A model generated the notes under the pieces. The model was not told where the DNA came from, searched no databases, and saw only the letters and a list, made by a program, of their open reading frames with translations. The position numbers were made by a program, and so were the translations under genes. A stretch of DNA of 41,207 nucleotides from Gallionella sp. (GTDB lineage: Bacteria; Pseudomonadota; Gammaproteobacteria; Burkholderiales; Gallionellaceae). Location: NCBI GenBank assembly GCA_013044075.1, contig JABEVG010000051.1, positions 1 through 41,207 of the forward strand, in the 5' to 3' direction. Each line of letters starts with the position of its first letter. Within the stretch, counting starts at the first letter, position 1. This document shows positions 1-41,207 of the stretch, one piece after another.

Positions 1-19
1 CGTCAATTGTTCGTCTGTA

Positions 20-31
20 TTATTAAAGATC
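20..31 (-). promoter_or_regulatory. boxA-like antitermination site in an rRNA-type leader
   Basis: Read on the minus strand this is GATCTTTAATAA, resembling the boxA-like segment that precedes 16S rRNA in betaproteobacterial rRNA leaders. It lies about 40 bases downstream of a strong stable-RNA-type promoter and is read towards the left edge. The 16S gene itself would lie outside the window, so the assignment rests on promoter plus leader resemblance only. Confidence 0.5.
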
Positions 32-70
32 GGTCGCTTTCACCAGTTGCCCAGCAGCGAAGAGGTGCGC

Positions 71-135
71 ATTCTACAGATTCATTCCGGAGCGTCAACT
101 ACTATTTGGAATATTTTATTAATGCGTTAATTCAA
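71..135 (-). promoter_or_regulatory. Strong stable-RNA (probable rRNA operon) promoter with UP element
   Basis: On the minus strand a -35 box TTGACG (93-98) and a -10 box TAGAAT (71-76) are separated by 16 bases. A GC-rich discriminator (GCGCACC) follows the -10, and an AT-rich stretch like an UP element lies upstream (about 99-135). This combination is typical of rRNA and tRNA promoters under stringent control. The promoter starts about 46 bases beyond the tldD stop and points out of the window. A tRNA operon promoter is the main alternative. Confidence 0.65.
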
Positions 136-143
136 ACAACGGA

Positions 144-1610
144 TCAAGCCGTTCCACCGACCGTCAATCCATCGATTTTGACCGTAGGTTGCCCCACTCC
201 AACAGGAACACTTTGGCCTTCTTTTCCACAAGTCCCCACTCCCGGGTCGAGAGCGGTGTCATTGCCTATCATGGAGATGCGCGTCAACACATCCGGACCA
301 TTGCCTATCAGCGTCGCACCTTTCACCGGTGTAGTGATCCTGCCGTTCTCGATGAGATACGCCTCGGTCGTGGAGAACACAAACTTGCCGCTGGTGATAT
401 CGACCTGCCCGCCGCCAAAATTCGCCGCAAACAAACCATGCTTGACAGAAGCAATGATTTCGTCGCGAGTCTTGTCACCATTCAACATCATAGTATTGGT
501 CATGCGCGGCATAGGAATGTGCGCATAAGATTCGCGGCGCGCATTGCCAGTCAATGCCACACCCATCAGGCGCGCATTCAAGCTGTCTTGCAGATAGCCT
601 TTGAGGATGCCGTTCTCGATCAGCGTGGTGCATTGTGTGGCATTACCTTCGTCATCCATTTGCAAGGAACCGCGACGGTTAGTTATCGTGCCGTCATCGA
701 CAACCGTCACACCTTGTGCGGCAACACGTTCTCCGACACGCCCGGAAAACGCCGAACTTCCCTTACGATTGAAGTCACCCTCCAGGCCATGACCGATTGC
801 CTCATGCAGCAAGATACCGGGCCAGCCATTGCCTAATACCACAGTCATATTGCCCGCCGGGGCAGGAGCGGCATCAAAGTTGACCGCCGCCTGATGCACC
901 GCATCGGCCGCATAACGACGCAAGACTTCATCGTCAAAATAGTCGTAGTCAAACCGTCCACCTCCCCCCGCCGAACCTTGCTCACGGCGACCGCCACTTT
1001 CGATGATTACTTGCACGGAGAGTCGTACCAACGGGCGTATGTCCGCATTCATCAGACCGTCGTTGCGCGCCACCATGACCACTTCGTATTCTCCGGCAAG
1101 ACTCGCCATCACTTGGACCACTCGCGTATCCAATGCGCGCGCATAACTTTCGAGACGTTCCAAGAGAGTCACTTTGTCGGCATCTTTGAGGCTGGCAATC
1201 GGATCATGCGGCAAATAAATATCGCGCCGGGTACCCTGCTTGAGAATAGGCACTGACTGCGTCCCACCTTGCCTCGCAATCGCACGCGTGGCAGTTGCAG
1301 CACTTTCTAGGGCATTCAAACTAATGTCATCTGAATACGCGAAAGCCGTTTTTTCACCACTGACTGCGCGCACCCCCACACCCTGATCGATACTGAAACT
1401 GCCAGACTTGACGATACCTTCTTCTAGAGACCAGCTTTCCGCTCGACTATATTGAAAGTACAGATCGGCATAGTCGAGCCGATGCGCCATCATGCTGGCA
1501 AAAACCTGCTCGATGCGACCCGCATCCAGAGCATAGGGAGTCAACAGCGTTTGCTGCGCGGTCGAAAATAAAGTGTTTAATGGCGTGGCGGATTTCAAGG
1601 TATCGTTCAT
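144..1610 (-). CDS. tldD: TldD metalloprotease
   Basis: TldD forms a heterodimeric zinc protease with PmbA/TldE that degrades unfolded peptides and processes certain modified peptides (microcin B17, PQQ precursor) in the cytoplasm. The 488-residue product has the zinc motif HEAIGH at residues 269-274 and the conserved distal cysteine at 461 (GTCGKEG), close to the usual length of about 480. The open frame continues upstream, but the ATG at 1610 is chosen because it gives a normal N-terminus and a TAATG overlap with the stop of the upstream nitrilase-family gene, implying translational coupling. No pmbA partner is visible here; in many genomes it is unlinked. Identification is firm. Confidence 0.95.
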
Positions 1611-2464
1611 TAACATTGGTACAGGGTGCGGTGCGACAAGGCGGGCAGACTGGCACGCAAGCTGGCCTGATAAGCGGGATTCACCTCTGCCACCACCACG
1701 CCCGAGCCGCGCGGCAGTCTGTCCAGCACACGTCCCCACGGATCGACCACCATGCTATTGCCGTGTGTCTCGCGACCATTGACATGGTATCCACCTTGAG
1801 CGGATGCAATCACATACGCCAAGTTTTCCACCGCGCGAGCCCGCACCAACAACTCCCAATGCATCTTGCCCGTGGTTTCTGTGAAGGCGGAGGGCAACAC
1901 GATGATGTCGACATTTTTCATTGCGCGAAACAGTTCGGGAAAACGCAGATCGTAGCAAATGGCCAGCCCTATGCGCCCGAACGGACTATCTACCACGACC
2001 ACCTGCCTGCCCGGCTCGATGGTTTTGGCCTCATGATAGTTTTCGTTACCCAGCTCCAGGTTAAACAAATGTATCTTGTCGTAACGTGCCACCTGCTTGC
2101 CATGCTCATCAAACACCAGGCAGCTATTCAGCACCTTGTCAGGCGAACCCGACACCAACGGGATAGAACCGCCAACCAGCCAAATCTTGAAGTGGCGCGC
2201 CGTCTCGCCCAGAAAATCCTGTATTTGCCCCTGTCCCGGCTGCTCGCGCACCTTGACCTTATCCTGATCGTTCATACCCATAATGGCAAAAAATTCAGGC
2301 AAAACGACCAGGCGCGCGCCCTGCTCGACAGCCTTGGCAATCAGCCTGCGCGCCTCGCCCAAATTGCCGGAGACATTCGGACCAGATGCCATTTGTATGG
2401 CTGCCACCTTGAATGCATTGACCTGTGCGGCGATACGTTGCTGTGTGGAATTTCCTTCTGACAT
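1610..2464 (-). CDS. Nitrilase-superfamily amidase (deaminated-glutathione amidase-like)
   Basis: This 284-residue carbon-nitrogen hydrolase carries the nitrilase Glu-Lys-Cys triad: E57 in VVLPEFF, K130 in RYDKIHLF and C170 in [10 protein letters not shown]. The Nit1/YafV-type branch hydrolyses deaminated glutathione, a metabolite-repair reaction; that specific substrate is inferred from the neighbourhood and sequence flavour. The ATG at 2464 has an AAGG ribosome binding site 7 bases upstream, just after the yhdP stop. The gene lies between yhdP and tldD, an arrangement common in betaproteobacteria, and overlaps the tldD start by one base (TAATG), so the three genes look like one transcription unit. 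Confidence 0.9.
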
Positions 2465-2474
2465 GATGTGCCTT

Positions 2475-5400
2475 CTATGGTGCGATTGGTTGAATGTTCT
2501 TGCCGGGTACCGGCACTTTACCGGGTTGGTCTGTCTTGATTTGGATGGGCACGGCTTTTTCGCCCACCTTTACCACGCTAGGGTCTGCCCAAGTACCGGT
2601 GACATTGTATTCAAACGACACCAACTTATCGAGCGGGTTGCCCAGTAATTTATCGGCCACGAACGCGGATATCCCGACCACCGGATTGATCGCAAACGCG
2701 CCAATCAACGACACCCCGCCCCCTATATTGGGCAGAATCTCCACACGCAAGTCCTGTCGCTCATGTATCAGATCCACTTCGCCGCGCATCAATATCTTGG
2801 CGGCAGAACCGTCAATACGAAAATCCTGCGTCGTCATGATGCCGTCATGGATGGTGGCATTGCCGTTGATATGCTCGAACTGGAAGCCGTTGCTGAATAC
2901 ATCGGTAAAGTCCAAAGCGATATGCTGCGGTAGTGCTTGCAGACTTAACACGCTTAACAGCTTACCCGCACCCGGATCGATTTTCAGGAATTGCCCCTTG
3001 CCCGTATCCAGTTTGAGCGCACCTTCAAAGGTCGCCAAACTAAACGACTCAGGCGCACCGACCCAGGCCAAATTTGCCGCTAATTTTCCCTTGCCGTCCT
3101 TGACGGTGTTCGGGTAACCGGAACGGTCCAGTATTTTTCCCGCATCACTGATTTCAAGCACCAGATTGACTTTGGTTTGCGGCTTACCCGCCCCGCCCAT
3201 CCATATCCCGTCGCCACTCAAACTGCCATCGGGATTGGTCAGGAGTACACGTCGCAAACGCCAGCTGTCTCCGTCCGGATGCCCGATCAATTCCAGTCGC
3301 CCGATCTGCTTGCCTGTCACTTGCAGATGATCGATCGAGACCTCCAGCGCGGGCAACTTGCCCGGCTGCAACCCGTTGGACACGGCCGCAGCAGCCGGCA
3401 CAGAGGCCTCAATCCGCTGGATTCTTAACGGCTCGACTGCGGCATCAGGAAGCCAGTTCAGATTATCCAAACGCGCCACCAGCTTTCCGCCATTTTGATA
3501 GCCATGCGGCTGCCACACCACTTCTCCGTTGAGTTTCTGGCTGCCCAATTGCACCGTCATCCCGTCAGCACGCTTACTGGCCACAACGTGCAAATCGGTG
3601 ATGGTATGCCCGTAACCGGTCAGTTTCGCAACGCGCAGATCTGCACCATCGATGGGCATGGGAACCGCCTTGGCATCAGCCTGCTCCGTGCCGCCCAGCA
3701 AATCACCCCAACCCTGAACCGACAACTCGGGCAAGCTCCCGGACAGCCAAATACCGTCCTTCTCCGGCCATGTCCCTGGCCCGCCAAAATTGATCGACGC
3801 ACGCTGGACACTCGCCACACCATGCCGGTTCTGCTGAATGACTCTGGCACTCAATAACGCCCCCAGCTCAATCGCGATGCTGTCCTGCATCACACCAACA
3901 TGCTCTTTCACGCTCCTCACCACGCCGGACTTCAACTCGACAGACAAAGGCAATTCATCATCCCGAATCTTGCCAAACGGTGCGGGTAGCATTGAACTCA
4001 AGCCTTTCAGATCCGAATTTATTTTCATCTGCAGGGTTTTATTACTGGCCGTGATTTGCGCGTTCCATGCCGCGCCGCCGTGCAGATAATTAAACAGAGG
4101 ATGCGGGTTCGTGCGCCTTAATGCCTTCAGACTGGCCACGCCACTCAAACTGGCCACCGCCCCGCCGGACGGGGTCGTTTTCACCTCGATCTGCGTGGAC
4201 CCGCCGAGTATCTCAGCAGTTAACAGACGGGTTTGCAAACCCGATTGTGTGAAGTGCAATTCACCATTCACTTTGCGCAGAACAGGCACGCGCCCACCCA
4301 GATCGACTTCGTTATTGTTGATGAGATATACGCCTTGCACCTCGGCAAAATCCTCACCCAACCGAGGGATGCGTATGGCCAGATCAAGCCCCCCATTACC
4401 CTGCGCGCGTATCGCATCGGTAAAACCCTGCGTGTAGCCTCGCACCGGGCTATGCTGTATGTATTGCAGAAAATCCGCTGTCGGCGCGACCGCTTGCAGC
4501 TTGGTTTCCAGAACAGGTTGTGACAGCGTGATGTCCGGCACTTGCACACTGACGTTATGTAAAGGCACACCCGACGTGCTGGCCTCGGTACACAGCAACT
4601 CCAACTTTTTCCCTCGCATCAAGAATTTTCCGGCGGCATTTTCGACGGCAGGCCAATCCTTGGCAAACTGCACCGCACCACCGCGCACCGTTGCGCTGAT
4701 CTCAAATTGACCCGACTTATCGTTATCGAATGGGAAGTCATTCAGGTTGCCCAGAATGCGCAGATGAAAATCGTTGCTGCTTCCCGCCAGCAGACCGTCA
4801 TGCAACCAATCATTCACCTTTTGATTCACAGCGATCAAAGGCGTGTATCGCGCGGCCTGATGTATCTCGGCGCGCGACAGATCGACGCTCAGGTCCAACA
4901 CTCCCGGCGTGCCCTGCAAAGTGCGGTAACTCCCGTGAGCCACGCCCTCCACATCGACATTCGACACCGCCAAATTGTCAACATTGACAACGAGTTCTTT
5001 GTTCTGATGCTGCCAACTCGCCGCAGCCGTCAACGTGTGAAAGGCCAGGGGTTCGAGCATGATGCCCGGCGCATCAACACGCAGCTGATGCGAATTGACG
5101 CGCACCTTACCGCTGCTTTGGTCGCCCTCGATCTCGCCAGTCAAGCCAGAGAAACCGGGCAGCTTGCCCACCTGGCGCAACGCCATGTTTTGAAATTGTC
5201 CCTTGAGGAGAAAACCGCTGAAATGTTGCGGGGTACCCTGCCACTGGGCTTGCAGGTTGCCTACCTTCCCTCGCGGTGCGAACGCGTCCAGTTGCGCGCG
5301 CAAATCAGCCGGAATAGGCACGAAGTTGGCGAGACTCACCAGCGTCTCCAGTTGCAGCACATTGGCGCGTATCTCACCCGATGCCGGTTGTTTGGCTTGC

Positions 5401-6446
5401 GCATTCAAAATGCGCAGATACAAATCGGTGGTGGGCAAGGCCATGCCGCTGTCCAACTGCATGGTCAGATTTTTCGTCTCCACCTCGAAGCCGGCAGCCA
5501 ATGCGTGCCAACTGGCACGGCCACGCAGGCTGCGCAAGGTCATCTCCGGCACATCGTCAGCCAGCCGGGTCGCTACATCGCGCACCGCCAGGTCGACTTG
5601 CAAACGCGAGACTTTACCCGCACTGACATCCAGCCAACCACGCAGCGCGCCGCGCCCCCGGCTGAATTCATCCGGCAAATCCAGCCAGGGTCGCCAAGCC
5701 GTGATGTTGGCATATTGCAACTGGGTGAATAGTTGTCCGCGCCAACCCTGCGTATCGTCAAAGCTCACGCCATGGAAATCACCGCGCACATCAAGGGGGC
5801 TGGCTAGTTCAGCCGGCACGACGGCATGCAGCGCGAAGCGGTGGCGGTTTAACAAATTCTCGATGCGCACATCGACATTCTCCAGCACCAAAGGCGGCGC
5901 ACCACGCTGTTCATCCAGCCACACGATCAGCGCGTTCCTGGCCACCATCCGCGACTGGCGCAACAGCCAATCGGCGAGGTTGCTGTTATCGCCGCCGCCC
6001 TGCTGCGCCACGGCCACACCGCCGACAAACAGATTGCCTTGCACATCGCGCCGGACAAGCAACTCCGGCCTGTCGATCTCCAGATTGGCAAAACGCAGTT
6101 CCGCCGCGAACACCGACAGCCATGACACGCTGACGCGCACGCTGGGCAATACCAGGGCGGGGTTCTTCTGCTCGTCCAGCATGCTCAGGTTGACCAGGTT
6201 CAAGCGGGGGTTTAGACCTTGCCAGTCCGCCTGGATCTTGTCGATGGTCACGGAACGACCGATGACGCGGGTCAATGCAGTGGTGATTTTCTCGTGATAT
6301 TGCTCGATGTCGGGCAACAACCAATAGCGCAGCGCAACGATGCCCAATGCCACCAACATCAGCCCAGTCATCGCACAAACGATGGCGATACGGGTCAGCC
6401 AGTTAAAACTGTGCCAAAGCAAACGGATGGGACGTGAATTCCACAT
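2475..6446 (-). CDS. yhdP: YhdP family AsmA-like envelope protein
   Basis: This large protein (1323 residues) belongs to the AsmA-like/TamB group. These are anchored in the inner membrane and span the periplasm, and they are implicated in moving phospholipids to the outer membrane. One hydrophobic segment (about residues 15-42) is followed by a long, repetitive beta-rich periplasmic region. The C-terminal part has the AsmA-type region around FRIDGSAAKILMRGEVDL and GGGVSLIGAFAINPVVG. The length matches the family (about 1270-1400). It is divergent from glnE across a short promoter region and heads the yhdP-nitrilase-tldD unit. There is no clear Shine-Dalgarno before the ATG at 6446, but the hydrophobic N-terminus fits. 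Confidence 0.9.
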   Translation of the reverse strand: MWNSRPIRLLWHSFNWLTRIAIVCAMTGLMLVALGIVALRYWLLPDIEQYHEKITTALTRVIGRSVTIDKIQADWQGLNPRLNLVNLSMLDEQKNPALVLPSVRVSVSWLSVFAAELRFANLEIDRPELLVRRDVQGNLFVGGVAVAQQGGGDNSNLADWLLRQSRMVARNALIVWLDEQRGAPPLVLENVDVRIENLLNRHRFALHAVVPAELASPLDVRGDFHGVSFDDTQGWRGQLFTQLQYANITAWRPWLDLPDEFSRGRGALRGWLDVSAGKVSRLQVDLAVRDVATRLADDVPEMTLRSLRGRASWHALAAGFEVETKNLTMQLDSGMALPTTDLYLRILNAQAKQPASGEIRANVLQLETLVSLANFVPIPADLRAQLDAFAPRGKVGNLQAQWQGTPQHFSGFLLKGQFQNMALRQVGKLPGFSGLTGEIEGDQSSGKVRVNSHQLRVDAPGIMLEPLAFHTLTAAASWQHQNKELVVNVDNLAVSNVDVEGVAHGSYRTLQGTPGVLDLSVDLSRAEIHQAARYTPLIAVNQKVNDWLHDGLLAGSSNDFHLRILGNLNDFPFDNDKSGQFEISATVRGGAVQFAKDWPAVENAAGKFLMRGKKLELLCTEASTSGVPLHNVSVQVPDITLSQPVLETKLQAVAPTADFLQYIQHSPVRGYTQGFTDAIRAQGNGGLDLAIRIPRLGEDFAEVQGVYLINNNEVDLGGRVPVLRKVNGELHFTQSGLQTRLLTAEILGGSTQIEVKTTPSGGAVASLSGVASLKALRRTNPHPLFNYLHGGAAWNAQITASNKTLQMKINSDLKGLSSMLPAPFGKIRDDELPLSVELKSGVVRSVKEHVGVMQDSIAIELGALLSARVIQQNRHGVASVQRASINFGGPGTWPEKDGIWLSGSLPELSVQGWGDLLGGTEQADAKAVPMPIDGADLRVAKLTGYGHTITDLHVVASKRADGMTVQLGSQKLNGEVVWQPHGYQNGGKLVARLDNLNWLPDAAVEPLRIQRIEASVPAAAAVSNGLQPGKLPALEVSIDHLQVTGKQIGRLELIGHPDGDSWRLRRVLLTNPDGSLSGDGIWMGGAGKPQTKVNLVLEISDAGKILDRSGYPNTVKDGKGKLAANLAWVGAPESFSLATFEGALKLDTGKGQFLKIDPGAGKLLSVLSLQALPQHIALDFTDVFSNGFQFEHINGNATIHDGIMTTQDFRIDGSAAKILMRGEVDLIHERQDLRVEILPNIGGGVSLIGAFAINPVVGISAFVADKLLGNPLDKLVSFEYNVTGTWADPSVVKVGEKAVPIQIKTDQPGKVPVPGKNIQPIAP

Positions 6447-6490
6447 GAACAGGGGGTCAACAAACTTCTCAGCCTGATAGACAGAGAATT

Positions 6491-6496
6491 TATAAT
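6491..6496 (+). promoter_or_regulatory. Candidate -10 box for glnE
   Basis: A perfect TATAAT lies 36 bases before the glnE ATG, in the 86-base gap separating glnE from the divergent yhdP. No convincing -35 is present at 16-18 bases; the best is TTCTCA at 19 bases. The call therefore rests on the -10 and its location. Confidence 0.4.
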
Positions 6497-6532
6497 GAAA
6501 AGGTCGCGCATTCTAACTTGAAGCCTATCACC

Positions 6533-9256
6533 ATGAATACCCGCACCGCACCTGGAGACTTTCACGGCATGCTGGAAAAAACCCGGCAATGCAGTCGTTA
6601 CGCCAGACGCGTGCTGCAAGCCGATTCAAATTTACTCGCCTGGCTGAAACACCACTATGCCACCCCGTGTGATCGCGCCGAGATACTCACTTCGCTCGCG
6701 CACTCGGGCATGGACCTCTCCGACGAGACACAATTGACCCGGGCCGTGCGTGTGCTGCGCAAACAGGTCATGGTCAAACTCATTCTGCGCGACCTGAACG
6801 GCCTGGCAGATTTGAATGAAGTCATGCAGGCCATGACCGCGCTGGCGGAGATTTGTGTGCAGCACGCGCAGCGTTGTCTGATGCAAACCCTGCAAACGCA
6901 ATTTGGCATACCTGTCGGCGAGCATAGCCAGACACCCCAGCAACTGCTGGTCATCGGCATGGGGAAGCTGGGGGGCGGCGAACTCAACGTATCGTCCGAC
7001 ATCGATTTGATCTTTATCTATGCCGAGGATGGCGAGACGCGCAAAGCTCACGCTCATGACGACATCCGCACTCTGAGCAATTATGAGTTCTTCTCTCGCC
7101 TGGGTAGGCGTTTGATCGGCATCATTAACGAGCCGACCGCTGACGGCTACGTATTCCGTGTCGATATGCGCCTGCGTCCTTACGGTGACAGCGGTCCGCT
7201 GGTAATGAGCTTCGCCGCGCTGGAAGAATATTTGATCAGCCAAGGGCGCGAATGGGAGCGCTATGCCTGGATCAAAGCGCGTGTGATCGCACCGGTAGCG
7301 GCAGTTTCGGAAGCTGAGTTGATACGCCTGACGCAACCTTTTGTTTTTCGCAGATACCTGGACTTTGGCGCGATCGATTCGATGCGTAAACTGCACGCGC
7401 AAATTCGTCAGGAAGTGCTGCGGCGCGACCGGAAGAACAACATCAAGCTGGGGCCCGGCGGCATACGCGAAATCGAATTCACCGCCCAGGTCTTCCAGTT
7501 GATACGCGGCGGGCGCGATGCCGGACTGCGCGTATGCCCGACCTTGTCGGTCCTGCACCAGTTGGCACAGGACTCACACCTGCCTGAGGCAGACATTGCG
7601 GAACTGGAAAAAGCCTACGTTTTCCTGCGCAATCTGGAACATCGTTTGCAGTATCTCGACGATCAGCAAACCCAGGATATCCCGGAACAGGCAGACGACC
7701 GCGCCCTGCTCGCGCTCGGTATGGGTTATGCCGATTACGAGGCGATGCTGGCGCAATTGAATCACCACAGAGCGCGCGTTCATCAGCAGTTCGAAAACAT
7801 CTTCCGCGCGCAGGAATCGCAACCCGGCGACGTGGCAATATGGCGTGAAGGAATCCATGCAAAGGACTTGGAGCTACAGCTAAACAATTTGGATTACCAG
7901 CGTGGCAACGAAAGTGCCGAGCTGCTCATGCAACTGCGCAACGGCAATCGCTATCAGCAATTACCGGAGCTGAGCCGGCAACGGGTAGATCAGCTGATCC
8001 CGAAATTCATCCAGCACTGCGCGCAACAACCCGACCCCGACACCACCCTCTCCAGGATGCTCACGCTGCTGGACGGCATCGTCCGCCGCTCCGCCTATCT
8101 GGCTTTTCTCGCAGAGTATCCCGTCGCCCTGCAACGGTTGTGCAAACTGGTATCCGCGAGTAGCTGGGCGGGGCAATATATGACCTCCCACCCAGCGTTG
8201 TTCGATGAGTTGCTCGATGCCCGGGAGATCTATCGCACCCCCGACTGGCAACGCATTGATGCCGACACATGCGCGCGTTTGGCTGATAGCAAAGATGACG
8301 TGGAACGCCAGATGGACAGCTTGCGCCACATCCAGCAAGAGCAGATATTTCACCTGCTCGCCATGGATCTGCAAGACCTACTGCCGCTGGAGACGCTCAG
8401 CGATCACTTGAGCGACCTGGCCGATCTGATGCTGCACCATGTGCTCGCCCTGTGCTGGGAGAACGCGCGCAAAAAACATCGTGAGGTCGCCAGCTTCGCC
8501 ATCATCGCGTATGGCAAATTGGGCGGCAGAGAACTGGGTTACGAATCCGATCTCGATCTGATCTTTATTTACGATGACGAACACCCGGATGCACCGGAAA
8601 ATTACGCGCGCCTCGCGCAGCGCATCAATACCGTGCTCGGCAGCTATACCTCGGCGGGCAGATTGTACGAAACGGATTTGCGACTGCGTCCCGATGGCGC
8701 GAGCGGTTTACTCGTCACCAGCGTTGCGGCCTTCGCCCAATACCAGCGCGAACAGGCATGGGTATGGGAGCATCAGGCACTCACCCGCGCGCGCTTCAGC
8801 GCGGGTAATAAAGCGGTGGGATCGGCGTTCGAGACTATACGCAAAGAATTGTTGTGTCTGGCAAGGGAGCCCGTGACATTGCGCGATGAGATTTTAACGA
8901 TGCGGGCAAAAATGCGGGACGGGCATCCCAATCCTGGCGAACTGTTCGACATCAAGCACGACCCGGGCGGAATGGTCGACATCGAATTCATCGTCCAGTA
9001 TCTGGTTCTGGCCCATGCCCATCAATACCCGCAACTGACCGGGAATATCGGCAATCTGGCACTCTTGAAGATGGCAGGGAAATTAGACTTGATACCGGTG
9101 GAACTGGCTGCGCAGGTCGGCGACTTGTACCGGACGTTGCGCAAGACCCAACATGCCATGCGACTCAACCACCCGCCGCCCTGTCGCGTCGATCCTGCGA
9201 CAATCGACACGGCTGCGTGTCTAAGACTGTGGGAGCGGGTATTCGCGAAAACCTAG
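6533..9256 (+). CDS. glnE: Bifunctional glutamine synthetase adenylyltransferase/adenylyl-removing enzyme
   Basis: GlnE adds AMP to, or phosphorolytically removes it from, a tyrosine of glutamine synthetase, tuning ammonia assimilation under PII control. The protein (907 residues from the ATG) has two nucleotidyltransferase domains. The first has GMGKLGGGELN followed by SSDIDLIFIY (about residues 140-165, adenylyl-removing half). The second has AYGKLGGRELG followed by ESDLDLIFIY (about 655-680, adenylyl-transfer half). Both acidic pairs are intact. A TTG five codons upstream is in frame, but the ATG at 6533 is preferred; no strong ribosome binding site is visible. It ends 10 bases before the convergent adenylate cyclase gene. 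Its last codons coincide with a REP-like sequence. Confidence 0.95.
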   Translation: MNTRTAPGDFHGMLEKTRQCSRYARRVLQADSNLLAWLKHHYATPCDRAEILTSLAHSGMDLSDETQLTRAVRVLRKQVMVKLILRDLNGLADLNEVMQAMTALAEICVQHAQRCLMQTLQTQFGIPVGEHSQTPQQLLVIGMGKLGGGELNVSSDIDLIFIYAEDGETRKAHAHDDIRTLSNYEFFSRLGRRLIGIINEPTADGYVFRVDMRLRPYGDSGPLVMSFAALEEYLISQGREWERYAWIKARVIAPVAAVSEAELIRLTQPFVFRRYLDFGAIDSMRKLHAQIRQEVLRRDRKNNIKLGPGGIREIEFTAQVFQLIRGGRDAGLRVCPTLSVLHQLAQDSHLPEADIAELEKAYVFLRNLEHRLQYLDDQQTQDIPEQADDRALLALGMGYADYEAMLAQLNHHRARVHQQFENIFRAQESQPGDVAIWREGIHAKDLELQLNNLDYQRGNESAELLMQLRNGNRYQQLPELSRQRVDQLIPKFIQHCAQQPDPDTTLSRMLTLLDGIVRRSAYLAFLAEYPVALQRLCKLVSASSWAGQYMTSHPALFDELLDAREIYRTPDWQRIDADTCARLADSKDDVERQMDSLRHIQQEQIFHLLAMDLQDLLPLETLSDHLSDLADLMLHHVLALCWENARKKHREVASFAIIAYGKLGGRELGYESDLDLIFIYDDEHPDAPENYARLAQRINTVLGSYTSAGRLYETDLRLRPDGASGLLVTSVAAFAQYQREQAWVWEHQALTRARFSAGNKAVGSAFETIRKELLCLAREPVTLRDEILTMRAKMRDGHPNPGELFDIKHDPGGMVDIEFIVQYLVLAHAHQYPQLTGNIGNLALLKMAGKLDLIPVELAAQVGDLYRTLRKTQHAMRLNHPPPCRVDPATIDTAACLRLWERVFAKT
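9228..9247. repeat. REP-like motif overlapping the glnE 3' end
   Basis: The segment begins TGTGGGAGCG, the same ten bases that open the hairpin after ilvE, and continues into GGGTATTCGCG. It resembles the TGTGGGAGCGGG core of Pseudomonas REP elements. Here it encodes the C-terminal residues WERVFAK of GlnE. The hairpin potential is weak, so membership in the REP-like family is tentative. Confidence 0.35.
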
Positions 9257-9266
9257 CGTGGCCGTT

Positions 9267-10571
9267 TTATAACGACGGCGCGGGCGCGACGAACAGCGGG
9301 ACTTCCTCCTCTCTCCTACTGATGGCACTGCGCGCAGACAGTCGCGAGGTCAGGCGGTACATCGCCATCTCGCCTTTTCCCTTGATATTCACCATCGCGC
9401 GCGGCTCGAACGCAAAGCCATCCTGCAAGCGGTTGTACGTTACTTTATCCACCTGTATCACCCCGAAGGTCGCCTCGTCGGTCAAGCGGCTGGCGATATT
9501 GACCGTGTCACCCCACAGGTCGTAGATAAAGCGTTTCGTGCCAATCACCCCCGCCACCACGGGACCGGTGGCGATGCCGGTATGCACGCTCAGATGATAT
9601 TTCGTAAAATCGGGATGATTGGCCACATAGTCGCGCATCTCGATGGCCATGTCGGCGATGTCAGCGGTGTAGGAAAGACGGTCGCGGTCAAAGCCACCCA
9701 CCACCATATACGCATCACCCATGGTCTTGATCTTCTCAACCCCGTATTTTTCACTCAGCATATCGAAGCCCGAAAATATCCGGTTCAACAACCCCACCAT
9801 CTCGGTCGGTGCGAGCATTTCAGTGAGCTGGGTAAAGTTCACCAGATCCACGAACATCACGGTGACATCCGCATAACCATCGGCGATGAGACCCTGGTCG
9901 TTTTTCAAACGCTGCGCGATCGCGCTGGGCAGGACATTCAACAATACCCGCTCGGATTTCTTTTGCTCTTCTTCCAGCAACTGATGTTGCTGGTCGAGCT
10001 GGTTCTTGATCCGCTCCATCTCGACCACGAAGTAGCGCACCAAAAAATAAATGATGGATGACATCGCCACGAAGTTAAGCGCGAAGAACACGCCTATGGT
10101 CTTCATCGACATCGCGCCCTCGTTGCCCGCCCCGAGAAAATAATCGAACACGCCCGAAACGATGGTCATCACGATATAGGCGAAAAACCAAGGCACGGAT
10201 TCGCGCCAATTGGACACCACCAACGCGCCAATCGGGGCGAGCAAAGCCCAGAGCATCACGCCGCTGGAAGTCACCGAACTGCCTATGCTCCATTGCATGA
10301 TGAACGGCGCGAACAGGAACAAACTGAGCTGCACGAAACGAAACACCTCGAAGTTCTTGGTTTTCAGGTAGAAGAGCAACGAGCTGATCGAAATCAACTG
10401 GTAGCCCAATGGCACATTGGAAGAGAAATTCAAACCCATCAGCCAATAGATCGCCAGCCACAACACCACCGCCAGATTCATGAAGGCACAGGCGAATATC
10501 AACAGGCTTTTGCGCAGCTTATCTTCCGGGGTATCGATCATTTCTTTGGTGATGGAAGGCAGATTTTTCAT
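9267..10571 (-). CDS. Membrane-anchored class III adenylate cyclase
   Basis: The protein (434 residues) makes cAMP from ATP. About six hydrophobic segments fill residues 20-185. A short charged, coiled-coil-like linker (about 183-210) leads to a class III nucleotide cyclase domain (about 232-420). Both metal-binding aspartates are present (D242 in FVDLV, D286 in MGDAY). The purine-specifying pair K282 and D351 is the ATP type, and the transition-state residues N358 and R362 are there, so it should be an active adenylate cyclase rather than a guanylate cyclase. It is convergent with glnE and divergent from ilvE. What the membrane region senses cannot be read from sequence. Confidence 0.88.
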   Translation of the reverse strand: MKNLPSITKEMIDTPEDKLRKSLLIFACAFMNLAVVLWLAIYWLMGLNFSSNVPLGYQLISISSLLFYLKTKNFEVFRFVQLSLFLFAPFIMQWSIGSSVTSSGVMLWALLAPIGALVVSNWRESVPWFFAYIVMTIVSGVFDYFLGAGNEGAMSMKTIGVFFALNFVAMSSIIYFLVRYFVVEMERIKNQLDQQHQLLEEEQKKSERVLLNVLPSAIAQRLKNDQGLIADGYADVTVMFVDLVNFTQLTEMLAPTEMVGLLNRIFSGFDMLSEKYGVEKIKTMGDAYMVVGGFDRDRLSYTADIADMAIEMRDYVANHPDFTKYHLSVHTGIATGPVVAGVIGTKRFIYDLWGDTVNIASRLTDEATFGVIQVDKVTYNRLQDGFAFEPRAMVNIKGKGEMAMYRLTSRLSARSAISRREEEVPLFVAPAPSL

Positions 10572-10752
10572 AAGATTGGGTAACGATTCTTAGGCTAACG
10601 CATCCCGCCGGTTGTGTGCAGTGGTTTCATCATACCGAAATTGCCGCGCAAATAAAGCAGGCAAAATACCTAGGTAATTTTGTCGTGCGGCTTCATTAAG
10701 TTTGAGGAAACGGCTAAAATCGCGCTCCTGAAAATTTTCCCGAGGATTCACT

Positions 10753-11673
10753 ATGTCAATGTCCGACCGCGACGGCTTTATCTGGCACGACGGCAAACTC
10801 GTGCCTTGGCGCGAAGCCACCACCCATGTTTTGACGCACACCTTGCATTACGGCATGGGCGTGTTTGAAGGGGTGCGCGCCTACAAAGCTGCCAACGGCA
10901 CAGCGATCTTCCGCTTGCGGGAACACACCGACAGGCTGTTCAACTCGGCACACATCTTCCAGATGAAGATGCCGTTCGACAAAGAGACGGTCATGGAAGC
11001 GCACCGCGAAGTGGTGCGCGCCAACACACTCGAATCCTGCTACATCCGCCCGATCTGCTTTTACGGTTCGGAAGCGATGGGCATCGCCGCCAAGACGCTC
11101 TCCACCCATGTTGCCATCGCGGCATGGCCATGGGGTGCGTATCTGGGTGACGAAGGCATGCAAAAAGGCATACGCATCAAGACTTCCAGCTTCACCCGCC
11201 ACCACGTCAACGTGAACATGTGCCGCGCGAAATCGGTGACGACTTACGCCAACTCCATCCTTGCACATCAGGAAGTCGCCAACGACGGTTACGATGAAGC
11301 ATTGCTGCTCGATGTCGATGGTTGCGTTGCCGAAGGTGCGGGCGAGAACATCTTCATCGTCAAAAAAGGCAAACTCTACACGCCTGATCTGACCTCGTGT
11401 CTGGAAGGTATCACCCGCGACTCGGTCATCACTCTGGCGAAAGAGATGGGCATCGAAGTGATCGAAAAACGCATCACCCGCGACGAGATCTATTGCGCCG
11501 ACGAGGCCTTCTTCACCGGCACCGCCGCCGAAGTCACGCCGATCCGCGAACTCGATCAACGGGTCATCGGCCACGGTTCGCGCGGCCCTGTCACCGCAAC
11601 ATTGCAACAAGCGTTCTTTGATTGCGTGGCCGGAAAACACCCGCAACATCAGGACTGGCTGGACTACGTTTAA
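10753..11673 (+). CDS. ilvE: Branched-chain amino acid aminotransferase
   Basis: IlvE catalyses the last transamination in isoleucine, leucine and valine synthesis using pyridoxal phosphate and glutamate. The product (306 residues, family about 309) is a fold-type IV aminotransferase with the PLP lysine at K160 ([11 protein letters not shown]) and the EGAGENIF motif. An AGGA ribosome binding site precedes the ATG. A possible -10 (TAAAAT, 10715-10720) lies in the 181-base gap it shares with the divergent cyclase gene, with only a poor -35. The downstream neighbours (CHCC zinc finger, waaF) follow on the same strand after a hairpin. Confidence 0.95.
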
Positions 11674-11682
11674 GAACGTATT

Positions 11683-11708
11683 GTGGGAGCGTGCTTTCTC
11701 GCTCCCAC
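11683..11708. repeat. REP-like perfect hairpin downstream of ilvE
   Basis: GTGGGAGCG and CGCTCCCAC form a perfect 9-bp stem around an 8-base loop (TGCTTTCT), starting 10 bases after the ilvE stop. No T-run follows, so it is not a standard intrinsic terminator. A hairpin with the same layout and a loop that also begins TGCT lies at 19527-19556. Together they look like a dispersed REP-type family placed at gene 3' ends, where such hairpins can protect mRNA ends. Confidence 0.6.
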
Positions 11709-11732
11709 GTGTTGACTATTTAGGAGACCATC

Positions 11733-11933
11733 GTGAGCGAACAACACATCACCCAGCGTTACATTGAAGTCACCGCAAGCGATTTGCCGCTGGCTTGTCC
11801 CACGCCCGGCATGAGCCTCTGGAACGCTCACCCCAAAGTGGTGATACCGCTGAATCATGGTGGCGAGGCACGCTGCCCGTATTGCGGCACGCTCTATAAG
11901 TTCAAGGGCGAATTGCCTAAAGGTCATCACTAG
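11733..11933 (+). CDS. CHCC-type zinc-finger protein
   Basis: This small protein (66 residues) has a zinc-finger CHCC pattern: C22, H33, C48 and C51 (ARCPYCGTLYKF), the same type of domain as the NDUFS6 accessory subunit of complex I. Stand-alone bacterial members of unknown function are commonly found beside ilvE and waaF in betaproteobacteria. The start is a GTG with a GGAGA ribosome binding site five bases upstream. The sequence supports zinc binding; the biological role is unknown. Confidence 0.85.
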   Translation: MSEQHITQRYIEVTASDLPLACPTPGMSLWNAHPKVVIPLNHGGEARCPYCGTLYKFKGELPKGHH

Positions 11934-11981
11934 CACCCGTCGACCACCGTTTACCTCGCGGTCGATTTTCACACGCCAGTC

Positions 11982-13007
11982 ATGTACAAAATTCTAGTGG
12001 TCGCGCCCAGCTGGGTCGGGGATGCCATGCTGATGCAACCGATGCTGGCAAGGCTCAAACAGCGACACAGCGACTGCCAAATCGACGTGCTCGCGCCGCC
12101 TTGGACGGCTGGCCTGTTGCACTCCCTTCCCGAAATCGACAACGTTATCACCAACCCGTTTCCGCATGGCGCGCTGCAACTCAGACTGCGTTATCAACTG
12201 GGTCGCCGGTTGCGCGCCGCCCAATACGACCAGGCCATCGTGCTACCCAATTCCCTGAAGTCGGCACTGGTCACTTTTTTCGCGCGCATTCCTTTGCGTA
12301 CCGGCTTCATCGGCGAATCACGTTACGGTTTATTGAACGATGCGCGCAAACTGGACAAAACGGTATTACCGTTGATGGTGGAACGTTTCGCCTATCTCGC
12401 GGAACAAAAAAATGGCGCGATCCCGCGTCCTTTGCGCGACCCAAAATTGCATATTTCAGAAACGCAGCGCGCGGCCACGCTGAACAAACTTGCACTGCAG
12501 CTGACCCGGCCCGTCGCGGTGTTTTGTCCCGGTGCGGAATACGGCCCGGCGAAACGCTGGCCGGAATCCTATTACGCCCAGCTCGCTGCACGCTTCATCA
12601 AACAGGGTTACGCGGTGTGGTTGATCGGCTCGGGCAAAGACCAGTTGGTCGCGGAACAAATCAACCAACTGTGCGACGGTGCATGCGTAAATCTGTGCGG
12701 CAGGACCGATCTGGCTGACGCGCTTGCACTGCTGTCCTGTGCGACGGTAGTAGTGAGCAATGATTCCGGTCTGATGCATCTGGCGGCCGCGCAGGACAAA
12801 CCCATGCTGGCCTTGTTCGGCTCCAGCAGCCCGCAATTCACCCCGCCGCTCTCCACGCAGGCGCGCGTGATCAGGATCGAGATCGCGTGCAGCCCGTGCT
12901 TTAAGCGCGTGTGTCCGCTCGGACACTTCAACTGCATGATGCAGCTCACGCCGGACCTGGTCTGGAATCAATTCGAACAACTCGCCATCCCATCGGAACG
13001 ACAATGA
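11982..13007 (+). CDS. waaF: ADP-heptose:LPS heptosyltransferase II
   Basis: WaaF adds the second L-glycero-D-manno-heptose to the inner core of lipopolysaccharide at the cytoplasmic face of the inner membrane. The protein (341 residues, GT-B fold, family GT9) opens with the family pattern KILVVAPSWVGDAML. It has the donor-site segment CPGAEYGPAKRWP and the C-terminal VVSNDSGLMHLAAA block. A cysteine-rich stretch (CSPCFKRVCPLGHFNC) is also typical of WaaF. Its TGA overlaps the start of the next gene as ATGA, indicating translational coupling to the phosphomannomutase gene. Confidence 0.93.
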   Translation: MYKILVVAPSWVGDAMLMQPMLARLKQRHSDCQIDVLAPPWTAGLLHSLPEIDNVITNPFPHGALQLRLRYQLGRRLRAAQYDQAIVLPNSLKSALVTFFARIPLRTGFIGESRYGLLNDARKLDKTVLPLMVERFAYLAEQKNGAIPRPLRDPKLHISETQRAATLNKLALQLTRPVAVFCPGAEYGPAKRWPESYYAQLAARFIKQGYAVWLIGSGKDQLVAEQINQLCDGACVNLCGRTDLADALALLSCATVVVSNDSGLMHLAAAQDKPMLALFGSSSPQFTPPLSTQARVIRIEIACSPCFKRVCPLGHFNCMMQLTPDLVWNQFEQLAIPSERQ

Positions 13008-14380
13008 ACACGCTACCCAAAGAAATATTCAAGGCTTACGACATACGCGGCATCGTGGGCACATCCCTTACCGCCGGGATCGTCGCCTCGATCGGTCACG
13101 CTATCGGCTCGGAAGCGCTCGCGCGCGGACAGCACACGATTGCGATCGGACGCGATGGTCGCTTGTCCGGCCCGGAACTCATCGCGGCACTCGCGCGCGG
13201 CATCCGGCAGAGTGGCTGCAACGTCATCGATGTCGGCTGCGTGCCCACGCCCATGGTGTATTTCGCCGCCTATCACCTGCATACACAATGCGCGGTGATG
13301 CTCACCGGCAGCCACAATCCGCCCGACTACAACGGACTGAAGATGGTGCTGGCGGGGGAAACCCTGTCCGGCGAGACCATCCAAAAACTGCGAGTGCGTA
13401 TCGAGCAAAATGATTTGGCACACGGTTCGGGAAGTTACACCCGACAAGACATCAGTGCTTCATACATCGCGCGCATCGTCTCCGACATCAAGCTGGCGCG
13501 CACTATGCGCGTGACGGTGGACTGCGGAAACGGCGTGGCGGGAGCTTACGTCGCCGAGCTGTATCGACAACTCGGCTGCGAAGTACGCGAACTATTTTGT
13601 GAAGTGGACGGACATTTCCCCAACCACCATCCCGATCCCTCGCAGCCGGAAAACCTGCAAGACCTGATCGCCGCGCTGCAAGACGGCGACAGCGAGATCG
13701 GCTTGGCATTCGACGGCGATGGCGACCGACTGGGCGTGGTCACCAAGGACGGCAAGATCATCTATCCGGACCGCCAGTTGATGCTGTTCGCGGCGGATGT
13801 GTTGAGCCGAAATCCCGGCGCGGAGATCATCTTCGACATCAAATCCACGCGCAATTTATTCGCCTGGATACGCGAACATGGCGGTCAGCCGACGCTATGG
13901 AAGACCGGACACTCCCTGGTGAAAGCCAAGATGCAAGCAAGCGGTGCGTTGCTCGCGGGAGAGATGAGCGGCCACGTGTTCTTCAAGGAACGCTGGTATG
14001 GCTTTGACGACGGCCTGTACACCGGCGCGCGTCTGCTGGAGATATTAAGCAAGGTCACCAATCCCAGTGCCACGCTCAATGCCCTGCCGGATGCGCACTG
14101 CACGCCCGAACTGCATGTGCATACCCGCGAGGGCGAGAACCACCGGCTGATCGCGCAGCTGCAAGAAACCGCGAAATTTGCCAACCCCGAGGAGATCATC
14201 ACGCTGGACGGTGTGCGCGTCGAATATGCGGACGGCTTCGGTCTGGCGCGTGCCAGCAACACCACGCCGGTGATCGTGTTGCGTTTTGAAGCAGATACGG
14301 CGGCGGGATTGCAGCGCATCAAAAACGACTTTCGCAGGGTGCTGCATGAAGCCGACCCCGCGTTAGATCTGCCAATCTGA
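13004..14380 (+). CDS. Phosphomannomutase/phosphoglucomutase
   Basis: This alpha-D-phosphohexomutase (458 residues) interconverts hexose 6- and 1-phosphates to feed nucleotide-sugar synthesis for lipopolysaccharide or exopolysaccharide. The phosphoserine is S103 in TGSHNPPDYNG, the magnesium loop is DGDGD at 237-241, and the sugar-binding GEMSGH and the C-terminal domain are present. It resembles the dual-specificity AlgC/ManB type. The open frame extends upstream into waaF, but the ATG at 13004 gives the conserved N-terminus (FKAYDIRG) and an ATGA overlap. Its 3' end overlaps the convergent diguanylate cyclase gene by 18 bases. Confidence 0.93.
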   Translation: MNTLPKEIFKAYDIRGIVGTSLTAGIVASIGHAIGSEALARGQHTIAIGRDGRLSGPELIAALARGIRQSGCNVIDVGCVPTPMVYFAAYHLHTQCAVMLTGSHNPPDYNGLKMVLAGETLSGETIQKLRVRIEQNDLAHGSGSYTRQDISASYIARIVSDIKLARTMRVTVDCGNGVAGAYVAELYRQLGCEVRELFCEVDGHFPNHHPDPSQPENLQDLIAALQDGDSEIGLAFDGDGDRLGVVTKDGKIIYPDRQLMLFAADVLSRNPGAEIIFDIKSTRNLFAWIREHGGQPTLWKTGHSLVKAKMQASGALLAGEMSGHVFFKERWYGFDDGLYTGARLLEILSKVTNPSATLNALPDAHCTPELHVHTREGENHRLIAQLQETAKFANPEEIITLDGVRVEYADGFGLARASNTTPVIVLRFEADTAAGLQRIKNDFRRVLHEADPALDLPI

Positions 14381-16177
14381 AAATTCGGCAGGCTGCACGG
14401 GTGTGCGCCATATCGCGTAGCCATTCTTGCCGGCATGCTTGGCCGCATACATCGCCTCGTCGGCATAAGTCATCAGTTTCTCCGCCAGAACCGCATCACC
14501 TGGATAGCGACTGATACCGATACTGGCGGTGATGCTGGCACGGCATACGTCCAACTCATACGGGCGAGCGATGTGTTCGATGATTTTGCGCGCGACATTC
14601 TTCAAGCCGTGGTCGGCGGACACATCACGCAGCAACACGATGAACTCGTCGCCACCCAGACGCGCAACCGTATCACCTTCGCGCACACAGGCACGCAAAC
14701 GCTCGGCTACCATTTTCAGCAATTGATCGCCTGCGGCGTGCCCGTGTGTGTCATTGATCTCCTTGAAGCCATCCAGATCAACGAACAACAGGGAAAATTC
14801 GGTCTGATCGCGTTTTGCCTGGTTGATAGCCTGTTGCATCCGGTCATGGAACAAGGTGCGATTGGGCAAGCCGGTCAGCACATCGTGATAGGCCAGATAC
14901 TCGATCTTGCGTTCCAGTTCTTTCTTCTCGGATATATCCTGTTGCAGACACAAAAAATTGCCTATCTGCCCCTGCGCGTCATACAAGGGCGTGATACTTT
15001 GCAACACGCTGTACAGCGAGCCGTCCTTGCGGCGGCTGATCAAGTCACCCGTCCATATCTTTCCCTGCAAGATGGACTGCCACATCTCCTCCCATAACTC
15101 ATTTTCATATTGACCCGAGCTAAACATGTGCGGCTTGCTCTCCATGATTTCCTGGGGCGAATAACCGCTCATATCACTCAATGCACGGTTGAACCAGATG
15201 ATCGTGCCGTCCTGTCTGGTGATAAAGATCGCCTGGGTCGCTTTGCTCATTGCGGCACTCAGCAGCCGGAATTGCTGGTGTTCCTGTGCGCCCAGCAGCG
15301 TGATCGAAAGCCGGTTGGCGAATATGGCATAGCGTTTTACGTTCGTCGCATCGAACCCGTCGCGGCGCGCCGAATACATCACCAATACACCGATGACTTC
15401 ATCCCACGCCACCATCGGCAAAGCCAAAGTGCTTTGTATACCATGCTGCTCCGCCGCCCTGCGCCACGGGGAAAATGCGAGATCATCCGCCAGCAACACG
15501 ACGGGCTCTTTTTTCTTGATGGCCACACCGGCCGGCCCTCCGGCGAGCGGACTGTCATCCCAACGTACGGAGATCTGTTCCAGATAATCGACACATCCCG
15601 CCGCCGCCACCACGCTCACCGAACCATCGCTCTGTTTTCCGCCTATCCACACCAGCTGCAAATCAAACAGCTCCGCGACATGCCTGCAGATCCTTTCGAC
15701 CAGCGGCACGACGTCCCAGCCTTTGAGCATCAGACTGTCTATCTCTTGCAGCAGCGCATCGGTCTGCGCCTGCTTGCGCAATTCGGCACGCTGCTGGACA
15801 GACAGGAGTTCGCGCTTGACCGACGACAGAACACGCTGCGGATTCTGGCTGGAGATGAAATCGTTGGCTCCCGCCTTCATGGCAGCAACGACCGCCCCTT
15901 CATCGCCGGCACTGGAATACACCAGCACCGGAATATCCCAGGATTTTTCCACCAGCAGCGCGTGGATTCTTTCGATCAACCGTGGATGATGGGTCAGGGT
16001 ATCGACCAGTACGACATTGAAATGGCAATCCAATGTGGAAGCCAGTAGCTGCGGGTCATCCAGTCGTTCGGTTAGCAACTCAAACCCGCCTTTGCGCAAC
16101 ACGCTGGACAACCTCTCCACCGCTTGAGCAGGTATCGCGACATATAGGACACATAGCTTGCTGGTGGAGATCGTCAC
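14363..16177 (-). CDS. Diguanylate cyclase with pseudo-receiver, GAF and PAS domains
   Basis: The 604-residue protein should make c-di-GMP from two GTP. Domain order is receiver-like (about 1-125), GAF (about 150-310), PAS (about 315-430) and GGDEF (about 435-590). The active site GGDEF (508-512) is intact, and an RxxD product-inhibition site (REGD, 499-502) stands five residues before it. There is no EAL domain. The receiver keeps an aspartate in VVLVD but lacks the N-terminal acidic pair, and the conserved lysine is serine (FISSQN), so it is probably not phosphorylated normally. The start is taken as the GTG that overlaps the stop of the upstream receiver gene (GTGA); a TTG at 16219 is less likely. 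It is presumably coupled to that receiver gene. Confidence 0.88.
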   Translation of the reverse strand: MTISTSKLCVLYVAIPAQAVERLSSVLRKGGFELLTERLDDPQLLASTLDCHFNVVLVDTLTHHPRLIERIHALLVEKSWDIPVLVYSSAGDEGAVVAAMKAGANDFISSQNPQRVLSSVKRELLSVQQRAELRKQAQTDALLQEIDSLMLKGWDVVPLVERICRHVAELFDLQLVWIGGKQSDGSVSVVAAAGCVDYLEQISVRWDDSPLAGGPAGVAIKKKEPVVLLADDLAFSPWRRAAEQHGIQSTLALPMVAWDEVIGVLVMYSARRDGFDATNVKRYAIFANRLSITLLGAQEHQQFRLLSAAMSKATQAIFITRQDGTIIWFNRALSDMSGYSPQEIMESKPHMFSSGQYENELWEEMWQSILQGKIWTGDLISRRKDGSLYSVLQSITPLYDAQGQIGNFLCLQQDISEKKELERKIEYLAYHDVLTGLPNRTLFHDRMQQAINQAKRDQTEFSLLFVDLDGFKEINDTHGHAAGDQLLKMVAERLRACVREGDTVARLGGDEFIVLLRDVSADHGLKNVARKIIEHIARPYELDVCRASITASIGISRYPGDAVLAEKLMTYADEAMYAAKHAGKNGYAIWRTPVQPAEFSDWQI

Positions 16178-16611
16178 GACGTTGCAAAATCCATTTGATG
16201 ATGCTTGGAGGTCAACCAATAGGCCAGATGGGCGGTGAAGAGCTCGGTGAATTGATGCTCGTCGATGGGCTTGGCCACAAAACTATTTGCGCCGGCCTGA
16301 TAACTCATCAGAACCTCCGCCTGGGTGAACTCAGTCGAATACACCAGCACAGGAATCTCACGCGTGGCCGGATTCAAACGCAACTTGCGGAGCACCGCCA
16401 GACCGTTGAGTTTTGGCAGTTTAAGATCTAGCACAACGAGGAGCGGCAACAGTGCGGGGGATGTGATCATCAGCCAGTCCAACGCGGCATCTGCATCCTC
16501 CACCACGTGCAGATTGAATCGGCACGCCGTCGCGGCCTGTCGCGCCAATTCAACGTCAGCAGGCGCGCTTTCCACAAACAAAACCGTGTGATGCGTTTGG
16601 ACTGGTTGCAC
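16174..16611 (-). CDS. Single-domain response regulator (CheY-like)
   Basis: This 145-residue stand-alone receiver has the phospho-acceptor D62 (VVLDLKLPKLNG), S92/T93 and K114 (AKPID). It is closest in style to Rcp1-type receivers, whose N-terminal motif is usually VEDNPADV; here it is VESAPADV, so one metal-binding acid is replaced by serine. It has no output domain. The start is a GTG with a GAGGGAG ribosome binding site 7 bases upstream. It overlaps the following diguanylate cyclase gene by four bases and probably signals together with it. No histidine kinase is nearby. Confidence 0.85.
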   Translation of the reverse strand: MQPVQTHHTVLFVESAPADVELARQAATACRFNLHVVEDADAALDWLMITSPALLPLLVVLDLKLPKLNGLAVLRKLRLNPATREIPVLVYSTEFTQAEVLMSYQAGANSFVAKPIDEHQFTELFTAHLAYWLTSKHHQMDFATS

Positions 16612-16631
16612 CAGTGCTCTCCCTCGGCGAC

Positions 16632-16647
16632 GGCATCTCGTGATGCC
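16632..16647. repeat. Short hairpin upstream of the response-regulator start
   Basis: GGCATC-TCGT-GATGCC forms a perfect 6-bp stem with a 4-base loop in the 129-base gap between alaS and the receiver gene, just upstream of that gene's ribosome binding site. It has no T-run, and its function is unknown. Nothing else is recognised in this gap. Confidence 0.3.
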
Positions 16648-16740
16648 ATCAACAACTCCACTCGATACGGCACGTCTTCCCGTGATCCTGCGCGCCTTGT
16701 GCCGAACACTACCCGCACATCATGCGCTTGGCAAGCCGCG

Positions 16741-19437
16741 CTACGACCTTGCCGAGACCCAAGCTGGAACAGAAGCCAGTGCTGCTGCCAGATGCTCCGG
16801 TTGCGTGCCGCCTGCCATCGCCATGTCCGGCTTGCCGCCGCCCTTGCCGCCGACTTGTTGCGCCACCATGTTCACCAGTTCGCCTGCCTTGATCTTCGCA
16901 ATGAGACCCGCGCTCACCCCCGCGACCAGACTGACCTTGCTGTCTTGCACGGAAGCCAGCACGATGGCCGAATTGGCCAGCTTGTCCTTCATGTTGTTGA
17001 GCGTTTCGCGCAGGGCCAGCGCGTCCACACCATCCAGCTGCGCCGCCAGCACCTTCACGCCATTGATCTCGACAGCTTGCTTGAGCAGGTCGTCGCCCTG
17101 AGATGCGGCGAGTTTGGATTTCAATCCTGCCAATTCCTTTTCCAAACTCTTGACGCTATCCAGCACTTGCAGCACGCGCGCTGCGACATTTTGCGGTTGC
17201 GATTTCACCGCTGAAGCGATTGTTTGCAACTGCGTTTGTTGCGCATTGATGAGTGCCAACGCGCCTTCGCCGGTTACCGCTTCGACGCGCCGCACGCCTG
17301 CCGCCACACCGCCTTCGGAAACGATTTTGAACAGGCCAATGTCGCCGGTGCGCTTGACGTGCGTACCGCCGCACAATTCTTTGGAGCTACCGATGCTCAA
17401 CACACGTACTTCGTCACCATACTTCTCGCCGAATAACATCATCGCGCCGCTCATCTGCGCATCGGCTATCGCCATCACTTGCGCATCGGTCGCCGTGTTC
17501 GCGAGGATCTCCGCATTCACAATGGCTTCCACTCTGGCGATGTCCGCATCCGAAATGGCGGCGTTATGCACGAAATCGAAACGCGTCTTGTCTGCATCGA
17601 CCTGCGAACCTTTTTGCTGCACATGCTCGCCCAGCACCTCGCGCAACGCCTTGTGCATCAGGTGCGTCACCGAATGGTTGCGTTCCGTCGCGGCGCGCGC
17701 TCGGCCATCCACACGCGCATTCACGTTGTCGCCGACGCGCAGCTTGCCGGTCTTGACCACGCCGTGATGACCGAACACCGCAGCCTGCAACTTTTGCGTG
17801 TCTTCCACCGCAAAAATGGCTTGCGCACTGCGCAGCTCGCCGCTGTCGCCGACCTGGCCGCCGGACTCGGCATAGAACGGCGTATTGTCCAACACCACCA
17901 CACCGGTCTCGCCTTCGGATAACGCCTGCACCGCCACGCCTTCTTTGTAGAGTGCCAGGACGTTGCCCTGATTCTGCAAAGATTCGTAGCCGTGAAAACG
18001 CGTAGCCGGACCATCGTATTCCAGATTGGTGGTCATCTTGAACTTGCCCGCCGCGCGCGCCATCTGCCTCTGGTTGGCCATCGCCGCATCGAAACCCGCG
18101 ATATCCACGCTCACGCAATGTTCGCGGCACACGTCCTGAGTCAGATCGAGTGGGAAACCGAAGGTGTCGTGCAACTTGAAAGCTAACTCACCGTTCAAAA
18201 CAGCGCGTGCTCCCTCACCCTGCCCTCTCCCGAAGGGAGAGGGTTTCTCTTCCCTCGCCCCTTGGGAGAGGGACTGAGGGTGAGGGAAGTCATTCAATGC
18301 GGCGAGTTCACTTTCGAGGATAGACATACCATGTTCAATCGTCGTGAAGAACCGTTCTTCTTCCTGCTTTAACACCTCCATCACACGGCTTTGCGCGGTG
18401 GCCAATTCGGGATAGGCAACGCCCATCTCGCTGACCAGATCGGGCACCATCTTGTGGAAGAACGCACCGCGTGCGCCCAGCTTGTAGCCGTGACGAATCG
18501 CGCGGCGGATGATGCGGCGCAGCACATAGCCGCGCCCTTCGTTTCCCGGAATCACACCGTCGGCGATCAAAAAAGAACAGGCGCGTATATGATCCGCCAG
18601 CACTTTCAGCGAAGGTGAATTCAAATCGTCGCAATGCGTCTCGCGCGCCGCCGCCTTGATCAGTGTTTGGAACAGATCGATCTCGTAGTTGGCATGCACA
18701 TGTTGCAGCACCGCCGAGATACGCTCGAGGCCCATGCCGGTATCGACCGACGGTTTGGGCAACGGATGCATCACACCCGCTTCGTCTCGGTTGAATTGCA
18801 TAAACACGTTGTTCCAAATTTCGATAAAACGGTCGCCGTCTTCTTCAGGTGTGCCGGGCAGTCCGCCGGGGATGTGCGCGCCATGATCGTAGAAAATCTC
18901 CGTGCAGGGACCGCACGGACCGGTGTCGCCCATCATCCAGAAATTATCCGAGGCATAGCGCGCACCTTTGTTGTCGCCGATGCGTATCACGCGCTCTGGC
19001 GCGAGGCCCATCTCTTTGGTCCAGATGTCATACGCCTCGTCGTCTTCGGCATACACGGTTACGTAGAGCTTGTCTTCAGGCAGCTTAAAAACTTCTGTCA
19101 ACAATTCCCAGGCGTATGCAATCGCATCGCGTTTGAAATAGTCGCCGAAGCTGAAGTTGCCCAGCATCTCGAAAAAGGTGTGGTGGCGCGCGGTGTAGCC
19201 GACGTTTTCCAAATCGTTATGTTTGCCGCCGGCGCGCACGCATTTTTGCGAAGTCGTGGCACGCGTGTAAGGCCGTTTATCGAAACCGAGGAACACATCT
19301 TTGAACTGGTTCATGCCCGCGTTGGTGAACAACAGCGTCGGGTCGTCATGCGGAACCAACGAGCTGGAAGCGACGATGGTGTGCCCTTTGGAGGCGAAAA
19401 AATCTAGGAATTGCTGACGGATCTCACTGCTTTTCAT
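16741..19437 (-). CDS. alaS: Alanyl-tRNA synthetase with an in-frame repeat insertion
   Basis: AlaS charges tRNA-Ala and edits misacylated serine or glycine. The protein has 898 residues, somewhat longer than E. coli AlaS (876). It shows the class II catalytic core at the N-terminus, the editing domain with THLMH and CGGTHV zinc ligands, and the glycine-rich C-terminal C-Ala end. The open frame extends further upstream, but the ATG at 19437 gives the family start ([18 protein letters not shown]) and has an AGGGTG ribosome binding site. Residues about 384-410 are encoded by a palindromic repeat placed between the catalytic/tRNA-recognition region and the [16 protein letters not shown] segment. 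Confidence 0.96.
18211..18287. repeat. Intragenic palindromic three-stem element in alaS
   Basis: Outer arms TCCCTCACCCT (18211-18221) and AGGGTGAGGGA (18277-18287) are perfect inverted repeats of 11 bp. Inside are two hairpins. CCCTCTCCC-GAA-GGGAGAGGG (18223-18243) has a perfect 9-bp stem. TCCCTCGCCC-CTT-GGGAGAGGGA (18251-18273) pairs 9 of 10. The element is translated as part of AlaS without breaking the frame. A second member with the same architecture, orientation and reading frame lies in folC (28735-28811). Confidence 0.85.
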
Positions 19438-19526
19438 TGCACACCCTAAGTATCGAATACACGGCTTAAATAAGGCGGGCATCATACCACGGCAGGGTTG
19501 CGCGGCTATACCGCAGGCGGCATTCC

Positions 19527-19556
19527 GCATAGGAGTGTGCTGGTTCGCTCCTATGC
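19527..19556. repeat. REP-like hairpin at the glycerate kinase 3' end
   Basis: GCATAGGAGTG and CGCTCCTATGC form an 11-bp stem (one G-T pair) around TGCTGGTT. The right arm contains the TAG stop of the glycerate kinase gene. Compared with the ilvE hairpin (11683-11708), the stem bases change on both sides together while the layout and the TGCT loop start are kept, suggesting the same structural family. It sits between this gene and alaS on a shared transcript direction. Confidence 0.55.
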
Positions 19557-20909
19557 AGATAGACCGGACGACAAACTCGTTTTATGCAACAACACGATCT
19601 GCATATCCATCACATTCGTGCCGGTTGTCCCAATCTTGAAATGACTGCGCGCACCTGTCGCGGCATCGAACCGCTCAAAGAATGTATAGGAATCGTTATC
19701 GTCCAAATACTTGGCGGGATCGATGCCCAGACTGCATGCCCATGCTGCCGTCCTGCCATCGACCATCGCTCCTGCCGCATCGGTCGGTCCATCCGTTCCA
19801 TCCGTGCCGGCGGACAATAGCGTCACCCCCTGCCAGCCCTCGATCTCCAACGCAAACGCCAAGGCGAACTCCTGATTCCTGCCTCCCTTGCCCGTACCAC
19901 GCACCGTCACTGTGGTCTCGCCACCGCACAACAAACATCGCGTTTCGTCTGCTTGCATCGCAGCCAATTCCTCGCGCGCAACTCGCGCCAAAAATCGCGC
20001 GGCCTCACGCGCTTCGCCTTGCAAATCTTGTTTGATTATTTTTGTACTGTAGCCCAGCGAGTTTGATTTTTCTTGAGCTGCAAGCATCGCCCCGTGCAGA
20101 CGTGCGACGATGGCATTATGTGTTTTAAGCAAACAAGGATCGTTGCGCTTCACCGTTTCCGCAACCTGTCCGGCGATCCCGCGTTGCAAATACGCCGCGA
20201 CACGCGCGGAAATCCTTTCTTGCAACGCATATTTTTCGATCACCGCCCACGCCTGTGCAAAAGTCGAATCATCCGCAGTCGTCGGTCCGGATGCGATCAC
20301 GTCCAGCGCGTCACCGATGACATCGGAAATGACCAATGCCACAACATGCGCAGGATAGGCCGCCCGCGCCAACTGCCCGCCCTTCACCGTCGAGAGATGT
20401 TTGCGCACCGCGTTCAATTCACCTATAGCTGCGCCCGCATTCAGCAGCAACCGCGTAGCTTCCTGTTTGTCTTGCAACGTGATGCCGGGAACCGGTGCGA
20501 CCAACAATGCCGATGCCCCGCCGGAGAGGAGGCAGACACACAATGTCCTTTCATCGGCTGCGCGCACCCTGTCCAAAATGCGCGCCGTCGCCGCCACGCC
20601 CGCCACACCCGGAACAGGATGCGTAGATTCCACTTGCTCGATGATGGACAAGGCTGCGGTATGCCCGTCTTTGACGACGATCAAGCCAGAATTGATCTTT
20701 GCAAGCAACAGGGATTCGACGGCCAGTGCCATACGCGCCGTGGCTTTTCCCGCACCAACCACGATAATCTTATCGAATGAGGTGAGGTTGTACTTCGTGC
20801 CGGCGACATGCAGAAAATCGCCATCGATTTGCACGGCATTGAGTACCGCATGATAGGGATCAACCGCCGCGAGCGCAGCGTTGAAAATCTCAATCTGGGG
20901 ACGTGTCAT
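19551..20909 (-). CDS. Glycerate 2-kinase (MOFRL family)
   Basis: The protein (452 residues) is a glycerate kinase of the DUF4147-MOFRL type (GckA/TtuD), which phosphorylates D-glycerate to 2-phosphoglycerate and links glycolate or glyoxylate use to glycolysis. Visible family motifs include [37 protein letters not shown] and [15 protein letters not shown], with GTTGTNVMD near the C-terminus. Older annotation calls these hydroxypyruvate reductases. The ATG at 20909 lies inside recX, overlapping its end by 20 bases. The final codons lie in a REP-like hairpin. Confidence 0.9.
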
Positions 20910-21372
20910 TCGTTTGCAGCACTTTGAATATCACCTCGAAGCCAAATCCGCGCGATTGCAGAAAGCGCATCTGCCTGGCTTTTTCTTTGGCATCCTTGGG
21001 CAGCGCACCAAACTTTCTTTGCCACACATCGCGCGCGGCTTCCAATTCACTTTCTTGGAGTGCGGGCAACACCGCGTCTATCAGCTCGTCGCCGATGCCG
21101 CGTTGATGAAGTTCGTGAGTGATGCGTTGTGTGCCGAAACGGCTACGTTTGGCGTGGACGAATTGGCTGGCGGCGCGCGCATCGGAAAGCCAACCTCGTG
21201 CGGTAAGATCGTCGAGCAATGCATCCAGATCGACGGGGTGCGCCTGTTCAAAATCCGCCTCGATCTGCGCATGTGGCAACAATTTGCCGCGCAACTCGGC
21301 GCGGCTATATTCGCGGCGGGCCAGATATTGCAAGGCTCGCGTACGCAGGCTCAGCTCAGGCTTTTTCCTCAC
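20890..21372 (-). CDS. recX: RecX, regulator of RecA
   Basis: RecX binds RecA filaments and modulates recombinase and coprotease activity. The product (160 residues) is built from three-helix repeats, with typical segments ALQYLARREYSRAEL and LDDLTARGWLSDARAA and the C-terminal RFLQSRGFGFEVIFKVL. The start is a GTG 19 bases downstream of the recA stop, with no strong ribosome binding site, so low-level translation by read-through from recA is likely. The 3' end overlaps the glycerate kinase gene. Confidence 0.92.
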   Translation of the reverse strand: MRKKPELSLRTRALQYLARREYSRAELRGKLLPHAQIEADFEQAHPVDLDALLDDLTARGWLSDARAASQFVHAKRSRFGTQRITHELHQRGIGDELIDAVLPALQESELEAARDVWQRKFGALPKDAKEKARQMRFLQSRGFGFEVIFKVLQTNDTSPD

Positions 21373-21391
21373 CCGGGTTGTCCATCAGACG

Positions 21392-22450
21392 TTATTCGGG
21401 AACTTTAGCTGCTTTGGCACTCGCCTTGGGCTTGGCTTTTTCTCCACCGCCTTCCAGCAGAGCGACACCCAACGCCGCGCGCACTTTGTTTTCGATCTCG
21501 AACGCGACTTCGGGATGTTCGCGCAGGTATTCGCGGGCATTGTCTTTGCCCTGGCCGATCTTTTCGCCCTTGTAGGCGTACCAGGCACCCGCCTTCTCCA
21601 CCAGCTTGTGTTGCACACCGAGGTCGATGATCTCACCCTCACGCGAGATGCCTTCGCCGTACAGGATATCGAACAGTGCCTCGCGGAACGGCGGCGCAAC
21701 TTTATTTTTCACCACTTTGACACGGGTCTCGTTGCCGATGACCTCGTCGCCTTTTTTGATCGAGCCGATACGGCGTATGTCCATACGCACCGAGGCGTAG
21801 AACTTGAGCGCGTTGCCGCCTGTGGTGGTTTCTGGATTGCCGAACATCACGCCAATCTTCATGCGGATCTGGTTGATGAAGATCACCATCGTATTGGAGC
21901 GATTGATGTTGCCGGTCAGTTTGCGCAGGGCTTGCGACATCAGACGGGCATGCAAGCCCATTTGCGCGTCGCCCATCTCGCCTTCGATCTCGGCCTTGGG
22001 AGTCAAGGCGGCGACCGAGTCAATCACCACGATATCCACCGAAGCGGAACGCACCAGCATATCCACGATTTCCAAGGCTTGTTCGCCGTTGTCCGGCTGC
22101 GAGATGAGCAGGTCCTCGACTTTCACACCGAGCTTCTGCGCGTACAGCGGATCGAGTGCGTGTTCCGCGTCGATAAAGGCCGCCGTACCGCCCAGCTTTT
22201 GCATTTCGGCGATCACTTGCAGCGTCAGCGTGGTCTTGCCGGAAGATTCCGGACCGTAAATTTCAATGACACGGCCGCGCGGCAAACCACCGACTCCAAG
22301 TGCGATATCCAGGCCCAGCGAGCCAGTGGAAACCACTTGTATATCTTTGGTCACATCGTTTTCGCCCAGGCGCATGATCGAGCCCTTGCCGAATTGCTTT
22401 TCGATTTGCGCCAGTGCCGCCGCGAGTGCTTTGCTTTTGTTCTCATCCAT
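21392..22450 (-). CDS. recA: Recombinase RecA
   Basis: RecA catalyses homologous strand exchange and triggers LexA cleavage in the SOS response. The 352-residue protein is full length, with the Walker A motif GPESSGKT at residues 66-73 exactly as in E. coli, the Walker B region VVIDSVAAL and the [17 protein letters not shown] loop. A strong GAGGAG ribosome binding site precedes the ATG. The 78-base gap to pncC contains an AGAAC-N4-GTTCT palindrome that could be the SOS operator. recX follows directly. Confidence 0.98.
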
Positions 22451-22505
22451 TTTTATTGCTCCTCAGAAAGTAGTCGGATTGTTGCACACGATTTGAAACT
22501 TGTAC

Positions 22506-22519
22506 AGAACGTTCGTTCT
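22506..22519. promoter_or_regulatory. Candidate SOS/LexA-type operator upstream of recA
   Basis: The palindrome AGAAC-GTTC-GTTCT has 5-bp arms spaced by four bases and lies 56-69 bases before the recA ATG. It fits the GAAC-N4-GTTC operator known from Gram-positive LexA/DinR. No complete CTGT-N8-ACAG box of the usual beta/gammaproteobacterial type is present in this gap; only a half-like CTGTACAAG follows. Function is inferred from position and symmetry. Confidence 0.4.
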
Positions 22520-22528
22520 TTTTAGTTA

Positions 22529-23023
22529 TCAGGCAAGCTCCGAGCGGCGCGCCAGCAGCTCCAGCACGCCTTGCAGCGCGATCGTCACAGCCTGTGCACG
22601 CACGTCGCCGCGATCACCTGACAGATGATGGCGGCGGGAGAAACACATGCCGTGCGCCGCGCCCCAGGCGAACCACACCGTGCCGACCGGCTTATCGGTC
22701 GTACCGCCTTCCGGGCCGGCAATACCGCTTACCGCCACCGCCAGCTGCGCCGCGCTATGCGCCAATGCGCCGTCCACCATCTCGCGCACCGTCGCCTCGG
22801 ACACCGCGCCGTATTGCAACAGCGTGGCGGCAGACACGCCCAGCATCTGTTGCTTGGAGAGATTGGAATAGGTCACGAAGCCACGCTCGAACCAGGCAGA
22901 ACTGCCCGGAACTTCGGTAATCGCCCGCGCCACGCCACCGCCCGTGCATGACTCGGCGGTGACAATCAACAGACCGTGTGCTTTAAGTGCGACGCCCACT
23001 TGTGCAGACAGCATCGGAATCAT
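22529..23023 (-). CDS. pncC: Nicotinamide-nucleotide amidase (CinA C-terminal domain)
   Basis: PncC deamidates nicotinamide mononucleotide to nicotinate mononucleotide in NAD recycling. This 164-residue stand-alone CinA-C protein has the hallmark TAESCTGGGVA near residues 22-32 and the AVSGIAGPEGGTTDKPVGTV block. The ATG has a strong GGAGG ribosome binding site 7 bases upstream. Placement directly before recA on the same strand is common in proteobacteria. Confidence 0.93.
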   Translation of the reverse strand: MIPMLSAQVGVALKAHGLLIVTAESCTGGGVARAITEVPGSSAWFERGFVTYSNLSKQQMLGVSAATLLQYGAVSEATVREMVDGALAHSAAQLAVAVSGIAGPEGGTTDKPVGTVWFAWGAAHGMCFSRRHHLSGDRGDVRAQAVTIALQGVLELLARRSELA

Positions 23024-23071
23024 TGAAGGCCTCCGAACAACGTGGCGAGTACCGTAGTTATGCGCGTGTCT

Positions 23072-24241
23072 TCACAAGCCGCGCGCCAAATCGTTTTGTA
23101 TATCCACCACCGCTTCCAGTCCCACCGCGATGCGGATCAAACCATCCGTGATCCCTGCCGCCTCCCGTGCTTCGGGTGAGATGCGCGCGTGAGTAGTGCT
23201 GGCCGGGTGCGTGATGGTGGTCTTGGTGTCGCCCAGATTGGCGGTGATAGACAACAGCCTGGTGTGGTCGATCACACGCCACGCCGCCTCTTTTCCGCCC
23301 TTGACTTCGAATGACACGATACCGCCACCGGTCTTTTGCTGACGCATCGCCAGCGCGTGTTGCGGATGCGATGGCAAGCCGGGATAGAAGACCCGCGCCA
23401 CGTTGGGCTGCTTTTCCAACCAGGTCGCCAATGCCAGCGCGTTCGCGCTATGCGCATCCATGCGCAGCTTCAGCGTTTCCATGCCCTTCAAAAATATCCA
23501 CGCATTGAACGCGCTCATGGTCGGTCCGGCGGTGCGCAAAAATCCATACACGCCTTCCAGCAATTTTTTATCGCCCAACACCGCGCCGCCCAGCACGCGA
23601 CCTTGGCCGTCGATGTATTTGGTGGCGGAGTGTATGACGATGTCCGCGCCCAATTCCAAAGGATGCTGCAAGATCGGCGTACAGAAACAGTTGTCCACCG
23701 CCAGCAACGCGCCGCAAGCCTTGGCGACCTTGGCGATAGCCGCGATGTCGGAGATCTCGGTGAGCGGATTGGATGGTGTTTCCAGGAAGAATAATCTGGT
23801 ATTGGGGCGCACCGCCGCCTGCCATGCCTCGACATCGGTGGCGGAAACATAGGTCGTCTCCACGCCGAATTTTTTGATGATGTTGTTGAACAGATTCACG
23901 GTCGCGCCGAACAGACTTTGCGACGCGACGACATGGTCGCCCGCCTTCAATAAACCCATCACGCACGCCAGGATCGCCGCCATACCGGAGGCCGTGGCGA
24001 CGCATTGTTCCGCGCCTTCCAAAGCTGCCAGACGCTCCTCGAACATGGTCACCGTGGGATTGGTGAAGCGCGCGTAAATGTTGCCGGGCTGTTCGCCGAT
24101 GAAGCGCGCGGCGGCCTGTGCCGCATTCTCGAACACGAAGCTGGAAGTCAGGAACATCGCCTCGCTGTGTTCGCCGAACTGGCTGCGTACCGTGCCCGCA
24201 TGCACCGCCAAGGTTTCCGGTTGATAGTTTTCTGCTGACAT
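23072..24241 (-). CDS. metZ: O-succinylhomoserine sulfhydrylase
   Basis: MetZ makes homocysteine from O-succinylhomoserine and sulfide, the direct-sulfhydrylation route to methionine. The protein (389 residues) belongs to the Cys/Met metabolism PLP family, with the PLP lysine at K208 (HSATKYIDGQG), the TSSFVFENAAQAAARF segment and the C-terminal LGDTKTTITHPASTTH loop. In betaproteobacteria metZ normally follows purF. Here a PaiB-like gene stands between them, ending two bases before the metZ ATG and carrying its ribosome binding site (AAAGGAAAT). Both genes lie downstream of a SAM-II-type riboswitch, consistent with methionine feedback. Confidence 0.94.
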   Translation of the reverse strand: MSAENYQPETLAVHAGTVRSQFGEHSEAMFLTSSFVFENAAQAAARFIGEQPGNIYARFTNPTVTMFEERLAALEGAEQCVATASGMAAILACVMGLLKAGDHVVASQSLFGATVNLFNNIIKKFGVETTYVSATDVEAWQAAVRPNTRLFFLETPSNPLTEISDIAAIAKVAKACGALLAVDNCFCTPILQHPLELGADIVIHSATKYIDGQGRVLGGAVLGDKKLLEGVYGFLRTAGPTMSAFNAWIFLKGMETLKLRMDAHSANALALATWLEKQPNVARVFYPGLPSHPQHALAMRQQKTGGGIVSFEVKGGKEAAWRVIDHTRLLSITANLGDTKTTITHPASTTHARISPEAREAAGITDGLIRIAVGLEAVVDIQNDLARGL

Positions 24242-24243
24242 GT

Positions 24244-24861
24244 TTATTTCCTTTCCAAGTTTTTGCGCATGTTGTGCGCGACATCTTTTCCGTACTCGCT
24301 TTGCGATAATCCTGCGATCACATTGCGCTGATCCTGCTCGCTGCGATTCTGGCTCAGTTTGAATTTACCTTCGATTCGCGTCAGCGTGACCTCAAACCCC
24401 ACGATGGCACTGAGCATCTGTTCGCGCATCGTCTGCGTCAATTCAAATTTCCACGGTTGCGGCAACGATCTTTCGTGTTCATCGGTGAGCTGTTGCAATG
24501 TTTTTGCCAACTCGCTTTCAGACAAAATCCGCGCCTTGCCATAGGCATGCACCGCCGTAAAATTCCAGGTCGGCACCACCATCGCATTCGGCTCGTACCA
24601 GGCGGGCGATACGTAAGCATGCGGCCCCTGGAACACCACCAACACCTCGCCACCTGGGAAATCTTGCCACTGCGGATTGTGGCGCGCCATGTGACCGAGC
24701 AATGCGCCATGCGCGCCTATGCTGCTGTCCAACAGCAGCGGCAGATGATTGGCGAACGGCACACCATCGTGCTGCGTGACCAACATGGCAAAGCTGTGGG
24801 TACGCATAAATGCCTGCAGCGTCTGCGTGTCCGTCTCGGCAAAATGTTTCGGAATATACAT
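24244..24861 (-). CDS. PaiB-like FMN-binding protein
   Basis: The product (205 residues) matches the PaiB family annotated as FMN-binding negative transcriptional regulators: a split-barrel flavin-binding fold. It starts with MYIPKHFAE, followed by NHLPLLLD, HMARHNPQW, VVFQGPHAYVSPAWY, VPTWNF and VHAYGKAR, all typical. In Bacillus, PaiB represses sporulation and protease genes, but most members are uncharacterised and may be flavoenzymes. It is co-transcribed with metZ downstream of a SAM-II-like riboswitch, so a role tied to methionine or sulfur metabolism is possible. That link is inference from context only. Confidence 0.88.
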   Translation of the reverse strand: MYIPKHFAETDTQTLQAFMRTHSFAMLVTQHDGVPFANHLPLLLDSSIGAHGALLGHMARHNPQWQDFPGGEVLVVFQGPHAYVSPAWYEPNAMVVPTWNFTAVHAYGKARILSESELAKTLQQLTDEHERSLPQPWKFELTQTMREQMLSAIVGFEVTLTRIEGKFKLSQNRSEQDQRNVIAGLSQSEYGKDVAHNMRKNLERK

Positions 24862-24874
24862 CTGACACCCGTGA

Positions 24875-24908
24875 AATAAAAACCCGGATAGCTTGCGCTA
24901 AACCGGGT
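24875..24908 (-). terminator. Intrinsic terminator of the SAM leader
   Basis: On the minus strand ACCCGG (24908-24903) pairs with CCGGGT (24887-24882). A 4-bp TAGC/GCTA extension is capped by a GCAA tetraloop, and TTTTTATTT follows. It stands between the riboswitch aptamer and the paiB-like start, as expected for an expression platform that stops transcription when ligand is bound. Confidence 0.8.
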
Positions 24909-24967
24909 CTCCCGCGCTTTAGCTGAATTTTTTAGGCGCCCGCAAGCTGATCCTCAAATCGGCGCGG
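24909..24967 (-). promoter_or_regulatory. SAM-II (metA motif) riboswitch aptamer
   Basis: The minus strand shows the SAM-II signature in order: a P1 strand GCGCC, then GATTTGA, GCTTGC, the partner P1 strand GGCGC, an A-rich linker (TAAAAAA), and GCTAAAG near the 3' end. These match the conserved blocks of the metA-motif aptamers (GAUUU, UUGC, AAA, GCUAAA), which fold as an H-type pseudoknot around S-adenosylmethionine. The downstream genes are paiB-like and metZ, a methionine-synthesis gene, which fits the ligand. The class is best known from alphaproteobacteria. Confidence 0.8.
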
Positions 24968-24971
24968 GTGG

Positions 24972-25001
24972 AAACTAGCATCACGCAACACCCACCGTCA
25001 A
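24972..25001 (-). promoter_or_regulatory. Promoter of the SAM-riboswitch leader
   Basis: On the minus strand a TTGACG -35 (25001-24996) is followed after 18 bases by TAGTTT, preceded by TGC as an extended -10. Transcription would start a few bases later, at the 5' edge of the aptamer. It lies in the gap after the purF stop, so metZ can be expressed independently of purF. Confidence 0.5.
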
Positions 25002-25035
25002 CATAACTATCGGGTTCGGGCGCGCTTTGGGTTGG

Positions 25036-26562
<1,527 letters not shown>

Positions 26563-26592
26563 AATTTATGCCCCAATAGTAACGCTAATAAA

Positions 26593-27087
26593 TCAACTCT
26601 TCGCACGGTAGCGGATGCGCTGCGCGATGTTGTCCGGCAACCATACTTTGCCCAGCAAGGCGACCTTTTCCACGCTGCCGCTGAACTTCGCATCACGCCA
26701 GAACTTTTGCTCGGGGATACGCGTCATGCCCGCCACCCACACCAGCACGAGCACCACCAGCACGCCGCGCAACACGCCGAACAGTGCTCCCAGCAAGCCA
26801 TCGATGAAGCCCAACCCCACCGCCTTGATCAGTCTGGACAGCGACCAGACCAGCATCGCCCATACCAGCAAGACAGCGATGAAGACCAGCACATAAGCCA
26901 ACGCGACCCGTGTCGCCTCGGTCGTCACCGGCAGCATGGCGGCCAGCTTGGGCGCGCAATATTGGCTCAACACGAACGCGACCACCCAGCCCAACAGCGA
27001 GAACACCTCGTAAACCACACCACGCCATACACCGATCAACACCGAGACCGACACGATGCCGATCAAGGCAAAATCAAATGCCGTCAT
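26593..27087 (-). CDS. cvpA: CvpA family membrane protein
   Basis: This 164-residue inner-membrane protein has about four hydrophobic segments and begins with the family pattern MTAFDFALIGIVSVSVLIGVWRG (residues 1-23). It is named for colicin V production and linked in other bacteria to purine operons and envelope stress; its molecular activity is unknown. It overlaps the dedD stop by four bases (ATGA) and precedes purF. Confidence 0.9.
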   Translation of the reverse strand: MTAFDFALIGIVSVSVLIGVWRGVVYEVFSLLGWVVAFVLSQYCAPKLAAMLPVTTEATRVALAYVLVFIAVLLVWAMLVWSLSRLIKAVGLGFIDGLLGALFGVLRGVLVVLVLVWVAGMTRIPEQKFWRDAKFSGSVEKVALLGKVWLPDNIAQRIRYRAKS

Positions 27088-27731
27088 TGAACGCTCGTCA
27101 CCACCGGATGCAGGCCGTGTTTCTCCAGCAGATGGCGCACCTTCTCCGCTTTGTCACGCTCCTCGTAGGGGCCGACGCGCACGCGTATCTTGTCGCCCGC
27201 CTTTTCGGTATAGGCTTTGAAGCCCCATTTTTTCAGCTTCGCCGACTCTTGTCTGGCGGTATCGGCATTGCTGTACGCGCCGACTTGCGCGACGAATCCT
27301 GCGGAGCTGGAAGCCTTGTCAGATTTGGCTTGATGGGTTTCGGTTTTGATTGGCTCCGCCGCTTTCGCCGGGGGAGGAACGGGGGCTGATTCAGCGGCGG
27401 ACTGAACGGGAACGGCCCGGGTGATCGGCAATGAAGGTGTCGCGGCTGACACGGTTTGCGGCACCGCGCTGACCGCAGATGATGCCACTACATTTGCCGC
27501 ACTGGCGGACGTATCAACGACCTCCTCGGTTTCTTTGCCCGGCACGAATTCTCCTACCTTGTCGGGCGCGGGGATGCGCAATTCGATATCTTCTCCGGTC
27601 GATTTTGGCTCGCTGTCCAGCACCATAGGCAGTATCACCACCACCGCGAGCGTCAACGCCGCCGCACCGATCAGGCGGCGACGCAATTTGCGCCGGAGAT
27701 TCAATTCTTCGTCTGTGAGCTGTTTTGCCAT
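27084..27731 (-). CDS. dedD: SPOR-domain cell-division protein (DedD-like)
   Basis: The product (215 residues) has a short basic cytoplasmic N-terminus, one transmembrane helix (about residues 20-38), an Ala/Pro/Val-rich periplasmic linker and a C-terminal SPOR domain (about 140-213). The latter has FVAQVGAYSNADTA and KIRVRVGPYEERDKAE. SPOR domains bind denuded peptidoglycan at the septum. Its position between folC and cvpA is the standard betaproteobacterial arrangement. Confidence 0.88.
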   Translation of the reverse strand: MAKQLTDEELNLRRKLRRRLIGAAALTLAVVVILPMVLDSEPKSTGEDIELRIPAPDKVGEFVPGKETEEVVDTSASAANVVASSAVSAVPQTVSAATPSLPITRAVPVQSAAESAPVPPPAKAAEPIKTETHQAKSDKASSSAGFVAQVGAYSNADTARQESAKLKKWGFKAYTEKAGDKIRVRVGPYEERDKAEKVRHLLEKHGLHPVVTSVQ

Positions 27732-27782
27732 TGCCTGATTCCGCCTGAAAATGCCACCGTGAGCAGAACCGGGAGATGTCCG

Positions 27783-29162
27783 TTAAGAAACGCGGATTCC
27801 TTTTTCCTGCATCACGGTGGCGACCGTGTAGAACGATCCAAAGGCGGCGATTCTATCATTTTCGCCTGCCGCTTTATAGGCAAAACGCAAGGCATCGCCG
27901 ACGGAAGAAAAGCACAGGATCTCACCGCGCACCTGAGTGTCTCGCAACACCTGCGCCAGCTCCTCGCCACTTGCCCCGCGTATCGCGTCTATGCCCGCGA
28001 CCAGCCAGGTATCGATGTGCGGATTCATCAGCTCGACCACGCCGCGCATGTCTTTATCCTTGAGCATGGCGAACACCGCGAACGTTTTCGCGGGCGGCAG
28101 ATTGGCGAAGTTTTGCGCCAGCGAGCGCGCCGCGTGCGGGTTGTGCGCCACATCGAGTATCAGTTGCGGCTTGCCGGGCACGAACTGGAAGCGACCCGCG
28201 AGTTGCACCTCGGTCAAGCCACGCCGCACCGCCGCCATACTCACCGGCAGTCGGTGCTGCATGACATCCAATACCGCCAGCACCGCGCTCGCGTTGTGCA
28301 ACTGGAACGCACCGCGCAACGCCGGATGCGGCAAGGCGTTGCGCGCACCGGCTTTGCTGCGATAGTCCCACTGCCCCTGATGCGGCGTGCAACCGAAGTC
28401 GCTGCCTATACACCACAGTTCCGCGCCGATGGCTTGCGCATGGTCGCGCAAAGTTTGCGGCACGTTTGCATCGGCGCATATCGCCACGCGATTCGGACGG
28501 AAGATGCCCGCCTTCTCGAAGGCGATCTTTTCGCGTGTGTCGCCCAGATAATCGACGTGATCGATGTCCACGCTGGTCACCACCGCGCAATCGTTATCGA
28601 ACACGTTCACCGCATCCAGCCTGCCGCCCAAACCCACTTCGAGGATGGCAACATCGACCTGATGTGCGATGAAGCACTGCATCGCCGCCAAGGTGCCAAA
28701 CTCGAAATAGGTCAAGGGAATTTCAACACCGCCGCCCTCACCCCAGCCCTCTCCCGAAGCGAGAGGTGGCAACTGCTCCTTCCCCCTCTGGGGGAAGGTT
28801 GGGATGAGGGAGGTCACTTGGCTGTCGGTCCACAAAGGTTTGCGCACCCGCTCAATCTGCTCAAACGACGCACATAATTCCGCGTCGCTCACCGGCTGTT
28901 TCGCCACCCGCACCCGCTCGTTGTAATGCAACAGATGCGGCGAGGTATAGCAGCCAACGCGATAACCCGCTGCGTACAAGATGGATTCCAGCATCGCGCA
29001 CACCGAACCTTTGCCATTCGTGCCACCGACCACAATAACGGGACAATCAGGATTGAGATTCAGACGTTGTTTGACTTGCGCGACACGCTCCAGGCCAAGT
29101 GCGATGTTCTTTGGGTGCAGGGATTCTAAATGGGTGAGCCAGTCGGCTAAAGTTGCGGACAT
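27783..29162 (-). CDS. folC: Folylpolyglutamate/dihydrofolate synthase with an in-frame repeat insertion
   Basis: FolC couples glutamate to dihydropteroate and extends folate polyglutamate tails. The protein (459 residues) has the P-loop GGTNGKGSVCA (about 46-56), the LEVGLGGRLDAVN motif and the C-terminal ligase domain with DVAHNPHAA. It is longer than the family's usual 420-430 because residues about 118-143 are encoded by a palindromic repeat inserted just before the conserved IPLTYFEFGTLAAM strand. The frame stays open, so the enzyme is probably functional. A MITE-like element and two accessory genes separate it from accD, its usual neighbour. Confidence 0.95.
   Translation of the reverse strand: MSATLADWLTHLESLHPKNIALGLERVAQVKQRLNLNPDCPVIVVGGTNGKGSVCAMLESILYAAGYRVGCYTSPHLLHYNERVRVAKQPVSDAELCASFEQIERVRKPLWTDSQVTSLIPTFPQRGKEQLPPLASGEGWGEGGGVEIPLTYFEFGTLAAMQCFIAHQVDVAILEVGLGGRLDAVNVFDNDCAVVTSVDIDHVDYLGDTREKIAFEKAGIFRPNRVAICADANVPQTLRDHAQAIGAELWCIGSDFGCTPHQGQWDYRSKAGARNALPHPALRGAFQLHNASAVLAVLDVMQHRLPVSMAAVRRGLTEVQLAGRFQFVPGKPQLILDVAHNPHAARSLAQNFANLPPAKTFAVFAMLKDKDMRGVVELMNPHIDTWLVAGIDAIRGASGEELAQVLRDTQVRGEILCFSSVGDALRFAYKAAGENDRIAAFGSFYTVATVMQEKGIRVS
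28735..28811. repeat. Intragenic palindromic three-stem element in folC
   Basis: Outer arms CCCTCACCCCAGCC and the complement of GGTTGGGATGAGGG match at 12 of 14 positions. Inside are CCTCTC/GAGAGG (28748-28766) and a perfect 9-bp hairpin CCTTCCCCC-TCT-GGGGGAAGG (28778-28798). It shares its opening (CCCTCACCC, then GCCCTCTCCCGAAG) with the alaS element at 18211-18287. It is translated in the same frame, giving peptides that end GEGWGEG here and GRGQGEG there. Confidence 0.82.
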
Positions 29163-29187
29163 AGATTAAGTGGATTCCAAAGGATTC

Positions 29188-29307
29188 GTCATTCCAGCGC
29201 AGGCGGGAATCCAGTTAATCAATAAGCTCCGTGCAGCGGAACAACCGGATTTTGCCCGCTACGCGGAACGTATATTTTTACTGGATTCCCGCCTGCGCGG
29301 AAATGAC
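29188..29307. mobile_element. MITE-like element with 28-bp terminal inverted repeats
   Basis: The left end GTCATTCCAGCGCAGGCGGG (continuing to 29215) and the right end (29280-29307) are inverted copies agreeing at 26 of 28 positions. They enclose about 64 bases without an open frame. The ends carry the ATTCC...GGAAT pattern of Neisseria-type dRS3/NIME repeats. No clear target duplication is visible. It fills most of the 152-base gap between folC and the EamA-like gene and could act as a hairpin terminator for the latter. Confidence 0.7.
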
Positions 29308-29314
29308 AGCGTGG

Positions 29315-29737
29315 TTATTTTTTCGCAATAATCAGCAGACCTAGAAACACCATACCCGCACCAATAATCGTGCGTAGCGTGATCGCTTCTTTGAGTATCA
29401 ACCAGGCCAAAAAAATCGCGACCAACACACTGCCTTTATCGATGAGCGCGACGGTCGCCACGTCGCCGAGTTTCAGGGCTTTGTAGTAGAACACCCAGGA
29501 CAGCGCGGTCGCCACGCCGGACGCGCCCAGCCAGATATAATTTTCTTTGCGCAGCCCGCCGAATTCAGATGGCGTGACCGCCCACAACGCGAACATCAAC
29601 ACGAACACCGCGACGAATATCGTGCGCACCGTCAGCCCCAATTCGCTGGAAATCCCCACCATACCTTGCTTGGCGATGACCGCCGTAAAGCCCGCAAAGA
29701 ACATGGACAGAAAAGCATAGATAACCCAGCGTTCCAT
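29315..29737 (-). CDS. Small EamA/DMT-family membrane transporter
   Basis: This 140-residue protein has a single EamA domain, about half the usual ten-helix DMT transporter, with four to five hydrophobic segments. It begins MERWVIYAFLSMFFAGFTAV and ends in GAGMVFLGLLIIAKK. Single-domain members are a recognised type and may dimerise, so it need not be a fragment. The substrate is unknown. It lies between folC and a GIY-YIG gene, in a spot where accD normally adjoins folC. Confidence 0.8.
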   Translation of the reverse strand: MERWVIYAFLSMFFAGFTAVIAKQGMVGISSELGLTVRTIFVAVFVLMFALWAVTPSEFGGLRKENYIWLGASGVATALSWVFYYKALKLGDVATVALIDKGSVLVAIFLAWLILKEAITLRTIIGAGMVFLGLLIIAKK

Positions 29738-29748
29738 AGGTTTCCCTA

Positions 29749-30393
29749 TTAACTTTCTTCCGCGGAGCTATGAAATGCCTCGTATATCTCTTTGATAGTT
29801 TTTCCATTGAAAGTCCAATACGGTGAGGGCTGTATCGGGCGGTCATCAGGCAATCCTAATAACTTTCTGGTTGCCATCGTCAATGAGCAGATTGTGCCAT
29901 TCAAGTTAACTTTCTTTTCTTCAATAACTGTTACCTGAAGCTTCCCATCTTTGGAAACAAGAACTGAACCCTCAGGGATACCAAGCTCGTAAAAATTCAT
30001 TTTGGGGCGAACCTGTATCTCCTTTAGATTCTGGGAAGACTGCTTATCAACTACCTCAATGTCGGCTTCAAGTTGCTTTTCGAATTGACTCGTAATGTCA
30101 TCAACTTTTAGTAATTTCAAAACGGCAATAACGCGTTCAGGCTCGATTCTAAAAAACTCTCTGTTCGGATTAATTCTTGTATTGCCGAAAGCGAAATGCA
30201 ATGCCTTTTCCACTTCGGATGCATCTTTTACTTGGCATGCAAACGCACAATCAAACGGTACAGGAACCCCCGTTCCATAAAGTTGTTTCATGCGACCTTC
30301 AACCTCAAGCTGGGTTGTTTTTCCAATTTTCACCAACCCTGACATCGCCGGATTGGTAAGGACATAAACAATTTGCGAGCTAGTATCGGTCAT
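29749..30393 (-). CDS. GIY-YIG (T5orf172-type) domain protein
   Basis: The 214-residue product opens with a GIY-YIG-like fold of the T5orf172/Mug113 type: VYVLTNPAMSGLVKIGKT (residues 9-26), R34, E62 in EVEKAL, and REFFRIEPERV (78-88). The C-terminal half (about 130-205) looks like a DUF4357-type domain with MATRKLLG and YWTFNGKTIKEIY. Such proteins are often phage- or defence-associated nucleases; the activity is not shown here. The DNA is visibly more AT-rich than its neighbours, suggesting transfer. The frame is open to a TTG at 30408, but the ATG at 30393 is preferred. No good ribosome binding site is seen. Confidence 0.75.
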   Translation of the reverse strand: MTDTSSQIVYVLTNPAMSGLVKIGKTTQLEVEGRMKQLYGTGVPVPFDCAFACQVKDASEVEKALHFAFGNTRINPNREFFRIEPERVIAVLKLLKVDDITSQFEKQLEADIEVVDKQSSQNLKEIQVRPKMNFYELGIPEGSVLVSKDGKLQVTVIEEKKVNLNGTICSLTMATRKLLGLPDDRPIQPSPYWTFNGKTIKEIYEAFHSSAEES

Positions 30394-30411
30394 TGATTTT
30401 CGCACCAAAAG

Positions 30412-31293
30412 TTAAGCCGCCTCAACTTCCGTCACCGCTGGCTGTTTGGTCAGCAAGGTGATCAGCGTCGCGAGTTGTGCGCGCATTTCGCGGCGATCGA
30501 TGATCATGTCCACCGCGCCGTGTTCGAGCAGGAACTCGGCACGCTGAAAGCCGTCCGGCAAGGTTTCGCGCACCGTCTGCTCGATCACGCGCGCGCCCGC
30601 AAAGCCGATCAGCGCGCCGGGTTCGGCGATGACCACGTCACCCATGAAGGCAAAGCTGGCGGACACACCGCCCATGGTCGGGTCGGTCAATACCGAGATG
30701 AAGGGCAGCTTTTCTTCGGAGAGCTGCGTGAGTGCCGCGCAGGTTTTCGCCATTTGCATCAGCGACAACAAGCCTTCCTGCATACGCGCACCGCCGCTGG
30801 CGGCGAAGCAGATGAACGGGCATTTTTGTTCGATCGCGTCGCGCACGCCGCGCACAAAACGCTCGCCGACAACAGATCCCATCGACCCACCCATGAAACT
30901 GAACTCGAACACCGCGACTACCACCGGAACGGCATGGATACTGCCTTGCATGACGATGAGTGCGTCGTCTTCGTCGGTGCTTTTCTTGGACGCGAGGAGG
31001 CGATCTGAATATTTTTTCTGGTCTTTGAATTTGAGCGTGTCTATCGGCAATACTTCCGCGCCGATCTCGAAGCGGCCTTCGCCGTCCAGCAACCAATCCA
31101 GGCGGGTGCGCGCAGTCACACGATGATGATGGTTGCACTTGGTGCAGACGCTGTGGTTCTTTTCCAGATCGGAGTGATACAGCACCGCCTGACAGGACGG
31201 GCATTTGGTCCACAGACCTTCGGGCACGTTCTTCTTCAGATCGCCCTCGCGGCGTTTGATCTTGGGCGGTAGTAGTTTTTGAAACCAGCTCAT
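30412..31293 (-). CDS. accD: Acetyl-CoA carboxylase carboxyltransferase subunit beta
   Basis: AccD with AccA transfers the carboxyl group from biotin to acetyl-CoA, making malonyl-CoA for fatty acids. The protein (293 residues) has the N-terminal zinc ribbon C31-x2-C34 and C50-x2-C53, then the crotonase-like carboxyltransferase domain with [15 protein letters not shown]. The open frame runs further upstream, but the ATG at 31293 has a GAGGAG ribosome binding site and the conserved start [14 protein letters not shown]. It follows trpA by 20 bases, the typical trpA-accD linkage. Confidence 0.96.
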
Positions 31294-31313
31294 GGTGCTC
31301 TCCTCATGTTTCT

Positions 31314-32105
31314 TTATATTGCCTGCCTTAATTCTTTGACTAAGCGGCTCACATTTTCCAGCACGTTCTGCGCGGTGGAGTCTTCTATCTCTTGCACGAT
31401 ACGACTGCCCACCACCACTCCATCGCACAATTTGGCGACTGCCTTGGCGGTCACCGCATCGCGGATGCCGAAGCCCACGCCGATAGGCAGTGCAATATGT
31501 TTGCGTAGTTGCGGCATCTTGTCCTCGATGGCAGATAGATCGATGCTGCCCGATCCGGTCACGCCTTTGAGCGAGACATAGTACACATAACCGCGCGCCA
31601 GCTTGGCGACTTGCTGGATGCGCGTTTCGTTGGTGGTCGGCGCAAGCAAAAAGATTGGTGCGATGTGATGGCGTTGCAGATATTCAAAAGCATCGTGGCT
31701 TTCTTCCGGCGGAAAATCCACGGTCAGCACACCATCCACGCCAACCTCGGCACAGCGTTGCGCGAACGCCGCCCACCCCATCGCTTCGATCGGATTGCCG
31801 TAGCCCATCAGCACCACGGGCGTGGTCGCATCCTGCTTGCGGAACTCCGCCACCATAGACAGCACCGAGCGCAGCGACACACCGAGTTTGAGCGCGCGCT
31901 CGGAGGCGCGTTGTATGGTCGGGCCATCCGCCATCGGGTCGGAAAACGGCACACCCAGCTCAAGCACATCCGCACCCGCTTCCACCAGAGCATGCAACAG
32001 CGGAACGGTCAATTCGGGCGACGGATCACCAGCGGTGATAAAAGGAATGAGCGCTTTGCGATTGTGCTGTTTGAGCTTGGCAAAGGTTTTATCAATACGA
32101 CTCAT
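31314..32105 (-). CDS. trpA: Tryptophan synthase alpha subunit
   Basis: TrpA cleaves indole-3-glycerol phosphate to indole, which is channelled to TrpB. The protein has 263 residues, and the catalytic E49 and D60 fall at the Salmonella positions ([16 protein letters not shown]). The start is the ATG at 32105 with AAGG upstream. The open frame runs on to 32231, but that part is derived from an inserted sequence. The first codons (ATGAGTCGTAT) are duplicated with one mismatch at 32251-32241, at the end of trpB, indicating that trpA was originally coupled to trpB by an ATGA overlap. Confidence 0.95.
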
Positions 32106-32240
32106 GGGTGCACACCTTTGAAACTCACTTTTGCGGGATGAAATGCAAGGAGCCGCGCAGCGAATGACGAGACATACCAAGATTGGTAGGCGAGAAATGA
32201 GCGAGCACGCGACACCGCAGTTCGCCCACAAAATGAGTTT
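32106..32240. mobile_element. Short inverted-repeat insertion between trpB and trpA
   Basis: This segment of 135 bases separates two near-identical 11-mers (32095-32105 and 32241-32251, one mismatch), each being the trpA start region. Near its ends are inverted arms AAACTCACTTTTGCGGG (32121-32137) and, on the other strand, AAACTCATTTTGTGGG (from 32240), with one single-base gap. A TACCAA-GA-TTGGTA palindrome lies in the middle (32175-32188). It carries no gene. The layout suggests a MITE-like insertion with duplication of its target. Confidence 0.65.
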
Positions 32241-32247
32241 ATGCGAC

Positions 32248-33447
32248 TCATAGCGTGATTCCTTTGATGCGCGCCACCGTGTTCATGTCTTTGTCGCCGC
32301 GACCGGAAAGATTCACCAACAGCACTTTATCCTTGCCCATGCACGGTGCGATCTTAATGGCGTGTGCCAGCGCGTGGCTGGATTCCAGCGCGGGGATAAT
32401 GCCTTCAAAGCGGCACAGTGCATCGAATGCTGCAATGGCTTCGTCGTCGTCGATCGCGACGTATTGCGCGCGACCAATATCTTTCAACAGACAATGCTCA
32501 GGACCCACGCCGGGATAATCCAGCCCGGCGGAAACCGAATGCGTCTCGATGATCTGGCCGTTCTCGTCTTGCATCAGATAGACCTTGTTGCCGTGCAGTA
32601 CGCCGACCTTCGCGTTCGCGGTGAGCGGCGCGGCATGTTGACCGCTGGCGATGCCGTGTCCGCCCGCTTCCACGCCGATGATCTGCACGTCGGGCACCTC
32701 GATATAGGGATGAAAAAGCCCGATGGCATTCGAGCCGCCGCCTACACAGGCGATCACCGCATCCGGCTGGCGACCGATCATCTCCGGCATCTGCACACGG
32801 GCTTCATTGCCGATGACACATTGGAAATCGCGCACCATCATCGGATAAGGATGAGGCCCTGCCGCTGTGCCAAAAATGTAGAACGTGGATTCGACGTTGG
32901 TCACCCAATCGCGTATCGCCTCGTTACACGCATCCTTGAGTGTCTTCGAACCGCTCTCTACCGGCACAACGGTCGCACCCAGCAATTTCATGCGGAACAC
33001 GTTGGGTGCCTGACGTTGGATGTCTTCCGCACCCATGTACACGATGCACTCCATGCCGAAACGCGCCGCCACCGTCGCGGTCGCCACGCCGTGCATGCCC
33101 GCGCCGGTCTCGGCGATGACACGCTTCTTGCCCATGCGTTTTGCCAGCAGTGCCTGACCCATCGCGCTGTTAATCTTGTGCGCCCCGGTGTGGTTCAAAT
33201 CTTCGCGTTTCAAATAGATCTGCGCGCCGCCCAGGTGTTCGGACAACCGTTTGGCATGATAGATGGGACTGGGACGGCCGACGTAATGCTTCAGCTCATA
33301 GGCCAACTCAGCTTTGAATTCGGCATCGTTTTGATAGCGTAAATACTGCGCTGCCAATTCTTCCACGGCGGGAATCAGCGTCTCCGCCATGTACGTGCCG
33401 CCGAACTGGCCGAAATGACCTGTCAGGTCGGGATAGTTATAACTCAC
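32248..33447 (-). CDS. trpB: Tryptophan synthase beta subunit
   Basis: TrpB condenses indole with serine to give tryptophan using PLP. The 399-residue protein has the PLP lysine K91 ([13 protein letters not shown]) and the phosphate-binding GGGSNA loop. The start is a GTG, AGTTATAAC following, overlapping the trpF stop by 11 bases. The TGA stop overlaps an ATG (ATGAGTCGCAT) that is the relic of the original trpA start; reading from it now runs into the inserted element. Confidence 0.96.
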
Positions 33448-34075
33448 TGTGCTTGACCTCTTTGATAAACGCGGCGATCTTCGCCGCGTCCTTTATGCCC
33501 TTCAGGGTATTGATTCCTTCGCCGGCCTCTACACCGCTGGACACATCCACGGCATAAGGGCGAACCTGCTTGATCGCGGCGGCGACATTGTCGGCATCCA
33601 GCCCGCCCGACAAGATCACCGGCATTGTCAGCTCTTGCGGAATCAACGCCCAATCGAACGAAGCCCCCGTGCCACCCTGTATCCCCTCCACATAGGCATC
33701 GAGCAACAAGCCGCGCGCAACATGAAAATCGGTCGCGCATTGTAGCAAATCCACCCCGGCTTTGACGCGTATCGCCTTGAGATAGGGTTTGTTGAACTGC
33801 CCGCAATAAGCCGGTGTTTCATCACCGTGGAATTGCAGCACATCGAGTGGCACCCGCGCCAACACCCCGCGCACGAACGAAGGCTCGGCATTCACGAACA
33901 AGCCCACGGTAGTCACAAACGGTGGCAGCACATTCGCCAACTCGACTGCTTGCGCGATATTCACGCAACGCGGACTATGTTCATAGAATACCAGTCCAAT
34001 CGCATCCGCCCCGCTGCGCGCGGCCGCCAGCGCATCCTGTACACGGGTGATGCCGCAGATCTTGATGCGCGTCAC
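33437..34075 (-). CDS. trpF: Phosphoribosylanthranilate isomerase
   Basis: TrpF converts phosphoribosylanthranilate to the enol form used by TrpC. The TIM-barrel protein has the catalytic cysteine in TRIKICGIT at its N-terminus and the aspartate in [14 protein letters not shown], and is 212 residues long from a GTG at 34075, normal for the family. The frame is also open to an ATG at 34168 inside truA, which would add 31 residues of unconserved sequence. The GTG is preferred because it gives the standard N-terminus, though neither choice has a strong ribosome binding site. It overlaps trpB. Confidence 0.9.
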
Positions 34076-34157
34076 AGCGCAGGATTCAGGATTTTGGATT
34101 TGGAATTCAGTGCCCCCAATCGCACTTGCGTCGTCGTCAGGTTGAAATCCTTTCGCT

Positions 34158-34967
34158 TTACTCCCCATGTTGCGCTCCTGAATTTCGCATCACGACTCCC
34201 GTATCCTGCTGTTGAGGCAATCCCCATTTCGCGTCGTATTGTATGCGGCGCAAGTATAAGCCATCGGGCGCGAAGGTCGGCGCGGCCAGTCGGCGATTTC
34301 GGCTGACCAACACGTCGGCTGTCCACGCCGGGGGATATCTGCCTTTACCCACATAGACCAGGCAACCGACGAGATTGCGCACCATGTGATGTAAAAACGC
34401 GTCGGCACCCACATCAAAAATGAGCATGTCACCCTCGCGACGTATGTCCAGTTGACGCAACGTTTTGACCGGCGATTTCGCCTGACATTCTGCGGCGCGG
34501 AACGCGCTGAAATCGTGTGTACCAAGCAAGTGACCGGCGGCCGTTTGCATGGCTGCCAGATCCAGCGGCAAGTGATACCAGCCGACCTTGCCCGCATTGA
34601 TCGCAGGACGCATCCAGCGATTGATCAGCAAATATTGGTAGCTGCGTCCTTGCGCCGAGAAGCGCGCATGAAACTCTTCCGCCACCGGATGCGCCCAACG
34701 CACCACCACACTGCGGGGTAACAAGGCATTCACGCCGCGCACCCACGCCTGCAACGGACGATCTGCTTGCGTGTCGAAATGCACCACTTGCTCGATACCA
34801 TGTACCCCCGCATCGGTACGACCTGCCGCGATCACACTGATGCTCTCGTCCGCGATGCCGCTCAGTGCCGCTTGCAGCGTGTCTTGCACGGTGGCAAGCC
34901 CCCCGGCCTGGCTCTGCCAGCCGCAATAAGAACTTCCGTCATATTCGATGCCCAAGGCGATTCTCAT
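34158..34967 (-). CDS. truA: tRNA pseudouridine(38-40) synthase
   Basis: TruA isomerises uridines 38-40 in the anticodon arm of many tRNAs. The protein (269 residues; E. coli 270) has the catalytic aspartate D52 in [11 protein letters not shown] and the C-terminal [19 protein letters not shown] segment. The ATG at 34967 forms a four-base ATGA overlap with the upstream EcfT-like gene; the longer open frame upstream is not used. Linkage to trpF and fimV is the usual betaproteobacterial order. Confidence 0.95.
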
Positions 34968-35581
34968 CTCAACACCAATCCCAATGCACACAACCCCAAT
35001 AGCACAGCCATCAACACATCGCGACCCGCCATGCGATGCAGCGGCAACGCAATGGGATGCACGCCTTCCGTGTGCGGCTCGAACAAACCCTGTAACGCAT
35101 CTTGCCAACGCGAGTGACCGCGCAACATCGCGACTTCGGCGTAGTGCAAAGTCAACGCCAACCGTATCGCGCACCGCTCGCGCGACAGCCCCAACAGTCC
35201 GAGTGGCGCGAACAGGCTATACAGACCCGAGATCAACTCCAGTCTGTGCAAACGGTCCAGCAAGATTGCCAGACTCGACAATGCCGCCAACAGCCTGAGC
35301 AATTGCGTCGCGCCGTCCACCAAACCCTCGCGCACCGGACTCCATGCACCCAGCATTTCCAGCAGCGGCTGACCGGGCGTGCTGTACGCATAGATTGCCA
35401 GCAGCGACAACATGATCCAGCGTGTACGGCGCAACAGCTGCAGCATCTTCTTCCCGGCCAGCAGCCAGCCCATCAGCAACATGACTCCCGCCACGCCGAC
35501 CAGCAGCGACAGCTCCAGTCTCTGCATGAAAGCGACCAGCACACACCAGATGAGGATTTGCAGCGCGGGATGAAAGCGCAT
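34964..35581 (-). CDS. EcfT/CbiQ-like membrane protein
   Basis: This 205-residue membrane protein has about five hydrophobic segments and resembles the transmembrane T component of energy-coupling-factor transporters (CbiQ/EcfT), with the FHPALQILIW start and a charged cytoplasmic loop including LSRERCAIRLALTLHYAEVA. No ATPase or substrate-binding S component gene is nearby, so its partner and substrate are unknown. The ribosome binding site (GGAG) sits directly after the T-run of the terminator that follows fimV. Its stop overlaps truA (ATGA). Confidence 0.7.
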   Translation of the reverse strand: MRFHPALQILIWCVLVAFMQRLELSLLVGVAGVMLLMGWLLAGKKMLQLLRRTRWIMLSLLAIYAYSTPGQPLLEMLGAWSPVREGLVDGATQLLRLLAALSSLAILLDRLHRLELISGLYSLFAPLGLLGLSRERCAIRLALTLHYAEVAMLRGHSRWQDALQGLFEPHTEGVHPIALPLHRMAGRDVLMAVLLGLCALGLVLR

Positions 35582-35590
35582 CGTTGCTCC

Positions 35591-35620
35591 AAAAAAAACG
35601 GCAGCCCATTCGAGCTGCCG
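35591..35620 (-). terminator. Intrinsic terminator after fimV
   Basis: On the minus strand CGGCAGC and GCTGCCG form a perfect 7-bp stem around TCGAATGG, followed by eight T residues. It lies 20 bases after the fimV stop. The T-run is immediately followed by the GGAG of the next gene, so there is no space for a promoter between terminator and gene. Confidence 0.9.
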
Positions 35621-35639
35621 CTGCGTCAGGCTATGAGCC

Positions 35640-38312
35640 CTAACCGAGTTGTTTCAATATCTCTTGTGCGGCCGCACGTTGCTCGGCATCGCCTTCGTGC
35701 AGCACTTCATCAAGAATCTCCTTCGCGCCGCCGTCATCACCCATTTCCTGGTATGCCCTGGCCAGATCGAGCTTGGTAGCCACTTCATGCCACTGCGCAC
35801 TTTCTGCAGCCGGTTTGACCACCGGTTTATCGTCGTCCAGGTTCAGACTGATGTCAGACAAATTGAATTCCGCCGGCTTCGCTGCCCCATCCGCGTTGGA
35901 CGCACCGGGCTCTATCGGGAAATCCAGTGTGAACATACCATCGTCATCGTGCTTGGTCACGGCAACGACCTCTTCCGTGGCCGCCGGCATGGACGGATGT
36001 GTTGAAGTCACATCAAAGACCAAATCATCCAGGCCGGAAGACGCTTCCTTCTTGTCCGTGCCGCCGGTATTGGCAGGGTTGGCGGTCACATCAAAATCCA
36101 TACCGGTCGGCGCGGCAATCGACGGATTGGTGGCCGTCACGTCAAAATCCATCACCGAGTTTTTTGCAGTCGCGATCTCATCGGCTGAAAAGATCATGGT
36201 TTTTTCCACCATCGTGGCCGGATCGGAGACGTCAAAATCCGTACTGCGCGTCAAGGTCTTCCCCGTCAGATCGGGTGTGGCCGACAAGGCCAATGTCTGC
36301 ATGGTGGCACTGTCCGAATCTTCAACGCTTGCCACACCGCCGTACAGTGTGTTTTGCGGATCGACCTTGCGTCCCATACTCGCGACCTGTTGCCAGGTCT
36401 TGTCATCGACGACATCCTTCATAGGCTCGGCGGTCGCAGCAAATGATCCGGTATCTTTGCGCGCGGCATAGATCTCAAGCAACTTCATTTTGATCGGAGT
36501 TTTGTTAGACGATGTTGCCAACGCCTCTTTCAAAATTTCTTCGGCCTGCGCATCACGTCCAAAACTCAAAAACAAATCCGCTTCACTGATCGGATCATCG
36601 TCGCTTGAAGACGGAGCAACCGTCTGTGTACTGCCGGCCTGAATAGTGAAATCGCCAGTATCCGGAGATGGCATCACGGGTGTGGCGATATGTCCGGTCA
36701 CTGAACCAATATCCTCAACCGGGGTTTTCCCCGCACCATTCTGCTTATTTTTACGGCGACTCACCGCGAAGGCCAATCCGCCCAAGCCCAACAGAACCGC
36801 CGCACCGCCACCCAGATACACAGGGTCGGCCAGCACTTGATCCATCATCGAAGCTTCAGCCACCACCGGCTTGGGCAGCGGTTTGGGGGCGTGTTTCGGC
36901 ACTGGCAGTGCGGCACTGGCCGCACTCACCGCCGACACAGCGGATACTGCCGTCACTTGGGAAACCGCTGCGACTTGCGAAGCAACCGCCATCTTGGTCG
37001 CGCTCGCTGCTTGCGCCAATGCAGCCGCTTGCGTCTTCAGCTCGGCAAGATGCTTCATGTCTTGCAGATTTTTTTCCAGCAACGCCGCCCGGGTACGCTC
37101 TTCTTCCGCAGCCTTCGCTTTGGCAATAGCCTCCTCTTGTACGGCGTTCTTTTTATCCTGGCTGGTGGCCTTACCTGTCGCAGCAACCTTGTCCGTCAAT
37201 GCATCGCCTTTGGACAGCTTCAACACTTCTTTGGCGGATTCTTTTGCGACCGGGGTTTTATCCGCGACCGTGCTGCTGATCTTGCCAGCACTCACCTGCT
37301 GGGCGGCTTGCTGCTGTGTACCCAGTGGTGCGGCACTCGCCAACTTCTGACGGTAGGCATTCCAATCGCTCACTTGGATATGTATCTCTTTTTTCGCATC
37401 CGACTGGTTCAATGCCGCCAACTCCGTGGCATTCGGCAAACGCAAAATCTTGCCCGTTTGGATACGGTTCATATTTCTGCCGTCGAATTGACTGACATTC
37501 GCGCGATACAAAGCGACCAGCATGCGCTCTAAACTCACGCCATCTGCTTTGTTCGCTGCAGCGATCTTGTTCAAGGTGTCACCGTGCTGCACGGTAACGT
37601 CGCCGCTGACCATCGCTTTTTCAGCCGTCACCTGTTTGGTAGCACCTTGCGCAGATTTTTTCTGGGTGGATTTTTGTTGTGCGGGTTGTTCCACCGCCTT
37701 TTCTATCGGCGTGCTGACCACCGCCGCACTTTCCGCAGGCGGCACTGCTACCGGCTCAACGGCGGGTTGAACAGGTGCGCTCTCCGCTATCGGTTTGGCT
37801 ACCGGCACCACCACCGGCGCAACCGCTTGCACGGGCTGCGCGACGGGTTGCTCGGCTTGATAGCCGACAGGGTCGAGCAAGAAAGTGAACTCGCGCACCA
37901 GCTTGCCGGATGACCAGCTCAATTCCACCAGAAGACTCACAAAGGGGTCATTGATGGACTGCGCGCTCGTTGCATGAATATAAGATTCACCGTCGGCACG
38001 ATTTTCGATGGCGAACTTAAACTTGTTGCCGAAAGGATAATCGAGACCCGCTGCTTTATAGGCTTCCGGTGTAGCCAGTCGCGCCACCAAACTGGTTTTC
38101 TCGGCCTGGCTGACCGAGACCAACTCTATATCCGCCTTGAGCGGCTGGCCCAAAGCAGAAATCACATTGATCCCGCCGATACCCGCCGCAGACACGTGTG
38201 CGGACCAAGTCATCACAGCGATCCCGAGCAGCTTTAATATAACCAGCGACTTAGCCGTCGTATTTTGGCGGATTAGTCGAATGGTTAGTGGCTTCAACAG
38301 TGATTTTTTCAC
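35640..38312 (-). CDS. fimV: FimV-like pilus/polarity protein
   Basis: FimV is an inner-membrane peptidoglycan-binding hub that organises the type IV pilus machine and polar proteins. The 890-residue product has a signal-type N-terminus ending near VSAAGIGG, the FimV N-terminal domain, and a LysM domain (VQHGDTLNKIAAANKADG, about 240-295). After a Lys/Ala/Gln-rich segment come a transmembrane helix (about residue 500-520), an acidic cytoplasmic region with repeated FDVT motifs, and the C-terminal FimV TPR cap (LDLARAYQEMGDDGGAKEIL). The start is a GTG with AAGGTG upstream. A perfect intrinsic terminator follows. Confidence 0.92.
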   Translation of the reverse strand: MKKSLLKPLTIRLIRQNTTAKSLVILKLLGIAVMTWSAHVSAAGIGGINVISALGQPLKADIELVSVSQAEKTSLVARLATPEAYKAAGLDYPFGNKFKFAIENRADGESYIHATSAQSINDPFVSLLVELSWSSGKLVREFTFLLDPVGYQAEQPVAQPVQAVAPVVVPVAKPIAESAPVQPAVEPVAVPPAESAAVVSTPIEKAVEQPAQQKSTQKKSAQGATKQVTAEKAMVSGDVTVQHGDTLNKIAAANKADGVSLERMLVALYRANVSQFDGRNMNRIQTGKILRLPNATELAALNQSDAKKEIHIQVSDWNAYRQKLASAAPLGTQQQAAQQVSAGKISSTVADKTPVAKESAKEVLKLSKGDALTDKVAATGKATSQDKKNAVQEEAIAKAKAAEEERTRAALLEKNLQDMKHLAELKTQAAALAQAASATKMAVASQVAAVSQVTAVSAVSAVSAASAALPVPKHAPKPLPKPVVAEASMMDQVLADPVYLGGGAAVLLGLGGLAFAVSRRKNKQNGAGKTPVEDIGSVTGHIATPVMPSPDTGDFTIQAGSTQTVAPSSSDDDPISEADLFLSFGRDAQAEEILKEALATSSNKTPIKMKLLEIYAARKDTGSFAATAEPMKDVVDDKTWQQVASMGRKVDPQNTLYGGVASVEDSDSATMQTLALSATPDLTGKTLTRSTDFDVSDPATMVEKTMIFSADEIATAKNSVMDFDVTATNPSIAAPTGMDFDVTANPANTGGTDKKEASSGLDDLVFDVTSTHPSMPAATEEVVAVTKHDDDGMFTLDFPIEPGASNADGAAKPAEFNLSDISLNLDDDKPVVKPAAESAQWHEVATKLDLARAYQEMGDDGGAKEILDEVLHEGDAEQRAAAQEILKQLG

Positions 38313-38380
38313 GCTATCACCTTCAAGTTATTTGTTGGACAATTAAATTAACATCAAAGAGTTATCTGTACAAGCTAATA

Positions 38381-38399
38381 ATCTTGTTTACCACAAGAT
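38381..38399 (-). repeat. Hairpin immediately after asd
   Basis: ATCTTGT and ACAAGAT form a perfect 7-bp stem with a 5-base loop directly after the asd TAG. On the minus strand only TATT follows, so it would be a weak terminator at best. The remaining gap to fimV (about 68 bases) is AT-rich and may hold the fimV promoter; no confident -35/-10 pair is seen. Confidence 0.35.
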
Positions 38400-39422
38400 C
38401 TAATTCAGGTACTTCGCGATCAAAATTTCAGCGATCTGCACACTGTTCAATGCCGCGCCTTTGCGCACGTTATCGCTCACCACCCACATATCCAAGCCCA
38501 TCGGATGAGACAGATCCTCGCGGATACGCCCAACGAAAGTCGCATCCTGACCGGCCGCTTCGATCGCGGTCGGCCACCCACCCGCCACCCGCTCGTCCAC
38601 CACTTTTACGCCCGGTGCTTTTTCCAACAGCGCGCGCGCATCGGCAGCGGTAATCTTTTTGCGTGTCTCGATATGCACGGCTTCGGAATGTCCGTAGAAC
38701 ACCGGCACACGCGCGGCGGTTGGATTCACCAGGATGGAATCGTCCTCCAATATCTTCTTGGTCTCCCACACCATCTTCATTTCTTCTTTGGTGTAACCGT
38801 TGTCCATGAACACGTCGATCTGCGGCAAGACGTTGAACGCGATTTGCTTGGGATACACATCTACCACCGGCGGTTGTGAATTGAACAGCGCGCGGGTCTG
38901 CGCGGACAACTCGTCGATGGCCTCCTTGCCTGTGCCAGACACGGCCTGATAGGTCGCCACGTTGATACGCGCGATGCCTACCGCATCCTTGATGGGTTTC
39001 AACGCCACCAACATCTGGATGGTCGAGCAGTTCGGGTTGGCGATAATGCCGCGATTCTTGTATTGCGCGATGGCGTGCGGATTCACTTCCGGCACGACCA
39101 GCGGAATATCGCGGTCATAACGAAAGTGCGCGGTATTGTCGATCACCACACAACCCGCCGCAGCGGCGATGGGCGCGTATTTTTCCGACACGCTGCCGCC
39201 CGCCGAGAACAGCCCGATCTGGGTTTTTGAAAAATCGAAACCGTCCACATCCAGCACGGTGATCTCTTTGCCGTGAAAGGTCACTGTGGAACCGGCGGAA
39301 CGGCTGGAAGCCAGCGGATACAGATTGCGCACGGGAAAGTTGCGCTGTTCGAGTATCGCCAACATCGCCTCGCCCACCGCTCCGGTGGCACCCAAGATAC
39401 ATACATCGTAAGTTTTGTTCAT
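38400..39422 (-). CDS. asd: Aspartate-semialdehyde dehydrogenase
   Basis: Asd reduces aspartyl phosphate to aspartate semialdehyde, the branch point to lysine/diaminopimelate, methionine and threonine. The protein (340 residues) has the NADP-binding GATGAVGEAM and the catalytic cysteine C132 in NPNCSTIQM. The ATG at 39422 is preferred over an upstream in-frame start because it gives the conserved N-terminus; an AAGAAG sequence precedes it. It lies between leuB and fimV as in other betaproteobacteria. Confidence 0.96.
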   Translation of the reverse strand: MNKTYDVCILGATGAVGEAMLAILEQRNFPVRNLYPLASSRSAGSTVTFHGKEITVLDVDGFDFSKTQIGLFSAGGSVSEKYAPIAAAAGCVVIDNTAHFRYDRDIPLVVPEVNPHAIAQYKNRGIIANPNCSTIQMLVALKPIKDAVGIARINVATYQAVSGTGKEAIDELSAQTRALFNSQPPVVDVYPKQIAFNVLPQIDVFMDNGYTKEEMKMVWETKKILEDDSILVNPTAARVPVFYGHSEAVHIETRKKITAADARALLEKAPGVKVVDERVAGGWPTAIEAAGQDATFVGRIREDLSHPMGLDMWVVSDNVRKGAALNSVQIAEILIAKYLN

Positions 39423-39449
39423 GATTCTTCTTTCTAAAATTATCAACCG

Positions 39450-39499
39450 GTAGCGTGTGGCGAGTAGCAAAACCCGCTTGGCTACAAGCTACCCGCTAC
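39450..39499. repeat. Imperfect palindrome of GTAGC/GCTAC units between leuB and asd
   Basis: Outer GTAGCG (39450-39455) pairs with CGCTAC (39494-39499), and inner GTAGC (39464-39468) with GCTAC (39481-39485), around a 12-base loop. The stop codon of leuB lies within the palindrome. It fills most of the 73-base gap. It may be a REP-type unit or a weak terminator; the pairing between the arms is incomplete. Confidence 0.4.
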
Positions 39500-40560
39500 A
39501 AACTCTTCACCACCGCATCACCCATCGCGGCACAGCCCACTTTTTGCGTGCCCGCTTCATAGATATCACCCGTGCGTAGACCTTGTTGCAGCGTCTTGCG
39601 CACCGCAGCCTCGATACGCTGCGCCACATCCACCCTTGCGAAAGTGTAACGCATCATCATCGCCACCGACAAAATCGTCGCCAGCGGATTGGCGATGTCT
39701 TTGCCCGCGATGTCGGGTGCGGAACCGTGACAAGGCTCGTACAGTCCTTTGTTGTTGGCGTCTAATGATGCCGATGGCAGCATGCCGATAGAGCCGGTCA
39801 ACATGGACGCTTCATCGGACAGAATATCGCCGAAGATATTGCCGGTGAGGATCACGTCGAACTGTTTCGGCGCGCGCACCAACTGCATCGCCGCGTTATC
39901 CACATACATGTGCGACAACTCGACTTGCGGATACTCCTGCCCCACTGCGGTGACGATCTCGCGCCAGAACATGCTGGTGTCCAGCACGTTGGCTTTGTCC
40001 ACCGAACATAACTTTTTGCCGCGTTTCATCGCGCTTTGGAAGCCCACATGCGCCACGCGACGGATCTCCGATTCGCTGTAATGCATGGTGTCAAAGCCCT
40101 GGCGTTCACCGCTTTCCAGAGTGCGTATACCGCGCGGTTGGCCGAAATAAATATCGCCGGTCAGCTCGCGCAGAATCATGATGTCCAGACCCGACACCAA
40201 TTCCGGCTTCAGGCTGGACGCATTCACCAACTCGGGATAGACCATCGCCGGACGCAGATTAGCGAACAAGCCCAATCCTTTGCGGATGCGCAACAGGCCC
40301 TGTTCAGGACGCATGGGACGCGGCAGATTATCGTACTGGTAACCGCCGACCGCACCCAACAAAACAGCGTCGGATTCTTTGGTTAATTGTTCAGTTGCGG
40401 CAGGAAACGGATCGCCCGCCGCGTCGTAACCCGCACCGCCGAGGTGTGCGTATTCCATCTCTATCTTCAAACCGTCGCCGCGCAACGCGCTCATCACTTT
40501 CACCGCTTGCGCGACAATCTCTGGGCCAATGCCATCACCCGGCAAAACTGCGATCTTCAT
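39496..40560 (-). CDS. leuB: 3-isopropylmalate dehydrogenase
   Basis: LeuB oxidatively decarboxylates 3-isopropylmalate with NAD in leucine synthesis. The 354-residue protein starts [18 protein letters not shown] and carries the substrate-binding [15 protein letters not shown], the catalytic region around [13 protein letters not shown] and the C-terminal [15 protein letters not shown]. An AGGA ribosome binding site precedes the ATG. It follows leuD after 103 bases, in which nothing is recognised. Confidence 0.97.
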
Positions 40561-40663
40561 AGCAAAATCCTAAAAAACATAAAGTACGGAAAGTAGTAAA
40601 AAGGATGGGTAGTGAGTGGCCAGCGGAACACCCTCCTGACGCCCCACTCCCCGCTTCTTAAAT

Positions 40664-41207
40664 TTACAACCAGGGCTGCGCGGCGCGACGTGTGCTCTCG
40701 AACGACCGGATGTCATCGACATGCTGCAAGGTCAGTCCGATATCGTCCAGTCCATGCAACAGGCAATGCTTGCGGAAGGCTTCCACTTCAAACGGATAGC
40801 TCGTTCCATCCGGTGTGCCGATGGTTTGCCGATCCAGATCGATCACCAACTTATAACCCGCTTGCGCGACCACAGCCTTGAACAAGGCATCGACCTGCTC
40901 CGCCGGCAAACGTATCGGCAACAGACCGTTCTTGAAACAGTTGTTAAAGAAGATGTCAGCGAAGCTGGTCGCGATGATGACGCGGAAGCCGTAGTCTTCC
41001 AATGCCCAAGGCGCATGCTCCCGCGACGAACCGCAACCAAAATTCTCGCGTGCCAGCAAAATCTGCGCGCCCTGATAACGCGCCTGGTTCAATACAAATT
41101 CCGGATTGATCACGCGTTTGCTGTTATCCATACCCGGCTCACCGTGGTCGAGATAACGCCATTCGTCGAACGCGTTCGGACCGAAACCGGAACGCTTGAT
41201 GGACTTC
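40664..41207 (-). CDS. leuD: 3-isopropylmalate dehydratase small subunit (5' end outside window)
   Basis: LeuD with LeuC isomerises 2- to 3-isopropylmalate. The visible part covers about the last 180 of some 210 residues. The frame is continuous to the window edge ([16 protein letters not shown] upstream of an internal methionine), so the gene is cut by the window rather than broken. The active-site loop [16 protein letters not shown] is present. leuC would be expected next, upstream. Confidence 0.96.

Follow-up and report, generated by a model that had tools for sequence, protein, structure and literature searches.

A probable transcription-terminating SAM-II riboswitch ahead of a PaiB-like gene and metZ in Gallionella sp., with a candidate antiterminator exchange

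The SAM-II metA element (RF00521; Corbino 2005, PMC1273637) comprises a P1 stem, a P2 pseudoknot and conserved blocks ahead of a methionine gene, with a promoter a few nucleotides before P1 and a terminator between P2 and the open reading frame. Promoter, aptamer and terminators are described in SAM-II leaders in that paper, and Bordetella is included in its alignment legend. Barrick & Breaker 2007 reported that SAM-II occurs most often with terminators in alpha- and betaproteobacteria, while calling the mechanism experimentally unestablished. As well, Scheuer 2022 (PMC9373788) measured an RNA, about 100 nt long, that derives from the Sinorhizobium meliloti metZ SAM-II leader and was more abundant in high-SAM medium.

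The window analyzed here is a stretch of 41,207 nucleotides from Gallionella sp. (contig JABEVG010000051.1), and it carries a comparable leader on the minus strand between purF and a PaiB-like gene (24874-25001). Similar to the metA element, this leader possesses P1, a predicted P2 pseudoknot, the conserved blocks, a putative promoter shortly before P1, a terminator after P2 and a methionine gene target; it differs in its betaproteobacterial host, in scoring 0.2 bit under the RF00521 cut-off, and in the PaiB-like gene that stands first in the operon. It shares with the S. meliloti riboswitch a SAM-II aptamer before metZ and a predicted terminator, whereas the latter is alphaproteobacterial and the two expression platforms are likened by description only. 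We consider it probable (about 0.85) that a transcription-terminating, OFF-type SAM-II riboswitch controls the PaiB-like/metZ operon. The first-pass annotation had proposed such a terminating version in a betaproteobacterium; its class and its terminator hold, and such a version is not new, because SAM-II leaders with terminators in alpha- and betaproteobacteria were published in 2005-2007 and the switch in the window is therefore of a known type. We regard it as an ordinary but real terminating SAM-II riboswitch, and its interest lies in a candidate antiterminator exchange and in two earlier descriptions that appear to be mis-filed. The aptamer, the hairpin with its U-tract, the gene order and their conservation can be read from the sequence; termination control by this leader is likely, and the AT1/AT2 exchange, a hypothesis with statistical support, stands at about even odds. 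The features of the locus are as follows.

25036..26562, minus strand: purF, upstream neighbor, outside the switch (TIGR01134, 532 bits against a cut-off of 350)
24972..25001, minus strand: putative promoter, read directly, with TTGACG at 25001-24996, an 18-nt spacer and the extended -10 TGC-TAGTTT (TGCTAGTTT) at 24980-24972
24913..24968, minus strand: SAM-II aptamer (RF00521 35.8 bits; model R1, see below, 74.3 bits; P1 covariation in relatives)
24965-24961 with 24940-24936, minus strand: P1, GCGCC with GGCGC, read directly
24960-24954, minus strand: GATTTGA block, read directly
24941..24953, minus strand: candidate antiterminator strand AT2-5', GGAT-C-AGCTTGCG, with one bulged C and including the P2 5' strand; duplex with 24897-24886
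24947-24942 with 24923-24916, minus strand: P2, GCTTGC with GCTAAAGC, read directly
24923-24917, minus strand: GCTAAAG block after the A-rich linker, read directly
24874..24909, minus strand: intrinsic terminator hairpin and U-tract, GACCCGGTTTAGCGCAAGCTATCCGGGTTTTTATTT (hairpin -16.6 kcal/mol; unreported by the stricter consensus scan)
24897..24902, minus strand: candidate antiterminator strand AT1, TTTAGC, terminator 5' arm; 6 bp with GCTAAA (24923-24918) of the P2 3' strand
24886..24897, minus strand: candidate antiterminator strand AT2-3', CGCAAGCTATCC, within the loop and 3' arm of the terminator; could pair with AT2-5'
24244..24861, minus strand: gene of a PaiB-like protein, first in the operon (Pfam PF04299 FMN_bind_2, E 1.2e-60)
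23072..24241, minus strand: metZ, O-succinylhomoserine sulfhydrylase (NCBIfam NF006003, 736.6 bits against a cut-off of 522)

Direct reading of the minus strand recovered all of the elements named in the first-pass annotation, from TTGACG to the coding start, in the order claimed: GCGCC, GATTTGA, a spacer, CAGCTTGC, GGGCGC, an A-rich linker and GCTAAAG, followed by the GC hairpin and U-tract of the proposed terminator platform and by the PaiB-like ATG at 24861. A simple consensus scan reported neither the promoter nor the terminator at the leader, which we suppose is due to the weak -10 (TAGTTT) and to a 2/1 internal loop in the hairpin. Of the 91 loci read in the window's family, 87 have TTGAC within the 60 nt that precede GATTTGA, against 4.2% of random 60-nt windows. 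Folding of the whole leader was no better than that of shuffled sequences (z -1.04). The target operon had been given as a PaiB-like gene followed by metZ, and the PF04299 and NF006003 matches agree with this; metZ lies 2 bases after the PaiB-like gene, whose product had no NCBIfam match at E 0.001. An FMN_bind_2 PaiB-like gene stands between riboswitch and metZ in 7 of the 55 metZ loci read (24244-24861 in the window, and L029, L030, L031, L218, L235 and L250), a placement that suggests a link of this gene to sulfur metabolism.

The SAM-II identity of the leader is near certain. Rfam SAM_alpha (RF00521, full model) matched 24975-24899 with 35.8 bits against a gathering threshold of 36 (E 9.9e-7 in 301 bases), and a window-wide Rfam scan at the gathering threshold was empty because this score falls under it. 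Searched in the 2.2-Mb genome, the same match had an E-value of 1.7e-6 and the next one 1.11, while all 14 control genomes gave some match at E<=10 and none above the cut-off. A second covariance model, R1, which was built from 45 of 134 eligible aptamers, all outside the window's family, matched 24968-24913 with 74.3 bits (E 1.7e-18) and had only this match genome-wide at E<=1; since the R1 rows were gathered via core motifs, its score is high partly by construction. Both models support the class and strand first proposed. Among 49 distinct strand pairs, each of the P1 pairs 1-5 was retained in 44-49 and took several pair types, in a register chosen for maximal pairing, and in alignment A1 98.2% of the P1 cells were paired and two pairs showed double changes. 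The P2 strands can pair in the window, but A1, whose rows were picked by these motifs, shows almost no variation in P2, so its covariation is uninformative. Anti-hemB and sR41 also gave weak local Rfam matches, which we attribute to chance or to a likeness between terminators. SAM is very likely the ligand of the window's aptamer.

SAM_alpha matches were found in 108 of 150 genomes of the window's family at E<=0.01 (50 over the cut-off) and in 139 of 300 genomes of its order that are at least 90% complete (51 over the cut-off), both searches having used stricter filters by which weak matches are lost. The 91 family loci comprise the window and 90 of the 142 listed matches, namely the best 30 and 60 hand-picked ones, so that the weakest are under-represented. 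Their first recognized gene was metZ in 48, paiB followed by metZ in seven, metX in 35 and none in one (near a contig end), that is, metZ or metX lies downstream in 90 of 91. There are two leader types, one per gene, and some genomes (e.g., G010 and G028) carry both. By its NF047916 match (677.6 bits), the metX reference belongs to the succinyl type, in keeping with the substrate of MetZ. The metX leader type of the family is also present in one Gallionella (L129), one Gallionellaceae (L132) and one Sideroxydans (L142) locus, the MetX of the last being 93% identical to that of a genome from the window's family; these loci agree with a betaproteobacterial host in the Gallionellaceae. A MetX homologue was sought twice in the window's own genome and was not found, although SAM-II leaders before metX are frequent in the family; at about 93% completeness, the assembly may simply lack the stretch that carries it.

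The terminator in the window is complementary to both P2 strands, a point missing from the first-pass annotation, and the following exchange can be proposed. Transcription would start just ahead of P1. When SAM is plentiful, it would lock the P2 pseudoknot (GCUUGC with GCUAAAGC), the downstream hairpin would form, transcription would end near 24877, and homocysteine synthesis would be cut. When SAM is scarce, both P2 strands would be free; the GCUAAA strand could then pair with the terminator 5' arm (AT1), and the spacer plus GCUUGCG could pair with the loop and 3' arm of the terminator (AT2). Together these pairings would delay or prevent the terminator and leave the operon open to transcription. 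This is a concrete and mutable model of terminator control by SAM-II. In the window, AT2, GGAU-(C)-AGCUUGCG with CGCAAGCUAUCC, forms 12 bp with one bulge at -19.7 kcal/mol (p 0.00085 against 20,000 permutations that preserve the stem), and AT1, GCUAAA with UUUAGC, closes a local hairpin of -12.1 kcal/mol (p about 0.03). In the predicted fold of the nascent RNA, AT1 is present at lengths of 72-84 nt, while the 3' arm of the terminator is still unfinished, and at 87 nt it gives way to the terminator. The GCAA loop of this terminator could be an ordinary stable tetraloop.

AT1 and AT2 complementarities are enriched in relatives but not universal. Of 196 distinct SAM-II leaders, 148 have a hairpin with a T-run within about 110 nt. 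Duplicate leaders were collapsed for this count and for the spacer and own-versus-swapped counts below (69 distinct of the 91 family leaders in the spacer count), and at least 120 loci were covered by the scan of named genomes. A Watson-Crick run of at least 6 with the terminator was present for AT2 in 57 and for AT1 in 39 of the 148 leaders, against 2.65% and 2.83%, respectively, in permuted terminators that keep the stem pairs and loop bases. Duplex energies reached p<=0.01 in 35 leaders for AT2 and 51 for AT1 (1.5 expected each), 73 having either; among the 118 leaders from outside the family search, four of which are of the family's metX type, the counts were 21 and 32. In the same loci, AT2-type 6-mers occurred in 25 of 83 leader hairpins compared with 16 of 461 other T-run hairpins (by one detector), and AAGC in 33 of 83 compared with 54 of 461; the contrast is conservative, as the control set still contains riboswitch terminators that slipped past the filter, at least two of them (L018 and L075) among its eight strongest hairpins. 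Spacer and terminator also tend to go together in the family, where GGAT spacers face ATCC in 6 of 6 cases and GGAA spacers face TTCC in 17, ATCC in five and AACC in two of 24. Fisher's test on the 28 TTCC/ATCC cases among 37 metZ leaders (two with AACC and seven with other spacers left out) gave p 0.0012, uncorrected for kinship. For the family's metZ leaders, none of 3,000 shuffles did as well as the own pairs, and for metX the advantage of own over swapped pairs was marginal (p 0.054); in 59 distinct leaders with AAGC the own spacer matched at 1.24 of 3 positions against 0.92 when swapped (0 of 5,000 as good).

The rival with the most in its favor accepts SAM-II and gives it another route, in which SAM-bound P2 merely stabilizes the terminator or slows the polymerase, while stem composition and common tetraloops would produce the complementarity incidentally; we hold this possible, though somewhat doubtful. 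It would account for the 48 of 148 leaders with neither AT1 nor AT2 complementarity at 5 bp or more, for the near lack of enrichment of loops ending in AA, which AT2 would favor (12 of 83 against 45 of 461, one detector), and for the weak effect outside the family, where own pairs gained only slightly over swapped ones (-12.42 against -12.07, p 0.006) and very strong own pairs were not in excess (14 of 109 observed, 14.06 expected). It would also suit the nested equilibrium fold without SAM, which prefers the terminator (-35.5 kcal/mol, against -27.9 with AT2 forced), so that antitermination would have to be kinetic or to work through a pseudoknot, which lies beyond nested-fold scoring. However, permutation nulls that retain stem pairs and loop bases were exceeded many-fold, and although the folded loops in the family differ widely, 22 of its 31 distinct metX leaders and 34 of its 37 distinct metZ leaders keep AAGC in the terminator, which argues for the exchange between P2 and the terminator.

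Other readings dispute the riboswitch itself or its ligand. That the leader is a chance resemblance or an ordinary purF terminator is hardly credible: it lies just downstream of purF and scores below the Rfam threshold, but the E-value with R1, the single match in the genome and the metZ or metX genes downstream in nearly all family loci speak against this. A SAM-II-like aptamer with a changed ligand, such as SAH, is very improbable here; SAM-I variants are known to switch ligand (to spermidine; PMC10853860), and variant SAM-II copies with CAACTTGC exist in L292 and as second copies in L070, L076 and L083, whereas the window keeps its core blocks intact and the targets are metZ and metX. We give equally little credence to the conserved transcript being an antisense or trans-acting small RNA, Bp2_287 (RF02424), which Khoo 2012 (PMC3521395) reported as RT-PCR validated and which is modeled, in the same purF-metZ gap and on the same sequence, as an sRNA on the opposite strand. 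RF02424 does match the plus strand of the window, at 24.5 bits, below its cut-off of 70. However, in all 30 loci tested, out of 42 listed matches, it lies opposite a SAM-II aptamer (27 by motif and three more by R1) and in none on the same strand, Rfam SAM_alpha being opposite it in 14 of 20 loci scanned; its 5' end is an A-run and a hairpin, that is, the terminator reversed, and the conserved TTGAC is on the riboswitch strand. The cDNA of Khoo 2012 was primed with oligo(dT)18, the terms 'strand-specific' and 'opposite strand' are absent from its main text, and its own authors raised the idea of a cis-acting element for methionine metabolism. Hence, with the riboswitch reading retained, RF02424 appears to be SAM-II relatives entered as a small RNA of the opposite strand, which indicates that a public RNA family is modeled on the wrong strand.

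A similar case is the 'metXZ' RNA, which Leyn 2014 (PMC4239095) described as new before metXW or metZ in betaproteobacteria, in a report where SAM_alpha is given only for Rhizobiales and Rhodobacterales. Like the SAM-II leaders analyzed here, it precedes metXW or metZ, has a pseudoknot and a terminator, and occurs in Methylophilales, Nitrosospira and Burkholderia, and an antiterminator from conserved GC-rich regions was speculated for it, as in the AT1/AT2 model; it differs in being presented as a new element rather than SAM-II, with no ligand proposed, and in being said to be single-copy. RF00521 matched the metZ leaders of Novimethylophilus (L099, 36.9 bits) and Nitrosospira (L114, 32.1 bits). 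In each of the four Paraburkholderia genomes searched, R1 located two copies. One, at 46.5-48.8 bits, lies between purF and metZ; the other, before metX, is weaker (28.6-30.6 bits) and has about 40 nt in place of the 12 in the model. Rfam gave nothing at E<=1 in these four metX leaders. By position, genes, taxa and described anatomy, the metXZ element thus appears to be SAM-II, which gives it, after none was proposed in 2014, a likely ligand in SAM. Within the open-licence literature, a search listed no paper that links RF02424 to SAM-II. We propose tentatively, at slightly less than even weight, that betaproteobacterial terminating SAM-II riboswitches use a four-strand exchange, with P2 and the terminator formed in the presence of SAM (off) and AT1 and AT2 without it (on), and that the metXZ element and RF02424 belong to one SAM-II lineage, which hairpins in linker and spacer partly hide from Rfam.

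Burkholderia-type metZ leaders (Burkholderia stagnalis, Caballeronia and Paraburkholderia) carry a hairpin in the P1-P2 linker. None of the five scanned had a SAM_alpha match at E<=1, and RF02424 scored 96-201 bits on their opposite strand, while R1 recovered all eight such loci given to it (L067, L147, L155, L164, L171, L193, L277 and L278), matching only the first half in L067 and L278 (33.7 bits), where the rest lies beyond a long insert. Linker and spacer hairpins thus suggest why SAM_alpha overlooks these copies. The linker hairpin, with a core net 3 to about 40 nt longer, was seen in L277 (3787), L278 (3726), L067 (1537), L085, L094, L096, L122 and L184.

Tandem SAM-II aptamers, of which 44 examples have already been published (PMC9481103), were observed in L070, L076 and L083, with 78-114 nt between the copies containing a terminator-like hairpin, and by motif also in L109 and L199. 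Variant SAM-II-like copies, with ACTTGC or GATTTAA in place of GCTTGC or GATTTGA, are present in L292 and L293 (at 1501-1556) and as the second copies of the three tandems; those in L292 and L293 do not precede metX, metZ or purF. These variants had no Rfam match at E<=1, and a changed ligand is possible for them.

A dispersed repeat of about 48-60 nt is located inside the terminator apical loop, just downstream of the aptamer, in L217, L220, L223 and L256; it has 5-29 matches per genome in four genomes, and both terminator arms and the AAGCT strand are kept. Finally, L074, L077 and L079 each have an SAH riboswitch (RF01057, about 60 bits) no more than about 1.5 kb away from the SAM-II leader.
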